The notes under the pieces: model-generated
Told to the model about the DNA's origin: nothing
What the model saw: the letters and a program-made list of their open reading frames with translations, nothing else
Database searches by the model: none
Position numbers and translations under genes: made by a program
Shown: in pieces, positions 1 through 64,000 of the stretch
How the letters are laid out: every line of letters begins with the position of its first letter
Numbering within the stretch: position 1 is the stretch's first letter
Assembly: GCF_000219725.1 (NCBI RefSeq)
Contig: NC_015732.1
Coordinates: 310,001 to 374,000 of the forward strand
Length of the DNA stretch: 64,000 nucleotides
Source: Gracilinema caldarium DSM 7334
GTDB lineage: Bacteria > Spirochaetota > Spirochaetia > Treponematales > Breznakiellaceae
Reading direction: 5' to 3'

Positions 1-3
1 AAA

Positions 4-81
4 TGTGCTGGGGGTGGCGCGGAGAACATAGGGAATGAAAGGGCCCCTATGTTCGCAACGCCAGGACCCCCAGCAACACTT
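4..81. other. Long interrupted hairpin, possible structured RNA
   Basis: A three-part inverted repeat folds back on itself. TGT/ACA and GCTGGGGGT (7-15) pair with ACCCCCAGC (66-74), GGCG (16-19) pairs with CGCC (59-62), and GAACATAGGG (24-33) pairs with CCCTATGTTC (45-54). The stems are separated by a CGGA/GCAA internal loop and capped by an 11-nt loop. No T-run follows directly, so it is not a classical terminator. It lacks the SRP RNA domain IV signature. Its 5' side may continue outside the window. The fold is seen in the sequence; any function is unknown. Confidence 0.4.
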
Positions 82-105
82 CTATAACCCGCCCAGGCTC
101 CGAGC

Positions 106-134
106 TTGACTTTTTTCCCTATTCAATGTAAAAA
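106..134 (+). promoter_or_regulatory. Probable promoter of the CAU tRNA gene
   Basis: TTGACT (106-111) and TAAAAA (129-134) are separated by 17 nt. The predicted start lies a few bases before the tRNA 5' end at 145. Confidence 0.5.
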
Positions 135-144
135 AGAGTGCCCC

Positions 145-218
145 GGGCCCTTAGCTCAGTTGGTCAGAGCTGCGGACTCATAATCCGTAGGTCGCTGGTT
201 CAAGTCCAGCAGGGCCCA
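145..218 (+). tRNA. tRNA with CAU anticodon (Ile2-like, or Met)
   Basis: A 74-nt cloverleaf. The acceptor stem GGGCCCT/AGGGCCC (145-151/211-217) is followed by discriminator A218, and the D-arm is TAGCTCAGTTGGTCAGAG. The anticodon loop CTCATAA (177-183) has CAT at 179-181, and the T-arm is GCTGGTTCAAGTCCAGC. CCA is not encoded. The T-arm and variable region resemble the lysidine-modified tRNA-Ile(CAU) more than elongator tRNA-Met. CAU alone cannot separate the two, so the isoleucine assignment is an inference. Confidence 0.9.
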
Positions 219-260
219 AAAAAGCCGCCGTAAGGCGGCTTTTTTCATCTGGAGGCCCTG
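201..260 (+). repeat. Copy 1 of direct repeat: tRNA 3' end plus terminator
   Basis: A 60-nt segment starts in the tRNA T-arm (CAAGTCCAGCAGGGCCC) and runs through the terminator hairpin to GGAGGCCCTG. It recurs almost exactly at 376-436. Reuse of a tRNA 3' end is typical of integrase attachment sites, but no integrase is present and only about 115 bp separate the copies. Confidence 0.85.
221..246 (+). terminator. Intrinsic terminator of the tRNA gene
   Basis: The stem GCCGCC (224-229) / GGCGGC (234-239) has a GTAA loop, an A-run before it and six T after it. It starts 3 nt after the tRNA. Confidence 0.85.
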
Positions 261-375
261 ATGGAATTGAAACGGAGGGGCCGCCGAACGGATGTGAGGA
301 AGAGGGGCCAGGAAGGCCCCGGCAGGCCCCGAAGACGGCCTGGAAGGGTGAAGCAGGAAGCTGAGCCCTGGAAGG
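261..375. other. GC-rich spacer between the two tRNA-end repeats
   Basis: About 115 bp with no convincing gene. It is purine- and GGCC-rich, with short self-complementary blocks such as CCAGG and CCTGG. Open frames here run through the tRNA or the repeats and look spurious. Confidence 0.5.
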
Positions 376-436
376 CAAGTCCAGCAGGGCCCAAAAAAAG
401 CCGCCGTAAGGCGGCTTTTTTCATCTGGAGGCCCTG
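376..436 (+). repeat. Copy 2 of direct repeat: tRNA 3' end plus terminator
   Basis: Repeats 201-260 with one extra A, including a second copy of the GCCGCC-GTAA-GGCGGC-T6 hairpin. It is followed at 431-445 by GCCCTGCTGGACTTG, the exact reverse complement of CAAGTCCAGCAGGGC at 376-390. The second copy is therefore enclosed by an inverted repeat of the tRNA T-arm end. Confidence 0.85.
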
Positions 437-451
437 CTGGACTTGTACCGT

Positions 452-505
452 GGTCCACCCGAGGTGGGCCATACAATAGGCTTCCTTGCGGTGCCGCCTG
501 AAGGC
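452..505. other. Two adjacent hairpins after the repeat
   Basis: TGGTCCACC-CGA-GGTGGGCCA (9 bp with one G-T pair) is followed by CCGCC-TGAA-GGCGG. No long T-run follows in either direction. They lie just past the 3' end of the minus-strand CIA30-like gene (stop at 529) and may act as its terminator or mRNA end. Confidence 0.35.
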
Positions 506-528
506 GGAACGAAGGGGCCGTAAGTTTT

Positions 529-987
529 TTACCGGTAAAAGGCAACCCGATAAATTCTCATATAGGCATTAAAGTCTTCGAAAGCCGCTACAAGGGCAAC
601 ACTGGAAATATAGTTGGTTCGTACAGCTTTTTTCCCCGTACTTTCTGCCACAAAGGCCGACCAGGGTATACGGATGGTAGAACGGGTGGGCCCTGGGGTT
701 AATTTGACTCCGGAATACGCAGAAGCATCGAATAAACCCTTGGTGTTTCTCAGACGCACCTGAATAAAACCGCCCCCCTTAGTAACCACCCGCCCCGCTA
801 AAACCAGGGCCTTGGATTCATCAACCTGAATAATAAGGGGCTCTGCGAGTTCCGATTTCCCGCCCATAACCCGATCCGCAAAGGCTTCCCATACCCAGTT
901 CGGCTGTTCCGAAGGACTCGCTGAAAGGTCTGATATTGTAAAAAACTGTGGCGGTTCTATACTTAGGGCTTCCTGAAAAACAAACAA
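529..987 (-). CDS. CIA30-family protein, internally shortened
   Basis: The 152-residue product belongs to the CIA30 / NADH:ubiquinone oxidoreductase intermediate-associated protein 30 family, a beta-sandwich fold. Visible signatures are WVWEAFADRVMGGKSE near residue 31, then GRVVTKGGGFIQVRLRNTKG, and later TIRIPWSAFVAE. In usual members about 30-40 residues lie between the DASAYSGVKL strand and the IPWSAF strand; here they are joined almost directly by TPGPTRS. The frame is open, so this looks like a clean internal deletion. The bacterial role of the family is poorly defined. The N-terminus lies about 40 bp from the IS hairpin, and no strong ribosome binding site is seen. Family call fairly firm; activity doubtful. 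Confidence 0.65.
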   Translation of the reverse strand: MFVFQEALSIEPPQFFTISDLSASPSEQPNWVWEAFADRVMGGKSELAEPLIIQVDESKALVLAGRVVTKGGGFIQVRLRNTKGLFDASAYSGVKLTPGPTRSTIRIPWSAFVAESTGKKAVRTNYISSVALVAAFEDFNAYMRIYRVAFYR

Positions 988-1028
988 CTCTTTACAAAAG
1001 AAGCAAATACAGAGATAATCTCAATAAG

Positions 1029-1072
1029 AAGTGCACGGAAGAAAGGGGTAAGGCCTTAAAAAGCGTGCACTT
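1029..1072 (+). promoter_or_regulatory. Inverted repeat upstream of the transposase start
   Basis: AAGTGCACG (1029-1037) and CGTGCACTT (1064-1072) are perfect 9-bp arms around 26 nt, ending 15 nt before the transposase ATG and just before GGGG at 1078-1081. Some insertion sequences use such hairpins to hide the transposase ribosome binding site in transcripts entering from outside. That role is an inference here. Confidence 0.4.
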
Positions 1073-1087
1073 TACTATGGGGTAACG

Positions 1088-1867
1088 ATGTATAAGGAAA
1101 AGGAACAGGTACCTGAGTTTGAAGACTTTTATGTACCCTTCGGAGGACATTTACGAGAAGATAATCGATGGGTACGATTAGCCGCAATTATTCCATGGGA
1201 AGAGATAGAAGCTGAATATAAAAAATGTTTTTCAAAACGAATTGGAAGAACAGCCAAGACCGTACGGCTCGCCTTGGGATCATTATTGATAAAAGAGAAA
1301 TTACAATTAACAGATGAAGAAACGGTAGAAACAATACGAGAGAACCATTACCTGCAATATTTTTTAGGATATGAATCTTACAAAGATGAAAAACCCTTTG
1401 ATCCAAGCATGATGGTTCATTTTCGAAAACGGCTTGGACCTGATGCAATAGCACAGATAAATGAGTTGATAGCGAAACGGTATCAAGAACAGGTAGAAGC
1501 AGAATCTGAAAAAAAACAGAACAAAGAAAACCAAAAGGATGACCATGATCATGGAAATCGAGGGCAACTCATTATAGATGCCACGTGCGTCCCCCAGGAT
1601 ATCCGGCATCCCCATGATGTCACTTTATTGGATGAAGCGCGAAGGAAAACAGAAAAGATAATTGATACGTTATATGAAGCGAGTGAGCTCACCATAAAAC
1701 CACGAACCTATAGAAAACAGGCCCGTATCAAATATCTCAATTTTATACGAGGGCGACGAAGAACAAAAAAGAAATACGCAGAGCGATTCGGACCCAACTC
1801 CAATACATACGACGTAATTTACGGACTATCAATGAATTACAAAACAAGGTTCCCAGTACAACGTTGA
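1088..1867 (+). CDS. IS5-like transposase, N-terminal frame (OrfA)
   Basis: This 259-residue product is the N-terminal half of an IS5-type transposase. It has the DNA-binding and DUF772-like region (FYVPFGGHLREDNRW, then LALGSLLIKEKLQLTDEET and FDPSMMVHFRKRLG), then a charged insert and the first catalytic Asp in LIIDATCVPQDIRHP. The last roughly 30 residues after RRRTKKK do not look like the family. The -1 frame there reads KKEIRRAIRTQLQYIRR, which does. The genuine protein therefore leaves this frame at the A-run 1765-1770 and continues in the next CDS. Without frameshifting, the short product keeps DNA binding but has only one of three DDE residues and could act as a transposition inhibitor, as in other frameshifting elements. 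Confidence 0.85.
   Translation: MYKEKEQVPEFEDFYVPFGGHLREDNRWVRLAAIIPWEEIEAEYKKCFSKRIGRTAKTVRLALGSLLIKEKLQLTDEETVETIRENHYLQYFLGYESYKDEKPFDPSMMVHFRKRLGPDAIAQINELIAKRYQEQVEAESEKKQNKENQKDDHDHGNRGQLIIDATCVPQDIRHPHDVTLLDEARRKTEKIIDTLYEASELTIKPRTYRKQARIKYLNFIRGRRRTKKKYAERFGPNSNTYDVIYGLSMNYKTRFPVQR
1765..1771 (+). other. Slippery heptamer A_AAA_AAG for -1 frameshifting
   Basis: In the OrfA frame the codons are ACA (1763), AAA (1766) and AAG (1769), so AAAAAAG sits in exact X_XXY_YYZ register. A -1 slip joins OrfA to the frame leading into OrfB with no gap in family similarity. GAGGG at 1749-1753 lies 11 nt upstream, where a Shine-Dalgarno-like stimulator would act, as known for E. coli dnaX. I did not find a strong downstream stem-loop. 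Confidence 0.7.
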
Positions 1868-2550
1868 GTGCAAAACAGCGACGTGATCTTATCGTGATAC
1901 ATGAGGTTTACCGGCAACAGGTACAGATGTATAAGGGAAAGACCCATTCGATATCGGGAAAAATCGTCAGTATCAGTCAACCCCATGTACGACCAATAGC
2001 CCGAGGTAAAGCAAAAGCGGCCTTTGAATTCGGAGCAAAACTATCAGCATCGATGACCGAACACGGGATGATTTTTATAGATCGATTACAATGGGAACCC
2101 TATAACGAACAAGAAGATTTGCCAACACAAATAGAAAAATATAAGAGGCGATGTGGTCGATATCCGGAATCGGTGCATGCCGATAAAATATATCGGACAC
2201 GAGCAAACCGAGCCTATTGTGAAGCTCGAGGAATACGATTGTCTGGACCACCCTTAGGCAGACCGATTAAAGAAACATTAGAGAATAAAAAGATAGTACG
2301 ACAGCTACGAAAGATTCAAAGACTTGACGAAGCCATTCGACAAGCGATTGAAGGTGGCTTTGGATATATGAAACGAAAGTTTGGTCTTGGTACAATCTAT
2401 GAAAAATTACGCGAAACTAGTGAAACAGCAATCATGGTATGTGTATTGCTGACCAACTGTGAAAAGATCCTGAGGGATCTTTTTATGCGCTTTTTATTTT
2501 TACTTGGTTTTAAACCTCATAAATCATATTTGAAAGTTTTAGTATACTAA
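1864..2550 (+). CDS. IS5-like transposase, C-terminal frame (OrfB)
   Basis: The frame carries the rest of the DDE core: the second Asp in SVHADKIYRTRANRAYC and the Glu in AIEGGFGYMKRKFGLG, with HSISGKIVSISQPHVRPI before them. The TTG at 1864 overlaps the OrfA stop, but the frame is open and family-like well upstream (QLQYIRRNLRTINELQ encoded from about 1795). Translation by -1 frameshifting from OrfA is thus more likely than a separate start. The tail after NCEKILRD (FMRFLFLLGF) is hydrophobic. The fused OrfAB would be about 485 residues, normal for the family. Confidence 0.8.
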   Translation: MSAKQRRDLIVIHEVYRQQVQMYKGKTHSISGKIVSISQPHVRPIARGKAKAAFEFGAKLSASMTEHGMIFIDRLQWEPYNEQEDLPTQIEKYKRRCGRYPESVHADKIYRTRANRAYCEARGIRLSGPPLGRPIKETLENKKIVRQLRKIQRLDEAIRQAIEGGFGYMKRKFGLGTIYEKLRETSETAIMVCVLLTNCEKILRDLFMRFLFLLGFKPHKSYLKVLVY

Positions 2551-2623
2551 ATTAAACCCATTTTAACGTAAAAAAGTTTTGAAATATCATTTTTAGACAT
2601 TTTCAGTAGGCCCTACTTACAGT

Positions 2624-3664
2624 ATGCAACGGGAAATAAACGCCCCCTGTCCGCTTCTGGATGAAGCGGGGCACATAACCACAGAAGGCTGGGCCCGGTT
2701 CCCCTATTGGGAATACCGGCGGAAGGATATCAAGGCCAGTCCATTCCGCATCAAGGAATGGGACTATTACATGATTTTTTCTCACAAAGGCCGCTTTGGG
2801 ATGAGTTTTACCCTGAGCGATCTGGGATATCTTGGGTTGGGTGCCCTCTGCTTCTTCGATTTCGAGCGGTCCTACTATCATCAGGTTGATGCAATGACGG
2901 TGCTTCCTTTGGGGTCCCTGGGGCTTCCTGCCGCCGCAGATGTGGCGGGTGAAATCAATTTTAAAAATAAAAAATTATCAATTAGGTATGAAGTAAGCCC
3001 AGGGCATCGTACCATCGATTTTGCCAGTCCAGAGCTCCGGGATGCGGAGGGTAACCAGGGAATATCGGGAACCATCGTGCTTGAACAGCCGGAGGACCTG
3101 GAACGCACGGTTATTGCCACAAGCTGGAAGGAGAATCGGCGGGCCTTTTATTACAACCAGAAAATTAACTGCATGCGGGCCAGCGGTGCCTTTACTGTAG
3201 GGGCAAAAACGTATCAGTTTGACCATGCAATGGATATGGGAAGCCTGGACTGGGGCAGGGGTGTGTGGACCTATAGCAATACCTGGTACTGGGCATCCCT
3301 GTCGACGGTTCATGAGGGGAAGCGTCTCGGCCTAAATCTGGGATACGGCTTTTCCGACCGCAGTCCCGCTTCAGAAAACACAATTTTATACGATGGCCGT
3401 ATTCATAAACTGGATGAAGTAACCTTTCACTTTAATCCTGACAAGCATCTGGAACCCTGGCATTTTACCAGCTCCGACAAGCGGCTGGAATTAACGATGC
3501 ACCCCATTTTGGATCGGCAATCCAACTTTGATTTTAAGCTCATCAAATCGATTCAGCACCAGGTCTTCGGGACCATTTCAGGCTGGGTAGTCCTGGATTC
3601 AGGCCAGCGGCTCGAACTGAACCAGGTCCTCGGTATGACCGAACAGGTGATGAACCGGTGGTAG
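2624..3664 (+). CDS. DUF2804 domain protein
   Basis: The 346-residue product is recognised as DUF2804 from NRRAFYYNQKINCMRASGAF in the middle and from WGRGVWTYSNTWYWAS and LGLNLGYGFSDRSPASEN after it. The family is a beta-rich fold distantly related to lipocalin-like tocopherol-cyclase proteins; no reaction has been established that I know of. There is no signal peptide, so it is probably cytoplasmic. The ATG at 2624 has no clear ribosome binding site. Codon use is GC-richer than the IS upstream. It ends 17 bp from the convergent ATPase gene. Confidence 0.75.
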   Translation: MQREINAPCPLLDEAGHITTEGWARFPYWEYRRKDIKASPFRIKEWDYYMIFSHKGRFGMSFTLSDLGYLGLGALCFFDFERSYYHQVDAMTVLPLGSLGLPAAADVAGEINFKNKKLSIRYEVSPGHRTIDFASPELRDAEGNQGISGTIVLEQPEDLERTVIATSWKENRRAFYYNQKINCMRASGAFTVGAKTYQFDHAMDMGSLDWGRGVWTYSNTWYWASLSTVHEGKRLGLNLGYGFSDRSPASENTILYDGRIHKLDEVTFHFNPDKHLEPWHFTSSDKRLELTMHPILDRQSNFDFKLIKSIQHQVFGTISGWVVLDSGQRLELNQVLGMTEQVMNRW

Positions 3665-3680
3665 GTAGATGTTTATAGGG

Positions 3681-4841
3681 CTACTGACTCCCCACATTTT
3701 TATATCCCCGAACTTCCGTATCTTTGTAGTAAAATATCGGGTCTCCGGATCCGGTAAAGAGGATACTGCGGTAGGGTTTCCCCAGGATGGGGGCAACTTT
3801 ATGCAGAGCTGTAAGAAAGTCCGGATGAAACGTGGCGGAACTTTTAATTTCGCCAAGAATTAAACGTGTTCCTTCATCAATAATAATATCCAATTCAAGG
3901 CCCTTCTGATCCCGATAAAAATACATATTATCCGCCATCCCCTGGTTATAACGTTCTTTTAATAACTCTGCTACCACAAAGCTTTCGTAAATCTGTCCCC
4001 GAAGGGGATGGAGGGAAAGAACCTCTGGACTATAAATATTCAACAAATAGCAGAGGAGACCCGAATCGAGAAAATAGATTTTGGGGCTTTTTATTAGTCG
4101 TTTACCCACGTTTGCATAATAGGGTCGAAGCTTATAAATAATATTACTCTGTTCCAAAACCCCAATCCAGCTTGCAAGGGTGTTATTACTAAGACCGGTT
4201 TCATTTGCCAGAGCCTGTATGTTTACAATTTGACCTGAGCGCCCCGCGAGCAGACGTAAAAAGAGATCAAATTTTGTCCATTCCTTTATATTCAATATTT
4301 GCCGAACATCTCGCTCCAAATAGGTAGCCACATAAAACGAAAGGGCTTCGGTGGGCTGTAATTTTTTATCGTGAATCCGGGGATAAAATCCGGTATATAA
4401 TAACTCATCCAAAGCTGGTGCCGTATCTGGCTCGTTAACATACAGCTCAGAAAATGAAAAGGGGAGTAAGCGGGCAATGGCGGTTCTTCCGGCGAGGGAC
4501 TGGGAAATGTTTTGCATGAGTTCGAATTGAGAGCTACCAGTAAGAATATACATTCCTGCCTGTTCTGATATATCTACCCGGGTCTGAATATAGGAACAAA
4601 GCTCAGGTAAACGTTGTATTTCATCAAAAATAGCTCCGTCTGGGTACCGATCCAGAAAGCCCCGGGGATCTTCTCGGAGGATGTGCCGAAGCGTAAGATC
4701 CTCCAGGTTGATGTATGTTTTGTGGGGAAAAAGGGCCTTACAAAGGGTGGATTTGCCAGATTGGCGGGGCCCGGTAACCGTAATAACCGGAAATTGGGTG
4801 GCCCATTGAAGTATTTTGGAGCTTAACTGTCGTGGTATCAT
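3681..4841 (-). CDS. AAA ATPase with DUF4143 domain
   Basis: This 386-residue protein starts with a P-loop domain: Walker A GPRQSGKST near residue 24 and Walker B GAIFDEIQRL near residue 71. TGSSQFELMQNISQSLAGR is the sensor region. The second half is the DUF4143 winged-helix/nuclease-like domain (LDSGLLCYLLN; YRDQKGLELDIIIDEG near 310). Members are widespread, usually solitary, and of unknown biochemical role; the archaeal relatives are orphan ATPases. The DQKGLELDIII stretch resembles a PD-(D/E)xK nuclease core, but cleavage activity is not shown here. No toxin or antitoxin partner is visible. Confidence 0.85.
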   Translation of the reverse strand: MIPRQLSSKILQWATQFPVITVTGPRQSGKSTLCKALFPHKTYINLEDLTLRHILREDPRGFLDRYPDGAIFDEIQRLPELCSYIQTRVDISEQAGMYILTGSSQFELMQNISQSLAGRTAIARLLPFSFSELYVNEPDTAPALDELLYTGFYPRIHDKKLQPTEALSFYVATYLERDVRQILNIKEWTKFDLFLRLLAGRSGQIVNIQALANETGLSNNTLASWIGVLEQSNIIYKLRPYYANVGKRLIKSPKIYFLDSGLLCYLLNIYSPEVLSLHPLRGQIYESFVVAELLKERYNQGMADNMYFYRDQKGLELDIIIDEGTRLILGEIKSSATFHPDFLTALHKVAPILGKPYRSILFTGSGDPIFYYKDTEVRGYKNVGSQ

Positions 4842-4935
4842 AGTTCGATTATATATTCTTGGTGCAAAATTGCAATATAACTCGAAAAATGTACCATTTT
4901 TACTGCACTGAATATCCTGCTGTTTTTTAGCGAGG

Positions 4936-4966
4936 CGGCAGGATAGATGCGTCCTGCCGTTTCTTT
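4936..4966 (+). terminator. Terminator-like hairpin
   Basis: CGGCAGGA (4936-4943) pairs with TCCTGCCG (4952-4959) over an 8-nt loop and is followed by TTTCTTT. It lies upstream of the yjjI promoter and would shield it from incoming plus-strand transcripts. Confidence 0.55.
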
Positions 4967-5000
4967 GCGAGGCGGCTGGTTGCCTGTCAAATCCTCCCCC

Positions 5001-5029
5001 TTGTCAAAAAGGAAGGGTAATTTTACAAT
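5001..5029 (+). promoter_or_regulatory. Promoter of yjjIW
   Basis: TTGTCA (5001-5006), a 17-nt spacer and TACAAT (5024-5029). The predicted start near 5036 gives a leader of about 150 nt. Confidence 0.7.
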
Positions 5030-5038
5030 AATATTAAC

Positions 5039-5055
5039 ATCACAGGTCCTGTGAT
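5039..5055 (+). promoter_or_regulatory. Palindromic operator ATCACAGG-T-CCTGTGAT
   Basis: A perfect inverted repeat with 8-bp arms around one base, about 4-20 nt past the predicted start of yjjI transcription. This is a position suited to a repressor. The TCACA..TGTGA halves are in the opposite order to a CRP/FNR site. The binding protein is unknown. Confidence 0.6.
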
Positions 5056-5183
5056 AAATAACCCCGGTTAAGGTGTCCGTAGGGGAGGCAGTACGGGCAG
5101 GGTATGGAGCGGCTCCATAATGGAGTCGTCAAAACTGGCATGGTTAAACTTCATTGTATACCCTAATACGAGGAGGTTTCTCC

Positions 5184-6674
5184 ATGGATCCGGCTTTTTC
5201 TATTATTACCGATAAAACTTTGACCTACCAGCAGAAGGTCGCTGGCCTTGCCCGGGTAGGCGAAGCTACCATCAATCCGCTCAACATATCAAAGGAAATA
5301 GAAGCCTACCGCGATGCGGGGGTTATCTGCGATTTGAACGAAGGCTCAGCCCCCTACCGGCCCCGCTATGTGGTTCCCGACTACCGTCGCTATATGGAGC
5401 AGGGCTCTGTGTTTTTAGGGGTGAAACCCCCGCGGGATATCTGGGAAGCCACGGCAGCCCTGCTTATCCTGTACCGCCACGTGCCCAGTATTACCACGTT
5501 TCCGGTGTATCTTGGCGATATCGACAGCCTTTTGGAGCCCTTTGTCCGTTCCGAAGATGAAGCCCGCAAGGCTATTGGGCTATTCCTCCTGCAGATTGAC
5601 AGAACCATCAACGACTCATTCTGCCATGCCGATATCGGCCCCGACGAGACCGTCGCAGGGCGGCTTATCCTGGAACTGAGCCGGGAGCAAAAAAATGCGG
5701 TGCCGAACCTTTCCCTTAAGCTTGATCCCCAGCGGACCAGCGAAGCCTTCCTGCTCAAGGCCTGCGAGACCGCCCTTGAAGTGGCAAAGCCCAGTTTTGC
5801 AAACCATCCACTCTTTACCGAAGAGTTTAAAGCCCTGGGCTTTGATGATTATGCCATTGCAAGCTGTTACAATGGTCTTCCTGTCGGGGGCGGCTCCTGT
5901 ACCCTGGTGCGGATGAATCTGGCCCGCCTGGCCCCCCTGGCGAAGGACTTGGACCATTTCTTAAACCAGCTTCTCCCCGATGCGGTGCAGAACCAGCTTG
6001 CGTATATGGATGAACGGGTCCGTTTCCTCCTAGAGGAGTCGAACTTTTTCGATTCCAGTTTTCTTGTGGAAGAAGGCCTTATTCATCGGGACCGATTTAC
6101 CGCCATGTTTGGCATCGTAGGTCTCGCTGAATGCGTGAACCGGTTCTCCCCATCGGGCCGCTTTGGCCACGCTGAGGCCGCCGATGCTCTGGGCCTCGAT
6201 ATTATCGACCGGATCAGCCGGCAGGTAGGGGCTCACACCAATTCCCTCCTTGCGGCCGCCCAGGGCCGGTACCTGCTCCATGCCCAGGTGGGGATCGATT
6301 CTGACCAGGGGGTCAGTCCCGGCTGCCGCATCCCCATCGGAGAAGAGCCTGAGCTGAGCGACCATATCCTTCGGTCTGCACCGTTCCATACATATTTCCC
6401 CAGCGGCATCGGCGATGTCTTCGCCTTTGAGCCCACGGTAAAAACCAATCCCGCCCACCTTATGGATATAGTCCGGGGTGCCATGAAAAGCGGACTTCGT
6501 TACTTTAGTGCCTATGCAGCCGATGCGGATGTGGTGCGCATCACGGGTTATCTGGTAAAACGTTCCGAAATTGAACGGCTCAACCAGGGCAAGGCTTCTC
6601 TGCAGGACACTACCGCCCTGGGGCGGAACGCAGTTAATAATCTGGGGGTCCTGGAGCGGCGGCTTCGGTCTTAG
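5184..6674 (+). CDS. yjjI: YjjI-family glycyl-radical enzyme
   Basis: This 496-residue protein is a DUF3029/YjjI-type glycyl-radical enzyme. The glycyl-radical motif near the C-terminus reads RITGYLVKR, with the predicted radical at Gly455. A cysteine-bearing loop (ASCYNGLPVGGGSCTLVR) is the likely thiyl-radical region. The ATG at 5184 is chosen because AGGAGG at 5171-5176 lies 7 nt upstream; an in-frame start at 5154 lacks this. The activase gene follows after 8 bp. The substrate of YjjI enzymes was unknown to my knowledge, although enterobacterial homologues lie near deoxynucleoside catabolism genes. No such neighbours occur here. The protein needs anaerobic conditions to keep its radical. 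Confidence 0.85.
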   Translation: MDPAFSIITDKTLTYQQKVAGLARVGEATINPLNISKEIEAYRDAGVICDLNEGSAPYRPRYVVPDYRRYMEQGSVFLGVKPPRDIWEATAALLILYRHVPSITTFPVYLGDIDSLLEPFVRSEDEARKAIGLFLLQIDRTINDSFCHADIGPDETVAGRLILELSREQKNAVPNLSLKLDPQRTSEAFLLKACETALEVAKPSFANHPLFTEEFKALGFDDYAIASCYNGLPVGGGSCTLVRMNLARLAPLAKDLDHFLNQLLPDAVQNQLAYMDERVRFLLEESNFFDSSFLVEEGLIHRDRFTAMFGIVGLAECVNRFSPSGRFGHAEAADALGLDIIDRISRQVGAHTNSLLAAAQGRYLLHAQVGIDSDQGVSPGCRIPIGEEPELSDHILRSAPFHTYFPSGIGDVFAFEPTVKTNPAHLMDIVRGAMKSGLRYFSAYAADADVVRITGYLVKRSEIERLNQGKASLQDTTALGRNAVNNLGVLERRLRS

Positions 6675-6682
6675 GTTGTTTT

Positions 6683-7528
6683 ATGGATGAACCCTTAGGT
6701 TTGGTGGCAAAAATCCTCCCTTCCAGTGCCGTGGACGGTCCGGGGAATCGTTCCGTGGTGTTTCTCCAGGGCTGTGATTTTGACTGCAAGTATTGCCATA
6801 ACCCGGAAACGAGGAAGGCCTGTATTCACTGCGGGCGCTGTATCCCCGCTTGCCCCGCGGGAGCCCTCTCCCTGGATGCGGGCCAGGTGGTCTGGGATAG
6901 AACTCGCTGTACCGACTGCGGAACCTGCATCACCCTGTGCCCCCATTCAGCATCGCCAAAAACGCGCCTCATTTCTGTTGGGGCTGTCCTGAACGTAATC
7001 CGCCCCTACCTGCCTTTTATCCGGGGGCTCACTGTTTCTGGCGGTGAGTGCGGCCTGCAGGCGCCATTCATGACAGCCCTTGTTCGCCGCGCCCGAGAGG
7101 TTCATCAACTTGGAACGCTTATTGATACCAATGGATCCACCGATTACAGTCAGCTCCCGGAACTGGTAGAAATGGCAGAGGGTTTTATGCTCGATGTCAA
7201 AGCCTGGGACGCTGTGGAACACGCTGGTCTTACCGGCGCTCCGAATGCTGTTGTGTTGCAGAATCTGGTGTACTTAGCCAGGCTCGACAAGCTCTATGAA
7301 GTGCGGACCGTGGTAGTTCCCGGTCAGTTTAATGCGGAAGAGACGGTTCGCGAAGTGAGCCGGGTCCTTGTTGCTGCTCAGAGCAGAGCTCGTTATAAGA
7401 TTATTGGCTTCCGTCCCCAGGGTGTTCGACCGCAGTTCCGGAACATGTCTCAGCCGGAACGGTCCTTTTTGGAACAGCTTGCTTTCCTAGCACGGTCAGC
7501 GGGTGTACGAAACATTCTTGTGGTATAA
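6683..7528 (+). CDS. yjjW: YjjW-family glycyl-radical enzyme activase
   Basis: This 281-residue radical-SAM protein has the cluster motif CDFDCKYC near residue 30. It is followed by an inserted two-cluster ferredoxin domain with CIHCGRCIPACP and CTDCGTCITLCP (residues about 49-90), then TVSGGECGLQ and LIDTNGST of the barrel. This layout is that of activases that abstract a hydrogen from the glycine of the partner enzyme using S-adenosylmethionine. Gene order and 8-bp spacing match yjjI upstream, so it should activate that protein. It is followed by a 101-bp promoter region for an unrelated operon. Confidence 0.9.
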   Translation: MDEPLGLVAKILPSSAVDGPGNRSVVFLQGCDFDCKYCHNPETRKACIHCGRCIPACPAGALSLDAGQVVWDRTRCTDCGTCITLCPHSASPKTRLISVGAVLNVIRPYLPFIRGLTVSGGECGLQAPFMTALVRRAREVHQLGTLIDTNGSTDYSQLPELVEMAEGFMLDVKAWDAVEHAGLTGAPNAVVLQNLVYLARLDKLYEVRTVVVPGQFNAEETVREVSRVLVAAQSRARYKIIGFRPQGVRPQFRNMSQPERSFLEQLAFLARSAGVRNILVV

Positions 7529-7547
7529 CTGATCCTTAATTTGCCTC

Positions 7548-7576
7548 TTGATTCTTTATTATTGTTTTATTATATT
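7548..7576 (+). promoter_or_regulatory. Promoter of the RND exporter operon
   Basis: TTGATT (7548-7553), 17 nt, TATATT (7571-7576). The -10 element overlaps the first of two palindromes, which suggests repression by a dimeric regulator. Confidence 0.6.
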
Positions 7577-7592
7577 GCACATAGTGTGCAAT
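7574..7592 (+). promoter_or_regulatory. Palindrome ATTGCACA-TAG-TGTGCAAT
   Basis: A perfect inverted repeat with 8-bp arms and a 3-nt centre, overlapping the -10 box and the predicted start. The shape fits a TetR-type operator; related exporter operons often carry a TetR gene, but none lies next to this one. Confidence 0.6.
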
Positions 7593-7613
7593 AAATACTC
7601 TTAAAGAGTATTT
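7593..7613 (+). promoter_or_regulatory. Palindrome AAATACTCTT-A-AAGAGTATTT
   Basis: A perfect inverted repeat with 10-bp arms starting 1 nt after the previous palindrome, in the leader just before the ribosome binding site CTGGAGG (7619-7625). It may be a second operator or an mRNA hairpin. Confidence 0.55.
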
Positions 7614-7629
7614 TTATCTGGAGGCAAAA

Positions 7630-10287
7630 ATGCATAATGATGTGAAACGATCATGGTTTATTATCATTGGTCTGTCGCTTATAACAGCGATATTTGGTTT
7701 TTTTATTCCTAAAATCATTCTTGATAATGAGGTAAAAATATATTTTCCTCATAATCATCCGTCCTATATTAACCATATTAATCTTGAAGAGATTTATGGA
7801 AGCCAGATCTTTTTAGTAGTTTCAATTAACAATCCCAATGGGTCGATTATCAATGCAAAGGCTATTGAACGAATCCGAGATTTAACGAATGAGTTTGAGA
7901 AATTAGATGGTGTCGTTAAAGTACAATCCATAGCTAATGTGGATTATGTGACAGGAAGTCCTTCGGGTGGACTTGTATCAGAAAATTTATTACCTGATGA
8001 TTTTTCAGGTTCTGATGCTGATCTTGTTCGCTTACGGGAACGTATATCCGATTGGTCTTCCATGTATAGCAGGATCATTTTATCAGAAGATGGTAGTGGT
8101 TCGGAAATTGTTTTAACCGTTGATCACAATATCAGTGCAGACAAAATGAGTGAATTGTATCGAACTGTGCGTGGTATTGTTGATAAGTATAAACATGATG
8201 AATTCGATTATCGAGTTGCGGGTGATCCTGTACTGGCTCAGATGGCTCGAGATTATATGTTATCTGATCTTAGTCGGCTGGTTCCTGCGGTTGTGATAGT
8301 AGTGTTATTAACACTGCTGTTTTCATTTAAAACTCTTGAAGGGACCTTGCTTCCATTAATAACAGTAGTGTTTAGTACCGTTTGGACTGTTGGTATCATG
8401 GCTGTATTAGGTATTCATTTTACCGTTGTATCCAGCTGTCTGCCTGTTCTGTTAATTGCTGTTGGTTCCGCATACGGTATTCATGTGGTAAACCACTATT
8501 ATGAAGAACTTGCCCATGATTTTGCAGATGCAACAATCAATAGGGAATTGCATGCCCAATTAGTTAAAAAATCTTTAAAGAAAGTTGTTTTGCCTGTTGT
8601 TTTAGCCGGTGTAACTACAATTGTTGGGTTCTTCTCAACGGTTACGAGCCCAATAGTTCCATTAAAGACCTTTGCAATATTTAGCTCTATTGGTGTAACC
8701 TTCGCATTAATTCTTTCTCTCTTGCTTATTCCTGCCTTTCTTATAGTTAAACCACTTCCGAAAGATGGGAAATTGAATATAAAAACTTCTCATCGTAAGA
8801 ATTATGAAAAAGGTATTGATTCAACAAACCTTGGTGTTCGTAGTGCTGCTAAGTTAAATAATGTCTTACATGATCACGCGGTAACTGTAGGTGTAGTTAT
8901 TGGCTTTATAATAGTAGTTTCTATATGGGGTATGACAAAAATCAATGTAGAATCTGCTTTGTTAAGTTATTTTCCAAAGACATCACAGCTACGGCAGGAT
9001 GTAGAATTTATAGATCATAATTTTGCCGGTAGTAATTTAATGAGTATTGTTATTCATGGAAAGGAAAAAGGCGATTTAACAGATCCAATAGTGTTAAAAG
9101 CTATGGATGATCTAACTAATTATATTCACATTCATCATCCAATTGTTGGTAAAACAATCTCATACACCGATTTTATTCGTCGGATGAATAAAATTATGAA
9201 TGCTCCTCAAAGTGAATCTGAAGAAAGCATTGGTTCCAATGATAGTGCAGTTATTTCTGGAGATAGCTTTTTTGCCGATTCAAGTTTTGTTGATGAAAAT
9301 GTTCCATCGTCAAATACTGTTGTAGGTACAAAAATAAATAATGAAAGTTCTTCCTTAATGAAATTACAAGAGCCAACAACGCTTGAAGACATGTTAGCCT
9401 TGTTACGAAAAGCCTATGCCCTTTCTGGTTCAAAGCCAACAGTCGAAAGTATGCTTGCAGAAATGGAAAAGCTGGTTAATTACAAAGGTGCTGCTTATGA
9501 TGAAATCCCTGTAGATCCAGAAAAATATCCTGTAAGTAGTAAAGAAGAATTAAAAAACCTGATAGCCCAGTATCTTGTTTTGTATTCAGGGTCTCTTGAT
9601 GAATATTCCGATGATCAGTTATCACCCTCTGCAGCTCGGATGGCGGTACAATTCAGAACACACAATACGAGCGAGGTAGAACGGGTAATTAAAGATCTTA
9701 AAGGGTGGGCAAAAAAGAATCTTCCTGAGGGTTATTCACTTGAAACTTCAGGTATTGCTGAAATGGAAGTTTCTCTCACCTCAATGATAACCTCCAGTCA
9801 GCTAAGCAGTTTATTACTCGCAATTTTAAGTGTATTCATCATCCTGGCGATTTCCTTTAAATCACCATTAGCAGGTCTTATTGGTTCATTACCATTATCA
9901 ATTTCAATATTAATTAATTTCGGAATTATGGGATTTTTAGGGATCAATTTGGATATGGTTACCAGTCTCATTAGTTCTATCGCTATTGGAATTGGTGTCG
10001 ATTACACTATTCATTTTATGAATAATTATCATCATGAACGATTGCAATCTGATGATTTGAAAAAGGTAACGTTTAATACCTATATGGTTTCTGGAAAAGC
10101 TATCCTCATTAACGCTGGTTCAGTCGCGCTTGGTTTCCTTGTTCTTTGTTTCTCTGAGTTTGTAGTGCTTCGTTATATTGGATTCTTAGTTGCTGTCGTT
10201 ATGGTTACAAGTTCGGTAACCGCGCTTACGGTTCTTCCTCTTATTTTAAATTTGGTAAAACCAAAATTTATTTCTCGCCAGTTCTAG
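7630..10287 (+). CDS. RND/MMPL-family exporter
   Basis: The 885-residue inner-membrane protein has the duplicated RND layout. TM1 is near residues 9-28 and is followed by a large extracytoplasmic loop. TM2-6 span about 216-375, TM7 is about 416-437, a second loop runs to about 705, and TM8-12 span about 713-880. The conserved TM segments contain GSAYGIHVVNHY and, in the second half, SIAIGIGVDYTIHFMNNYHHE, matching COG1033 exporters (MMPL type). Such pumps move lipids or other hydrophobic molecules using the proton gradient. It is the first gene of a three-gene operon with a periplasmic LolA-like carrier and an outer-membrane barrel. Codon use is clearly more AT-rich than yjjIW or the GH94 gene. 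The substrate cannot be read from sequence. Confidence 0.85.
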   Translation: MHNDVKRSWFIIIGLSLITAIFGFFIPKIILDNEVKIYFPHNHPSYINHINLEEIYGSQIFLVVSINNPNGSIINAKAIERIRDLTNEFEKLDGVVKVQSIANVDYVTGSPSGGLVSENLLPDDFSGSDADLVRLRERISDWSSMYSRIILSEDGSGSEIVLTVDHNISADKMSELYRTVRGIVDKYKHDEFDYRVAGDPVLAQMARDYMLSDLSRLVPAVVIVVLLTLLFSFKTLEGTLLPLITVVFSTVWTVGIMAVLGIHFTVVSSCLPVLLIAVGSAYGIHVVNHYYEELAHDFADATINRELHAQLVKKSLKKVVLPVVLAGVTTIVGFFSTVTSPIVPLKTFAIFSSIGVTFALILSLLLIPAFLIVKPLPKDGKLNIKTSHRKNYEKGIDSTNLGVRSAAKLNNVLHDHAVTVGVVIGFIIVVSIWGMTKINVESALLSYFPKTSQLRQDVEFIDHNFAGSNLMSIVIHGKEKGDLTDPIVLKAMDDLTNYIHIHHPIVGKTISYTDFIRRMNKIMNAPQSESEESIGSNDSAVISGDSFFADSSFVDENVPSSNTVVGTKINNESSSLMKLQEPTTLEDMLALLRKAYALSGSKPTVESMLAEMEKLVNYKGAAYDEIPVDPEKYPVSSKEELKNLIAQYLVLYSGSLDEYSDDQLSPSAARMAVQFRTHNTSEVERVIKDLKGWAKKNLPEGYSLETSGIAEMEVSLTSMITSSQLSSLLLAILSVFIILAISFKSPLAGLIGSLPLSISILINFGIMGFLGINLDMVTSLISSIAIGIGVDYTIHFMNNYHHERLQSDDLKKVTFNTYMVSGKAILINAGSVALGFLVLCFSEFVVLRYIGFLVAVVMVTSSVTALTVLPLILNLVKPKFISRQF

Positions 10288-10317
10288 GTGAGATAATTAA
10301 TACATAAGGAGTTTACT

Positions 10318-11097
10318 ATGGTCATTAAAAAGCACAGTGTTGGTACCCTGTTGGTTCTCATGAATGTATTTATAGCTTCAATGGTTTATGCTATTGATGG
10401 ACGAGAGATAATGCAAAATGCTTATGATGTTAAGGAACCAAATTTTTCTCATTCTCTTGTTCAGATGGATTTAATCGATAAAAATGGAACTACCGAATCA
10501 CGAATAGTTGAAGAATGGGGAAAAAGTGAGAACGATTTAAAATCAGTTGTAATGGTTTTTCATACACCTGCATCGGTAAAGAATACTCGTTTTTTGCAAA
10601 TCCAGAATGAAGGTCGGGATGATGATAAATGGATTTATCTGCCTGCACTAAAATCTGTTCGACGTATAGCTGCTTCTGAAGGTGATAAACCATTTATGGG
10701 AACCGATGCTACCTATGATGATCTATCAACCAGAAAGGTAGACCGGGATAATCATGAACTCTTAAAAGAAGAGACCGTTAATTCCTATGATTGTTATGTT
10801 GTAAAATCATGGGCTAAAGATCCAAACGATTCTCAATATTCCTATCGTATTTCTTGGATTGATAAAAAAACTTGGGTCCCGGTAAAAGCTCAGATGTACG
10901 ATAAAAAGACGAATTTGCTCAAAGAATTGACTGTGGAAAAACTGGAAAACATAAATGGGTATTGGATCCCCATGTCGAATATCTTAAAAAATGTTCAGAC
11001 CGGACATTCAACCAGGTTGGTAATTACCAAAATTGAAGTTGATAAACCCATAGATAAGCGGATCTTTACCACAAGCTTCCTTTCTCAGGGACGATAA
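10318..11097 (+). CDS. LolA-like outer-membrane lipoprotein-sorting protein
   Basis: The 259-residue product starts with a signal peptide (KKHSVGTLLVLMNVFIASMVYA). It continues as the LolA-like half-barrel fold of COG2834, with EEWGKSENDLKSVVMVF, DKWIYLPALKSVRRI, FMGTDATYDDLS and YRISWIDKKTWVPVKAQMYD. The fold carries lipid or lipoprotein acyl chains through the periplasm. Here it is paired with an RND exporter rather than with LolCDE, so it more likely takes cargo from that pump to the outer membrane. Start ATG 10318 follows AAGGAG. It lies 30 bp after the exporter gene and 9 bp before the barrel gene. Confidence 0.8.
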   Translation: MVIKKHSVGTLLVLMNVFIASMVYAIDGREIMQNAYDVKEPNFSHSLVQMDLIDKNGTTESRIVEEWGKSENDLKSVVMVFHTPASVKNTRFLQIQNEGRDDDKWIYLPALKSVRRIAASEGDKPFMGTDATYDDLSTRKVDRDNHELLKEETVNSYDCYVVKSWAKDPNDSQYSYRISWIDKKTWVPVKAQMYDKKTNLLKELTVEKLENINGYWIPMSNILKNVQTGHSTRLVITKIEVDKPIDKRIFTTSFLSQGR

Positions 11098-11106
11098 GAG
11101 GTGTGT

Positions 11107-12537
11107 ATGAAATACGGTAAATTGTTTCGTTATACTACTGTTTTAGGGACTGTCTTGTGTCTATTAATTAATCAATCTGTATTTGCTCAGTTTGATGAAC
11201 TAGAGCAAAACAAAAAGAGTGCCCTTGAAATTAATGGTTATATTGAAAGTTCTGCGCAGACTTTTATATCCCAAGACGATATTGAAGCCCTTGGAGACGA
11301 AAAAGATACAGGTGACCGAAGCGAGATAAATACCCTTGCCCGGATTGATTTACATTATAAAAACAGTGCCTCTGAGGCTACCATTCGATTAAATCTAGAT
11401 CCCCGGTATTTTTCAGAAAAACCAGAAAATATTGTTAACGAAGCCTATGTAGATGCTTATGTAGGGAATGTAACCCTTTCTGCGGGAAAGAAAAAAATCG
11501 TGTGGGGTAAAGGGGATGAACTACATGTAGTCGATATGATTAATGCAAACGACTATAGGGATTTTATTTTCCCTAAATATATTGACCGTCGTATTGCAGA
11601 ACCCCTTGTTCATGTAACCTATAATGTATCGGAATTTCCACTACAAATAGAGGCTGTGTGGACTCCTGCAATGACCGCAGATTGGGTCCCGAGTTCAGGG
11701 AACTGGGTTCCTGATCAGGCTGTAGCATTGAAAGATGTACTTGAAAAGTATGTTGGATATCAATATAGCACGATTTATTCTACTGGCGGGGCAATAAATT
11801 CATTACAGGCAACTCAATATTTAGCAGATCATTCCAGTGCAGAAGATTTTTTGCCAAATACACTGAGCCTCGATTATAGCCAATATGCTTTGCGGGCTAC
11901 CGGTACCGTAGGTATTTTTGATTGGGGTTTATCCTATTATCTGGGTCACTTTAAAACTCCCTCTGTGACATATAATATATATAATACTGTTAATGGACCA
12001 ATTATAAAAAATGTCGAACTTGTCTATGACAGACTTCAGGTTTTTGGGCTTGAAGGGGCCTTTGCGCTGGGGCCCTGGAATGTAAGAATGGAAGGGGCCT
12101 ATTATCTTACCAAAGATACTGAGGGTGATGATCCAGCGGTGAAAAATAATCGGCTTGCCTGGGTAGCAGGATTTGATATTGATATTCCGATACATAATGT
12201 TAATCTTAATATGCAGACTCAAGGCGTTTATATTCTTGGATCTGGATATGATGTAGTTGGAGATGTAGATTACAATAGTGAGGGCTATCGATCAGATAAT
12301 AAACTCGTTTTAAAAATTTCAGATAGCTTTGATCATGAACGGATTAAACCCTCAGTAAAAGCAATCTACGGTGTTGAGTATAATGAATATCTACTGATTC
12401 CAGAATTAGATTGGAAAATAGCAGATGAATTATACGTGAATGTACAAGCAGGTTGGTTCTTTGGCGATTCCCATGGAGCCTTCGACACATTCATGGACAA
12501 TGATTTTGTAAAGCTGACTGCTCGATATAACTTCTAA
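11107..12537 (+). CDS. DUF1302-like outer-membrane beta-barrel protein
   Basis: The 476-residue protein begins with a signal peptide (KYGKLFRYTTVLGTVLCLLINQSVFA) and continues as alternating beta-strands. It ends in LTARYNF, with the terminal Phe used by BAM-assembled barrels. VNEAYVDAYVGNVTLSAG followed by KKKIVWGKGDELHVVD matches the DUF1302 family that accompanies MMPL exporters and LolA-like carriers. A GTG at 11101 is in frame, but the ATG at 11107 is better placed after AAGAGG. Third gene of the operon; it would be the outer-membrane end of the export route. A weak hairpin terminator follows. Confidence 0.75.
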   Translation: MKYGKLFRYTTVLGTVLCLLINQSVFAQFDELEQNKKSALEINGYIESSAQTFISQDDIEALGDEKDTGDRSEINTLARIDLHYKNSASEATIRLNLDPRYFSEKPENIVNEAYVDAYVGNVTLSAGKKKIVWGKGDELHVVDMINANDYRDFIFPKYIDRRIAEPLVHVTYNVSEFPLQIEAVWTPAMTADWVPSSGNWVPDQAVALKDVLEKYVGYQYSTIYSTGGAINSLQATQYLADHSSAEDFLPNTLSLDYSQYALRATGTVGIFDWGLSYYLGHFKTPSVTYNIYNTVNGPIIKNVELVYDRLQVFGLEGAFALGPWNVRMEGAYYLTKDTEGDDPAVKNNRLAWVAGFDIDIPIHNVNLNMQTQGVYILGSGYDVVGDVDYNSEGYRSDNKLVLKISDSFDHERIKPSVKAIYGVEYNEYLLIPELDWKIADELYVNVQAGWFFGDSHGAFDTFMDNDFVKLTARYNF

Positions 12538-12577
12538 AATATTGTAATCTATAAACAAATTCTGTAATGATTTGCTG

Positions 12578-12616
12578 AGGCGCCTTTAAAATGTAAGTTC
12601 AGTTTTAGAGGCGCCT
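12578..12616 (+). terminator. Hairpin ending the exporter operon
   Basis: AGGCGCCTTTAAAA (12578-12591) pairs with TTTTAGAGGCGCCT (12603-12616) with one mismatch. Only a short, interrupted T stretch follows, so termination may be partial. Confidence 0.45.
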
Positions 12617-12692
12617 AAAATCCTTTCTATATATAGTTTTAAAAATGAACTATTCTGTATACGCAAGTATTTTGTAAATGGTAATTAATAGA

Positions 12693-12721
12693 TTGACATG
12701 AAAACAGATAGTAGCTATACT
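12693..12721 (+). promoter_or_regulatory. Strong promoter of the GH94 gene
   Basis: TTGACA (12693-12698), exactly 17 nt, TATACT (12716-12721). It is the closest match to consensus seen in the window. Confidence 0.75.
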
Positions 12722-12913
12722 ATGTAAGTACAGAGGACGAACAAACATATATTAATTATATCAGGATATCACACAGGTTTTGTTTGTTGTAAAGTACCCC
12801 TCTGAACGCGAATTAGTTGTTCCTGTCGGAGTGTTATGGTAACTACATTACACTATAAAAAGACCTTTAGAGTCTTCAATCCAAAGGTTGCAAATTAATA
12901 TAAAGGATTAGCT

Positions 12914-15310
12914 ATGCAATACGGATATTTTGATGATGAACGTCGTGAATATGTTATTACCCGGCCGGATATTCCCGTTTCCTGGACAAATTATCTTGGG
13001 GTACAAGACCTTTGTGCGGTGATATCCCATAATGCAGGGGGGTATCTTTTTTATAAAAACGCCCAGTATCATCGTATCACCCGGTTCCGTCCCAATGGGG
13101 TACCCCTGGACCGGCCAGGTCACTACGTCTATATCAGAGACGATGATACGGGGGAGTACTGGACCATTTCATGGCAGCCTGTGGGGAAAGATATCTCTGT
13201 TGCGCGATACCAGGTTCGTCATGGGCTTTCCTATTCAGTTTTTTCCTGTGATTACCAGGATATACGGGCTCAGCAGACCCTTTTTATCCCCCTCGATGAT
13301 CCCGTTGAGCTTTGGGATGTGGTGCTCGAAAATACGGGATCCAAGGTCCGCAACCTGAGTGTTTTTTCCTACTGTGAATTCTCTTTTAATCATATTGATA
13401 TTGATAACCAGAATTTCCAGATGAGTCTATACTGCAGTGGTTCAAGCTATCATGAGGGTATCATCGAGATTGACCAGCATTATAATCCGGATGGATTTCA
13501 CTTTTTTACCAGTTCTGTAGAAGCAGATGGTTTCGATGCGGTTCGGGATTCCTTTATTGGTCCATACCGGACGGAAACGAATCCTCTGGCTGTAGAACGG
13601 GGTGTATGCAGCGGGAGTACCGAGCTTGGGGGAAACCATTGTGGAGTATTGTATAAACGGCTGCAGTTGAGCGGAGGAGCGTCGGCCCGGCTTGTATTCT
13701 TATTAGGTGATGGAAACCGACAAACGGGTGCGGCACTGAGAAAGAAATACTCGAATGTATCGGTAGTTGACCAGGCTTTCCAGGCTCTGCAAGCCTATTG
13801 GAACGAAAAGTGCAATGCCTTTCAGTGCAGGACCCCCCATCAGGGGATGAATACGATGCTTAATACCTGGAACCTGTACCAAGCTGAAACCAATGTGGTG
13901 TGGTCCCGTTTTGCTTCCTTTATCGAAGTTGGTGGCAGAACAGGATTGGGATACCGTGATACAGCCCAGGATGCCATGTGTGTACCCCATTCCAATCCCG
14001 GAAAAGTCCGTCAGCGTCTGATTGAACTGCTCCGGGGCCAGGTTCAGGCTGGCTATGGGCTCCATCTGTTTGATCCCGACTGGTTCGATCCAGAAAAGCC
14101 CCGTGGGGCAGGTTTTAAGTCTCCTACAGTTGTGCCCACACCAAATCTAAAGGATGTTATCCATGGCCTGGACGATACCTGTTCCGATGATCACCTGTGG
14201 CTTATTCCATCAATATGTGAATATGTAAAAGAGACAGGGGATCTGGACTTTTTTGACCAAGTGGTCAGTTTTGCTGACGGAGGATCGGCTACGGTCTACG
14301 ACCATATGAAACGGGCTCTGGATTTTTCTGCGGCTCAGGTTGGACAAAGTGGTATCTGCAAGGGGCTCAGGGCGGACTGGAACGATTGTTTGAACCTGGG
14401 TGGCGGCGAGAGTGCTCTTGTTTCGTTCCTTCATTACTGGGCGATGGGTGCATTTATCGAAGCGGCAGAATATCTGGGACGTGATGAGGATGTTCAGACC
14501 TATAAAGCCCTTGCGGAACGGGTTAAAGCGGCATGCGAAAAAGAGCTTTGGGATGGTCAGTGGTACATCCGTGGTATCACCGCCCAGGGGAAAAAGATCG
14601 GTACCCAGAAAGATAGGGAAGGGAAGGTCCATCTGGAATCGAATACCTGGGCAGTTATTTCCGGTGTTGCCTCGCCCGAGCGGGCCTGTTCTGCCATGGA
14701 TGCGGTGGACCGGTACCTTTATTCACCATGGGGGCTCCATCTGAATGCGCCAAGCTACACAACTCCCGATGACAGTATTGGTTTTATAACCCGGGTATAT
14801 CAGGGTGTTAAAGAAAATGGTGCAATTTTCAGTCATCCCAACCCCTGGGCCTGGGTTGCGGAATGCAAACTGGGTAGGGCCGACCGGGCGATGAAATTTT
14901 ACGATTCTCTTCTGCCCTACAATCAAAATGATAAGATTGAAATTCGGCAGGCTGAGCCCTATTCCTATTGCCAGTTTATCATGGGGCGGGACCACACAGC
15001 CCATGGTAGGGCTCGGCACCCCTGGCTTACCGGAAGTGCAGGCTGGGCCTATTTTGCGGCGACCCACTGGATTTTGGGGGTTCGTCCTGGGTTTGCAGGC
15101 CTTATTATCGATCCCTGTATTCCCTCGGACTGGAAAGAATTTTCGATACTACGCCGATGGCGAGGTGCCACATTCCGAATTACCGTACAGAACCCTCAGG
15201 GTGTTATGAAGGGCGTTGTAAAAATATTGTTGAATGGAGAAGAGATAAGCAGGGTTATCCCGCCACAACAGCCAGGAAGTTCCCACGCGGTAGTTGTTAT
15301 TATGGGTTAA
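12914..15310 (+). CDS. GH94 phosphorylase, diacetylchitobiose-phosphorylase-like
   Basis: The 798-residue protein cleaves a beta-glucosidic disaccharide with phosphate, giving a sugar 1-phosphate and a free sugar in the cytoplasm. Seen: GYFDDERREYVITRPDIP at the N-terminus, FIEVGGRTGLGYRDTAQDA, and GLRADWNDCLNLGGGES near residue 485 with the general acid at about Asp491. ENGAIFSHPNPWAWVAE and HPWLTGSAGWAYFA follow. GLRADWNDCLNLGG and SHPNPWAWVAE resemble Vibrio N,N'-diacetylchitobiose phosphorylase more than cellobiose phosphorylases (GLRADWNDCLQLG, FNHTQGWAVMAE as I remember them). Chitobiose is therefore a serious alternative to the default cellobiose annotation. No signal peptide. AAAGG precedes the start, and the leader is about 185 nt. 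Confidence 0.8.
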   Translation: MQYGYFDDERREYVITRPDIPVSWTNYLGVQDLCAVISHNAGGYLFYKNAQYHRITRFRPNGVPLDRPGHYVYIRDDDTGEYWTISWQPVGKDISVARYQVRHGLSYSVFSCDYQDIRAQQTLFIPLDDPVELWDVVLENTGSKVRNLSVFSYCEFSFNHIDIDNQNFQMSLYCSGSSYHEGIIEIDQHYNPDGFHFFTSSVEADGFDAVRDSFIGPYRTETNPLAVERGVCSGSTELGGNHCGVLYKRLQLSGGASARLVFLLGDGNRQTGAALRKKYSNVSVVDQAFQALQAYWNEKCNAFQCRTPHQGMNTMLNTWNLYQAETNVVWSRFASFIEVGGRTGLGYRDTAQDAMCVPHSNPGKVRQRLIELLRGQVQAGYGLHLFDPDWFDPEKPRGAGFKSPTVVPTPNLKDVIHGLDDTCSDDHLWLIPSICEYVKETGDLDFFDQVVSFADGGSATVYDHMKRALDFSAAQVGQSGICKGLRADWNDCLNLGGGESALVSFLHYWAMGAFIEAAEYLGRDEDVQTYKALAERVKAACEKELWDGQWYIRGITAQGKKIGTQKDREGKVHLESNTWAVISGVASPERACSAMDAVDRYLYSPWGLHLNAPSYTTPDDSIGFITRVYQGVKENGAIFSHPNPWAWVAECKLGRADRAMKFYDSLLPYNQNDKIEIRQAEPYSYCQFIMGRDHTAHGRARHPWLTGSAGWAYFAATHWILGVRPGFAGLIIDPCIPSDWKEFSILRRWRGATFRITVQNPQGVMKGVVKILLNGEEISRVIPPQQPGSSHAVVVIMG

Positions 15311-15320
15311 AGAATTACGC

Positions 15321-15349
15321 TTGTCATTTCTGTTTTTGCCCCTTACACT
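15321..15349 (+). promoter_or_regulatory. Promoter with +1 at the ATG (leaderless)
   Basis: TTGTCA (15321-15326), 17 nt, TACACT (15344-15349). The ATG at 15356 lies seven bases past the -10 box, where transcription should begin, and no ribosome binding site is present. Confidence 0.6.
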
Positions 15350-15355
15350 TGTTGT

Positions 15356-16510
15356 ATGAGGCAGGTGGTAATTACAAGCACGATCCTACTAACAGTTCTG
15401 ATTATCCTTCTTGATATCCGGGGCCTTGTTGGCATGTGGAAACCCTTTGGGCTTCAGGTACATACCCCACCTACCGATTATATTCTACCTCTGGAAATCC
15501 CTCTAGGTGGGTTAGCCTGGGCTAGGGATGGGGCTGTTTCGATACGGGCTTTGCTCATCAATGCAGATACGGGTGAACTTGTTGCGAACCAGCTGATTCA
15601 ACGAGATAAGGTTATATACAGGGGCCAGGTTCTTTATGAACTTGCTAGTTTTCGATCCCATATTACCGCCCCTGTTTCAGGGACCTATATATTGCGGATG
15701 GAATTGTATGACTGTTTTGAAAACTGTCGTGCGGTACTGGACCAGTTCCTTACTGTTTCAACTCAGGCGCCTCTCACAGAATTCCGCATGTTTTCCTTAT
15801 CTCATTGGACCGCTCTTGCGGTGGTCCTTATATGTGCCATCCTGGTGTTTTTTATTGGCCGTTCACATCGATTAAGTCCAAAGCGTAAAAACTGGATCGG
15901 TTTTGCTATGTATCTCATGATGTTGATCAATGAAGCGATTTATCATATCTATTGGCAGGCAATCGGTGCATGGTCAGTGAGTACCGCCCTGATGCTTCAC
16001 ATGTGTGGGCTTTCAATTCTGTTATTGCCCTGGGTTTTTATTATGAAACCAGGCAAGTCTGGGCGTCTTCTCTTTGAAATCCTATACTTCTGGGGGGTAG
16101 GGGGTGCCTTACAAGCCCTGTTTACACCCGATATTGGTCTTTTGGGTTTTCCTTCTTATAAATATTTTTCGTTTTTTATTTCTCATGGTCTCATAATTCT
16201 TATAACTGTTTATGCTTCCGTAACCCTTTCCTATAAAATTACGTATAAATCCTTTATTCGGGCTCTTATTTTATCTAATGGTGTGATTGTGGTTGTCTAT
16301 TTTATAAATCATTGGCTTGTCTATCTTCCACCTTATGAGGTTGGCAATTATTTTGTGCTCAGTTATCCTCCGGTCACAGGTTCTATAGTGGATCTTTTTG
16401 TTGAACTCTTTGGGCCATCCCCCTGGTATTTTATGGGTTTTGAAATCATGGCCCTTATTGTGTTTGGTATGTTGGTACTTCCCTGGTATATAGCTAAGGT
16501 GAAAACATGA
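15356..16510 (+). CDS. TIGR02206-type membrane protein with extracytoplasmic domain
   Basis: This 384-residue product has an N-terminal anchor (TSTILLTVLIILLDIRGLVG) and a beta-rich domain of roughly 115 residues outside the membrane. At least six TM segments follow from residue 145. The membrane part carries signatures of the YwaF/TIGR02206 family: LHMCGLSILLLPWVF, FEILYFWGVGGALQALFTPD and YKYFSFFISHGLIILI. The family has no established function. The N-terminal domain is an addition to the usual roughly 230-residue family and contains two Cys (DCFENC) that could form a disulfide. The stop overlaps the channel ATG by 4 nt, so the two are translationally coupled and may act together. Confidence 0.75.
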   Translation: MRQVVITSTILLTVLIILLDIRGLVGMWKPFGLQVHTPPTDYILPLEIPLGGLAWARDGAVSIRALLINADTGELVANQLIQRDKVIYRGQVLYELASFRSHITAPVSGTYILRMELYDCFENCRAVLDQFLTVSTQAPLTEFRMFSLSHWTALAVVLICAILVFFIGRSHRLSPKRKNWIGFAMYLMMLINEAIYHIYWQAIGAWSVSTALMLHMCGLSILLLPWVFIMKPGKSGRLLFEILYFWGVGGALQALFTPDIGLLGFPSYKYFSFFISHGLIILITVYASVTLSYKITYKSFIRALILSNGVIVVVYFINHWLVYLPPYEVGNYFVLSYPPVTGSIVDLFVELFGPSPWYFMGFEIMALIVFGMLVLPWYIAKVKT

Positions 16511-17817
16511 ATATGATACCCTATAATCATTGGCTGCGTTCTCTATGGAATTTGCTTATGCTTTTTGTCATTCTCCTGTTTCTCCTGGTCATCTCATACC
16601 GGCAGATCTTTGATCTTTTTCAGCCTGATGCTGCCTATTGGATATTTGTTGGTTTATTTATTGTTGATATCATTCTTAATTTTTTTACGACCATAAAGCG
16701 GGGGCATATACGTATGGAAAAGCCCTTTGAAGTTCGTCGTTTTTATGTACGAACTTCCTTTTGGCTCGATTGTGTTGCCGCCTTGCCTGTCGAAGGGTTA
16801 TTCTTTTGGCTTTGGGGTCCTCTGGGCTCTCAGGATTCATTTGTATCAGCCCTTTATTTGCTGGCACTTTCGATTACTTTGGTTAAATTATTAAAAGCAG
16901 GCAGTATTTTTAAATATCTTCAAGAATCTCTTGGGATAATGCCCGCAGCCCGGAGGCTTCTCCTCTTTGCCTATTGGTTAGTCGTAGTGGTACATCTCAT
17001 TGCTTTGGGATGGGTATGGATTGGAGCTGTGGAATCGGGAAGGCCCTCTTTGGACCGTTATTTACGGGCTTTGTATTGGGCTACAACAACCATTGCCACT
17101 ATTGGCTATGGAGATTATACACCGGACCATAATAATAATTTACAAATTATATATACGGTTATTATAGAACTATTTGGTGTTGGCATGTTTTCTTATGTCA
17201 TTGCCAATGTATCGAGTTTGGTTGCTAACCTCGATGTGGCTAAAAGTGCCTATCGGCGCCATCTTGATGAGGTGAATGCCTTTCTTCATGCTCAGCGGAT
17301 ACCTTTACATCTTCAGGAGCGGGTGAGGGATTATTATTCATATCTGTGGGAACAGCAGCGTGGTGTCAGTACTATGCAGGTTCTGCAGGAGTTTCCCCGC
17401 AGTCTAAGCCAGGAAATACTACTTTATTTGAACCGGGACGTATTAGAACGGGTTGAGTTGTTCTGTGGTGCAGATGAGCTTTTTATAAGGGAAGCCATGC
17501 AACTTCTAAAAAGTGAAGTCTTTTTACCTGGAGAATATATAATACATCAGGGTGAAATTGGAGACTGCATGTATTTTTTAACCAGTGGTACTGTACAGGT
17601 TCTCGTAGATGGAAAAGAAATTACCCGTCTTGGTCCTGGCTCTCCCTTTGGAGAAACGGCTCTTGTTGAACAAGGACACAGAAATGCCAGCGTTGTCTCT
17701 ATTGATTACAGTACGGGTTACCGGCTCTCGAAATCAGATTTCGAAGGATTGAGACAGAAATATCCTGAATTCGATGCGCATATCCAAAAGGTTGTTGCAG
17801 GTCGTAAAAAGAATTAG
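16507..17817 (+). CDS. Cyclic-nucleotide-gated K+ channel, SthK-like
   Basis: This 436-residue protein has six TM segments, a pore helix, and the selectivity filter TTIATIGYGDYTPD near residue 200 (TIGYGD, K+-selective). A C-linker (SAYRRHLDEVNAFLHAQ) and a cyclic-nucleotide-binding domain from about 325 follow. The phosphate-binding cassette PFGETALVEQ..RNASV keeps the Arg that contacts the cyclic phosphate. The S4-like segment LVKLLKAGSIFKYL carries lysines rather than a run of arginines, so voltage sensing may be weak. Spirochaete SthK is the known prokaryotic model. It overlaps the upstream membrane gene by ATGA. Confidence 0.9.
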   Translation: MNMIPYNHWLRSLWNLLMLFVILLFLLVISYRQIFDLFQPDAAYWIFVGLFIVDIILNFFTTIKRGHIRMEKPFEVRRFYVRTSFWLDCVAALPVEGLFFWLWGPLGSQDSFVSALYLLALSITLVKLLKAGSIFKYLQESLGIMPAARRLLLFAYWLVVVVHLIALGWVWIGAVESGRPSLDRYLRALYWATTTIATIGYGDYTPDHNNNLQIIYTVIIELFGVGMFSYVIANVSSLVANLDVAKSAYRRHLDEVNAFLHAQRIPLHLQERVRDYYSYLWEQQRGVSTMQVLQEFPRSLSQEILLYLNRDVLERVELFCGADELFIREAMQLLKSEVFLPGEYIIHQGEIGDCMYFLTSGTVQVLVDGKEITRLGPGSPFGETALVEQGHRNASVVSIDYSTGYRLSKSDFEGLRQKYPEFDAHIQKVVAGRKKN

Positions 17818-17827
17818 GCTGAACCTA

Positions 17828-17856
17828 TTGACCTTTTATAATAAAGGTGTTATTTT
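17828..17856 (+). promoter_or_regulatory. Promoter of a candidate small RNA
   Basis: TTGACC (17828-17833), 17 nt, TATTTT (17851-17856). The ACCTTT..AAAGGT inverted repeat inside the spacer (17831-17848) might be an operator or the end of the channel mRNA. Confidence 0.45.
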
Positions 17857-17862
17857 GCATTT

Positions 17863-18012
17863 AGTTCCTGATACTGCGGTTTGACTACATTGTTTGACAT
17901 CTGTGTCGTTCCCAGGCGACCGGTCGAAGCCCCGCACCAATTCGATCGACAGCGTCGCAGTTCAGGTTGCCTTCCGGGTTTTTCTCACCTCCTTTTCCCG
18001 GGAGGCTTTTTA
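17863..18012 (+). ncRNA. Candidate structured small RNA or leader with terminator
   Basis: There is no reading frame. From a predicted start near 17863 the sequence has CGGTCGAA / TTCGATCG (8 bp, one G-T) with a 12-nt loop GCCCCGCACCAA. This is enclosed by GCGAC/GTCGC and ends in CCTCC-ttttcccg-GGAGG followed by CTTTTT (about 17988-18011). The left arm contains TCACCTCCTTT, identical to the anti-Shine-Dalgarno tail of 16S rRNA. Promoter, folded body and terminator together support an RNA of about 150 nt. It lies just before the promoter of the acyl-CoA ligase gene and could instead be an attenuated leader of it. No known RNA family recognised. Confidence 0.45.
17987..18012 (+). terminator. 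Intrinsic terminator before fadD
   Basis: CCTCC (17988-17992) pairs with GGAGG (18001-18005), followed by CTTTTTAT. It ends the candidate small RNA. Confidence 0.6.
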
Positions 18013-18022
18013 TAGTTTTAAT

Positions 18023-18050
18023 TTGACAATTTTATAATATATGTTATATT
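18023..18050 (+). promoter_or_regulatory. Promoter of the acyl-CoA ligase gene
   Basis: TTGACA (18023-18028), 16 nt, TATATT (18045-18050). The ATG at 18057 falls on the predicted +1. GGCATA (18051-18056) and TATGCC (18065-18070) form an inverted repeat across the start that could be an operator. Confidence 0.65.
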
Positions 18051-18056
18051 GGCATA

Positions 18057-19985
18057 ATGGAGACTATGCCAATGGAGCTTGAACAAACCTTACCGCTCTT
18101 GATTAAAGCAAGAGCAGAGTCAATGCCTCAGATTAACATCCAATATGCAAAGGATGAATCAGGGCAATTTATACCAAAAACCTATGAAACCTTTTTTAAG
18201 GAAGTTCAGATTATTGCTGCTGGCCTCTTAGAACTTGGAGAACAACGGGGTTCTCATATTGGGCTTATTTCCGATAACCGTCAGGAATGGTTGGTGACCG
18301 ATATCGCTGTTCTTTCTATTGGTGCCGCTGATGTTCCCCGGGGGTGTGATTCTACAGATAAAGAGATCGCTTATATTCTTGGCTTTTCTGAATGTACTCT
18401 TTCATTCGCTGAAAATCCCAAACAGGTAGAAAAGATCCTTTCCCAGAAGGCCCAGATGCCTCTTTTAAAAACGCTGGTTGTATATGACAAGATTGATGAG
18501 GCTCTTAAAAATAAAGCTTCTTCCTGTGGAGTTCAACTGCTTCATTTTTTTGAACTTCATGAACTTGGTAAAAAGCGGCTGGGAAAAAATCCTGATGAAA
18601 TCTTGCGTGAAATAGATAAGGGGCAGCGGGATGATCTGGCTACCATCATTTTTACCTCCGGCACAACAGGCGAACCCAAGGGTGTTATGCTGAGTCATGG
18701 AAACTTTCTACATCAATTACCGAGCTTACCGCTCATCGCTGACCTGAAGCCTGGCGATGTATGGCTTTCCGTTCTGCCCGTTTGGCATAGCTTTGAACGG
18801 ATCATGCAGTATGTTGCACCCTGTTATTATAACGGTATTGCCTATTCAAAACCTGTTGGTTCTATCATGCTGGCAGATTTTAAGGCGGTACGCCCCCAAT
18901 GGATGGCTAGTGTGCCACGAATCTGGGAATCGGTCCGGGATGGGATTTACCGTAATATCCGTCAACATGGGGGGATCAAGAAAATCCTTTTTACCTTCTT
19001 CGTTTCTGTCGGTACCGCCCATGCGTATATGCGAAACATGACACTGGGTTTATTACCCAATTTTCATAGACGGATGAGAGCCCTTGATACGGTTTTAGGA
19101 TGTATACCCTGGATGCTTTTAACGCCTTTAAAGGCTTTAGGCAATGTACTGGTATTTAACAAGCTCAAAGCTCTCTTAGGTGGCCGCTTTAAGGCTGGCA
19201 TTTCTGGCGGCGGGGCTCTGCCGTCACAGGTAGACAAGTTCTTTAGTGCTGTGGGCATTACTCTTTTGGAAGGTTATGGTCTTACCGAAACAGCTCCGGT
19301 TATTGCCTGTCGTAGAATGAATAATGCAAGGCCCGGTTGTGTCGGTCAGATTATTCTCAACACAGAAGTAAAAATAGTAGATGAAAAGGGTAATAGCCTT
19401 CCTCCGGGACATCAGGGGCTTATTATGGTCCGGGGCGGGCAGGTTATGAAGGGGTACTATAAAAAGCCAGACTTGACGGCGAAGGTGCTTGCTCCTGACG
19501 GCTGGTTCAACACTGGGGATCTGGGCATGCTTACCTATGATAATGAAATAAAAATAACGGGACGTGCCAAGGATACCATCGTATTACGGGGTGGTGAAAA
19601 TGTAGAACCCGCACCAATTGAAGCGAAAATAAATGAAAGTGAGTGGATATCCCAGTGTATGGTAGTTGGTCAGGATCAAAAATATCTTGCAGCGCTGATC
19701 GTGCCGAAACAGGATGCCCTCATGGCTTTTGCCCAGGAAAACAATATTCCGATAGTGGACTATGAAACCCTGCTTCAACAGCCGGAAATTAATGAGCTTA
19801 TTGCCAATGATGTGGCGGATCTTGTGGGTCCCCACACCGGATTTAAACCCTTTGAACGTGTGTTTAAGTTTAAATTGCTTTCTAAACCGTTCGAAGTAGG
19901 CCGAGAATTATCCCATAAGCAAGAAATTATGAGGCATCGGGTGATAGAACTCTATAAAAAGGAGATTTCTGAGCTCTTTGAATAA
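18057..19985 (+). CDS. Long-chain fatty acid-CoA ligase (AMP-forming)
   Basis: The 642-residue adenylate-forming enzyme activates fatty acids with ATP and CoA. The AMP-binding motif TIIFTSGTTGEPKGVMLSHGN lies near residue 195. GYGLTETAPVIACRR, GWFNTGDLGML and the C-terminal hinge ITGRAKDTIVLRGGENVEP complete the set, in the FadD15-type long-chain group. It is probably a peripheral cytoplasmic-membrane enzyme. The start is uncertain. ATG 18057 would be leaderless given the promoter, while ATG 18072 has GGAG at 18059-18062 at normal spacing; the difference is five residues. A terminator follows the gene. Confidence 0.85.
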   Translation: METMPMELEQTLPLLIKARAESMPQINIQYAKDESGQFIPKTYETFFKEVQIIAAGLLELGEQRGSHIGLISDNRQEWLVTDIAVLSIGAADVPRGCDSTDKEIAYILGFSECTLSFAENPKQVEKILSQKAQMPLLKTLVVYDKIDEALKNKASSCGVQLLHFFELHELGKKRLGKNPDEILREIDKGQRDDLATIIFTSGTTGEPKGVMLSHGNFLHQLPSLPLIADLKPGDVWLSVLPVWHSFERIMQYVAPCYYNGIAYSKPVGSIMLADFKAVRPQWMASVPRIWESVRDGIYRNIRQHGGIKKILFTFFVSVGTAHAYMRNMTLGLLPNFHRRMRALDTVLGCIPWMLLTPLKALGNVLVFNKLKALLGGRFKAGISGGGALPSQVDKFFSAVGITLLEGYGLTETAPVIACRRMNNARPGCVGQIILNTEVKIVDEKGNSLPPGHQGLIMVRGGQVMKGYYKKPDLTAKVLAPDGWFNTGDLGMLTYDNEIKITGRAKDTIVLRGGENVEPAPIEAKINESEWISQCMVVGQDQKYLAALIVPKQDALMAFAQENNIPIVDYETLLQQPEINELIANDVADLVGPHTGFKPFERVFKFKLLSKPFEVGRELSHKQEIMRHRVIELYKKEISELFE

Positions 19986-19996
19986 TAGTAACCCTG

Positions 19997-20045
19997 CGGT
20001 CCCTGTCTTTATACCTGTCTTTATAAGTTCAGGGACCGTAATTTT
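19997..20045 (+). terminator. Terminator after the acyl-CoA ligase gene
   Basis: CGGTCCCTG (19997-20005) pairs with CAGGGACCG (20030-20038), followed by TAATTTT. The loop contains CTGTCTTTATA twice in tandem. Confidence 0.6.
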
Positions 20046-20069
20046 CATCAAAAATCTCAAATAACACCA

Positions 20070-20097
20070 TTGCTTTATATAAAAAAACTTCTATAAT
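20070..20097 (+). promoter_or_regulatory. Promoter of the two-component operon
   Basis: TTGCTT (20070-20075), 16 nt, TATAAT (20092-20097). The ATG at 20111 is only about 7 nt beyond the predicted start, so the leader is very short. Confidence 0.55.
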
Positions 20098-20110
20098 TAA
20101 AAAGAACACC

Positions 20111-20746
20111 ATGGAAACAGTAAAGTCTACCTCAAAGCCATTCGTTGTTATCGTTGATGATATACAGGAAAATGTACGGATCCTTCATCATGCCCTGAGG
20201 GAACAACCCTATTCTTTTGCCATTGCTTATTCCGGAAACGAACTGTTGCGCATTCTTGAAACCTATCCCGTTACACTGATTCTTCTCGATGTTATGTTAC
20301 CAGACATAGATGGATTCACTCTGGCAAAACAAATTCTTGCTGATGAACGGTATAAAGAAATTCCCATTATTTTTGTAACTGCCCGGGCAGAACAGGAAGA
20401 CAAATTACGGGGGTTTGAAGCCGGTGGGGTTGATTATGTGTCAAAACCCTTTGACAGCCGTGAAATTCTGCAGCGGGTCCGAACACATGTTAATTTGCGT
20501 CTTGCAATGGAAGAACAGAAACGGCTTAACCGGGAATTGCAAGAAGCGTTGGACCGGGTAAAAAAGCTTGAAGGAATTATCCCTATTTGTTCAAGCTGTA
20601 AAAAAATACGAAGTGATGAAGGGTATTGGACCCAGGTTGAACAGTATATTTCCGAGCATACTGGTGTCATGTTTTCCCATAGCTTGTGTCCCGACTGTGC
20701 ATCCAAGTTGTTTCCCAAGGATGTTTTAGATGAATCATCAACGTAG
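20111..20746 (+). CDS. Response regulator with C-terminal Cys-rich segment
   Basis: This 211-residue protein has a CheY-like receiver at residues about 12-130, with the phosphoacceptor Asp in LILLDVMLPDIDGF and the Lys in YVSKPFDS. A coiled stretch follows (MEEQKRLNRELQEALDRVKKLEGI), then a short module with two CxxC pairs (IPICSSCKKIRSDEGYW and SLCPDCASKLFP). The module recurs at the end of many receiver and PAS proteins and probably binds a metal. There is no DNA-binding domain, so output is likely by protein contact. The 3' end overlaps the following hybrid kinase gene by 17 bp, so the two should work in one pathway. Confidence 0.85.
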   Translation: METVKSTSKPFVVIVDDIQENVRILHHALREQPYSFAIAYSGNELLRILETYPVTLILLDVMLPDIDGFTLAKQILADERYKEIPIIFVTARAEQEDKLRGFEAGGVDYVSKPFDSREILQRVRTHVNLRLAMEEQKRLNRELQEALDRVKKLEGIIPICSSCKKIRSDEGYWTQVEQYISEHTGVMFSHSLCPDCASKLFPKDVLDESST

Positions 20747-23700
20747 GGTGTATATATCGTGTTTTTTTATTTTGTTAAGCATCGCGGTAAAGCTTCAAAG
20801 TCAGGAACTACGGTTTGATCATCTTGATCGAGATGATGGATTACCTCATTCTGGTGTTTCCGCAATAGTTCAAGATTCCCGGGGTTTTCTGTGGTTTGGT
20901 ACTAAAAATGGTTTTGCCCGGTATGACGGTTATTCATTTATAGTCTATCAACATGATCCTTTTAATGAAAATTCTCTTATACATAACCAGATACAGACCA
21001 TGTATTTGGATAAAAATGATATACTCTGGCTGGGGACCTATAACGGGCTTGACCGGTTTGATATAAAAACAGGGAATTTTATTCATTTTCAACATGATAG
21101 TTCAAAATCGAACAGTCTTTCTAATGATGTGGTTACTGCTATAGTTCGAGACACCTATGGAAAGTTATGGGTTGGTACTTTAAATGGTTTAAATGTCTTA
21201 GATGAACCTTCTGGAACTTTTATACGATATAATGATACCAACAATAGTCCGTTCATACTTCCTAACCAAACTATCCGGGCCATAGAAGCTTATCCCAATG
21301 GTTCACTTTATGTTGGAACATATGGGGGCTTGGTAGAAATTACTACAAAACGAGATGCAGTACATGTGTATAAACATACTCAAGATCGTGATAACAGTCT
21401 TCCTTCTGACATTGTTATGTCGATAAAGCGAGATGCAGAGGGAAAGCTCTGGCTCGCTTGTTGGAATGGTGGCCTTTGTGTTTTTAATCCTCTAACAGGT
21501 TCGTCAGTTCAATATATGCTTGAAGATAATCGGCTATACACCATCGATGTGGAAGATCCCCGCTGGGTGTATGTTGGTACGTGGGGTGGCGGGCTTTTTA
21601 TTTTGGATAAACAGAACGGTAATATCGAACGAATAGTTTCCAACCCCGATGACCCTTTTAGTTTAAGTCATAACATAGTGTACTCCCTGTTTCATGATGA
21701 GGGTGGGTTGCTTTGGATTGGTACAAATGGAGGGGGTATCAACAAACTAGACCGTAATCGGGATCGACTTATTCTCTATAAGAAGGATCCTAAAAAACCA
21801 ACGAGTCTTCAGAGCGATAATGTAACTGCTGTTATAAAAGATCTGGATGGTACTCTCTGGGTTGGTGCTTATAATGGTGGGCTTTCCCGACTCGATGCTG
21901 GTAGTAGAGAATGGATACATTACCAACATAATCCTAACAACCCCAACAGTTTGTCAAATAATATTGTAAATGGCCTGGCGGTCGACAGGGATAATATATT
22001 ATGGATTGCAACAAATGAAGGCTTGAGCTGTTATGATAAGAAAAAAAATAAATTTCATTCTTTTTATGGTGGGGAACTTAAATCCGGTCCCTTAGCAGAT
22101 ATAACGGTATATTCAATTTTAATAGATAGTGCAGGACGGCATTGGTATGGTTATTTCCGTAAGGGCTTGCAATGTTATGATCCAAAAACTGGTGTCTACA
22201 AACATTTTATATCTGATCCTTATAATCCAAGTTCACTCAGTGATAACCTTGTCTATTTTATTTATGAAGACTCTCGGAAACGGATCTGGGTTGGTACTAA
22301 TAAGGGGTTGAATCTATATAATCCAGAAACAGAAAGCTTTACCCGGTTTATCTACGAGAAAAATAATCCCTATGGATTACCAAGTAATGCTCTTCGGTGT
22401 ATGCGGGAGGATTCTCAGAGAAGGTTGTGGTTTGGTACTGCTTCTGGTGGTTTATCATATTTAGATGAAAAGACAGGTACATTTGTTCATTTTCTTAAAA
22501 AAGATGGACTGAGTGATGATACGGTATTAGCGATACAAGAGGATCGTAATGGCAAATTATGGCTTGGAACACTCTATGGTCTGATGGTTTTAGATCCAGA
22601 AAGTAAGAATATTAAACGACTTTCCATGATAGATGGTCTCCAAGGTATGGAATTTTCTACCGGAACTTACAAGGATAATTTGGGAAATCTATATTTTGGT
22701 GGATCGAAGGGACTCAATATAGTTTCTTCCTTTACAATCTACACAAATCAACATATCCCTCCAGTACAACTGACTAGGCTGACTGTTTCTGGCAAAGTAT
22801 TTGACTCACCTATTGATAGTACTGAGTTACACAAAATAAAACTAGCCCATGCATCCAATGATATTACGCTAGAATTTGCAGCCCTCGATTATTCCAATCC
22901 TAAGGAAAATCGTTATCGGTTTAAACTTGAAGGTTTTGATACAGATTGGAGTCCCATTGGTAGCCAACGATATGCTACTTATACGAATCTTCCAAGTGGG
23001 AATTATACATTTTGTGTTCAAGCGTCTAATAACGATGGACTTTGGAATAATGAAGGAGTACAGCTTTCTATTTTCATAGCTCCCATATTCTGGGAAACCC
23101 CTGCAGCCTTTATTATTTATATCATATTAGCCAGTACAGTACTGTTCTTAGTCGGTATGTGGTCAGCGCAAACGCAAAAACTACACCTAAATCAGATAGA
23201 ACTTGAAAAACGGAAAAAACTTGAGTCTGAAATGAGAAATGCTAAAGAACTCGCGGAGCAAGCAAATCGGGCAAAAAGTGAATTCCTTGCCAACTTAAGT
23301 CATGAGATTCGAACTCCTATGAATGCAATTCTTGGGTATACTGAAATGTTGCATCAAGCTTTAGAGGGTGATGGACGGCAGAATTTGGTCATGGTTGTAG
23401 AAAAAAACGGTAAAAATCTGCTAACCCTACTAAATGATGCATTAGATCTTTCTAGGATTGAGGCTGGAAAGGAAATAGTTCAGGAAAAATTGTTTAATAT
23501 CAAAATTCTCATTCGAGATCTTGTAGAAATGTTCCAACTGCGGGCACATGAAAAAGGAATAACATTAAAATCCTATATTGATGAATCAGTACCGGATACT
23601 ATTGTTGGGGACGAAACAAAAATTAGACAGATCATTGTTAACTTACTTGGAAATGCGATTAAATTTACATCTGAAGGTTCAGTTTCTATTTTTGCTGAAA

Positions 23701-24758
23701 CGAGGGAATATCAATCTCGTAACGAATATGAATGGGATACATCACTACAGCTTCAATTACGGGTTGTAGATACTGGCCCTGGTATCGCTGAAGAAAATAT
23801 CAATCGAATTTTTGAGCCCTTTTATCAAGATCCAAACCATAGCATTACATATGGTGGGACAGGGCTTGGATTAACTATTACCGCGAGCCTGGCAAAAACC
23901 ATGGGTGGAACTATCAGTGTTACCAGTGCTCTGGGAAAAGGCACAACTTTTTTAGTAACCATTCCCATTTCAGAAATACAAAGAAGTGTGGTTTCTCCGC
24001 AAGCTTTTATGTTACAAGAACAACGATACCTTAAGAATTGTTCAGTATTAATTGTTGATGATATTCCGGTCAATGCGGATGTACTTGCCTATCATATTCA
24101 AAATAGACATGGAACAGTGTACCGAGCCTCTACGATTGCAGATTCGGTTAAATTGGTGTTTCAATATCAGATTGATGTAATTCTCATGGATTATAAGCTG
24201 TCTGACGGAAACGCAAAGGATATCATCTTGGCATTGCGAAGCAGGCTTATGAAAACGATTCCACCTATTATCGTAATTACTGCAGATATCCGTAAAGAAC
24301 TAGCCGAAGAGTTATCCCAATATGGTGTAATTACGGTTGTTCACAAACCGGTTGAATTGCGGATACTTATGAATGCTTTATCGCAGGCGGTTCCTCATAA
24401 GATTATAACCATGGAAGTCTCAGAAAATCATATTTCTTCTGATGTTCGATCGAACAGATCGGAAGAATTTCTGCTTAATCTGGACTTGCTGCGACAGGAA
24501 CTGGGGCCTGGTCATTTTGGCCGGTTTATTGCAAAAGTTCAGGAAGTATACATGCCATTACGAGAGAAAATTTCTCCAGGGCTTATTATCGATGAATGGC
24601 AAGCATTACTGGCTCAGGCCCACAGTTTAGCTTTCCTTGTTGCATATTCTATTCCGGCTTCCGCCCATTACCAACAATGGCTGAAAGAACTGGAACAGGC
24701 GCTGGACGAATTAGACGGTGAAAAGTTACACCGTCTTGCACATATGCTTCATGTGTAA
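20730..24758 (+). CDS. Hybrid sensor kinase with twin beta-propeller (HTCS-like)
   Basis: The 1342-residue product starts with a signal peptide (ISCFFILLSIAVKLQSQ). I count 14 propeller repeats of the LWxGTxxGLxxyD type, enough for two seven-bladed propellers, then a Y_Y_Y domain (about 690-780). TM is near 790-815. HisKA has the phosphorylatable His858 in NLSHEIRTPMNAILGY; the HATPase has IVNLLGNAIKFT, DTGPGIAEENI and GGTGLGLTI. The receiver has Asp1154 (ILMDYKLSDG). The C-terminal 80 residues look Hpt-like (QAHSLAFLVAY) but lack the usual Lys-Gly after the His. Bacteroidetes HTCS proteins sense glycans with this N-terminal half and end in AraC; here AraC is missing. The ligand is unknown, perhaps an oligosaccharide. 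Confidence 0.85.
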   Translation: MNHQRRVYISCFFILLSIAVKLQSQELRFDHLDRDDGLPHSGVSAIVQDSRGFLWFGTKNGFARYDGYSFIVYQHDPFNENSLIHNQIQTMYLDKNDILWLGTYNGLDRFDIKTGNFIHFQHDSSKSNSLSNDVVTAIVRDTYGKLWVGTLNGLNVLDEPSGTFIRYNDTNNSPFILPNQTIRAIEAYPNGSLYVGTYGGLVEITTKRDAVHVYKHTQDRDNSLPSDIVMSIKRDAEGKLWLACWNGGLCVFNPLTGSSVQYMLEDNRLYTIDVEDPRWVYVGTWGGGLFILDKQNGNIERIVSNPDDPFSLSHNIVYSLFHDEGGLLWIGTNGGGINKLDRNRDRLILYKKDPKKPTSLQSDNVTAVIKDLDGTLWVGAYNGGLSRLDAGSREWIHYQHNPNNPNSLSNNIVNGLAVDRDNILWIATNEGLSCYDKKKNKFHSFYGGELKSGPLADITVYSILIDSAGRHWYGYFRKGLQCYDPKTGVYKHFISDPYNPSSLSDNLVYFIYEDSRKRIWVGTNKGLNLYNPETESFTRFIYEKNNPYGLPSNALRCMREDSQRRLWFGTASGGLSYLDEKTGTFVHFLKKDGLSDDTVLAIQEDRNGKLWLGTLYGLMVLDPESKNIKRLSMIDGLQGMEFSTGTYKDNLGNLYFGGSKGLNIVSSFTIYTNQHIPPVQLTRLTVSGKVFDSPIDSTELHKIKLAHASNDITLEFAALDYSNPKENRYRFKLEGFDTDWSPIGSQRYATYTNLPSGNYTFCVQASNNDGLWNNEGVQLSIFIAPIFWETPAAFIIYIILASTVLFLVGMWSAQTQKLHLNQIELEKRKKLESEMRNAKELAEQANRAKSEFLANLSHEIRTPMNAILGYTEMLHQALEGDGRQNLVMVVEKNGKNLLTLLNDALDLSRIEAGKEIVQEKLFNIKILIRDLVEMFQLRAHEKGITLKSYIDESVPDTIVGDETKIRQIIVNLLGNAIKFTSEGSVSIFAETREYQSRNEYEWDTSLQLQLRVVDTGPGIAEENINRIFEPFYQDPNHSITYGGTGLGLTITASLAKTMGGTISVTSALGKGTTFLVTIPISEIQRSVVSPQAFMLQEQRYLKNCSVLIVDDIPVNADVLAYHIQNRHGTVYRASTIADSVKLVFQYQIDVILMDYKLSDGNAKDIILALRSRLMKTIPPIIVITADIRKELAEELSQYGVITVVHKPVELRILMNALSQAVPHKIITMEVSENHISSDVRSNRSEEFLLNLDLLRQELGPGHFGRFIAKVQEVYMPLREKISPGLIIDEWQALLAQAHSLAFLVAYSIPASAHYQQWLKELEQALDELDGEKLHRLAHMLHV

Positions 24759-24761
24759 AAT

Positions 24762-25901
24762 CTATATTTGCAAATCGCCGTCTTTTTCGATGAAAATCTC
24801 TGTACCATCTTCATAGATCGCCGCAATGGTGGGGTTCTTCACAAGCCCATCCAGATGAATGAGAGCAGGAGCATCCTCATCATAGTTGTGGCCCACCGCA
24901 AAATGGCAGGTCCGGAAGGCCTTTTCATCTTCGAGCATATTGCCGGTAATACGTGCCAGCGGGTTGAGACCGATTCCCAATTCTCCGATATTGCGAGCAT
25001 TTTTTGCATAGAGCGCGCCACTCCCTGCAGGCAGGCGGCCTATTGCTTCGTATTCCAGGGCCTGCTGTTCTGCCAAGGTGATGGTTTTCAGCAGTTCCTG
25101 GGCTTCTTCGCCACCTTCGATTTCGGTTATGTAACCGTCTGTAACGGTACAGCGTATAGGTTCATGGATGAGGATATCCCGGTCATGTAAACTTATCGAG
25201 CCGTCAAAGGCAATGACGCCCTGAGTGGTTCCATTTTCCGGACTGATAAAGGTTTCTCCTGCCGGAAGATTTCCACCAGTTCCAGACTGGGAAAAGTCAC
25301 CGTCATCGTTTTTAGCAAGCCGCCCCTTAAGACCTATAATCACATTCGTACCGCCGGGGGCGCTTACCCGGACAGTTGTGGCTTTATCCAGAATATCTTT
25401 TATGGCTTTGCAGCGCTGTCCCAGCAGCATATAGTCAATCGGCACGGTTCTGATAAAGGATTCCAGATTGGTACTCGGAGACCAGAAAGCCCGGCAGGTC
25501 TTTGTTCCATACAATTGCAGATGAAAAATATGGTCGTATTGAGTCCCTTCGTAATGGTAGGGCTGAGAAATACCTGCTTCATCTTTACCTAGTTTCTCTG
25601 TACTCATGGAAATGAAAACCGACGGTTTTGCCTTAAAAGCTTCGATCACAATGGGGTCCGCAAAGTCCATCTGGGTTTTAACTGGCTGATAGATGAGAAC
25701 CGGTTTTGCTCCGACTTTTATTGCCGCATCAAACAGCGCCTGGGAGATGAGACTTACATCTGAGCTTGGATTGGTTACAATAAGCACGCGCTCATCCTTC
25801 TGAACTTTAAGCGAATCCTCTATGGCAATCCGGGCTGCATTTTGTAAGCCCTGATTCTGAGAAATAAAACTGTTAAACTGGTTGGAATAGGTTGTACTCA
25901 T
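24762..25901 (-). CDS. Aminopeptidase, M29 / aminopeptidase T family
   Basis: The 379-residue product matches the M29-type metallo-aminopeptidases (COG2309). Candidate metal-site segments are NLPAGETFISPENG, NIGELGIGLNP and FAVGHNYDEDAPALIHLDG, each holding Glu, His or Asp at the positions expected for the two-metal centre. It releases N-terminal residues from peptides in the cytoplasm. The frame is open to a TTG at 25937, but ATG 25901 is taken as the start because the preceding segment is not family-like. It lies 16 bp downstream of htpG on the same strand, so it may be cotranscribed with it. Confidence 0.75.
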   Translation of the reverse strand: MSTTYSNQFNSFISQNQGLQNAARIAIEDSLKVQKDERVLIVTNPSSDVSLISQALFDAAIKVGAKPVLIYQPVKTQMDFADPIVIEAFKAKPSVFISMSTEKLGKDEAGISQPYHYEGTQYDHIFHLQLYGTKTCRAFWSPSTNLESFIRTVPIDYMLLGQRCKAIKDILDKATTVRVSAPGGTNVIIGLKGRLAKNDDGDFSQSGTGGNLPAGETFISPENGTTQGVIAFDGSISLHDRDILIHEPIRCTVTDGYITEIEGGEEAQELLKTITLAEQQALEYEAIGRLPAGSGALYAKNARNIGELGIGLNPLARITGNMLEDEKAFRTCHFAVGHNYDEDAPALIHLDGLVKNPTIAAIYEDGTEIFIEKDGDLQI

Positions 25902-25953
25902 GACCGGAGTATGAACCCTCCGGCCATGACTGGTCAACGGTTATCCGTTAAGG

Positions 25954-27813
25954 TTACTTGCTTAAAAGCCGGTTAAGTCGTTTTACAAAATCTGCCGGAT
26001 CCTGAAGTTTAACACCCTCGACGAGCAACGCCTGGTCCAGAAGCACCGTCGCCACATCGGCAATGTGGTCCTCATTGTTCTCATCTTTAAGGGAAGCCAC
26101 AATTGGATGGCTGCCATTAATTTCCAGAATCGGTTTTACTTCAGGAAGTTCGGTCTGTCCCATAGCCCGCAGCATCTGGGCAAACTGGATCGAAGGATCA
26201 TGTTCATCGGCTACAATACAGGAAGGCGAATCCTGTAACCGCCGGGAAAGTTTCACATCCTTTACTCGGTCCCCCAGCGCTTTTTTAAGTTTTTCAATAA
26301 CCGGTTTGAGATCCTTTTCTGTATCCTTATCCTTCTGTTCTCCCAGTTCTTCATCGGCTCCCGTGCGATTGACCGCCTTAAGCTCGTAGTCCTTATATTT
26401 AAAGAGGGATGGAATAACGATGTCGTCGATTTCATCATCCATCACGAGGACTTCGATACCCTTTGCTTTATAAGCTTCGAGGAGGGGGGACGCCTTTAAG
26501 GTTTTTTCGTCTCCACCGGTAATGTAATAGATTGCCTTCTGGTCGCTTTTCATCCGGGAGACATAGTCGGCAAAGCTGGTCCAGCCTTCTACAGCGGTGC
26601 TCTTAAAGCGTACCAGTTCCTGCAGGGTTTCCCGGTTAGCAAAATCCTGGTAGAGCCCTTCCTTAAGAGGCCGGTTGAACTGGGATATAAAGATTTCCCA
26701 CTTTTCCTTATTATTGTCCGCAAGGGCCTTAAACTCAGAGAGTAGTTTCTTTACCGAAGCATTGCGGATATTCTGAAGTATCCGGTTCTGCTGAAGGATT
26801 TCTCGGCTTACATTGAGAGGCAGGTCTTCCGAATCGATGACTCCTCGGATAAAGCGGAGGTAGGTGGGCATGAGTTCCTTGTCATCATCGGTTATAAAGA
26901 CCCGCTTCACATAGAGCTTGACCCCCGGTTTATAGTCCGCATTGTAGAGGTCAAAGGGAGCCTTTTTGGGGATATAGAAGAGGGTTACATATTCCAAGGT
27001 CCCTTCCGCTTTGGTGTGCACATAGAAAAGGGGATCTTCTGTATCATGGGCAATCTGTTTATAAAATTCGTTGTAGTCCTCTTCTTTCAGTTCTGTTTTT
27101 GCCTGCCGCCAGATTGCGGTCCCTGCATTGATCCGCTCAGTCTTTGTTTTGCTTCCCTTTTCTTTTCCCTTATCGTCATATTCCTTTTCTTCATAGGTCA
27201 GGTAGATGGGGAAGGCCACATGATTTGAATAGCGCTTAATAATGTCTTCGATAGTCCAGCGGTTGGCAAATTCAAGACCCTCTTCATTGAGATGCAAGAT
27301 GACGGTAGTTCCATGGCTATCCCGTTGGGCAGTTTCGATTTCATAGCTTTCTTTGCCATCGCTGGTCCATTTCCAGGCCGCTTCTTCGCCGGCTTTGCGG
27401 GTAATAACTTCGATCTTATCGGCAACCATGAAGGCTGAGTAAAAACCAACGCCGAATTGTCCTATAAGGTTGGAATCTTTCTTTGCGTCGGCGGAAAGTT
27501 TTTCAAGGAATGCCCGGGTTCCCGAACGGGCAATAGTTCCTAAAGAAGTGATGAGGTCTTCCTCATTCATCCCAATACCAGTATCCGATACACTAAAGGT
27601 CTTCTGATCCCTGTTAAAAGAAATGTCGATGCGGGGATCAAACACGATGGATTTATAGGCTTCATCAGCCACGGTAAGGTATTTGAGCTTGTCCAGCGCG
27701 TCGGAAGCGTTAGAAACCAGCTCCCGAAGAAAAATTTCCCTGTTTGAATACAGTGAATGGATAATGAGGTGCAGTAATTGGCTTACCTCGGTCTGAAACT
27801 GATGCTGTGCCAT
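25954..27813 (-). CDS. htpG: Molecular chaperone HtpG (Hsp90)
   Basis: The 619-residue Hsp90 homologue has FQTEVSQLLHLIIHSLYSN and IFLRELVSNASDALDKL at the N-terminus. DTGIGMNEEDLI and GQFGVGFYSAFMVADK form the GHKL ATP-binding site. The middle domain has GVIDSEDLPLNVSREILQ, and the C-terminal dimerisation domain is complete. Length is normal. It is an ATP-driven cytoplasmic chaperone for stress-damaged clients. GGAG lies 7-10 nt before the ATG. I see no CIRCE element upstream (27814-28079). Confidence 0.97.
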   Translation of the reverse strand: MAQHQFQTEVSQLLHLIIHSLYSNREIFLRELVSNASDALDKLKYLTVADEAYKSIVFDPRIDISFNRDQKTFSVSDTGIGMNEEDLITSLGTIARSGTRAFLEKLSADAKKDSNLIGQFGVGFYSAFMVADKIEVITRKAGEEAAWKWTSDGKESYEIETAQRDSHGTTVILHLNEEGLEFANRWTIEDIIKRYSNHVAFPIYLTYEEKEYDDKGKEKGSKTKTERINAGTAIWRQAKTELKEEDYNEFYKQIAHDTEDPLFYVHTKAEGTLEYVTLFYIPKKAPFDLYNADYKPGVKLYVKRVFITDDDKELMPTYLRFIRGVIDSEDLPLNVSREILQQNRILQNIRNASVKKLLSEFKALADNNKEKWEIFISQFNRPLKEGLYQDFANRETLQELVRFKSTAVEGWTSFADYVSRMKSDQKAIYYITGGDEKTLKASPLLEAYKAKGIEVLVMDDEIDDIVIPSLFKYKDYELKAVNRTGADEELGEQKDKDTEKDLKPVIEKLKKALGDRVKDVKLSRRLQDSPSCIVADEHDPSIQFAQMLRAMGQTELPEVKPILEINGSHPIVASLKDENNEDHIADVATVLLDQALLVEGVKLQDPADFVKRLNRLLSK

Positions 27814-27977
27814 GGGCAGAGACTCCTTGTTCGTGTTGATAGTAGGTAACCCGCAACGATGTTCGTCTTGAGTTCCCTTGTATAGGATGGTAATAAATAT
27901 CTTGCCGCAGTGAGATATCGCGGACCTTTATAAAAATACTAAGAGAACCCTGCGAGGGGCAAGTAAAATTGTGATTA

Positions 27978-28029
27978 TCAGGGCTTTACAAGGTGCTGTT
28001 ATGAGTATTTCAGTACCTTGAGCCCCTGA
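27978..28029. promoter_or_regulatory. Long imperfect hairpin between htpG and the GH36 gene
   Basis: TCAGGGCTTTACAAGGTGCTG (27978-27998) pairs with CAGTACCTTGAGCCCCTGA (28011-28029) around a 12-nt loop. The CAAGGTGCTG/CAGTACCTTG core is 10 bp with a single non-Watson-Crick position. TATAAT follows at about 28035. It sits between divergent genes and may be an operator, a shared transcript boundary, or a leader element. Confidence 0.4.
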
Positions 28030-28079
28030 CCAAACTCTTCTATTATAATGAATATTATTGTTAATTAAGGTAGGCTTTT

Positions 28080-30410
28080 ATGGCAATAGTATGGCATCCG
28101 GATACTCGGGAATTTCATCTACAGAACAGTTATGTCAGTTATATTATTTCACTTCTTCCCGATAATAGTCCTGGCCTTGCTTATTTTGGTAGACCTCTAG
28201 ATCTGGAAGGCCGCTACAGCCGTCTTGTGAGGTTCGAAGACCGGGGCCTGACAACCCATCAATCCGGACTCCCTTCATCATTCTGTCTCGATTATGTACC
28301 CCGGGAATACCCTACTTATGGCCGGGGAGATTATCGTATACCGGCTATTACTTTGGAAACAGAACACGGCTTTCCTGTCATCCTCGATCTCCAGTATCGG
28401 GAACACTGGATTGTGCAGGGAAAACCATCCGTGCCAGGGCTTCCCGCTACATACTGCGATTCTGATGCAGAGGCCGAGAGCCTTATGCTAACCCTGGAAG
28501 ACCCCTCATACCAGGTTCAGGTTGATGTGCACTATACCATCTTTAGGGATTATCCTGTTATTGCCCGCCGGGCAAGCATCCGTAATGGCGGGGTCCAGGC
28601 CTTGCGTATCCTGCGGGCCTATTCGGCCGTACTGGACCTGGATTCCTCTGATTGGGACTTTATTCATTTTTCCGGGGCCTGGGCCCGGGAGCGGCATGTG
28701 GTACGCAGACCCCTCGCCCCGGGCTTGCAGAGTATTGCCAGCAGTCGGGGAAGCTCCAGCGCCCAGCACAACCCGGCAATCATGCTTGCCCGGCGGGAGG
28801 CCACCGAAACCGCAGGGGAGGTCCTGGGCGCCCTCTTAGTCTATTCGGGGAACCACAGCATCGAAGTGGAGGTTGGATCCCATGGGGACACCAGGATCGC
28901 CCTGGGCATCAATCCCTTTGGTTTTAAGTGGAACCTCTCCCCCGGCGACGTTTTAGAGACACCGGAAGCGCTCTTCTGTTATACCGACCACGGGTTCGGA
29001 GACCTGTCGCTCTCAATGCATCAGCTGTTGGGCCGTCATCTGGTGCGGGGATGGTGGCGGGATCGGGAACGACCCATACTCATCAATAATTGGGAAGCCA
29101 CTTATTTCCAGTTTGATGAACAGAAACTGCTCGATATCGCCCGCTCTGCGAAGGATTTGGGCATTGAGCTTTTTGTTTTGGATGATGGCTGGTTTGGCAA
29201 GCGGAACGATGACCGGAGTTCCCTGGGGGACTGGGAAGTAAACCGGGATAAATTACCCCAGGGCATCGAAGGGCTGGCCTGTAAAATCGTCGATATGGGG
29301 TTATCCTTCGGGCTCTGGATAGAGCCTGAGATGGTGAACCCCGACAGCAATTTGTACCGTCAGCATCCGGACTGGGCGGTGGGCTCTATATTGGAACGGC
29401 GTACCCTGGGGAGAAACCAGCTGGTGCTGGATATGTCCAGGCTTGAGGTGGTGGAGTACCTCTATGACACCCTAAGCCAGCTTCTGTCTCAGGTCCCCAT
29501 ATCGTATATCAAATGGGACATGAACCGGCATATTACGGAGCCGGTTTCCGCCGCTCTGCCGGCTGACCGGCAGGGAGAGTTTTTTCATCGATATATGTTG
29601 GGGGTCTATGAGCTGTATCGGAGACTTACAGAAGCTTTTCCCCGGGTCCTCTTTGAATCCTGTTCTGCCGGCGGAAACCGGTTCGACGCGGGCATGCTCG
29701 CCTTCGCACCTCAGGCCTGGGCCAGCGATGATAGCGATGCCATAGAGCGCCTTGCGATTCAGTGGGGGACCAGTTTTTTCTATCCGCCGAGTGCCATAGG
29801 TGCCCATGTATCGGCAGTGCCGAATCATCAGGTGGGCCGCATAACTCCCCTCTGGACTCGAGCGGGTGTAGCCTTTTTCGGTGCCTTTGGCTATGAGCTC
29901 GATCCGAACAAACTTTCTGAGTCAGACAAGGCAGAGATTCGTGCCCAGGTTGATTTTTATAAGGCCTGGCGGCGGGTGTTTCAGTTCGGCCGCTTCTATC
30001 GTCTCGCCGGTTTTTGCGCCGCCGGTGGTGCGACCGGCGGCATGACCGGCGGGCCGGCAGGGACCGGACAGGGGTGGCCGGGATCGAGGCCTGCAGGAAA
30101 CTCAAATCTGGTTGCCTGGATGTCCGTGTCCGAGGATAGCCGACGGGCTGTGGTCCTCATTGTCCAGGTCCTTGCCCGGCCCAATCCCGGCTTCTACCGC
30201 ATCCCCCTACGGGGCCTCGATCCTGACCTGAGCTATCAGGTCCGCTGCCGGCCCGCCCTGCCGGTTAAGGATGAAGCGGCGATTCGGTACAATGAAGGCC
30301 TCCGGCAGGGAGATGAGCTCATCAATGTGGGGCTTCTCTTAGGCGGGGACGGCTGGAATGGGCTTTCCCGGGGAGATTTTGCATCCTGGCTCTTTACGCT
30401 CGAAGGCTGA
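28080..30410 (+). CDS. GH36 alpha-galactosidase
   Basis: The 776-residue retaining alpha-galactosidase releases terminal alpha-galactose from raffinose-family sugars and galactomannan fragments. Seen: the N-terminal beta-supersandwich, then NNWEATYFQFDE, LFVLDDGWFGKRNDD and GLWIEPEMVNPDS. The nucleophile is Asp480 in YIKWDMNR, and the acid/base is Asp550 in WASDDSDAIERL. CSAGGNRFD is also present. No signal peptide, so it is cytoplasmic. An unusual Gly/Ala/Pro-rich insertion (about 25 residues, coded 30014-30105) interrupts the C-terminal sheet domain after RLAGFCAAGG. AAGGTAGG precedes the ATG. No transporter lies next to it. Confidence 0.92.
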   Translation: MAIVWHPDTREFHLQNSYVSYIISLLPDNSPGLAYFGRPLDLEGRYSRLVRFEDRGLTTHQSGLPSSFCLDYVPREYPTYGRGDYRIPAITLETEHGFPVILDLQYREHWIVQGKPSVPGLPATYCDSDAEAESLMLTLEDPSYQVQVDVHYTIFRDYPVIARRASIRNGGVQALRILRAYSAVLDLDSSDWDFIHFSGAWARERHVVRRPLAPGLQSIASSRGSSSAQHNPAIMLARREATETAGEVLGALLVYSGNHSIEVEVGSHGDTRIALGINPFGFKWNLSPGDVLETPEALFCYTDHGFGDLSLSMHQLLGRHLVRGWWRDRERPILINNWEATYFQFDEQKLLDIARSAKDLGIELFVLDDGWFGKRNDDRSSLGDWEVNRDKLPQGIEGLACKIVDMGLSFGLWIEPEMVNPDSNLYRQHPDWAVGSILERRTLGRNQLVLDMSRLEVVEYLYDTLSQLLSQVPISYIKWDMNRHITEPVSAALPADRQGEFFHRYMLGVYELYRRLTEAFPRVLFESCSAGGNRFDAGMLAFAPQAWASDDSDAIERLAIQWGTSFFYPPSAIGAHVSAVPNHQVGRITPLWTRAGVAFFGAFGYELDPNKLSESDKAEIRAQVDFYKAWRRVFQFGRFYRLAGFCAAGGATGGMTGGPAGTGQGWPGSRPAGNSNLVAWMSVSEDSRRAVVLIVQVLARPNPGFYRIPLRGLDPDLSYQVRCRPALPVKDEAAIRYNEGLRQGDELINVGLLLGGDGWNGLSRGDFASWLFTLEG

Positions 30411-30420
30411 AGGCTCATAC

Positions 30421-30843
30421 TTGGTGCATGGAGGTCCCCATGAAACGGATTTTGTTTTTTCTCTGGTACGGATTGTGGCCGATTATTTTCTTAGGTCACG
30501 GGGCCTCAATTTTCCCCGCATGATGATCCTGTTTCGGCTCGCCCATAAAGGTCAGTGTTCTGTGTCTGACATCAGTCATCATATGCAAATTTCTGCACCA
30601 GGGGCGAGCCAGCTTTTGGACAAACTTGTAGAGGTGGGCTATGTTTCCCGGGCAGAAAATAATGATGATCGCAGGATGCGGAACATCGAAATTACTTCCA
30701 AGGGTCTTGCGCTTGTTCAGGAGCTTAAGAAGGAACATCAACAAAAACTTATTACGCTCATGGAAGCGGTCCCGCTACAGGAGCGGGAACAGCTCCGGAA
30801 AAGTCTTGAGACCCTCAATAGAATACTAAGGAGTATGCAATAG
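30421..30843 (+). CDS. MarR-family transcriptional regulator
   Basis: The product is a winged-helix protein of about 140 residues: FRLAHKGQCSVSDISHHMQ and APGASQLLDKLVEVGYVSR form the helix-turn-helix. NNDDRRMRNIEITSKG is the wing typical of MarR. The start is set at TTG 30421 (GTG 30424 is possible) because GAAGG lies 6-10 nt upstream; longer in-frame starts would run into the GH36 gene. It ends 1 bp before the first ABC exporter gene. MarR-ABC exporter operons are usually self-repressing and induced by the exported drug or metabolite, which I infer here too. Confidence 0.8.
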   Translation: MVHGGPHETDFVFSLVRIVADYFLRSRGLNFPRMMILFRLAHKGQCSVSDISHHMQISAPGASQLLDKLVEVGYVSRAENNDDRRMRNIEITSKGLALVQELKKEHQQKLITLMEAVPLQEREQLRKSLETLNRILRSMQ

Positions 30844-30844
30844 C

Positions 30845-33052
30845 ATGTCTACATTGATGAAGTACCTGAAACCCTATGGGTTTTCGATCCTTTCGGTGGT
30901 CATACTGCTCTTTGTAGAGGCCAATTTCGACCTGGCCCTGCCGGATTACATGTCCCGGATTATCAATTATGGTATCCAGCAGGGGGGCATCGATAGTCCT
31001 CTACCTAAGATTTTTGGAGAAACTACCTTCTGTCAGATGAGGTTTTTCCTGAATAAAGAAGAGTCAGCGCTCATTGCAAGGTTGTATCACCCGGTCTCTG
31101 CAGAAGCTGTAACCAGTGTCCCCCTAAAAAAGGATAGCCTGAGCTCTGCCGATCAAAAGCTTTATGAACTGCGTTCTCTTACTCAAGAAGAGCAAGACCA
31201 ATTGGGACGACTTATGATCCGGGCTCTTGCTGCGGCCACAATGATGCAGAAGATGCCTGCGGGCATACAGGCTCAAGAGCAATCCCGGGCTCTGCAGGTG
31301 GAACAAACAGGCCAGCCGCATACCGACCAAGGGTCGGCCCAGATGCTGGAGCAGTTTTCCAAAGCCATGGATGCCATGGGAGACAAGGTTCTGGAACAGA
31401 TGGCCATTGCCCGGATCCGACAGGAATACGAACAGCTCGGGGTAAATCTGGAACAGCTCCAGATGTCCTACATTGTCCGGTATGGTATCATTATGGTACT
31501 CATAACGCTGGGATCGATGGCCTGTATTATCCTCGTCGGGTTCCTCGCATCTAAAACGGCTGCCGGCGCGGCTAAACAGCTCAGGCATGATATATTCAGT
31601 AAGGTCATCAATTTTACCAATGCTGAATTTGATACCTTCTCGACGGCCTCGCTCATCACGAGAACCACCAATGATATTACCCAGATGCAGATGGTAACCT
31701 TTATGTCCCTGAGGATGCTCCTCTTTGCGCCGATTATGGGCGGGGGCGGGGTTATCCGTGCCCTCGGAAAGGCCCCATCCATGGCGTGGATTATCGGCCT
31801 CGCTGTACTGGTTCTTATTGGTGTCATTGGCCTTGTGTTTTCTATTGCGCTTCCCCGATTTCAGCTCATACAAAAACTAGTGGACCGGCTTAATCTGGTT
31901 GCCCGTGAAAACCTGACCGGCCTTATGGTAGTCCATGCCTTTAACCGGGAATCCTTTGAAGAAGAGCGTTTTAATCGGGCCAATCGGGATCTTACAGAGG
32001 TGAGTCTCTTTGTAAATCGTGTCATGGTTATCATGATGCCCTTTATGATGATTTTGATGAATCTCCTCAGCATCGGTATCATTTGGATCGGCAGCTATCG
32101 GGTTGCTCAGGCTGCCATGCAGGTTGGCGATATGATGGCCTTTATGCAGTATGCCATACAGATTGTCATGTCCTTTATGATGCTTTCTATGATGTTCATC
32201 ATGCTTCCCCGGGCTGCTATTTCTGCTAACCGGATCGCGGAGGTTCTGGAGACCAAAGAATCAATAACCGATCCTCAACAGCCAGTTCTTTACAAGCCCG
32301 CTGGAATGCAGCGGGGTATGGTAGAGTTCCGGGATGTCTGTTTTCGCTATCCCGGGGCAGATACGGATGTGCTTTGCCATATTTCCTTTACAGCTCCTGC
32401 AGGTAAGACAACGGGCATTATCGGCCCCACCGGGGCGGGGAAGACTACCCTCATCAACCTGATACCTCGATTCTATGATGTTTCCGCTGGTTCCATATTG
32501 ATTGATGGCATCGACATACGGACCATGACCCAAAAGGAATTACGAAACCTTATCGGGTATGTACCCCAACGAAGTCTCCTCTTCTCCGGTACAATAGAAG
32601 AAAATCTGAGGTTTGCCGATGAAGGTGCTTCCCGTGAACGCCTCCTCGAAGCACTCAAGGTTGCCCAGGCGGATTTTGTGTTAGAAAATCCTGAAGGACT
32701 TTCGGCGCCGGTATCCCAGGGAGGGTCGAACTTTTCCGGGGGACAGAAGCAGCGGCTGGCCATCGCCCGTGCTCTTGTTAAGGACTGCCCCATCTATCTT
32801 TTTGATGACAGTTTTTCCGCCCTCGATTACCGTACCGATGCACGGTTGCGCAAAGCCTTAGCAGAGCGGACCCGCACCAGTACCCGCATTATAGTATCCC
32901 AAAGGGTGGCTACCATCATGCATGCGGATCACATTATTGTGCTCGATGAGGGCAAGATCGTTGGTCAGGGACCTCACCAGGACCTGCTAAAAACCTGTTG
33001 TGCCTATCAAGAAATCGTTGAGTCCCAGGTTAAGGGAGAGAACATAGCATGA
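30845..33052 (+). CDS. ABC exporter half-transporter A (degenerate ATP site)
   Basis: This 735-residue membrane-ATPase fusion has Walker A GPTGAGKTT, signature FSGGQKQRLAIARAL, and Walker B ending YLFDDSFSALD. The catalytic Glu after the Walker B Asp is replaced by Asp, typical of the non-hydrolysing half of a heterodimeric exporter. An extra segment of roughly 150 residues (about 55-205), rich in Gln, Glu and Ala, separates TM1 from TM2 and would lie outside the membrane. Related exporters in Clostridia and spirochaetes carry a similar loop. It overlaps the partner gene by ATGA. Probable role: efflux of a drug or lipid; substrate unknown. Confidence 0.9.
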   Translation: MSTLMKYLKPYGFSILSVVILLFVEANFDLALPDYMSRIINYGIQQGGIDSPLPKIFGETTFCQMRFFLNKEESALIARLYHPVSAEAVTSVPLKKDSLSSADQKLYELRSLTQEEQDQLGRLMIRALAAATMMQKMPAGIQAQEQSRALQVEQTGQPHTDQGSAQMLEQFSKAMDAMGDKVLEQMAIARIRQEYEQLGVNLEQLQMSYIVRYGIIMVLITLGSMACIILVGFLASKTAAGAAKQLRHDIFSKVINFTNAEFDTFSTASLITRTTNDITQMQMVTFMSLRMLLFAPIMGGGGVIRALGKAPSMAWIIGLAVLVLIGVIGLVFSIALPRFQLIQKLVDRLNLVARENLTGLMVVHAFNRESFEEERFNRANRDLTEVSLFVNRVMVIMMPFMMILMNLLSIGIIWIGSYRVAQAAMQVGDMMAFMQYAIQIVMSFMMLSMMFIMLPRAAISANRIAEVLETKESITDPQQPVLYKPAGMQRGMVEFRDVCFRYPGADTDVLCHISFTAPAGKTTGIIGPTGAGKTTLINLIPRFYDVSAGSILIDGIDIRTMTQKELRNLIGYVPQRSLLFSGTIEENLRFADEGASRERLLEALKVAQADFVLENPEGLSAPVSQGGSNFSGGQKQRLAIARALVKDCPIYLFDDSFSALDYRTDARLRKALAERTRTSTRIIVSQRVATIMHADHIIVLDEGKIVGQGPHQDLLKTCCAYQEIVESQVKGENIA

Positions 33053-34953
33053 GCGATCAAAGACAATATATCAATGGACAAAAATCCCCCGCTGGAACGA
33101 CAAGAATGATGCGTCCTGGCCAGATGATGGGCCGGGGCGGACCTATGGCAATGATGAAGGGGGAAAAGGCTAAAAATTTTAAGGGGACCATGCTTCGTCT
33201 CCTTTCAGCCCTGGCACCTTATAAAATGCGCCTTAGCATTGTCTTTCTTTTTGCAATAGCCTCCACAGTATTTAGTATCATTGGTCCTAAAATTATGGGG
33301 CAGGCTACCACAGTACTTTTGGAAGGTATATTAGCACAATTCAGCGGAAAAGGTGCTATAGACTTTACAAAAATTGCTACTATACTGCTGACCGTTTTAG
33401 CGCTTTATATTGTTGCCGCCCTGGCTTCTTTTATTATGGGTTGGATTATGGCTAGGGTTTCCACAGATCTTTCCTACCGGTTCCGAAAGCAGATCCAGGC
33501 CAAAATTAACCGGATCCCCTTCCGGTATTTTGATAGTACCACACATGGAGAGACCCTGTCGCGGATTACCAATGATGTGGATACCATTAACCACACCTTA
33601 AACCAGAGTCTCACACAAATCATCACATCCCTCGTAACAGTAGTGGGTGTTCTTGTAATGATGTTAGTGATTGATTGGCGTATGACCCTGGTAGCCCTCC
33701 TTATGATCCCCCTTTCGTTCCTCATCATCGGGTTTATAGTCGGAAAAAGCCAGAAGTATTATAAAAAACAACAGGAGTATTTGGGTCATATCAATGGTCA
33801 GGTAGAAGAAATGTATGGTGGTCATATTGTAATGAAGGCCTTTAACCGGGAGGAAAAGACTCTGACCACCTTTGATGTTACTAATGAAACCCTCTATGAA
33901 TCGGCCTGGAAAAGCCAGTTCTTAACCGGGGTAATGATGCCCCTGATGAACTTTGTCGGAAATATCGGCTATGTGGGTGTAGCGGTCCTCGGTGGCTGGT
34001 TGGCTATAAAAAGGGCCATCACTGTGGGGGACATTCAAGCTTTTATTCAGTATGTCCGCAATTTTACTCAGCCGATTCAACAAATAGCCAATATCAGTAA
34101 TATACTGCAACAGACCGCTGCGGCAGCAGAACGGGTTTATGAATTCCTCGATGAAGAGGAGGAAACCCTAGAGACAGAGCATCCAGTAAGCCTTACCGAA
34201 ATCCGGGGAGAAGTCGAATTCAGAACCATCCGTTTTGGATATTCCAAGGACAAGCCTATCATTAAAAATTTCTCTGCCCTTGCCAAGCCTGGCCAGAAAA
34301 TCGCTATTGTCGGTCCTACCGGGGCGGGTAAAACAACGCTGGTGAAACTGCTCATGCGCTTTTACGATGTGGACGATGGCATGATCCTCTTGGATGGGTA
34401 TGATATCCGGACCTTCCGTCGTTCCGATCTTCGAAAGAGCTTTGGTATGGTTTTACAGGATACCTGGCTCTATAATGATACCATTTTGGAAAACATCCGT
34501 TACGGACGTCTGGATGCGACCGATGATGAGGTGATAGCAGCGGCAAAGGCCGCCTATGTGGACCATTTTGTTCATACCCTGCCCGAAGGCTATCATATGG
34601 TATTAAACGAAGAGACAAGCAACATATCCCAGGGACAGAAACAGCTCTTAACCATAGCCCGGGCCATATTGGCCGATCCGCCCATCATGATCCTGGACGA
34701 AGCGACGAGCTCGGTAGATACCCGTACCGAAGTAATGATTCAGAAGGCTATGGACCGGCTTATGCACGGCAGGACGAGCTTTGTAATCGCCCACCGGCTT
34801 TCTACCATACAGAATGCGGACCTGATCCTTGTGTTACGGGATGGGGATATCGTGGAACAGGGAAACCACAGGGAATTACTTAATCAGAATGGATTCTATG
34901 CGGAACTTTATAACAGTCAGTTTGAAGTTCCCGCGACATATGAGGGTATCTAA
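33049..34953 (+). CDS. ABC exporter half-transporter B (catalytic)
   Basis: The 634-residue protein starts with a Met/Gly-rich cytoplasmic tail (RPGQMMGRGGPMAMMKG). Six TM segments and an ATPase follow, with Walker A GPTGAGKTT, Walker B IMILDEATSSVD with intact Glu, and a divergent signature ISQGQKQLLTIARA. The intact Walker B here and the intact FSGGQ signature in half A combine into the single competent ATP site; the other site has FDD plus SQGQ. This complementary degeneration shows that the two are obligate partners. It is 9 bp upstream of the MBL gene. Confidence 0.9.
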   Translation: MSDQRQYINGQKSPAGTTRMMRPGQMMGRGGPMAMMKGEKAKNFKGTMLRLLSALAPYKMRLSIVFLFAIASTVFSIIGPKIMGQATTVLLEGILAQFSGKGAIDFTKIATILLTVLALYIVAALASFIMGWIMARVSTDLSYRFRKQIQAKINRIPFRYFDSTTHGETLSRITNDVDTINHTLNQSLTQIITSLVTVVGVLVMMLVIDWRMTLVALLMIPLSFLIIGFIVGKSQKYYKKQQEYLGHINGQVEEMYGGHIVMKAFNREEKTLTTFDVTNETLYESAWKSQFLTGVMMPLMNFVGNIGYVGVAVLGGWLAIKRAITVGDIQAFIQYVRNFTQPIQQIANISNILQQTAAAAERVYEFLDEEEETLETEHPVSLTEIRGEVEFRTIRFGYSKDKPIIKNFSALAKPGQKIAIVGPTGAGKTTLVKLLMRFYDVDDGMILLDGYDIRTFRRSDLRKSFGMVLQDTWLYNDTILENIRYGRLDATDDEVIAAAKAAYVDHFVHTLPEGYHMVLNEETSNISQGQKQLLTIARAILADPPIMILDEATSSVDTRTEVMIQKAMDRLMHGRTSFVIAHRLSTIQNADLILVLRDGDIVEQGNHRELLNQNGFYAELYNSQFEVPATYEGI

Positions 34954-34962
34954 GAGGTTTCT

Positions 34963-35910
34963 ATGTTAACCATTCAGGTTCTGATCGAAAATAATCTTCC
35001 CCCAGAAGTTGCACGGCCAGAGGCTCCTCAATCAGAGTTCCCTCAGCCAACGACAGCCCGTAACTTTATCGCTGAACATGGGCTCTCATTCTGGATTGAA
35101 AAGGAGGGGCACAGGCTTATATTCGATACCGGAAAAAGCGGCGCCTTTGTACAAAATGCTGAACTGCTTGGAATAGACCTCTCCTCAGCGGAAGCTCTGG
35201 TTGTCAGCCATGGCCACTATGATCATGGAGGGGGACTGCGAACTCTGGCAGAGACAGCTCATTATCGGGGGCCCCTGTGGACCGGGCCGGGCTTTTTTGA
35301 TCCGAAATGGTCCAATGAAAGTCCACGCCCCCGGTATCTCGGCCTTGATGTAGACCGCCTTTATCTGGAGAGCTGTGGGATTTCCTGTCATGAACTGGAA
35401 AGGGGCAATGCACCCAGTATTCTACAACAAGGAGCCCATCAGGGACAGGCGCAAACGAGAAAGGGTGCAGTTAAAGAAATTCTGCCCGGTATCTTTATAC
35501 TAGGCAATTTTATCAGAACCCATGCTGATGAAATTATCGCCCCGCGCTTTACCGTTGTGCGATCCGGGATCGGCCAGTCTCAGGCTGATACATTTGATGA
35601 CGAAATCTGTGTCGTTATCCCCCTGCCCCAGGGGCTTGTAGTTCTGGTCGGCTGTGCCCATCCGGGGCTGATGAACATACTCGACACAGCTCAGCAGGTG
35701 TTCAACCAAAAACTGTATGCAGTTTTCGGAGGCTCCCATCTGGTGGAAGCCGATGAACCGCGAATTATAAGAACAAGGGACTACCTGCAACAAAATGGAG
35801 CTCCCTTTATTGCTCTGGGCCACTGTACCGGACCCCTGGCGTATGATCTTTTACAGCAGGAAATTCCACACATCCTACCACTGTATACAGGGGCGCGGTA
35901 TCAGTTATAA
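34963..35910 (+). CDS. MBL-fold hydrolase, COG1237 type
   Basis: This 315-residue metallo-beta-lactamase-fold protein has the metal motif VVSHGHYDHGGGL near residue 83, DTGKSGAF before it, and VGCAHPGLMNIL, FGGSHLVEA and ALGHCTGPLAYD after it. These match the COG1237 group that includes a methanopterin-pathway RFA-P-synthase-like protein; the bacterial function is not settled. The start follows AAGAGG and lies 9 bp after the ABC exporter, so it belongs to that operon. It could act on the exported compound or detoxify it, an inference. Confidence 0.8.
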   Translation: MLTIQVLIENNLPPEVARPEAPQSEFPQPTTARNFIAEHGLSFWIEKEGHRLIFDTGKSGAFVQNAELLGIDLSSAEALVVSHGHYDHGGGLRTLAETAHYRGPLWTGPGFFDPKWSNESPRPRYLGLDVDRLYLESCGISCHELERGNAPSILQQGAHQGQAQTRKGAVKEILPGIFILGNFIRTHADEIIAPRFTVVRSGIGQSQADTFDDEICVVIPLPQGLVVLVGCAHPGLMNILDTAQQVFNQKLYAVFGGSHLVEADEPRIIRTRDYLQQNGAPFIALGHCTGPLAYDLLQQEIPHILPLYTGARYQL

Positions 35911-35943
35911 TATCAGTTATAAACCTATAAACTGTTCCAAAGG

Positions 35944-35970
35944 GGAATAGCCTTTTTCGTAGGCTATTCC
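35944..35970. terminator. Hairpin between convergent genes
   Basis: GGAATAGCCT (35944-35953) and AGGCTATTCC (35961-35970) form a perfect 10-bp stem with a 7-nt loop, between the MBL gene and the 3' end of sodA. Neither flank has a full T-run, so it may mark mRNA ends rather than a strong terminator. Confidence 0.5.
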
Positions 35971-35978
35971 TTAGCCCT

Positions 35979-36605
35979 TCAGTTTTTACTTTGTAACAAA
36001 GCTTTATGCAGGTTTTCTTCTACCTGTTTCCAGTTCACCACATTCCAGAATGCGGAAATATAATCGGCCCGCCGGTTCTGGTATTTGAGGTAATAGGCAT
36101 GTTCCCAGACATCGAGCCCAAAGATCGGGATGAGTCCGTTAGTTAGGGGATTATCCTGATTGGGAAGGGCAACAAGCTGAAGTTTTTTCTCAGGATTTAC
36201 TACGAGCCATTCCCAGCCGCTCCCAAAGAGGTTGGTAGCCCCCAAGGTAAACTGCTCCTTAAAGGACTCAAAGGAACCAAAGTCCCGGTTGATTAGTTTT
36301 GCTAGATCCCCCTCAGGCTGGCCTCTGCTTTGAGGTGTAAGTATGTTCCAGAAAAGCCGATGGTTATAGTGGCCACCGCCATGGTTTCGAACCACCTGTC
36401 GGATCAAGTCGGGAACCTGAGAGAGATTTTTCAGCAAATCTTCCAGACTCCATGTTTGTAGCTGCGGTGCCTGTTCTAGGGCTGCATTCAGCTTAGCCAC
36501 ATAGGTTCCATGGTGCTTGTCATGATGAATTTCCATGGTCTTTGCATCTATATAGGGCTCAAGAGCCTCAAAAGGATAGGGTAAAGGATCAAGTGTAAAA
36601 GCCAT
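35979..36605 (-). CDS. sodA: Superoxide dismutase, Mn-type
   Basis: This 208-residue cytoplasmic enzyme dismutates superoxide. Metal ligands are seen in [20 protein letters not shown] and [26 protein letters not shown] carries the Gln position typical of Mn or cambialistic enzymes rather than Fe-SOD, and [10 protein letters not shown] is conserved. The start is ATG 36605 because AGGAGGT lies just upstream; the 24 extra residues in the open frame are not family-like. Treponema species often lack a classical SOD, so its presence suggests contact with oxygen. An operator over its promoter is shared with the SUF operon. Confidence 0.93.
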
Positions 36606-36622
36606 AAGTACCTCCTGTCTAT

Positions 36623-36651
36623 ATATTACTAATATAGTAATGTTTTGGCAA
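36623..36651 (-). promoter_or_regulatory. sodA promoter with IscR/Rrf2-like operator
   Basis: On the minus strand TTGCCA (36646-36651) and TAATAT (36623-36628) are 17 nt apart. ATTACTAATATAGTAAT (plus strand 36625-36641, 7-bp arms) covers the -10 box and half the spacer. Fourteen of its 17 bases match the suf operator at 60248-60264. Confidence 0.7.
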
Positions 36652-36756
36652 ATTTCTAGATGCCTCTGAAAATTCAACTGAGTTTTTACAGGCGTTTTTA
36701 TTAGATTTTGTGTAAATGTTACATGATTATCAATATATTACTGGTAGGCGTCTAAT

Positions 36757-37233
36757 ATGGTTCGTTCAGTGGCAAAAAGGTATATAATACCTATGCTTTT
36801 AGTACTTACGGTAACCATGGGAGTGTCTGCTATGGATGGTGCGGGTTCTTTTGCGTCAGATTCTTTTGCAACCCCTTCGGGAAAACTGGCAACGCTGGCT
36901 ATACAATTGGGTAATTTTAAGATCCATGTGGATCCCCAAACGCGGTATACCGACTATACTAAATGGGAAAAGGCAGATCTTATTCTTATCACCCATGAAC
37001 ATGGGGACCATCTCGATATGAATGCGATTAAAGCCCTTTCGGGGCCGCTCGATGTAGCCTTTCTTCCTATGAACCAACCCTATACTATGACTCCAGAGCA
37101 GGTTGCTGAAGTAGTTCGTCTGATACGGCCAAAAATAGTCTATCCTTACCGCTATTCATCGACAAACCCCCGGGACCTAGAGAAATTGCTTGAAAAGGAT
37201 ACCTACACAGAGGTTCGGATAAGGAAGTTCTAG
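36757..37233 (+). CDS. Degenerate UlaG-like MBL protein, core deleted
   Basis: The 158-residue product has a signal-like N-terminus (KRYIIPMLLVLTVTMGVSAM), then MBL features KWEKADLILITHEHGDHLD and, directly after AIKALSGP, the C-terminal block LDVAFLPMNQPYTMTPEQVAE. In complete family members roughly 80-100 residues lie between these blocks, including further metal ligands. The usual YPYHY near the end reads YPYRY here, so another His ligand is lost. The frame is open, suggesting an in-frame deletion of an inactivated gene, or a product with no hydrolase activity. No strong ribosome binding site is seen before ATG 36757. Confidence 0.7.
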   Translation: MVRSVAKRYIIPMLLVLTVTMGVSAMDGAGSFASDSFATPSGKLATLAIQLGNFKIHVDPQTRYTDYTKWEKADLILITHEHGDHLDMNAIKALSGPLDVAFLPMNQPYTMTPEQVAEVVRLIRPKIVYPYRYSSTNPRDLEKLLEKDTYTEVRIRKF

Positions 37234-37261
37234 CATCAAGTTTGATGAGCCGCTGTTACAG

Positions 37262-38071
37262 CTACCAGGTGCCTCGGGTCATGCCGCCGTCGATGGTTAA
37301 GAGTTGTCCGGTTATGTATGACGCTGCCGGTGAAAGGAGCCAGCAGGCGGTGCGGCCGAATTCTTCGGTAGTGCCGTAGCGGCTCAGGGGGATTGCGGCC
37401 TCTGCCTTGCGCCGGGCCTCTTCCGGCGTACAGCCGATTCGTTCTGCTGTTGCCCTATCGATCCGTTCAACCCGGCCTGTGGCAAAGCGCCCCGGCGCAA
37501 GGCAGTTCACCCGGATTCCCTGAGGTGCCAATTCCCTGGACAGTGTTTTTGCCATGGCTACTGTCGCGGAGCGCAGTGCATTGGAGAGGATGAGGCCCTC
37601 GATGGGTTCGGTCACCGAGGTCGATGAGACAATCAGTATCGATCCTCCGCGAACAGCGAGACCTGGCAGACAGGCGCGGACCAGGCGGACCGCCGACAGC
37701 AGAAGCAGTTCAAAGGCATGCTGCCACGCCTGGTCATCAAAATCGGAGAAAAGTCCCGGCGGCGGTCCGCCTGAGTTGACCACGAGGCCGTCAATGGCCT
37801 CTCCGTAGCGGGAATGGGCCGCGGCAACCCAGGCGTCGATACTCTGAGCCTGGGTAACATCGAGCGGATATCCATCAACCTGACCGATTCCTCCCTTCCG
37901 CTGGCCTGATGAAGCCTGTAATTGTTTCAGGGCTTCCCGGACCTTATCATCACTTCTGCTGCCAATCCATACCTGTGCCCCTTCGTCCAGGACCGTCTGG
38001 GCTGTTGCGAATCCCAGGCCCTCACTGGAAGCTGCAACGAGCACGGTCTTTCCTTGTAATTGGAGGTTCAT
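37262..38071 (-). CDS. SDR-family oxidoreductase
   Basis: A 269-residue Rossmann protein. The dinucleotide motif is shifted from the usual TGxxxGIG to VAASSEGLGFATAQ. The NAG-like motif reads VVNSGGPPPG. The catalytic Ser is in SILIVSSTS, and the usual YxxxK position reads LSNALRSATVAMAKTL, so the catalytic Tyr is replaced. The C-terminus GQLLTIDGGMTRGTW is normal. This atypical set (SGGPP, no Tyr) matches a subgroup annotated as 3-oxoacyl-ACP reductase-like whose activity is doubtful. The start is placed at ATG 38071 (NLQLQGKTVLVAASSEG); an upstream extension is not family-like. Confidence 0.75.
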   Translation of the reverse strand: MNLQLQGKTVLVAASSEGLGFATAQTVLDEGAQVWIGSRSDDKVREALKQLQASSGQRKGGIGQVDGYPLDVTQAQSIDAWVAAAHSRYGEAIDGLVVNSGGPPPGLFSDFDDQAWQHAFELLLLSAVRLVRACLPGLAVRGGSILIVSSTSVTEPIEGLILSNALRSATVAMAKTLSRELAPQGIRVNCLAPGRFATGRVERIDRATAERIGCTPEEARRKAEAAIPLSRYGTTEEFGRTACWLLSPAASYITGQLLTIDGGMTRGTW

Positions 38072-38280
38072 AGGATAAAGTATAAGACCGGTACGCTCAT
38101 TATACAAACTTTTAGTGTTATGATGTAGGCGAAGCTTTAAACTAGATGTCATCAGAGCTTTTTCCAGCGATATAAGTTGATTTTTTTGTGGGTCACCCTG
38201 AGCAGATCCGTAAGATTTTCCTTAAGCAAAGTCTCAGGGTTTGCTTGAAGCTCCGATACAAGCATTATACTATGGTAGGT

Positions 38281-40542
38281 ATGAAACGAAAAATAATCGG
38301 GTTTCTTGCAGCCCGGCTTGATGAGCCCTATCAGCATTCAGTGTGGAGCGGTGCGGTTGAAGAGGCTGAAAAACTTGGTATTACTCTTATTTTTTTTGGC
38401 GGTCAACGGCTGGAAAGTCCAGTTGGTTTTGAAGCTTTGGATAATATCGCCTTTAATCTTGCTGCCCGAAGTCACCTGGATGCGCTGGTTGTCATGACGA
38501 ATGTTATTGGTACTTACCTGACACAGGATGAGATTCTTGTTTTCATGAACCGCCTGAAAAAGGTTCCCCTGGTATCGGTTGGTGTCGAGATTCCAGGTAT
38601 TCACAGTGTTTTTATTGATAATTCAGGTGGTATGACGGCAATTGCGGAGCATCTAGTAAAGGTTCATCGGCGAAGGGAATTTCTTTTTTTAGCTGGGCCA
38701 ATTAACCATAATGAATCGATCGCACGAGAAAAGGAATTTTCTCAGCATTTAAAGATGCTTTTGGGGAACGAATTTATATTACGTATCGAATATTGTAATT
38801 TCCAGGAAAACGAAGCGTGGGATACTGTAGGCAGATTAATTTCTCAAGGCCTGTCCTTCGATGCCATCGTTGCGGCCAATGACTTAATGGCTATGGGGGC
38901 CTTACGAGCATTGGCTGAAGCGGGGATTCGAGTTCCAGAAGAAGTATCGGTTACTGGTTTTGATGATACCGAGGACAGCCGCTTCAGTATTCCACCCCTT
39001 ACCACTATTCGGCAGGGGACCTGTGAATTAGGACGCCAGGCAATCCGATCTTTATCCATCAATCTGGGGCTTTTGCCGAAGGCTCATATGATCATGCATC
39101 GAACCCCAGTATCTTTGGTAATACGTGAATCCTGTGGTTGTTCTTCTATTCCTGAACATGATTTTTGTAATGATCAGCGGTTACAAACCTATCAAATTGG
39201 ATCAGGAGAAAACTCAGATGCTGGGGTGCTGTTGCAGCTCGCCAATGATGTGAATACTGCGTTATCCAGGGGGAGGAATCCGGCAACAATCCAATATCGT
39301 CATCTGGAAGCACCTTATCTGGAAAAGGCTCAGGTCATCATTGCCGAAGGAATTGCAAGATACCAGGCTTCACTGCGCCGGTCCGTTGAACGTCGTGCTG
39401 CGGTGCTACGAGAAATTGAGGCTTCTTTGGTTTCATCCTTTGCTTTAACCGATATTTTGTCCGCTGTTGCTGCTGGAACCCGTACCCTGGGAATTTCTGC
39501 CTGTTATTTAGCATTGTTTGAATCTAAGGGAATTACCCCTGAATGGGCTCGTCTGCTGCTGGCTTCCGAAGGGAATAAAACCAGAATTCTGGCTCCCTAT
39601 GGGGTGCGATTCCGCACGGTCGATATCCTTCCCGGCGGGCTTCCGGATAATTGGAAATCCTATGTGGTGGAGCCCTTGCGGTTTGGGGAGGAACGGCTCG
39701 GGTATCTCGTGTGTACTGCGGATAGTGAGGATCGGCAGGTGTTTGAAGCGTTACGGGATCAGGTTTCAGGGGCTATCAAGGGAGCTTTGCTTATGACCGC
39801 AGAACGGGATCGTGAACGGAACCTCGAACATCAGGTACGGATACGAACCATAGAACTTTCGAGAATGAATGAGCAGTTGCGGGAAGAAATTGAACGCCGC
39901 AGGGCCCTGGAACGGGAATTATTAGATATTTCGAATGACATTATGGCCAGTATAGGCCGGGATATTCATGATGATCTATGTCAGAATATAGCGGGAATTG
40001 GTTTAATGGCCGCAATCCTGGAGGGTAATTTGCGCCGCCTTGATGGTCCCGGTGCGGCAGAGGCTGCCAATGCAGCTGCTTCTATTGCTCATGCGGCAAG
40101 TAAGACGGCTTCTCAGGCAAAGGGTATGGCCCGGGGCTTGTATCCTGCGGAATTGGAAGCCAAAGGGCTTGTTGCTGCGGTAGGAGAACTGGTAAAAGCA
40201 GCACAGAATCGGAGTAATATGGCGATAACCCTTGAGGTCTCTCCAGGGTTTACCATAAAAAACTCCGAAAAAGCCTTGCATCTGTACCGGATTATCCAAG
40301 AAGCTTTAAATAATGCGGTAACCCATTCTAAAGCTTCTCATATTCAGGTTTCATTAAAAGGAGATCGAGAATCTGTCGAAGTAATGGTTGCGGACAATGG
40401 AATTGGCTTTAATCCTCAAAGGGTTCAAACAGTTGGATTGGGGCTTAGGATCTTAAAATATCGTTCCAGTCTGATCGGTGGAGAGTTAAGAATCAGAGCT
40501 CTGGATCCTGGTTGTTGTGTATCCTGTCGAGTAGTGAGGTAA
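38281..40542 (+). CDS. LacI-type sugar-sensor histidine kinase (cytoplasmic)
   Basis: This 753-residue protein lacks any signal peptide or TM segment. Residues about 1-275 are a LacI/PurR-type ligand domain without its helix-turn-helix (IIGFLAARLDEPYQHSVW, then SVFIDNSGGMTAIAEHLV, AIVAANDLMAMGALRALAE and VSVTGFDDTEDSRFSIPPLTT). A linker with a GAF-like region (about 380-500) and a coiled coil precede a HisKA_3 kinase. His563 lies in GRDIHDDLCQNIAGIG. The ATPase has IIQEALNNAVTHSKASHI and VADNGIGFNPQRV. It should sense an intracellular sugar and phosphorylate the NarL-type regulator 4 bp downstream. The next genes suggest xylo-oligosaccharides. ATG 38281 lies about 10 nt past TATACT (38266-38271). 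Confidence 0.85.
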   Translation: MKRKIIGFLAARLDEPYQHSVWSGAVEEAEKLGITLIFFGGQRLESPVGFEALDNIAFNLAARSHLDALVVMTNVIGTYLTQDEILVFMNRLKKVPLVSVGVEIPGIHSVFIDNSGGMTAIAEHLVKVHRRREFLFLAGPINHNESIAREKEFSQHLKMLLGNEFILRIEYCNFQENEAWDTVGRLISQGLSFDAIVAANDLMAMGALRALAEAGIRVPEEVSVTGFDDTEDSRFSIPPLTTIRQGTCELGRQAIRSLSINLGLLPKAHMIMHRTPVSLVIRESCGCSSIPEHDFCNDQRLQTYQIGSGENSDAGVLLQLANDVNTALSRGRNPATIQYRHLEAPYLEKAQVIIAEGIARYQASLRRSVERRAAVLREIEASLVSSFALTDILSAVAAGTRTLGISACYLALFESKGITPEWARLLLASEGNKTRILAPYGVRFRTVDILPGGLPDNWKSYVVEPLRFGEERLGYLVCTADSEDRQVFEALRDQVSGAIKGALLMTAERDRERNLEHQVRIRTIELSRMNEQLREEIERRRALERELLDISNDIMASIGRDIHDDLCQNIAGIGLMAAILEGNLRRLDGPGAAEAANAAASIAHAASKTASQAKGMARGLYPAELEAKGLVAAVGELVKAAQNRSNMAITLEVSPGFTIKNSEKALHLYRIIQEALNNAVTHSKASHIQVSLKGDRESVEVMVADNGIGFNPQRVQTVGLGLRILKYRSSLIGGELRIRALDPGCCVSCRVVR

Positions 40543-40546
40543 TGAT

Positions 40547-41197
40547 ATGTCTTTACGGAAATCTTTTATTGTTGTAGATGATCATCCCCTGTATCGTCAT
40601 GGGGTAGTTGATCTTATTGTTCAGGAATTGCATCTGGAACCGGTTGGTGAAGCTGGTTCTATTCCCGATGCGATGGCTTTACTTCAGAAGGTAAAACCGG
40701 ATCTCGCTATTGTCGATATTTCACTGCAGGATAAAAATGGTTTGGAGCTGGTAAAAATTATTAGAAGTGAATACCCTTCTGTTGTTGTCCTCGTTGTATC
40801 CATGCATGAAGAAAATCTGTATGGAGAACGAGCCTTGTCCGCCGGTGCTTCGGGGTATGTTATGAAACATGAGCCGCCTCAGAATTTATTGAATGCGGTT
40901 CGCACCGTATTGGAAGGCAGGGTTGCAGTTAGTGATAACCTGAGAGAACGGATGCTTTCTGGTATTGTAGGGGGACGCCATTCCGGGGATCCAATCAGTC
41001 GTCTCTCCGACAGGGAGCTTGAGGTGTTTGGTTTAATTGGAAGGGGCTATGGTGCTGCTGAAATTGCTGAACGATTACATCTATCAGTAAAGACGGTCAA
41101 TGCTTATCGAGATCATATTAAGGAAAAACTAAATATATCTACTGCCGCGGATTTACGTCGATATGCGGTTGAATGGATTACTGAAAAGGATAAATAA
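40547..41197 (+). CDS. NarL/LuxR-type response regulator
   Basis: A 216-residue transcription factor. The receiver has VVDDHPLYRHGV and phosphoacceptor Asp57 in LAIVDISLQDKNGLEL; the C-terminal LuxR helix-turn-helix reads RLSDRELEVFGLIGRG, then IAERLHLSVKTVNAYRDHI. HisKA_3 kinases normally pair with this regulator class, and the genes are 4 bp apart, so it is the partner of the LacI-domain kinase. Likely targets are the GH52 and sugar-transporter genes that follow. Confidence 0.92.
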   Translation: MSLRKSFIVVDDHPLYRHGVVDLIVQELHLEPVGEAGSIPDAMALLQKVKPDLAIVDISLQDKNGLELVKIIRSEYPSVVVLVVSMHEENLYGERALSAGASGYVMKHEPPQNLLNAVRTVLEGRVAVSDNLRERMLSGIVGGRHSGDPISRLSDRELEVFGLIGRGYGAAEIAERLHLSVKTVNAYRDHIKEKLNISTAADLRRYAVEWITEKDK

Positions 41198-41204
41198 AAC
41201 ACTT

Positions 41205-41218
41205 CCATAGGTAAAATG
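41205..41218 (+). repeat. Direct repeat copy 1 flanking GH52
   Basis: CCATAGGTAAAATG recurs exactly at 43396-43409, on the other side of the GH52 gene, where it overlaps the end of the 42-bp palindrome. Confidence 0.6.
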
Positions 41219-41292
41219 GCCGATAGGCAAATTAGCTTCAAATCCGATAGTGTAAGGCGTTCAAGCTGTGTATCCTGGCTTTGGAGGAAAAA

Positions 41293-43389
41293 ATGGGCCT
41301 TCGTGTTTCAGAAAATGATTTTTATTCTTTACACGGTATGTGGGGTGCTTATGCATCGTTAATTCTGGGGAGAATTGGTAAAGGCGCCGGTTTGGTCATA
41401 GGAAATGTACAACCTCCTCAACGGGGTTTATTTATTGGTTATCGATTAGGAGCAGAAACACCTTGGATTTTACCCTTTTGTCCTGAAACAAAAATAGGTC
41501 TTGATGCAAGTGCCTATGTCGATCCTGATGCACCTGCGAAACCGATGCTTTCCCCTGCGGATTTTTCGTATTTTCCTCAAGAAACTATTGAACGTTCACT
41601 TTCGTTAAGTGGTGAAGAATGGAAGGCGGGTTTGCTTTCTTTCAAAGTAACCTCATTTTTTGGTTCTGTTGCGGATCCTGTATCTGCAGATCCATCTCTG
41701 CTCCGTCAGCAACTTCGTCCTGCCCTCTACATAACACTGACCTTTGATAATTCAAAAAAATCAGAGCCCTTAATCGGGGTTTTTGGAATGCAAGGTGTAC
41801 GTCGCCCCCTTTCAGACAGCACCAATGGTACGTTGCTCGGTTTTGCTCATGGTACAGAATGGGGTTTTGCCTGTTTGCCTGATGAATCTATTGAAGAGGT
41901 TATGGATTGGAGGGCTATTGATGCAGCCTTTAATGGGAATCGTCCCATCCGCCGTCTTGCATCTGAAGGAGTTCTGAGAATTAAGGTAAATCCTGGTGAG
42001 ACAAAAATGGTGCATATTGCTCTTGGTGTATATCGAGATGGCATTATTACATCAGGACTTCGTACACAGACCTACTATTCCAGCCTCTTTCAGGATCTGG
42101 AGGAAGTCCTCGATTCTGCCCTGAGGGATACAGCTTTCATGTTAGCCACGGCTGCTGAACTTGATAAGGGGCTTGAACAGTCCAGCCTTTCGGATGACAA
42201 AAAATTCCTTTTGTCCCATGCGGTTCATAGTTACTGTGCCAATACGGAACTGTTGATTTCTGAAAAGGGTGATCCGGTATTCATCGTCAATGAGGGAGAA
42301 TATCAGATGATGAATACCCTTGACTTAACCGTGGATCAGGCTTTTTTTGAACTTGTGTATTCACCCTGGACCGTAAAGAATGAGCTGGATTTTTTCTTAA
42401 CCCGTTCATCCTACAAAGATGCCTATGGAATTGCCTTCTGTCATGATCAGGGAGTAGCCGATAGTTTTACCCCTGTAGGGACATCTGTTTATGAACTCCC
42501 CCATCTTTCAGAATGCTTCAGTTATATGAGCTTTGAAGAGACCTTAAATTGGGTGTTAACTGCCTGTTTGTATATAAGTAAAACTGGGGATATACAGTGG
42601 TTCTCTGAAAACCGGCACCATCTGGAAGCCTGTCTTGCATCAATGAAGACACGGGATAAAAACCAGGATGGTATCATGGATATCGATTCAGATAGATGTG
42701 CTGGTGGGTCAGAAATTACAACCTATGATTCCCTCGATGTCAGTCTTGGTCAGGCGCGAAACAATCTTTATTTAGCGGTTAAATCCTGGGCTGCCTATGT
42801 TTGTATCGAAGCGCTGTTCAGGCAGTATGCATCGGATAGTGTGCATATCATAGAATCTGCTCGTATATCTGCCCAATGGGCCGCTAGTACCATTCAATCC
42901 CGCATGTTGCCAGAAGGATATATCCCCGCGGTGTTTGAATCGGACAATAGATCCAAGATAATTCCAGCTATCGAGGGACTTGTATATCCCTATATTTGTG
43001 GGTGGCCCGAGCTTGTATCTGAACAGGGCCCATTTGGTTCTTTTGTTAAGACCTTGCAAAAACATCTGCAGACCGTACTGCAGGCCGGTTCCTGTTTGGA
43101 TTCTGTATCTGGTGGTTGGAAACTTTCATCGACAAGCCATAACACCTGGCTTTCAAAAATATTTGTAAACCAGTTTGTTGCAGAAAACATACTTGGCTTT
43201 ACAGATCCCGAGTTGTATCGGGATGCAGTTCATGCAAAGTGGTTGCGCAATGGAAGCGCTCAATGGGCCGCGACTGATCAGGTTCATTCTTCCGATGGTC
43301 ACGATATGGGTTCACGTTTATATCCGCGGCTGGTAACCTCAATTTTGTGGTACAGCTATATGGGGACCTCTAAAAACTGCAGTTTTTAG
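41293..43389 (+). CDS. GH52 beta-xylosidase
   Basis: A 698-residue retaining beta-xylosidase removes xylose from the non-reducing ends of xylo-oligosaccharides. VNEGEYQMMNTLDLTVDQ holds the nucleophile at about Glu336, and TTYDSLDVSLGQARNNLYLA (about 477-495) holds the expected acid Asp. HGMWGAYASLILG and WAATDQVHSSDGHDMGSR are also present. No signal peptide; cytoplasmic. ATG 41293 is chosen because GGAGG lies at 41283-41287 (the frame opens at TTG 41281). The last nine residues and the stop codon are encoded inside a perfect palindrome, so the C-terminal tail is probably not original. It lies between the sensor/regulator pair and the sugar ABC genes. Confidence 0.9.
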   Translation: MGLRVSENDFYSLHGMWGAYASLILGRIGKGAGLVIGNVQPPQRGLFIGYRLGAETPWILPFCPETKIGLDASAYVDPDAPAKPMLSPADFSYFPQETIERSLSLSGEEWKAGLLSFKVTSFFGSVADPVSADPSLLRQQLRPALYITLTFDNSKKSEPLIGVFGMQGVRRPLSDSTNGTLLGFAHGTEWGFACLPDESIEEVMDWRAIDAAFNGNRPIRRLASEGVLRIKVNPGETKMVHIALGVYRDGIITSGLRTQTYYSSLFQDLEEVLDSALRDTAFMLATAAELDKGLEQSSLSDDKKFLLSHAVHSYCANTELLISEKGDPVFIVNEGEYQMMNTLDLTVDQAFFELVYSPWTVKNELDFFLTRSSYKDAYGIAFCHDQGVADSFTPVGTSVYELPHLSECFSYMSFEETLNWVLTACLYISKTGDIQWFSENRHHLEACLASMKTRDKNQDGIMDIDSDRCAGGSEITTYDSLDVSLGQARNNLYLAVKSWAAYVCIEALFRQYASDSVHIIESARISAQWAASTIQSRMLPEGYIPAVFESDNRSKIIPAIEGLVYPYICGWPELVSEQGPFGSFVKTLQKHLQTVLQAGSCLDSVSGGWKLSSTSHNTWLSKIFVNQFVAENILGFTDPELYRDAVHAKWLRNGSAQWAATDQVHSSDGHDMGSRLYPRLVTSILWYSYMGTSKNCSF

Positions 43390-43400
43390 AGGTCCCCATA
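43359..43400. terminator. Perfect 42-bp palindrome over the GH52 stop codon
   Basis: TATGGGGACCTCTAAAAACTG is followed directly by its exact reverse complement (two 21-bp arms, no spacer, centre CTGCAG). It covers the codons for MGTSKNCSF and the TAG. As RNA it forms a long hairpin; no T-run follows, so it may protect the mRNA end or end transcription on both strands only weakly. As DNA it could extrude a cruciform. Confidence 0.75.
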
Positions 43401-43409
43401 GGTAAAATG
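43396..43409 (+). repeat. Direct repeat copy 2 flanking GH52
   Basis: CCATAGGTAAAATG, identical to 41205-41218. Its first five bases are the end of the palindrome. Confidence 0.6.
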
Positions 43410-43529
43410 TCCTAGGGAAAAAATCGACATTAGCCCTATGCCCGTTCCAGGGAAAGGGCGGCATCATAGATGTCATCCTGTAAAGGATTTTATTCGACCG
43501 TTCAGGTTGAAAAATTATAGGAGGGCACA

Positions 43530-44837
43530 ATGATGAAAAAGATGTTCAAGTTCGGATTGCTGTTGGTGTCAATGCTAACAGCATCAACCATGCTGTTCGC
43601 CTCAGGTCAGCAGGCTCAATCAGGACAGACCTCTGGCGGGAAACAGGTAAAAATTTCCTTCTGGCACATCGGTACCGCACCAACTGATAAGGGATTTTAT
43701 CAGGGTGTGGTAGATGAGTATATGAAAGCTCATCCGAATGTTACCATCGAAGTTACTATTCTGGAAAATGAAGCCTTCAAGAGCAAGCTTACTACAGTTA
43801 TGCAATCTGGAAACCCACCGGATATTTTCCACAGCTGGGGTGGTGGTGTGCTTGCTGAATATGCGAAAGCCGGTCTATTAAAGGACATTACCCAGGAAGT
43901 AAAGAGTTCTGGTTTCTATGATACCATGGCTCCTGGTGTTTGGGGTGTTTATTCCTATAATGGTAAAATTTATGGAGCTCCCCATGATATGGGTGCAATC
44001 ACGGTTTGGTATAACAAAGAATTGCTTGCCAAAGTTGGTTATACTTCTTTCCCCAGCGACTGGGATGAATTTATCATCCTTGTAAAGAAACTCAAAGCTG
44101 CTGGAATTACTCCGATTGCTCTTGGTGGTGGTGATAAATGGCCTGCTATGCATATCTGGTCATATATCGCACTGAGGCTCGGTGGAGGAGAACTCTTTGA
44201 AAATACCTTCTCTGGAAAAAATAAGGCCGGATTTAAGGATCCCACCTTTGTAAAAGCTGGTCAGATATTGGCGGATCTGGCAGCACTGAAACCTTTCCAG
44301 GATGGCTTCCTTGGGGCAACCTACAATGATGAAGCGGCGCTCGTCGGTAATGGTGTGGCCGCGATGGAAATTATGGGCCAATGGGCTCCCAATGTGCAAA
44401 ATGACAGCTCAACCAGCAAGAAAGGACTGGGTGATAAGCTTGCTACAGCTCCATTCCCGATGATTAAAGGTGGAAAAGGAAAAATCACCGATGTAATCGG
44501 CGGTGGAAATGGTATGGCTATTGGGAAGAATGCACCGATAGAAACCCTTGATTTTCTGAGATTCCTGGACAGCAAAGAAAACAATGCTAAGTATGCTACT
44601 ATTGCTGGTATTATCCCCACTGTTAAAGGTGCTGAGGTTGGCATTACCGATCCGAATGCTAAGCTGGTAAAGAGCATTGTTGATAAGACAACCTATTACC
44701 AACTGTATCTTGACCAGTTCCTTTCTCCTGCAGCCGGTGCAGCAGTAAATGATGCAGTACAGACCATTCTTGCTGGCACTGCAACACCTGAACAGGCCTG
44801 TGCTGCAATACAGGCAGCCTATGAACAGTCCAAATAA
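43530..44837 (+). CDS. ABC sugar-binding protein (family 1)
   Basis: The 435-residue extracytoplasmic solute-binding protein has a signal peptide MMKKMFKFGLLLVSMLTAST followed by FASGQQAQ, a cut site without a lipobox Cys. MalE-like features are VKISFWHIGTAPTDKGF, PPDIFHSWGGGVLAEYA, GAITVWYNKELLAKVGYTSF and VGNGVAAMEIMGQWAP. It captures oligosaccharides for the two permeases downstream. GGAGGG precedes the start, and ATG 43533 is also possible. A hairpin after the gene can leave binding-protein mRNA in excess over permease mRNA. Substrate inferred as xylo-oligosaccharide from the neighbouring GH52. Confidence 0.9.
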   Translation: MMKKMFKFGLLLVSMLTASTMLFASGQQAQSGQTSGGKQVKISFWHIGTAPTDKGFYQGVVDEYMKAHPNVTIEVTILENEAFKSKLTTVMQSGNPPDIFHSWGGGVLAEYAKAGLLKDITQEVKSSGFYDTMAPGVWGVYSYNGKIYGAPHDMGAITVWYNKELLAKVGYTSFPSDWDEFIILVKKLKAAGITPIALGGGDKWPAMHIWSYIALRLGGGELFENTFSGKNKAGFKDPTFVKAGQILADLAALKPFQDGFLGATYNDEAALVGNGVAAMEIMGQWAPNVQNDSSTSKKGLGDKLATAPFPMIKGGKGKITDVIGGGNGMAIGKNAPIETLDFLRFLDSKENNAKYATIAGIIPTVKGAEVGITDPNAKLVKSIVDKTTYYQLYLDQFLSPAAGAAVNDAVQTILAGTATPEQACAAIQAAYEQSK

Positions 44838-44893
44838 GTTCTATCTGATTTAAAAACTTTTTGCTGGTTAATTACGTCCGGCAAAATAAAGAA

Positions 44894-44936
44894 CATGTCC
44901 GGAAGACGATAAGTTTTCCGGACATGCTATTGTTTT
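44894..44936 (+). terminator. Attenuating hairpin between binding protein and permeases
   Basis: CATGTCCGGAA (44894-44904) and TTCCGGACATG (44916-44926) form an 11-bp stem followed by CTATTGTTTT. It lies inside an operon, so partial termination is likely. Confidence 0.65.
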
Positions 44937-44956
44937 AATCTGCAACAGGAAGCATC

Positions 44957-45841
44957 ATGAGAAAGAAGCTTAATCAGATACCGTTGTTAATATTTTTACT
45001 TGGACCAGCACTAGTTCTCTTTACATTCTTTGTAATAGTACCAGTTTTCAGGGCTGCATATTTTAGCTTGTTTAAATGGAATGGATTTGGTCCACTCACT
45101 GATTTTCGTGGTATTAAAAATTTTGTAATGCTGTACAACGACAAGATATTTCATAAGGCAATAATTCATAATTTTGTAATCATGGCGGTATCTCTTATAG
45201 TAGAAATTCCCCTTGCATTATATGCTGCACTTATTCTTGCCAATAAAGATTTTAAACTTGCAGTTGTTTTTCGTACGTTTTTTTTCCTTCCTTATGTTCT
45301 TTCAGAAGTAATTACAGGGATACTTTGGCAATTTATATATAATCCCCAGTATGGACTAGTGAAAGCCATTTCAACCTTTATTGCTCCCGGTTCTCCAGTA
45401 CCTGCATTTTTAGCACACCCGAATACAGTACTTGCAGCTATCCTTATTACTATAATATGGAAGTATTTCGGATTTCATATGTCCATTCTAATTGCAGGTC
45501 TACAGGATATTCCTGATGAAATTAAAGAAGCAGCAAAAATTGATGGTGCAACAGAAGGTCAGACTACCAGAAAAATTGTATTACCCCTTCTGAGGCCTAC
45601 CCTGCTTATTTCTATATTCTTCTCTATTGTCGGATCCTTTCAGGTCTTTGATGTTGTCTGGGCAATGGGTAAGGGGGATCCGGTAAATTCAGCCGAAACG
45701 ATGGTCACCTACCTCTATAAATTTGGTTTACAGCGGCTCAATATTGGCTATGGGAGCGCAGTTGCGGTTACCATCTTTTTACTAAGCTTGATATTCAGTT
45801 TAGTCTATAACCGACAGCTTATTAAAAATGAGGAGCGATAA
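44957..45841 (+). CDS. ABC sugar permease, MalF type
   Basis: A 294-residue membrane protein with six TM segments. LLGPALVLFTFFVIVPVFRA is the first TM. The ATPase-docking EAA loop reads EIKEAAKIDGATEGQTTRKI and is followed by VLPLLRPTLLISI. It forms the import channel with the next gene. No ATPase gene is present in this operon; a shared MsmK/UgpC-type ATPase encoded elsewhere is the usual solution. Confidence 0.92.
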   Translation: MRKKLNQIPLLIFLLGPALVLFTFFVIVPVFRAAYFSLFKWNGFGPLTDFRGIKNFVMLYNDKIFHKAIIHNFVIMAVSLIVEIPLALYAALILANKDFKLAVVFRTFFFLPYVLSEVITGILWQFIYNPQYGLVKAISTFIAPGSPVPAFLAHPNTVLAAILITIIWKYFGFHMSILIAGLQDIPDEIKEAAKIDGATEGQTTRKIVLPLLRPTLLISIFFSIVGSFQVFDVVWAMGKGDPVNSAETMVTYLYKFGLQRLNIGYGSAVAVTIFLLSLIFSLVYNRQLIKNEER

Positions 45842-45844
45842 AGT

Positions 45845-46693
45845 ATGATGAAATCTAATTCATCACAGCGATACCTGCGACATGTCATTCAAACTTCTTT
45901 TTGTATAATCCTTTCCCTTGTGGTCCTCATTCCGATATATATGGGATTTGTTGGTGGTTTAAAATCAAATGGGCAGCTATTAACTGATCCGGTAGGGCTA
46001 CCAAACCCTCCCTATTATGAAAATTATATAAATTTGTTGAATGGAACCCTTGGAACATTCTGGAGATCCCTTTTCAATTCTGTACTTGTTGCCGTCGGTA
46101 CTGTTGGTATAACCCTGGTAGTATGTGTACTTGCAGCCTTTGCATTAGCCCGTGTACGGTTTCATGGCAGAGAACTCATTAAAAACTATTTTATGTTAGG
46201 ACTGCTGTTCCCACTGGCTGTTGCAATTCTCCCGTTATATTTACAGGTAAAGAATTTAAATCTTCTCGATAATTATTTAGGGGTTATTCTCCCCCAAGTC
46301 GCATTTCAGATACCTATGACGGTTCTCTTGTTGAGGGGCTTTTTTCTCGGTATTCCTCAAGACTTGGAAGATGCCTGTGCGATTGATGGCTATGGTCCCC
46401 TTGGTTTTCTTGTTAATATGATTATTCCTCTTTCTACGCCTATTCTTGCTACAAGTAGTATTATAGTTCTCGTTTCAAGTTGGAATAATTTTTTCTTACC
46501 CCTCCTCGTATTCAATAATGAAATACGATACACACTTCCAATGGGTGTTATGAATTTTCAGGGGCAACATGCAGCAGATTGGAATATGATTCTTGCATAC
46601 CTAAGCCTCGCTATAATTCCTGCAATCCTTCTTTTTATCACATCTCAGAAATACATTGTTGCAGGTCTGACAGGCGGAGCTATCAAGGGATAA
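45845..46693 (+). CDS. ABC sugar permease, MalG type
   Basis: A 282-residue membrane protein whose EAA loop is QDLEDACAIDGYGPLGFL followed by IIPLSTPILATS. PILYAL-type openings are replaced by VVLIPIYMGFVGGLKSNGQ. The C-terminus ends QKYIVAGLTGGAIKG, as is standard for MalG-like subunits. It starts 3 bp after the MalF-type gene and is followed by a strong terminator. Confidence 0.92.
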   Translation: MMKSNSSQRYLRHVIQTSFCIILSLVVLIPIYMGFVGGLKSNGQLLTDPVGLPNPPYYENYINLLNGTLGTFWRSLFNSVLVAVGTVGITLVVCVLAAFALARVRFHGRELIKNYFMLGLLFPLAVAILPLYLQVKNLNLLDNYLGVILPQVAFQIPMTVLLLRGFFLGIPQDLEDACAIDGYGPLGFLVNMIIPLSTPILATSSIIVLVSSWNNFFLPLLVFNNEIRYTLPMGVMNFQGQHAADWNMILAYLSLAIIPAILLFITSQKYIVAGLTGGAIKG

Positions 46694-46719
46694 TTAAAAA
46701 ACCGTTTCTTCTTCCTCCT

Positions 46720-46761
46720 GAGCCGGTTATAATGGATTGCCATATAACCGGCTCTTCTTTT
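46720..46761 (+). terminator. Terminator of the sugar ABC operon
   Basis: GAGCCGGTTATA (46720-46731) pairs perfectly with TATAACCGGCTC (46743-46754), followed by TTCTTTT. Confidence 0.8.
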
Positions 46762-46778
46762 AATCAAAATTGATGAAA

Positions 46779-46812
46779 TGCAGTTGCACTGCAAGGATTC
46801 TCCTTTTACAAT
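46779..46812 (+). promoter_or_regulatory. Promoter and palindrome of the TRAP operon
   Basis: TTGCAC (46784-46789), 17 nt, TACAAT (46807-46812). TGCAGT-TGC-ACTGCA (46779-46793) is a perfect inverted repeat covering the -35 box and is a plausible operator. Confidence 0.6.
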
Positions 46813-46837
46813 AGGTATACCGATAATGGAGGACTTT

Positions 46838-47779
46838 ATGAAACGAACTATGTTATTTGTATTAATGGGCCTGATGATTGTTAGTGGAACCGGCTTTGCC
46901 CAGCAAAAATTCATCGCCATTGGAACCGGTGGTGCCGCAGGAACCTACTATCCCCTGGGCGGAGCCATGGCAGAAATCTGGAATAAAAATATAAAGGGGA
47001 TGAACGCCACCGCTCAAACTACTGGTGCTTCTATTGCAAACATCAATCTGCTTCGGGAAAACAAGGTAGATATTATTTTTGTTCAGAATGATGTGGCCTT
47101 TTATGCGCTGAACGGCACTGAACTTTTCAAAGACAAGGCTTTTAAGGAACTCCGCGGCATGGCTTGCCTCTATGATGAAACGATCCAGCTTGTTGCCCTG
47201 GCCGATTCGGGCATCAAAGCCGTGGCTGATCTGAAGGGTAAGCGGGTATCCGTCGGCGCTGCCGGTTCTGGAGTAGAAGCCAATGCCCGCCAAATTCTGG
47301 AAGCCGCTGGTCTCACCTATGATGACATTAAAGTCCAGTACCTCTCCTTTGCCGAATCGGCCAGCAACCTAAAGGATGGCAATATTGATGCGGCCTTTGC
47401 CACCGCCGGTTACCCCACCGCAGCGATCCAGGATTTAGGTGCATCACGGAAGATTACCATAGTTCCCATAGACGGTGCTGTGGCAGATAAATTGATGAAA
47501 AAGTGGTCCTTCTATAGTGTGACGGTTATTCCTGCGAATACCTATCAGGGTGTTACTGCCGATGTAAAGACCGTATCGGTTAAATCCATGCTGGCGGTAA
47601 GTTCCAAGCTCCCCGCCGATACGGTCTATGAGCTGCTTAAGACCATGTATGCCAATACGGATCGGCTCGTAGCTGCCCATAAGCAGGGATCTAATATTAA
47701 AGTTGAGACAGCCAAGGTTGGTATGTCGATTCCACTCCATGTGGGTGCAGAAAAATTCTTTGCGGAAGTGAAAAAGTAA
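46838..47779 (+). CDS. TAXI-family TRAP transporter binding protein
   Basis: The 313-residue secreted solute-binding protein has signal peptide KRTMLFVLMGLMIVSGTGFA. It then reads KFIAIGTGGAAGTYYPLGGA, typical of the TAXI subfamily, and later KGKRVSVGAAGSGVEANARQ and LSFAESASNLKDGNIDAAFA. It delivers an anionic or amino-acid-like substrate to the fused permease; the substrate is unknown. ATG 46838 is preferred because GGAGG lies at 46828-46832; the frame is open further upstream but is not signal-like. It starts a three-gene operon. Confidence 0.92.
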   Translation: MKRTMLFVLMGLMIVSGTGFAQQKFIAIGTGGAAGTYYPLGGAMAEIWNKNIKGMNATAQTTGASIANINLLRENKVDIIFVQNDVAFYALNGTELFKDKAFKELRGMACLYDETIQLVALADSGIKAVADLKGKRVSVGAAGSGVEANARQILEAAGLTYDDIKVQYLSFAESASNLKDGNIDAAFATAGYPTAAIQDLGASRKITIVPIDGAVADKLMKKWSFYSVTVIPANTYQGVTADVKTVSVKSMLAVSSKLPADTVYELLKTMYANTDRLVAAHKQGSNIKVETAKVGMSIPLHVGAEKFFAEVKK

Positions 47780-47781
47780 TA

Positions 47782-48288
47782 TTGAAACTGTTAAGGTTTG
47801 TGATACCGCTCCATCTCTTCTCGTACAAGAGTTTGGAGCGGTGTTTTTTACTACTACTTAGTCTTACGAGTCCTTTAGGTTTTGTGCCAGCACAGGAACA
47901 ACCTGTTACTTACAAACTTTGTATTAATCAGGGAGGATATCCTGTAGCTGAACTTCCTTTACCTTCTTCAGGTGAATTTATACTTACCTATGTGCATTCC
48001 ATTCACAAACGGCCTGTTTATGAATACTTTAGAGCAGACCAGGGACTATTGGTCCTATATGAATTACGATATGATACAACCTCTACAGGAATGCCCTTTG
48101 ATGCTGAAGGTGGGTTTCGTATGGAAAATGGCCTTTTTATTGTAACCATGAACCGTCATTTTCAAACATTACCACTTTTTGTTTCTCCGGTTCCTGGACA
48201 TGGTGTTATAATCGATAGGCACTTGTATCTCTTTACAGAATGGGTTACAGAAGATACAGCTCTGGAACTTAGTGTTAAAGGACCATAA
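47782..48288 (+). CDS. DUF1850 TRAP-associated protein
   Basis: The 168-residue product starts at TTG 47782, 2 bp after the binding protein stop, so translation is probably coupled. It has a hydrophobic N-terminal export signal (FLLLLSLTSPLGFVPAQ) and a DUF1850 domain with LTYVHSIHKRPVYEYFR and FDAEGGFRMENGLFIV. The family is nearly always encoded between a TAXI binding protein and the fused permease and is thought to help that transporter; the mechanism is unknown. Confidence 0.8.
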   Translation: MKLLRFVIPLHLFSYKSLERCFLLLLSLTSPLGFVPAQEQPVTYKLCINQGGYPVAELPLPSSGEFILTYVHSIHKRPVYEYFRADQGLLVLYELRYDTTSTGMPFDAEGGFRMENGLFIVTMNRHFQTLPLFVSPVPGHGVIIDRHLYLFTEWVTEDTALELSVKGP

Positions 48289-48386
48289 GTCCGGCACTCT
48301 AAGTTGTTAACCTTAAGTGCTCAGCCTTTTGGTTTTAGAAACCAAGCTAAGCCGTTTATGCTACTTTATAATGAGGATGGATACTG

Positions 48387-50405
48387 ATGGAAACCGTAAC
48401 AGATAGTCAGGATATTTTAAAAAAATTTGATAAAGAAGCGGATTATCGCAGCTTAAAAGGATTTGGAGCAAAATTGATATCCGCCCTGGCGATTAGCTTT
48501 GCGGTTTTTCAATTATATACCGCAATCTTTGGTGTCCTCGATGCAATGATTCAGCGTTCTGTACACCTTTCTTTTGGGCTTTGTCTTATTTTTCTTTTAT
48601 ATCCAACTAAAAAAAGCTGGGCTCGGGATCGGATCCATCCTATTGATGCAGTGCTAGCTGTTTTGGGGGCTCTTGCGCCGCTCTATATTGTGGCCTTTTA
48701 TAAAGAACTGGTACAGCGGGCTGGAATGACTACTACCTTTGATATTGTTGCTGGAATTATCGGCTTACTGCTGGTTTTGGAAGCGGCCCGCCGGGTGGTC
48801 GGGATCCCTATGGTGGTAATTGCATTGGTATTTATTGCGTATGCCCTGGCTGGACCTTATATTCCAGGGCGGCTTGCCCATCGGGGGGCTGATTTTTCAA
48901 CCCTGGTGGGGCATCTTTTTTTTACCACAGAAGGAATCTTTGGTATCCCGATAGGAGTTTCCAGTACCTTTATCTTCCTTTTTATCCTTTTCGGCGCTTA
49001 CCTTGAACGTACCGGTTTAGGCCAATTCTTTATTGATCTTGCCAATGCCGTAGCGGGCTGGACCGCCGGTGGACCCGCAAAGGTTGCAGTACTGTCCAGC
49101 GGTCTTATGGGGACTGTTTCCGGCTCATCGGTGGCTAATGTGGTGGGTACCGGCAGTTTTACTATTCCTATGATGAAAAAACTGGGGTACAAGGGCGAAT
49201 TTGCCGGAGCGGTAGAGGCTACCGCGTCCACCGGCGGTCAGCTTATGCCACCCATCATGGGAGCAGCAGCGTTTTTAATGGCTGAATTTACCAGTATCCC
49301 CTATTCCAGGATTATTGCTGCAGCGGCTATTCCGGCGTTACTCTACTATCTTGGCGTCTGGGCTGGAGTCCATTTCGAAGCCCGTCGCCTGGGACTCCGG
49401 GGGCTTTCTAGGGAAGAACTACCAAAATTAAAAACCATCATGCTGGAGCGGGGTCATCTTATGATACCCCTCGTGGTCATTGTGTATCTTCTTGTTTCCG
49501 GTTATACCCCCATGAAGGCAGCTTTGTGGGCTACAGTTTTATCAATTCTTGCTTCCTGGCTACGCAAGGCGACCAGGATGAAACCGATCGAGATTATTCG
49601 GGGTCTCGAAGCGGGATCCCGGTCTGCTTTAGGTATTATCGCTGCTACTGCCTGTGCTGGAGTTATTATCGGTGTGGTGACCCTGACGGGGCTTGGTTTA
49701 AAGCTTGGGTCTCTGCTAGTTGATCTTGCCCATGGACAGCTTTTGCCCACCCTTTTCTTTACCATGGTTACATCCATAGTACTCGGCATGGGGGTTCCTA
49801 CAACAGCGAATTATGTTATTACCTCTACAATCACCGCTCCGGCAATTGTTATCATTTTAAGTAAAATTGCAGGTATCGATACGGGTGTTGTTGCTCCTGC
49901 GGCCATAATTCTACCTGCCCACATGTTTGCTTTTTACTTTGGTATTATTGCAGACGTTACACCACCGGTAGCTTTAGCTGCCTTTGCTGGAGCGGGAATT
50001 GCCAAGGCGAATCCTTTAAAGACTGGTCTGAACGCCTCTAAGCTGGCGATAGCGGCATTTTTAGTTCCCTATATCTTTGTCATGAATCCGCAAATGTTGC
50101 TTTTTAATGTTACTGCACCAGGGTTAATATGGATGCTGGTGACCAGCATTATCGGGATTCTCGCCCTTGCTGCGGGTGTAAATGGATTCTTTAAAACCAA
50201 TATGTCCTGGTATGAACGTGTAGCATCTGCTGCAGGCGGTATTATGCTTGTATATCCCGGCATAAGCACAGATCTCATTGGCGCGGCTATTCTGCTTCTT
50301 GTGTTTTATATCAAGAATATAAAGCTCATCGTAAAAGCTAAGAAAATTCAGGGTTGCGAACGCCTCGAGAAACTCATTAAAGAAAGCAATGTAGATGCTA
50401 AATAG
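48387..50405 (+). CDS. TRAP transporter fused permease (DctQ-DctM, TAXI type)
   Basis: A 672-residue inner-membrane protein. The first four TM segments form the small subunit, fused to a DctM-type transporter. Signature stretches are GIPIGVSSTFIFLFILFGAY, GLMGTVSGSSVANVVGTGSF, STGGQLMPPIMGAAAFLMAE and VLGMGVPTTANYVITSTITA. DVTPPVALAAFAGAGIA follows. It imports its substrate with Na+ or H+, using the upstream binding protein. A gap of 98 bp with TATAAT at about 48367 may hold a secondary promoter. Confidence 0.92.
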   Translation: METVTDSQDILKKFDKEADYRSLKGFGAKLISALAISFAVFQLYTAIFGVLDAMIQRSVHLSFGLCLIFLLYPTKKSWARDRIHPIDAVLAVLGALAPLYIVAFYKELVQRAGMTTTFDIVAGIIGLLLVLEAARRVVGIPMVVIALVFIAYALAGPYIPGRLAHRGADFSTLVGHLFFTTEGIFGIPIGVSSTFIFLFILFGAYLERTGLGQFFIDLANAVAGWTAGGPAKVAVLSSGLMGTVSGSSVANVVGTGSFTIPMMKKLGYKGEFAGAVEATASTGGQLMPPIMGAAAFLMAEFTSIPYSRIIAAAAIPALLYYLGVWAGVHFEARRLGLRGLSREELPKLKTIMLERGHLMIPLVVIVYLLVSGYTPMKAALWATVLSILASWLRKATRMKPIEIIRGLEAGSRSALGIIAATACAGVIIGVVTLTGLGLKLGSLLVDLAHGQLLPTLFFTMVTSIVLGMGVPTTANYVITSTITAPAIVIILSKIAGIDTGVVAPAAIILPAHMFAFYFGIIADVTPPVALAAFAGAGIAKANPLKTGLNASKLAIAAFLVPYIFVMNPQMLLFNVTAPGLIWMLVTSIIGILALAAGVNGFFKTNMSWYERVASAAGGIMLVYPGISTDLIGAAILLLVFYIKNIKLIVKAKKIQGCERLEKLIKESNVDAK

Positions 50406-50466
50406 GTAATGTTTTGGCTTCTTAATGATTGTTATAAAGCCTTTTATATGTATTGTATTTTATATA

Positions 50467-50496
50467 TTGACAATATGTTTATTAATATATATTAAT
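50467..50496 (+). promoter_or_regulatory. Promoter and palindrome of the small ferredoxin gene
   Basis: TTGACA (50467-50472), 17 nt, TATTAA (50490-50495). ATTAATATATATTAAT (50481-50496) is a perfect 16-bp palindrome covering the -10 box. The AT-rich symmetry may be an operator. Confidence 0.55.
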
Positions 50497-50535
50497 ATAG
50501 ATATATATAAGGCCGGTATAGAAGGAGTAACAACC

Positions 50536-50718
50536 ATGAATGTAAAAGTAGAACCCCATCGCTGTCCTCAGAACCATCCCTGCCCGGTGGTTCGGGTATG
50601 TCCCATCGGAGCCATAAAACAGAGGGGTTACGCAGCACCTGAAATTGATAAGTCAAAATGCATTAACTGCGGTCGCTGTATAAGATATTGCGGCTATGGA
50701 GCAATTCGCAGCGCATGA
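50536..50718 (+). CDS. Small 4Fe-4S ferredoxin-like protein
   Basis: A 60-residue protein with CINCGRCIRYCGYGAI in the second half, a complete CxxCxxCxxxC cluster motif. The first half reads CPQNHPCPVVRVCPIGAI, with Cys at 10, 16 and 22, an irregular first motif. It could bind one or two 4Fe-4S clusters as a small cytoplasmic electron carrier or sensor. GAAGGAG lies 9 nt before ATG 50536; the open frame upstream of this lies in the promoter. It stands alone with its own promoter; the partner is unknown. Confidence 0.85.
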   Translation: MNVKVEPHRCPQNHPCPVVRVCPIGAIKQRGYAAPEIDKSKCINCGRCIRYCGYGAIRSA

Positions 50719-50756
50719 AAAGATAAGAGGGGATAGAAACTAGTTCTTTGCCCTTA

Positions 50757-51320
50757 TCAGAATAGGAGACTTAGTCCGAAGGCTGACCAACCTGAAACGG
50801 CGAATGTTCCGGCGATAATCAGTAAAAGCCTATATCGGTTACGGGATTGTTCCAGCCGTTTCAGTTCCTGTTCTGCTGCTGTCTTGTAATTGTTGAAGGA
50901 TTGTTCCAAGCTCTGCAAGGAGTCTTCCGTTTTCTGTAAGGAGTCCTTCAGCTGTTTCGATTCCTGCAGTGATGTTGTTACATTCAGTCTGAGCTCGATC
51001 AAGCTGCTTTGCAAGGCTTTCAGTTCTGCCTGCAGCTGTTCGAGCTCTGTTTTCGAGGCCTTCAGCCTGTTCTCTAATTCGGATGAGTTCTTCCTGGAGT
51101 TTTCCAGCTCGTTCTTGAGCCGTTCGTTGAGCCTGCCGAGCTGCATCGAGATCTCGGTAAGCCGTAAGAGCTCGTTCTCGTAATAGTTGTCGGTCTGATT
51201 CGGTTCTTCGCCAAAGGATAAAGCCGGTGACCAAAGCACCCACAACAAAGCCCATAAGAAAAACGCCAAAGAGAATTTTCCCGTTTTGAATATCTTGAAC
51301 CATCTTGAATAAACCCGCAT
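50757..51320 (-). CDS. Coiled-coil protein, frame A (signal peptide and C-terminal TM)
   Basis: This 187-residue frame has a basic N-terminus and a hydrophobic stretch (FSLAFFLWALLWVLWSPALS), then a long coiled coil (about 45-160, ENELLRLTEISMQLGRLN onward). A clear C-terminal TM segment follows (RLLLIIAGTFAVSGWSAFG). It would be a periplasmic coiled coil held in the inner membrane. It overlaps, on the same strand, a second frame (50839-51303) that also looks like a membrane-anchored coiled coil. No strong ribosome binding site precedes either start. Layout resembles coiled-coil hypotheticals of treponemes, as I remember them. Function unknown. Confidence 0.6.
   Translation of the reverse strand: MRVYSRWFKIFKTGKFSLAFFLWALLWVLWSPALSFGEEPNQTDNYYENELLRLTEISMQLGRLNERLKNELENSRKNSSELENRLKASKTELEQLQAELKALQSSLIELRLNVTTSLQESKQLKDSLQKTEDSLQSLEQSFNNYKTAAEQELKRLEQSRNRYRLLLIIAGTFAVSGWSAFGLSLLF
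50839..51303 (-). CDS. Coiled-coil protein, frame B (N-terminal TM), nested in frame A
   Basis: A 154-residue frame, wholly nested in frame A and shifted by one base. It has a Gly-rich N-terminal TM helix (LFGVFLMGFVVGALVTGFIL) followed by WRR and an Ala/Arg/Glu/Gln-rich helix (ARQAQRTAQERAGKLQEEL). A rough hand count gives a higher share of codons starting with G than frame A over the same DNA, which favours coding in this frame. Either one frame is a lucky shadow, or both are translated, or a frameshift joins them. Start codon ATG 51303 has no clear ribosome binding site. Function unknown. Confidence 0.45.
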   Translation of the reverse strand: MVQDIQNGKILFGVFLMGFVVGALVTGFILWRRTESDRQLLRERALTAYRDLDAARQAQRTAQERAGKLQEELIRIREQAEGLENRARTAAGRTESLAKQLDRAQTECNNITAGIETAEGLLTENGRLLAELGTILQQLQDSSRTGTETAGTIP

Positions 51321-51508
51321 AGAAATTAATTAATTTTACAATGACATATCAAAATTGATGAGTACCTTAATAAAAAATCGAAGAGTACTTTTATAAAATA
51401 TTATTATTTATTATAAACTCTTTGTAGATTTGTGATTTTAATCATGAATTGCGTTACTATTATAAGTATCGTTTTTATGTATTCTTTGTATTCAGGGCAG
51501 GGGGATAT

Positions 51509-52843
51509 ATGGGTGGAGTTGGTTGTTATAAGAAATCAACCTTGATTGTTGTTGTTTCTGTGCTTGCATTTTCCTGCAGTACCTTTCAGACCAATCAGTT
51601 TATACAAAATAACTTATCACAGGAAGAGAAAGCTGAAATTATCTTTCAAAAAGGTTTGCAGCTTTATAATACCCGGCTTGTTGAGCAAAACGATATAACC
51701 GCAATTCCGGAGGTTCGCAGTTATTTTGTTGCCGCCCTCCGGGCAGATCCAGAACATCTGAAAGCTCAGGAATATCTTATAAAAACGGATACCTTCAAGA
51801 CAAAGCGCTTTGAGGAATATCTTGCTAGAGCGAAAGCTTTATATGAGAAAAATAACAGGACCGATATTGAAGATTATGAAATGATTGTTGCAATTAAACA
51901 TGCTCAGGAAATTGATAGTTCTAATAATGATATTAATAAGTTACGGTCTGATACGGGAGATGTACGGAAACAAGTACTTCAGCGTCGTATACAGCACCTT
52001 ACAGAACTGGAACAAGCTATTCGGAAATCAAAAACAAAAATAGAATTACATAAACAATTAGGTGTTGCTGTTCGGATCATGAAAGAAATTACTACAATAG
52101 ATGCTTCAAATAAAGATGCCCTAACAATAAGGAAATCTATAGATGGCTATGTAACATCAGTTGTTTTAGCAGATACCAACGATGCAACTAATAAATTAAA
52201 GCAAAAAAAATATCAGGATGCAGAATTAGCTCTCATTAATGCTGAAAAAACTTATGGCGCCTTACAAAAGACGCCTTTACCTGAGTTGAGTAAGACAAAA
52301 TATCAACTCTATTTTTCCTGGGCGGAGAGCTTATATGCGGAAAAAAAATACCAGGCTGCAGAAGTTCGAATCAATACAGCATTACAGGTGGAAAAAAACC
52401 CGGAAGCTGTAGAACTGAAAAACAAGATCGCCAAAGGGACGGGCACTGTTACTACAACCACCACTAAACCAGCCGCCTCAGGTAAAACAAAAACAGCGGT
52501 TCCCCAACGGGATTATGATGCTGAATTACCGGATCTCTTAGTGATTATCGATGCTACTATAGAAAAAGGGAATCTCGTGAAAGCATGGGATCTGGTAAAT
52601 ACCAATATGATTCAGCTTAAAATGCAGAGTAATAAAACTAAGTTGGCGTCCCGAAAAACGGTAATCCTGGAAAAGGTAAAAGAACTATATGAAGATTCAG
52701 TGGTGGCATTTAACAGTGAAGATTATGAGACTGCGCGGGATGGTTTTAGAACAATAGTCCGTATCAATCCGGGATATGAGCAGGCCCAGGCCTATCTGGA
52801 TAGGGCAAATACGAAATTACGGGTCCTTTCCGGCAATGATTAG
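51509..52843 (+). CDS. Lipoprotein with TPR-like helical repeats
   Basis: The 444-residue product has a lipoprotein signal: VVVSVLAFSC, with the lipobox Cys followed by STFQTNQ. The rest is alpha-helical, with repeat-like segments resembling tetratricopeptides, such as YFVAALRADPEHLKAQEYL, YFSWAESLYAEKKYQAAEVR and AFNSEDYETARDGFRTIVRI. A Thr/Lys-rich linker lies near residue 330-350. ATG 51509 follows AGGGGG; a longer frame begins at 51449 but would bury the signal. It lies 10 bp before the nucleotide cyclase gene, so it may tether or regulate it. No enzymatic motif seen. Confidence 0.7.
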   Translation: MGGVGCYKKSTLIVVVSVLAFSCSTFQTNQFIQNNLSQEEKAEIIFQKGLQLYNTRLVEQNDITAIPEVRSYFVAALRADPEHLKAQEYLIKTDTFKTKRFEEYLARAKALYEKNNRTDIEDYEMIVAIKHAQEIDSSNNDINKLRSDTGDVRKQVLQRRIQHLTELEQAIRKSKTKIELHKQLGVAVRIMKEITTIDASNKDALTIRKSIDGYVTSVVLADTNDATNKLKQKKYQDAELALINAEKTYGALQKTPLPELSKTKYQLYFSWAESLYAEKKYQAAEVRINTALQVEKNPEAVELKNKIAKGTGTVTTTTTKPAASGKTKTAVPQRDYDAELPDLLVIIDATIEKGNLVKAWDLVNTNMIQLKMQSNKTKLASRKTVILEKVKELYEDSVVAFNSEDYETARDGFRTIVRINPGYEQAQAYLDRANTKLRVLSGND

Positions 52844-52853
52844 GAGCGTTTCT

Positions 52854-55088
52854 ATGAATGAAACGAAACCAAGTCTGTCTTCCCTTTTGGATGCTCTTGC
52901 TGGTCTTATCTGTATTGCATGGTTTTTCTTTCCCATTGTCGCAGGCCCTGTGATTGATGCTGGTTCCCGCCAGCTCTTTTTCCCCTATTCAATGCCGATT
53001 CTCGTTATACAGCAGGAAGGGTTTAATGCTTATACTTTGATCTTATTGCTCCTCTATCTCATTCCGCTTTTTTGCATTTTTAGAATACTCTGCCTTTTTA
53101 TTCCATCCCGCTTTGGCAGTCTTGCTTTGCCAGAACATTTTGGAATCAGTGCTTTACGAGTTTTTGTTACTATTCCCATGATAATCACGTGGATTGTCCC
53201 TTTGATACGATATGCCGATTCTTCTGTATATTTCGAAGGTCTTCCCATCTGGATCTATCTATTCGCAGGATTTACCGTAGCTGCCAACATTATCTCTGTT
53301 GTGTTTTTTTTAAAATTACTCAACAAACGGGACCAATTTGTTCGAGAATATAAGGAGTTTAAAAAAACTTTTGAAAAAAGTACCATTCTTGCTTTTATTT
53401 TTCGAATTAGAACCAAGCTGTTTATATCGTTTATTGGATTAATTACCCTTATTATTGGGGTCCTCGCCTTTTCTTTGTTGCAGAGCTATAAAAACACGAT
53501 TGTCAAAGCAGTTTCCGATGGAGCTCGAAGTCAGGTTGAACAGGCTTCATCAATTTACCGGGTAAACCTTGGGGACCCTATTGCCATGTTTGAATACCTG
53601 AACCGTCAAGTTGAACTTAATAAACGAGCAACATTTCCTCATCAATATCTTTCTATGTATACTGATTTAAAGACTACTCAATATCTCTCTGAATCATTGG
53701 AGATAAAATCCAATTTTAAACTAGAATTTTCAACCTTTGCTCCTAATTTACACTTTCCTGCTTTTCCTGAATTGAAAGCTGAGGAAGCTGTTCAATACTT
53801 AAAGGCTTATAACAAAAGTAAATCAGTAGTTAGTATCTATGATTCTAAAACAGATCAGCGCCTCTTTATAGGGCCTATTCTTAAGCCAGAATCTGTTAAA
53901 GTCGGTGATGCCAGGATTCGCCAGGAACGGCTTCTTGGTTTTTCTGTAATGGCCTTTCAGGAATCGGTTATTATGAAACCCTATTTTAAAACAAGGATAT
54001 TTGTGATGGTGCTAACCCTGCTCTTTCTCTATCTTGCTATTATTTTGGTCTATCTTATTGGGAATTATATTGTAAATCCACTTTTGTTCCTCAGGATGAA
54101 TGTCAGAAAAATCTCGGATAACCTGCAGTCTATGATTCGGGGAAATACCAGGATTTCATCTCATGCCCTAGTATATGCCGATTATATTCGCAGTAAGGAT
54201 GAAATTAAAAGCCTTTCCAATGAAATTGGGAATATGGTGACCGTTCTTAAAGGCGTGATTCCCTATATTTCTGCTTCCACCTTAAAGCAAGCAGAGAAGG
54301 GGATCGTCAGCAGCAGTAACCGGGAACTTGCTTTTTTATTTACTGACATGCGTGGTTTTACATCCCTTTGTGAAGGCCTTGAGCCTGATCAGGTTGTATC
54401 AATTCTTAACCGATATCTCGATTTGGAAACAGAAATCATCCTTCAGAACCACGGTGATGTGGATAAATTCGTCGGTGATGAAATGATGGCCTTTTTTGAT
54501 GGCCCCCGTAAGGAACTGCATGCTTGTAAGGCTGCCATGCAGATCCGTCATGCAATGATGCAGGAACGGGATAAACGGCAAAAGGAAGGGCTTCCTGTGG
54601 TTAGTATTGGAATAGGTATCAATTCGGGACCGGTGGTCTTTGGTTCTGTAGGAGCCCGGGATCGGATGGATTTTACTTCTATTGGAGATACGGTAAATCT
54701 CGCGGCACGACTGGAAGGAGCAAACAAACAATATAATTCCAAATCTATTATCACCGAGGCTGTGTTCGATAAGGTTCAAGATACATTCCTTTGCAGGGAA
54801 CTGGATTTTATAGCCGTGAAGGGTAAGCAAGAACCGGTCCGGATTTTTGAGATTTTGCAGGAAAAAGCGAAGGCACAGGCTAAGTTAATGCAAATAAAAG
54901 AACTCTTTGAAAAGGGACTTGCCGCGTACCGCAAGCAGAATTGGAAAACGGCCGCTGCAGCCTTCAGTAAAAACATAGAACTATTTAAGGATGGACCTTC
55001 CGAGGTATTCCTGAAGAGGGTTATCTACTTTGACAAAAATCCGCCCGGAAAGGACTGGGATGGAGTATTCCGGGCTACCGAAAAATAG
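52854..55088 (+). CDS. Class III adenylate/guanylate cyclase, membrane-bound
   Basis: A 744-residue protein with several N-terminal TM segments (to about residue 150), another pair near 185-205 and 380-405 around an extracytoplasmic sensor region, and a HAMP-like linker. The class III catalytic domain (about 490-660) has metal-binding Asp in LFTDMRGFTSLCE and VGDEMMAFFDG. The Lys in DVDKFVGDE and the Asp/Thr in MDFTSIGDTVNLAARLE fit ATP as substrate, suggesting cAMP. A short TPR-like tail follows. ATG 52854 follows AGGAG. The SthK-like channel at 16507 is a potential cAMP target in this genome. Confidence 0.88.
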   Translation: MNETKPSLSSLLDALAGLICIAWFFFPIVAGPVIDAGSRQLFFPYSMPILVIQQEGFNAYTLILLLLYLIPLFCIFRILCLFIPSRFGSLALPEHFGISALRVFVTIPMIITWIVPLIRYADSSVYFEGLPIWIYLFAGFTVAANIISVVFFLKLLNKRDQFVREYKEFKKTFEKSTILAFIFRIRTKLFISFIGLITLIIGVLAFSLLQSYKNTIVKAVSDGARSQVEQASSIYRVNLGDPIAMFEYLNRQVELNKRATFPHQYLSMYTDLKTTQYLSESLEIKSNFKLEFSTFAPNLHFPAFPELKAEEAVQYLKAYNKSKSVVSIYDSKTDQRLFIGPILKPESVKVGDARIRQERLLGFSVMAFQESVIMKPYFKTRIFVMVLTLLFLYLAIILVYLIGNYIVNPLLFLRMNVRKISDNLQSMIRGNTRISSHALVYADYIRSKDEIKSLSNEIGNMVTVLKGVIPYISASTLKQAEKGIVSSSNRELAFLFTDMRGFTSLCEGLEPDQVVSILNRYLDLETEIILQNHGDVDKFVGDEMMAFFDGPRKELHACKAAMQIRHAMMQERDKRQKEGLPVVSIGIGINSGPVVFGSVGARDRMDFTSIGDTVNLAARLEGANKQYNSKSIITEAVFDKVQDTFLCRELDFIAVKGKQEPVRIFEILQEKAKAQAKLMQIKELFEKGLAAYRKQNWKTAAAAFSKNIELFKDGPSEVFLKRVIYFDKNPPGKDWDGVFRATEK

Positions 55089-55107
55089 TATGGTGAAAGC
55101 ATCAGCG

Positions 55108-55150
55108 CGGTATTAGTTTTTCAGTAAGGATGTACCTATTTTATGATACC
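55108..55150. other. Inverted repeat between convergent genes
   Basis: GCGGTAT and ATACCGC lie 28 nt apart between the cyclase gene and sufU. It may mark mRNA ends; weak. Confidence 0.25.
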
Positions 55151-55159
55151 GCACAACAG

Positions 55160-55588
55160 CTACATCAGTTTCTCGAGCTGCTCCAGGGCAGCCCGCCAGG
55201 AAAGGGCCGCACATTTTAGGCGTACCGGAAGTCGGGCAACGCCCTGAAATGCTATGGCATCACCTAGGGTATCCAGTTCAGCTACATCTTTTTCACCCCG
55301 CAGAACTGCCAGGAACAGTTCTACCATTGCTTTTGCTTCTTGGGGTGTTTTGCCCTGGAGCAGCTCTGCTAGCACATCGGCGGAACTCATCGATATGGAA
55401 CAGCCAGTGCCATCAAAGGCCGCCTCTGTAATTCTTCCATCGGCCCCTACTATTATAGCGACCCGTACTTTATCTCCGCAGGAGGGGTTTTGCACATAAG
55501 GAAGGTTATCCAGAGGCTTCTTATACCGGGGATTTTTATAATGGTCTCTGATGATTTCTTCATATAGATTTTCAAAGGTGTCGCTCAT
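55160..55588 (-). CDS. sufU: SufU iron-sulfur scaffold / sulfur acceptor
   Basis: A 142-residue IscU-like protein with the three conserved Cys in QNPSCGDKV, DGTGCSISMSSAD and RLKCAALSW. The SufU-type spacing, with an insertion after the second Cys region, suits a zinc-bound sulfur acceptor for SufS. Last gene of the SUF operon, 2 bp after sufS. Confidence 0.92.
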   Translation of the reverse strand: MSDTFENLYEEIIRDHYKNPRYKKPLDNLPYVQNPSCGDKVRVAIIVGADGRITEAAFDGTGCSISMSSADVLAELLQGKTPQEAKAMVELFLAVLRGEKDVAELDTLGDAIAFQGVARLPVRLKCAALSWRAALEQLEKLM

Positions 55589-55590
55589 AG

Positions 55591-56874
55591 TTATAAGAGT
55601 TCCTTATGGGCTTTTTGAAGTATCTCTGCAATAGTAAACACTTCTTCTCTTGTGTTGTAGGCTCCAAAACTGAAACGGGCTGAGGAAACTACCCCAAGCC
55701 GTTGAGCTAAGGGGTGAGCGCAGTGATGTCCGGCCCGGACTGTAATCTTATGGCGGTTCAGATATGCAGCCAGGTCGTGAGCATGAACACCTTCCAGAGT
55801 AACTGACACAATACCGGCCCGAGGCCCCAGGGGAAAACCAGGTTGCGCACCAAGAATACGAAGCCCCGGGATGAGGCTTATTTCATCAATTAAAAGCTGC
55901 CCTAATTCCGATTCATAGTTCCCTGCTGCTTGATGTCCAATTGAACTGAGCCACCGGGCAGCCTCTGCCATACCGACCGCCTGGGCTATGGGTGGAGTGC
56001 CTGCTTCAAACTTATAGGGGACTTCATTGGGGGTAAAGCCTTCAAGTCCTACCTCACTGATCATATCTCCCCCGCCCATGAAGGGGGGAAGTGCCTCGAG
56101 CCACTTCCGCGTTCCATAGAGAAGTCCGATACCAAAGGGCCCGTACATTTTGTGTCCAGAAAAGGCAACAAAATCGGCGTCCAGTTCTTTTACATTAATC
56201 GGTTCAACCGGAATAGCCTGGGCGGCATCGAGCAGGACCGGGACTCCAGCAGAATGGGCCTGGGCTATGATATGTTCTACATGATTTCTGGTGCCGAGCA
56301 CATTGGATATCATGGTAACGGCTATGAGTTTGGTTCGTCTGTTCAGCAGTTGAGGGAGGATATCTAAGTTCAGGATGCCATCATCATAAATGGGTATATA
56401 CCTAAGTTTAATACCACGGCGGCTGGCCAACTGCTGCCAGGGTACGATATTCGCATGGTGCTCCATTTCAGTAAGGATGATTTCGTCTCCCGCAGAAAGA
56501 GTTTCCCCAAAGCTATGAGCTAGAAGGTTGATAGCCTCGGTGGTCCCCCGAGTGAAAATGCACTCCTCTGGCTTAGCACCGATAAATTCGGCTATGGTTT
56601 TCCGGGCTTCTTCATAGCGGCTCGTAGCTTCTTCGCCGAGGGTATAAATTGCCCGATGGACATTGGCACAGGATCGTGTATAAAAATCTTGTTCCGCTAC
56701 AAGCACTCTTGCAGGTTTCTGGGTTGTGGCCCCATTATCTGTATAAATAAGGTCAGGGTATGCATGGAAAATAGGGAACTCTGCCTTAAGAGCCTTGGCG
56801 AACTTGCTGTTTTCAACAGAAGAAGCGGTGCTGGAAAAGACCCGCTGATCCGTTTCGGTCATAAGGTTCATCAT
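55591..56874 (-). CDS. sufS: Cysteine desulfurase SufS
   Basis: A 427-residue PLP enzyme that takes sulfur from cysteine. YTDNGATTQKPARVL, TEMEHHANIVPW and the PLP Lys in AFSGHKMYGPFGIG are present, and VRAGHHCAHPLAQRLG holds the catalytic Cys. The start overlaps the sufD stop by 4 nt. Confidence 0.95.
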   Translation of the reverse strand: MMNLMTETDQRVFSSTASSVENSKFAKALKAEFPIFHAYPDLIYTDNGATTQKPARVLVAEQDFYTRSCANVHRAIYTLGEEATSRYEEARKTIAEFIGAKPEECIFTRGTTEAINLLAHSFGETLSAGDEIILTEMEHHANIVPWQQLASRRGIKLRYIPIYDDGILNLDILPQLLNRRTKLIAVTMISNVLGTRNHVEHIIAQAHSAGVPVLLDAAQAIPVEPINVKELDADFVAFSGHKMYGPFGIGLLYGTRKWLEALPPFMGGGDMISEVGLEGFTPNEVPYKFEAGTPPIAQAVGMAEAARWLSSIGHQAAGNYESELGQLLIDEISLIPGLRILGAQPGFPLGPRAGIVSVTLEGVHAHDLAAYLNRHKITVRAGHHCAHPLAQRLGVVSSARFSFGAYNTREEVFTIAEILQKAHKELL

Positions 56875-57692
56875 GCTACCTCAGAAAGGAAACTTTCGGA
56901 GTTCAACAAAAAACTGGCTGCAGCCAATTCTGCTTCTTCTGCCAGGGAAGGAGGAAAGCGGTCCAGGATTGATGCAAGGTGTCCCAGCACAAGCAGTCTC
57001 TTTGCATCAATTCGTGACAGACCACGGCTCATAAGATAAAAGAGCTCCTCTTCCCGTACTCCACCGGTGGTAGAACCATGACTGCAAGCGACCTCATCAG
57101 TCTCAATTTGCAGCTGGGGAAGACTTTCTGCCCGGCATCCGTCATTCATGACCATGTTGCGGTTGCTTAAGTAGGCATCGGTGCCGGTCGCTTCCTTATC
57201 CACATGGATGAGTCCCTGAAAAACAAGGTGGGCTGAATCCTTAAGGGCCGATTTCAGAGTGGTCCTGCTCCTGCTGTTTTTGCCCAGGTGATGGGTTGTA
57301 AGGGTATGGACCCGTTTGGTCCGGTTGCGTGCCCCATAGGCACCTGCATAATCCAGAGTTGCATCGCTTCCTGCGAGGATAGCCTCAGTATAATAGATGC
57401 TTTCTCCATCATCAAGGAGCAACTCGGTTAGGGTAAGACTGCTTTGTGAGTGCAGTGTTATGGAGGTGCGTACCTGGTTCTGTACCGAGGTGGGAAGGGT
57501 GGACATGATATAGAGTTGCAAATTGCCACCCTTGGATACCTCTATGGTAAGTGCTCGACTATACGACTGTGGTTCAAGATTTTTGTTTTTATAGTCAAAA
57601 CGTACTAGGAGCTGTCTGGTTTCATGGGAGGAAACCTGGATATGTATGGGCTCCCTCAGTTCATCAATATAATAGATCATGGTATTGATCAT
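56871..57692 (-). CDS. sufD: SufD, short form
   Basis: A 273-residue SufBD-fold protein, shorter than the roughly 420 residues of E. coli SufD because most of the N-terminal helical domain is missing. The beta-helix core and C-terminus are conserved: [20 protein letters not shown] and [20 protein letters not shown], with the conserved His in ACSHG. It pairs with SufB in the SufBC2D scaffold. It overlaps sufB by 4 nt and sufS by 4 nt. Confidence 0.88.
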
Positions 57693-59125
57693 CCTACGGA
57701 CCCCTCCATTTCCAGTTCTATAAGCCGGTTTAATTCGACTGCGTATTCCATGGGCAATTCCTTTACTAAGGGATCGATGAAACCATTCACAATCATCACC
57801 GCTGCTTCTGCTTCGCTCAAGCCCCGGCTCATTAAATAAAAGAGCTGATCCTCGCTGATTTTGGAAACCTTTGCCTCGTGTTCCATGGAGGCATCCTCGG
57901 CTCGGATATCCATGACAGGATAAGTGTTGGATGTAGATGTTTCATCCAGAATCAGGGCATCACATTCGACCTTAGATTTTATGTTATGCAGCCCCGCTTC
58001 TATCTTTACCATACCGCGGTAACTGGCGATGCCTCCATCTTTGGAGATGGATTTTGAGGTTACGATACTGGAGGTGTTGGAGGCAAAATGGAATACCTTT
58101 GCCCCCGTATCCTGTTCCTGGCCTTTCCCAGCAAAGGCTATAGAGAGCACTTCCCCCCGGGCTCCTTCGCCCATAAGGAAAATGGCAGGGTACTTCATAG
58201 TAACCTTGGAACCGATGTTGCCATCAACCCATTCCATGACGGCGTTTTCATAGGCAGCGGCCCGTTTGGTTACCAGGTTGTACATGTTACTGGACCAGTT
58301 CTGTACAGTAGAATACCGGATCCGGGCGTTTTTCAGGGCTATGATTTCAACTACCGCTGAGTGAAGGCTGTCCTCAGAAAAGACCGGGGCCGTACAGCCT
58401 TCGATATAGTGAACAAAGGAACCTTCGTCGGCTATAATCAGGGTTCGTTCAAATTGTCCAAAGGCCTGGGAGTTGACCCTGAAGTAAGCCTGGAGCGGTA
58501 TATCAACATGTACCCCCGGCGGGACATAGATAAAGGAGCCGCCAGACCATACGGCGCTGTTCAGGGCGGCGAATTTATTATCATCCGGGGGTACTATGGT
58601 TCCAAAGTATCGCTTAACAATATCTGGATGTTCTCGAACTGCAGTTTCTACGTCGGAAAAGAGAACCCCTTTTTTTTCTAGGTCTTGCCGGATATTGTGG
58701 TACACCATCTCTGAATCATACTGGGCTCCGACCCCAGCTAAAAACTTACGTTCTGCTTCTGGGACTCCAAGGCGCTCATAGGTTCGTTTAATCTCCTCGG
58801 GCAAATCATCCCAGGACCGGGAAGCTTTGTCTGTAGGTTTTGCATAATAGGTCATGTCATCGAAACGGAGCTGAGAAAGATTTCCACCCCAGCTGGGCAT
58901 AGGAAGCCTCTGGAATAGTTCCAGGGAGCGCAGGCGGAACCGGCGCATCCATTCTGGTTCATTTTTTGCTTCGCTAATTGCCATTACTGTTTCTCGCGTT
59001 AAGCCTTGTCCAGTCTTAATAATGGACCTGTCCGGCATGGCAAACCCAAAGCGTTCTTCATACCCGGAGCCAATCTGCTTAATATCCTGGTGAAGATCCT
59101 CGATGACCATGGCGTCAGCTGGCAT
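57689..59125 (-). CDS. sufB: SufB iron-sulfur scaffold subunit
   Basis: A 478-residue SufB, full length, with [50 protein letters not shown] and [40 protein letters not shown] follows at the C-terminus. It receives sulfur and assembles clusters with SufC and SufD. The first 11 nt overlap the end of sufC. Confidence 0.96.
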
Positions 59126-59909
59126 AAACCACCTCCTTCTCTGTATTCGTCCCTGCCTCGGTGGTGGTGCCGATCAGGCGGCGAATCCCTTCGTACCCGT
59201 CCTTTTCAAGAAGTTCTACCAATTCAAACCCACCGGAAGCGGCAATATGTCCCCGTTCCAATATGTGGACCCTGTCGGGTTTAACCAGGTCTAATAATCG
59301 TCGGTAATGGGTAATTACCAGAGCTGAGAATCCAGGTCCCCGCATCCGGTTAATCCCTGCCGCAACAATTTTAAGGGCATCTACATCAAGGCCTGAGTCG
59401 GTCTCATCAAAAATAGCAAAACGGGGCTGCAGGGTAAGAAGCTGAAGGATTTCCATACGCTTTTTTTCACCCCCGGAAAAGCCGTCGTTCAGGTAACGAT
59501 TCACAAAAGAGGGATCCATATCTAGAAATGCAAGGTTTTGCTTTAATTCTGAAAGGAAGGCTGAGGCGTTTAGAGGCGGGTTCGGACGGAGATCCGCAAT
59601 ACGCTTTAAGAATTTAGAAACCGTCACTCCTGGAATTTCTGCGGGGTACTGGAATGCAAGAAAGAGACCTTGGCGGGCCCGCTCTGAAACATCCAGATCA
59701 AGGAGAGCTGTGTCATCCAGTGTGATGGTCCCCTTAAAAACCGTGTATCGCGGGTGCCCCATAAGAATATTAGCCAGTGTACTTTTGCCATGGCCGTTAG
59801 GCCCCATGAGTGCATGAACTTCTCCGGCCGGTACTTGAAGATTTAAATCGGTAAGTATGATCTTAGCTTCAAGACCTGCTTCTAGGTGTTCTATTTGTAA
59901 ACCCTTCAT
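59115..59909 (-). CDS. sufC: SufC ATPase
   Basis: A 264-residue ABC-type ATPase: Walker [11 protein letters not shown], signature [16 protein letters not shown], Walker B ATDE-type [16 protein letters not shown], and the H-loop in [12 protein letters not shown]. It powers the SufBC2D complex in the cytoplasm. It lies 19 bp after the MIP18 gene and overlaps sufB by 11 nt. Confidence 0.96.
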
Positions 59910-59928
59910 AATTCCTCCTGTTTAACGC

Positions 59929-60243
59929 TTACCAGATGGGGTAACCCAGGTCGAGCCGTACTTCGTCGGATGCCCGGTCTGGTGTCCACATGGGATCCCA
60001 CACAATAGATGCTTTAATAGTGTTCCTTCCCGTTTTTTCCCGCAGGGTCAGGACGATGTCAGTTCTGATCTGTTCACCGATAGGACAGCCCGGCGATGTC
60101 AGGGTAAAATCCACTTCTATCCATTCGCCCTGCTGTTCTGCCCGGTATACCAATCCCAGGTCCACAATGCTGTAACCCAGTTCGGGGTCTTCTACGGTTC
60201 GTAACATGTCGAGGAGCTCCTGCTCCGTATAGTTGCTTGCCAT
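59929..60243 (-). CDS. MIP18/DUF59 iron-sulfur assembly protein (SufT-like)
   Basis: A 104-residue DUF59 protein with MLRTVEDPELGYSIVDLGLVY and DFTLTSPGCPIGEQI, the conserved Cys being in SPGCP. Such proteins help mature or deliver clusters and often join SUF operons. Taken as first gene, starting at ATG 60243; the open frame extends 13 codons further, across the promoter, so the shorter start is preferred. Confidence 0.85.
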   Translation of the reverse strand: MASNYTEQELLDMLRTVEDPELGYSIVDLGLVYRAEQQGEWIEVDFTLTSPGCPIGEQIRTDIVLTLREKTGRNTIKASIVWDPMWTPDRASDEVRLDLGYPIW

Positions 60244-60247
60244 ATAT

Positions 60248-60282
60248 ACGACTAATTTAGTAATATTATAATATAAATTCAA
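60248..60282 (-). promoter_or_regulatory. SUF operon promoter with IscR/Rrf2-like operator
   Basis: On the minus strand TTGAAT (60277-60282) and TAAATT (60254-60259) are 17 nt apart. The plus-strand site ACGACTAATTTAGTAAT (60248-60264) covers the -10 box. GACTAATTTAGT fits the IscR type-1 pattern GACTRWWWYAGTC at all but the last base, and the site matches the sodA operator at 14 of 17 positions. No regulator gene is adjacent. Confidence 0.65.
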
Positions 60283-60331
60283 GCCCTTCAGAGTGCAGGG
60301 CTCTCTATATTGTAAGGTCTCCTAAAAACCT

Positions 60332-60364
60332 GACAGCCTGCTGAGCTGTCCTGGAGTGTTTTTT
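60332..60364 (+). terminator. Hairpin upstream of the flavodoxin-fold gene
   Basis: GACAGC (60332-60337) pairs with GCTGTC (60345-60350); a T-run follows at 60359-60364 after a short gap. It lies in the leader or upstream region of the plus-strand gene. Confidence 0.35.
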
Positions 60365-60396
60365 GAGCCAAAACGAACATGCATGATGAGGTAACC

Positions 60397-61023
60397 ATGA
60401 AGGTAGTTGTAGTCTTAGCGCATCCAAAACGAGATGGTTTTAACCGGGCGATTGCACAGCAGGTGCTCGATTTTTTTAAAAGGGATCCAAAAAATCTGGT
60501 TGATTTTCTCGATTTATATGCGGAGCATTTTGATCCGGTTCTCAGTGAAGATGAAATACCTCGAAAATTCAGTTTTGATGAAACTACCCTGCGGTATCAG
60601 CAGTTGATTAAAGATGCCCACAGGGTTGTGTTCATTCACCCCGACTGGTGGGGCGGACCTCCGGCAATTCTTAAGGGCTATTTAGACCGGGTATTCCGTC
60701 CCGGAGTAGCCTATGGATTTCGAGAAGCGGATTTTAGAAATGCTGATAGTCCTGGTCTTTTTTCAAATAAACGTTTCGATGTCTTTATTACCACTGATGC
60801 TCAGGATCCCGATAGTTCTTCCGTGCAGAATCATGCACCCGGTATTGATGAGCCGTCGAGGCAGCGTTCCTCTTCCTGGCCGCCTGCACGGGTCTGGAAG
60901 GAACAGGTTTTGGAATTCTGCGGTGTAAAAGCTGCTTATATCCATGTTTTCTGGAATCTCCGGGGCAGTACCTACGCTGAGCGCAAGGCCTATCTGGATT
61001 CCATCCCGACCCGCATGTTATAA
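60397..61023 (+). CDS. Flavodoxin-fold NAD(P)H oxidoreductase
   Basis: A 208-residue protein of the Flavodoxin_2 / NAD(P)H:quinone oxidoreductase family: VVVVLAHPKRDGFNRAI binds the FMN or FAD phosphate. FIHPDWWGGPPAILKGYLDR, VFRPGVAYGF and FWNLRGSTYAERKAYLD follow. It probably reduces quinones or other electrophiles with two electrons, using NAD(P)H. ATG 60397 follows GATGAGG. The divergent position beside the SUF operon fits a redox-stress setting but is only suggestive. Confidence 0.82.
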   Translation: MKVVVVLAHPKRDGFNRAIAQQVLDFFKRDPKNLVDFLDLYAEHFDPVLSEDEIPRKFSFDETTLRYQQLIKDAHRVVFIHPDWWGGPPAILKGYLDRVFRPGVAYGFREADFRNADSPGLFSNKRFDVFITTDAQDPDSSSVQNHAPGIDEPSRQRSSSWPPARVWKEQVLEFCGVKAAYIHVFWNLRGSTYAERKAYLDSIPTRML

Positions 61024-61030
61024 AGGGGCT

Positions 61031-61765
61031 GTGAATCTCATACTTTTTAAACAGGAAGAACTGGGAAAACCCCTCCCCAAACGGGATGACCGGACTATCC
61101 ATCTCGTCAAGGTCCTTCATAAGGCTGCAGGGGACACCTTTGGTGCGGGGATTTTAAATGGTCCTCTTGGCCAGGGCCGTATTCTATCCATAGAACCTGA
61201 TGGCTCGATACAGATTGAACTCCAGCTTGATAAGCCTGCTCCCCGGCGGCATCCGCTCCGCACCGCCGTCGGGTTTCCTCGGCCCATACAGCTCAGGCGG
61301 CTTCTTCGGGATCTTTCGAGCCTTGGTGTTTCTAATATAGACCTGCTGGCCACCGAATTGGGGGAAAAATCCTACCAGGATACCACCCTCCTCACCGACG
61401 GCGGTGCGGAGCAGGCTCTCATAGAAGGGGCAATTCAAAGCCGGGACACGACCCTGCCGGTAATCAGCACGTATCCGTCCCTCAAGGCGTGGCTCAACGC
61501 CCGTCCCTGGGAACCTATGACGTCACTGCTTCTTGCTCCGGACAATGTTCATCCCCAGGGTTCCCTTGCGGATCTCCCTTGTACTCCGGGGGCTGCGGCG
61601 GTTCTTGTGGTTGGTTCAGAACGAGGCTGGTCAGAACAGGAGCGGGCTCAGCTCGAAGCCGCTGGTTTTATGAGGCTTTCTATGGGAAGCAGGGCCCTCC
61701 GAACCGAAACTGCCTGTGTGGCCGCGGTGATTCTGGCACTGGAAAAAATTGGTGCACTCCGATAG
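61031..61765 (+). CDS. rsmE: 16S rRNA m3U1498 methyltransferase RsmE
   Basis: A 244-residue SPOUT methyltransferase. HLVKVLHKAAGDTF, LRRLLRDLSSLGVSNI, VLVVGSERGWSEQER and RLSMGSRALRTETACVAAVI form the knotted SAM site. The start is GTG 61031 after AAAGGGG, 7 bp beyond the previous stop. It methylates U1498 of 16S rRNA. The last residues overlap the upstream open frame of the next gene. Confidence 0.9.
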   Translation: MNLILFKQEELGKPLPKRDDRTIHLVKVLHKAAGDTFGAGILNGPLGQGRILSIEPDGSIQIELQLDKPAPRRHPLRTAVGFPRPIQLRRLLRDLSSLGVSNIDLLATELGEKSYQDTTLLTDGGAEQALIEGAIQSRDTTLPVISTYPSLKAWLNARPWEPMTSLLLAPDNVHPQGSLADLPCTPGAAAVLVVGSERGWSEQERAQLEAAGFMRLSMGSRALRTETACVAAVILALEKIGALR

Positions 61766-61778
61766 TATCATCCTTACC

Positions 61779-62564
61779 ATGAATCAAGACCAGGTTAAAC
61801 AGCAGCTTCTTGCAATAGAAGATGCACCGCTAGATTTTTCTGTTATTTTTTCAGGAAAACAGAGTAAAAAAGTAAACGGCCTTTATAAGCCTGAAAGCCG
61901 TGAAATTATCATCCATAACCGGAACTTTACCGACGATAACCTTATGCTCTATACAGCCATCCATGAATATGCCCATCACCTCCATGCCTGTACGCGAGGG
62001 GGCAAGCTGGCTGCCCGTTCTCATACGGCGGAGTTTTGGGCCATTTTGCATGGACTATTACAGAAGGCCGAATCGGCTGGAATCTATAAAAATGTTTTTG
62101 TATCTTCTCCGGAACTGGAAGAACTGACTGAACTTATCCGGAAACAGTATATCTATGAGAACGGCAACCTGATAAAAGATCTGGGTAAACACCTCTTGCG
62201 GGCACAACAATTATGCCTTGAGATTGGTGGACGTTTCGAAGATTATGTGGATCGGGTTCTCTGCTTGCCCCGAAATGCGGCCAAGGTGGCCATGAAGATG
62301 TATCAATATAACCTGAATCCCTCCATCGGTGCTGAAAACATGAAACTGGTGGCGGGGATTCGGAACGAAGAACAGCGTATGGCTGCGGAAAGCGCCCTTC
62401 TTTCAGGGAAAAGTCCCGACGAAGTGAAGGTTCAGATTGCAAAAAAGCCTGTCCCCCAAGACCCGAAGGAACAACTCGAAAAGGAAAAACACCGGCTCGA
62501 ACGGACCATTCAATCACTACAAAAACGACTCGAAGAGGTTGAACGGGAATTGGAATCGGTATAG
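61779..62564 (+). CDS. HExxH-motif protein of unknown function
   Basis: A 261-residue protein with the zinc-protease-like motif AIHEYAHHLHAC near residue 62-73 (HEYAH), after KPESREIIIHNRNFTDDNLM. The second part is helical (GGRFEDYVDRVLCLPRNAAKV), and the C-terminus is a strong coiled coil (EKEKHRLERTIQSLQKRLEE). There is no signal peptide. I do not recognise a named family; similar proteins seem restricted to treponemes as far as I recall. The third zinc ligand is uncertain (Glu in SHTAEFW is a candidate). It follows rsmE by 13 bp and may be cotranscribed. Confidence 0.7.
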   Translation: MNQDQVKQQLLAIEDAPLDFSVIFSGKQSKKVNGLYKPESREIIIHNRNFTDDNLMLYTAIHEYAHHLHACTRGGKLAARSHTAEFWAILHGLLQKAESAGIYKNVFVSSPELEELTELIRKQYIYENGNLIKDLGKHLLRAQQLCLEIGGRFEDYVDRVLCLPRNAAKVAMKMYQYNLNPSIGAENMKLVAGIRNEEQRMAAESALLSGKSPDEVKVQIAKKPVPQDPKEQLEKEKHRLERTIQSLQKRLEEVERELESV

Positions 62565-62612
62565 AGAAGGCCCCTATAGATTTTGATATCTTCTGCCGAT
62601 ACTAGTAGCACT

Positions 62613-63659
62613 ATGCATTGTCATTTGCACCGCGTGGTTCGGTTTGTGGGTCTTGTTCTGTTTCCTTTCCTTATACAGGGAGGTGTATTGCTCGCCATCG
62701 ATGGACCCCTCATTCCTCCCGCATCGGACTCTCCAGGCCCTGTGCCTCAAAAGAGCGACCCCCTCTTTCCTAGGTTGTATTTTAATGAATATCTTGAAAC
62801 CCTCAATGCCCAGGAACGGGCCCTTCCGTACTCTGTTCCAAGTCATGAAGAATCGATCCGTCATCTGCGCCGTATTATAGATTATCGATCGATACTTCTG
62901 AATAATGATATCCTTGCCTTTTATGGAAGTCCTCTATCCAAACGGATGGGTATATTAGGTGTTTATCCTATTGATGAATTGTATGCCCGGCTTAAGCAAT
63001 TAGGACAGGAATACGATACCTTGAATGGTGAGCGGGGACTTAAACTTGCCTTTTATATAATTTATGGGACTGTGTGGCCTGAAGGAGAAATAGGTATACT
63101 TCGAGAATCGCTGGTAAAGCAATACATCGAATTCGCCCTTCAGAATGATATCCTTGTTTTTCTGGATCACCAGATTGGCAAGTACGGGGTGGTCGATTCC
63201 CTGAAAAAGATGCTGCCCTACCTACGGTATCCCAATGTGCACCTGGCACTCGACCCGGAATGGCGGACGACCATGCCCATGAAAGAAATCGGTTCTGTGA
63301 CTGCCGCAGAAATTAACCAGGCTCAGGAGGCGATGGAAGCCTATATATTAGCCCATGATATACCAGGGGAACGGATGCTGGTCATCCATCAATTTAACTG
63401 GAAGATGATACAGCAGCGGGATCAGGTTCGAACTGATTTTTCCCGGGTGCGGCTTATTCACTGTGCCGATGGCTTTGGTCCTCCTGCGGTGAAACGGGCT
63501 TCCTATGATTACAATGCCCTTGCAAAAAATATGCCTGTTAAAGCTTTTAAGTTGTTTTTTAAATCGGGGGTTCCTGGGGCAGGCTTTGATGAACCGCTAC
63601 TTTCTCCTGCCCAGGTGTTACAACTGGAACCCCGTCCCTATCTCATCATGTATCAATAG
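62613..63659 (+). CDS. Exported protein of unknown function
   Basis: A 348-residue protein with an N-terminal signal (VGLVLFPFLIQGGVLLA). The body has segments suggesting a TIM-barrel-like fold: DILAFYGSPLSKRMGILG, RGLKLAFYIIYGTVWPEG, DILVFLDHQIGKYGVVDSL, NVHLALDPEWRTT and MLVIHQFNWKMI. The beta-strand ends carry Asp, His and Glu that could form an active site, for example in FLDHQIG and ALDPEW. I do not recognise a named family. ATG 62613 is chosen for the signal peptide; TTG 62583 is also open. It lies 48 bp after the HExxH gene. Confidence 0.65.
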   Translation: MHCHLHRVVRFVGLVLFPFLIQGGVLLAIDGPLIPPASDSPGPVPQKSDPLFPRLYFNEYLETLNAQERALPYSVPSHEESIRHLRRIIDYRSILLNNDILAFYGSPLSKRMGILGVYPIDELYARLKQLGQEYDTLNGERGLKLAFYIIYGTVWPEGEIGILRESLVKQYIEFALQNDILVFLDHQIGKYGVVDSLKKMLPYLRYPNVHLALDPEWRTTMPMKEIGSVTAAEINQAQEAMEAYILAHDIPGERMLVIHQFNWKMIQQRDQVRTDFSRVRLIHCADGFGPPAVKRASYDYNALAKNMPVKAFKLFFKSGVPGAGFDEPLLSPAQVLQLEPRPYLIMYQ

Positions 63660-63766
63660 GGAGTGATATGCTGGTCGCAAGTGTGCTTTGTATGCATCTG
63701 CTGATTATAAACAATGTGCTCAACGGGGATCTGGTCCTGTAGCTAGTGGTGTATCAGTGATTTCTG

Positions 63767-64000
63767 TCAGTTGAGCCCTAGCTTAAAAGGATTGAGTGAA
63801 ACCCCTACATCATAGGTGTCAAGGTTTTCGTGCTTTTTAAGGAGGGCTACTACCCAATAGGTGACTGGAGTCATGAGCGCCTCAACACCACACTTAAAGA
63901 GATAGTTGGTTACTACCAGGGTAACAAAGAGTTCCCAACCGAAAACACCGAAGAGGCTCGCCACCAGTACAAAAACAGCAGTATCAACAAATTCACCAAC
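63767..64000 (-). CDS. yhhQ: Queuosine-precursor transporter (VUT/YhhQ), partial
   Basis: Only the C-terminal 77 residues are in the window; the start lies beyond 64000. GEFVDTAVFVLVASLFG, FVTLVVTNYLFKCGVEALM and TPVTYWVVALLKKHE match the C-terminal TM segments of the VUT/YhhQ family, which imports the queuosine precursors preQ0 or preQ1. The Cys and Glu in YLFKCGVEAL are in a family-conserved position. A queuosine riboswitch might lie upstream, outside this window. Confidence 0.8.
   Translation of the reverse strand, partial: VGEFVDTAVFVLVASLFGVFGWELFVTLVVTNYLFKCGVEALMTPVTYWVVALLKKHENLDTYDVGVSLNPFKLGLN

Follow-up and report, generated by a model that had tools for sequence, protein, structure and literature searches.

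A same-strand, dual-coded pair of predicted membrane-anchored coiled-coil proteins in Treponematales chromosomes and prophages, with a probable spanin-like role

In the 64-kb stretch of Gracilinema caldarium DNA analyzed in this work, referred to as the window, two long frames are open on the same strand and over the same bases, which raises the question of whether both encode proteins and, if so, what such a pair would do. An earlier note, made from the sequence alone, described these frames, termed A and B, as nested and of 187 and 154 residues, and both were found exactly as noted, on the minus strand (Table 1). They have 465 bases in common that are read in two frames, with A being the +1 frame of B. 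Frame B starts 17 nt downstream of the A start and ends 82 nt short of the A end, and the third frame of the locus contains 8 stops. This is the sole same-strand, out-of-frame pair in the window for which both members have at least 120 amino acids and overlap by at least 80%. Codons starting with G had been reported to be commoner in frame B, and a recount agreed, giving 58 of 154 (38%) for B versus 44 of 187 (24%) for A and 21 of 93 (23%) for the first half of A. When the amino acids of A were kept fixed and its own synonymous codons were shuffled, frame B was open in about 0.1% of the permutations. A promoter and terminator scan returned sites no more numerous than in shuffled sequences.

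Table 1. Features of the A/B locus and its flanks (positions in the window)
Feature	Position	Strand	Description
Gene A (frame A)	50757..51320	minus	187 aa, ATG; ORF
Gene B (frame B)	50839..51303	minus	154 aa, ATG; ORF wholly inside A
Start region	51301..51320	minus	A ATG at 51318-51320, B ATG at 51301-51303
A-only tail	50757..50838	minus	Internal single-coding control for the third-position comparison
Double-coding hydrophobic stretch	51219..51276	minus	Predicted A signal core and B TM in two frames; hydropathy scan
A C-terminal TM	50772..50828	minus	Predicted, residues 165-183, past the end of B; hydropathy scan
4Fe-4S protein	50425..50718	plus	Convergent to A/B; Pfam Fer4, 1.1e-07; context only
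TPR-like protein	51449..52843	plus	Divergent from A/B; weak Pfam TPR-type matches; context only

Searched for separately as single sequences, A and B each had matches in 7 of 58 related genomes, and these seven were identical for both. A profile search of 390 genomes of the order (E ≤ 0.001) retrieved A in 24 genomes and B in 28; strong matches (E < 1e-10) were obtained for A in 17 genomes, 16 of which also had a strong match for B. In the one genome missing for B, G488, the 5' part is gone from A and B alike. Its relic copy, located near Era- and ThrH-like genes (L083, about 6570 to 6800), keeps only the 3' ends of both; it is therefore a truncated chromosomal copy, in which neither frame has outlived the other. 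In-frame stops flagged in A and B of G037 reflect a match that runs a few codons beyond the real stop, as seen from the match coordinates. The situation that the earlier note had named as speaking against dual coding, with one frame conserved and the other broken, was sought but not seen among these relatives, the damage in G488 having hit both frames. Each frame is conserved along the overlap, in the case of B almost as far as its own stop.

Substitution patterns make it almost certain that A and B are both ORFs under protein-level selection, so that two proteins would be made from one stretch of DNA. Between the window and G003, A-codon positions 1, 2, and 3 were changed at 23 of 149, 33 of 149, and 43 of 150 sites of the overlap, respectively, and third positions of the A-only tail at 20 of 27 (overlap contrast, P = 1e-5). 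Third-position changes in the overlap and the tail amounted to 51/151 and 18/27 for the window and G002 (P = 0.001), to 0/139 and 5/43 for G207 and G307 (P = 6e-4), and to 14/152 and 4/32 for G546 and G604 (P = 0.38, not significant). Of the six pairs compared, five had a P value below 0.05 for this contrast (1e-5, 0.001, 0.04, 0.03, and 6e-4); as the pairs have sequences in common, these do not represent five independent tests. For comparison, three flanking single genes differ between the window and G003 at 14 to 25%, 3 to 15%, and 53 to 57% of positions 1, 2, and 3, respectively. In the comparison of substitutions across relatives, which the earlier note had proposed as a check, third positions of A are constrained in the overlap and free in the A-only tail.

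The same conclusion was reached with a null model in which the G003 protein was randomly back-translated with the codon usage of the neighboring genes (2000 draws). This comparison left out the first 26 or so residues, which contain gaps, and assumes saturated synonymous sites; flanking fourfold sites differ by 62 to 66% between the window and G003, which is near saturation. Under selection on A only, the identity of B would average 29%, with a maximum of 41%, and frame B would gain 12 stops on average, whereas the observed identity of B is 72%. Under selection on B only, the identity of A would average 27%, with a maximum of 37%, versus 74% observed. The corresponding values for the window and G002 were 62.5% for B, with 30% expected, and 68% for A, with 25% expected. 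Site-class rates for the window and G003, which are noisy per class, were 0.22 for NN, not below the 0.23 for SN and 0.19 for NS.

An alternative is that A alone is a gene and that B is open merely through the composition of a coiled-coil gene. Alternative frames of coiled-coil genes tend to be open, as is generally known, and the permutation P values for frame openness at individual loci are modest, ranging from 0.001 to 0.48. However, their combination over 12 loci, treated as independent although they are so only roughly, yields a P value of 9e-8, and the excess of B identity over the null, the restriction of the third-position constraint to the overlap, and the independent matching of B in the same genomes all argue against this explanation, to which we assign a very small probability. 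The earlier note had also considered a single frameshifted gene with its N terminus in B and its C terminus in A, which might arise by programmed frameshifting from B to A or from a sequencing error. The complementary position of the membrane segments, at the N terminus of B and the C terminus of A, would fit such a gene, but A has a start and a signal of its own, close to or upstream of the B start, B is conserved to near its own stop, and both frames are intact in all 32 catalogued loci described below; this proposal is hardly credible. Chance ORF and frameshifted gene were both rejected on the third-position contrast, the intact frames, and the identities relative to the null.

The catalogue comprises 32 intact loci, with start codons picked by eye among the candidates. 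In every one of them A is the +1 frame of B and both frames are uninterrupted from their own starts; at least 94% of B lies inside A in 31 loci, and 83% in L024. Edge copies (L059, L068, and L071) and the relic (L060/L083) were kept outside this set. A first set of weak A matches contained 16 loci besides G000, G037, and G040; 8 had the partner frame, the partner was not recognizable in 5 (L022, L025, and L027 to L029), and L017, L018, and L030, matches within ORFs of more than 2000 amino acids, were left out. The A search of the 390 genomes added the weak matches L061 to L064, with no recognizable partner, while L065 to L067 were left out, and of 12 weak matches in the B search, A is present with the 7 located in short ORFs and absent from the 5 in long ORFs. 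Weak matches inside unrelated ORFs had no recognizable partner (five in the first A set and five in the B search). The 15 weak loci (8 plus 7) were kept for having a partner and are therefore a biased sample for frame openness; the strong A matches are unbiased.

The two starts are often nearly coincident. Relative to the A start, that of B is offset by -4 in 9 of the 32 loci, which have the motif NTGxATG, and by +2 in another 8, which have RTGTG; in 22 loci the offset is within 8 nt. Many members of the two motif groups have AGGAG-like bases just upstream. Overlapping NTGxATG starts in two frames occur in L054, L069, L109, L113, L115, L117, and L119, several of them behind one AGGAG-like sequence. 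This closeness and the bases upstream suggest that one ribosome site may serve both starts. The window copy, at an offset of +17, has no good Shine-Dalgarno sequence for A.

As to the predicted proteins, the architecture proposed in the earlier note, in which A has a signal-like N terminus and a C-terminal TM segment and B an N-terminal TM segment followed by a long helix, is borne out by prediction. A hydropathy scan placed the hydrophobic core of the A signal at residues 16 to 34, the C-terminal segment of A at residues 165 to 183, and the TM of B at residues 10 to 28; the signal core of A and the TM of B are encoded by the same bases with the frame shifted by one. AlphaFold2 predicted for each protein a single unbroken helix of 144 residues, spanning residues 43 to 186 in A (mean pLDDT 84, pTM 0.36) and 3 to 146 in B (mean pLDDT 83, pTM 0.33), which at 1.5 Å per residue corresponds to rods of about 21 nm each. 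Pfam matches of both were to generic coiled-coil families and below the family cutoffs. No lipobox was found, as A of the window contains no cysteine and no cysteine is conserved in the copies checked; single copies (L070, L006, and L023) have a cysteine near the signal end, at positions not common to them.

Pairs homologous by sequence occur in prophages, where several have genes for an endolysin, a holin, or Mu-type packaging next to them. Eight of the 32 loci were placed in prophages from their scanned neighbors (L035 by close likeness), and in five of these the pair adjoins endolysin, holin, or Mu-like packaging genes. The neighbors in L032 and L034 include a holin (phrog_1129; 8e-4 and 3e-4) and Mu gp27 (7e-14 and 1e-11), together with a terminase and a Mu portal (7e-60 and 7e-63), and L035 has the same gene order, with a scanned holin (0.0016) and packaging genes assigned by likeness. 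In L037, an M15 peptidase (PF13539; 1.1e-18) is followed by a small TM ORF with no family match and then by B/A; L123 has a C39-like peptidase (5.5e-7) and Mu gp27 (4.6e-13), and in L128 an amidase endolysin (phrog_9611; 4.5e-41) is located directly upstream of the pair. L081 carries a tail fiber J gene (9e-67), and its pair (L069) was matched by the A profile of the near set (4e-19); L074 carries a major tail protein gene (2e-7), and L122 and L124 are similar in look, their family scan being uninformative. Profile-profile comparison of a Treponematales set (two prophage copies and 14 loci taken to be chromosomal) with a Mu-like phage set gave, for A, 98% probability with an E value of 6e-15 over nearly the full length and, for B, 93% with an E value of 4e-7; the cross-control of A versus B reached 1.6%. 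Given that both frames are open, that both are conserved as proteins, and that relatives of the pair reside in prophage lysis cassettes, the true dual coding suggested in the earlier note stands.

The earlier note also likened the pair to nested spanin genes, and here position and layout agree, whereas the lipoprotein that defines an o-spanin is lacking. Spanins are defined, in the survey by Kongari et al. (2018; PMC6139136), by a lipoprotein o-spanin or a u-spanin, and embedded, overlapped, and separated layouts are described there, with about 70% of embedded o-spanins starting at 0.4 to 0.5 of the i-spanin. By prediction, B has the features of an i-spanin, that is, an N-terminal TM followed by a helical domain, and it adjoins or overlaps a partner in an alternative frame in all 32 loci. 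The position in a holin/endolysin cassette, where phages of diderm hosts carry their outer-membrane-breaking spanins, is found wholly or partly in L032, L034, L037, L123, and L128, and not at the window copy. As A has no lipobox cysteine, it does not qualify as an o-spanin, and the pair is not classed as a spanin. A strict lipoprotein o-spanin was ruled out for A by the lack of a conserved cysteine. A unimolecular spanin requires a lipoylation signal and a C-terminal TM, of which A has only the latter.

Compared with Rz/Rz1 of lambda and gp23/23a of Mu, B likewise combines an N-terminal TM with a long periplasmic-type helix, the partner is encoded on the same DNA in the +1 frame (A relative to B, Rz1 relative to Rz), and the prophage copies are in lysis-cassette position, with weak Rz-like profile matches of B. 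These matches, to phrog_312 (1.6e-4 for L020 and 0.011 for the window), are not specific, since a neighboring TM-coil protein in L032 scores 2.6e-5. In Mu, the spanin genes 23 and 23a lie between the lysozyme gene and gene 27, which fits the position of A/B in the Mu-like prophages. In contrast to Rz/Rz1, A is a nonlipoprotein with a C-terminal TM, B is nested in A whereas in spanins the o-spanin is nested in the i-spanin, and the window copy is chromosomal. Unlike most of the embedded spanins covered in PMC6139136, A and B overlap almost totally from the start codon on. Gp11 of T1 resembles A in its export signal, helix, and C-terminal TM, but, according to the same source, it has an N-terminal lipoylation signal; it also acts alone, whereas in A the cysteine is missing and a partner is present. 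Another parallel is type 10 secretion of Yersinia entomophaga, in which, as reported in PMC10847048, a holin-endolysin-spanin cassette is employed by the host; it is likewise a lysis module outside a prophage, but the window pair has no adjacent holin or endolysin. Relative to the known layouts, a TM-helix partner nested in a signal-bearing one, with no conserved lipoprotein cysteine, appears to be new. In the open-access literature on spanins, spirochete prophages, dual coding, and domesticated lysis cassettes, as far as it was covered and with subscription papers outside this coverage, no description of such a pair was found.

Taken together, A/B is probably a spanin-like, nonlipoprotein pair common to phages and chromosomes, with a spanin-like origin and role, and we infer that it acts in the manner of Rz/Rz1, the two-component spanins. 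B would be the inner membrane rod, equivalent to an i-spanin, and A the partner exported through Sec by its signal sequence. The rod of A, equal in length to that of B, would form a coiled coil with it; this structure would cross the periplasm and, at the final stage of phage lysis, disrupt or bridge the outer membrane. Because A has no lipid anchor, the hydrophobic helix at its C terminus would need either to take over the role of such an anchor or to keep the C-terminal end of A next to B in the inner membrane. In parallel pairing, the hydrophobic end of A would be at the outer membrane; in antiparallel pairing, both TMs would be in the inner membrane and two free tips at the outer membrane, which is favored by the normal stop-transfer behavior of such a segment. 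More tentatively, and with somewhat less than an even chance of being correct, the pair may represent a separate spirochete/phage class of lipoprotein-free, spanin-like lysis pairs that now also resides in chromosomes and serves the host. Such a class would be characterized by equal-length rods, almost fully superposed genes, and two nearly coincident starts, in many cases of the form RTGTG or NTGxATG and frequently preceded by a single Shine-Dalgarno-like sequence.

The window copy itself has no lysis genes beside it, the nearest genes being those of the 4Fe-4S and TPR proteins. The order of TRAP transporter, A/B, TPR protein, and cyclase is kept in four genomes of the genus, including G001, G002, and G003, and most copies in the taxonomic order were read as chromosomal, elsewhere near Era, ThrH, and RecN (by eye, mostly unscanned). 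The G. caldarium genome has one A/B copy and no match to Terminase_6C; Portal_Mu had no match in it, nor in any control genome meant to show one, so that the Portal_Mu result is uninformative. The single chromosomal copy, the constant flanks in the genus, and the lack of a Terminase_6C match suggest an orphan lysis-type pair, either domesticated or ancestral. These same observations, namely ordinary neighbors for most copies, flanks shared by G001, G002, and G003, and no Terminase_6C match, would also suit a real dual-coded pair that forms a host envelope rod or scaffold unrelated to lysis, with the phage copies being secondary captures. This is unlikely, as the pair is found beside endolysin, holin, or Mu-like packaging genes in several unrelated prophages, and its patchy presence in 24 of 390 genomes would be unusual for a core structural protein. 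The spanin-like pair being the preferred reading, we infer that the window copy is phage-derived, resident in the chromosome, and kept for an envelope role, such as controlled lysis or release or envelope remodeling. Phages may also have captured the pair from the chromosome.

It is rare for two structured membrane proteins, both under selection and present across a bacterial class, to be encoded on the same strand with nearly complete overlap, and A/B offers a clean example from nature of how far dual coding can go. The pair is also a testable candidate for the breakage of the outer membrane by spirochete phages. In PMC6139136, 91 of the 677 surveyed phages of Gram-negative hosts are reported to have no identifiable spanin, and the main text of a paper on 38 Treponema prophages (PMC11144348) does not contain the words lysis, holin, endolysin, or spanin. 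From each such pair, one gene will be overlooked by gene callers that avoid long overlaps.

Further genes of the prophage loci may be mentioned. L032 and L034 encode a second TM and coiled-coil protein after A/B (5357-5731 and 8843-9205; weak Rz-like matches of 2.6e-5 and 3.6e-4, respectively). Near the holin and on the opposite strand, both also carry a lipoprotein-like ORF whose signal ends in AGC (6649-7359 in L032 and 10549-11199 in L034); it could be a moron or an unrecognized envelope lysis factor. Among viral contigs, searches with A of the window, the near set, the Mu-like A set, and A of L119 returned nothing, and tblastn against 50,697 phage records gave no match for A of the window, L072, L109, and L113 or for B of L072. 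The Mu-like B profile matched the viral contig L072, in which neighboring B-like and A-like genes overlap by about 140 nt and adjoin a GH108 endolysin; this match covers 67 residues and is a suggestive parallel only. Two further contigs match A of L072. Upstream of the L072 pair, an ORF at 416-1516 resembles the reverse transcriptase of a diversity-generating retroelement.
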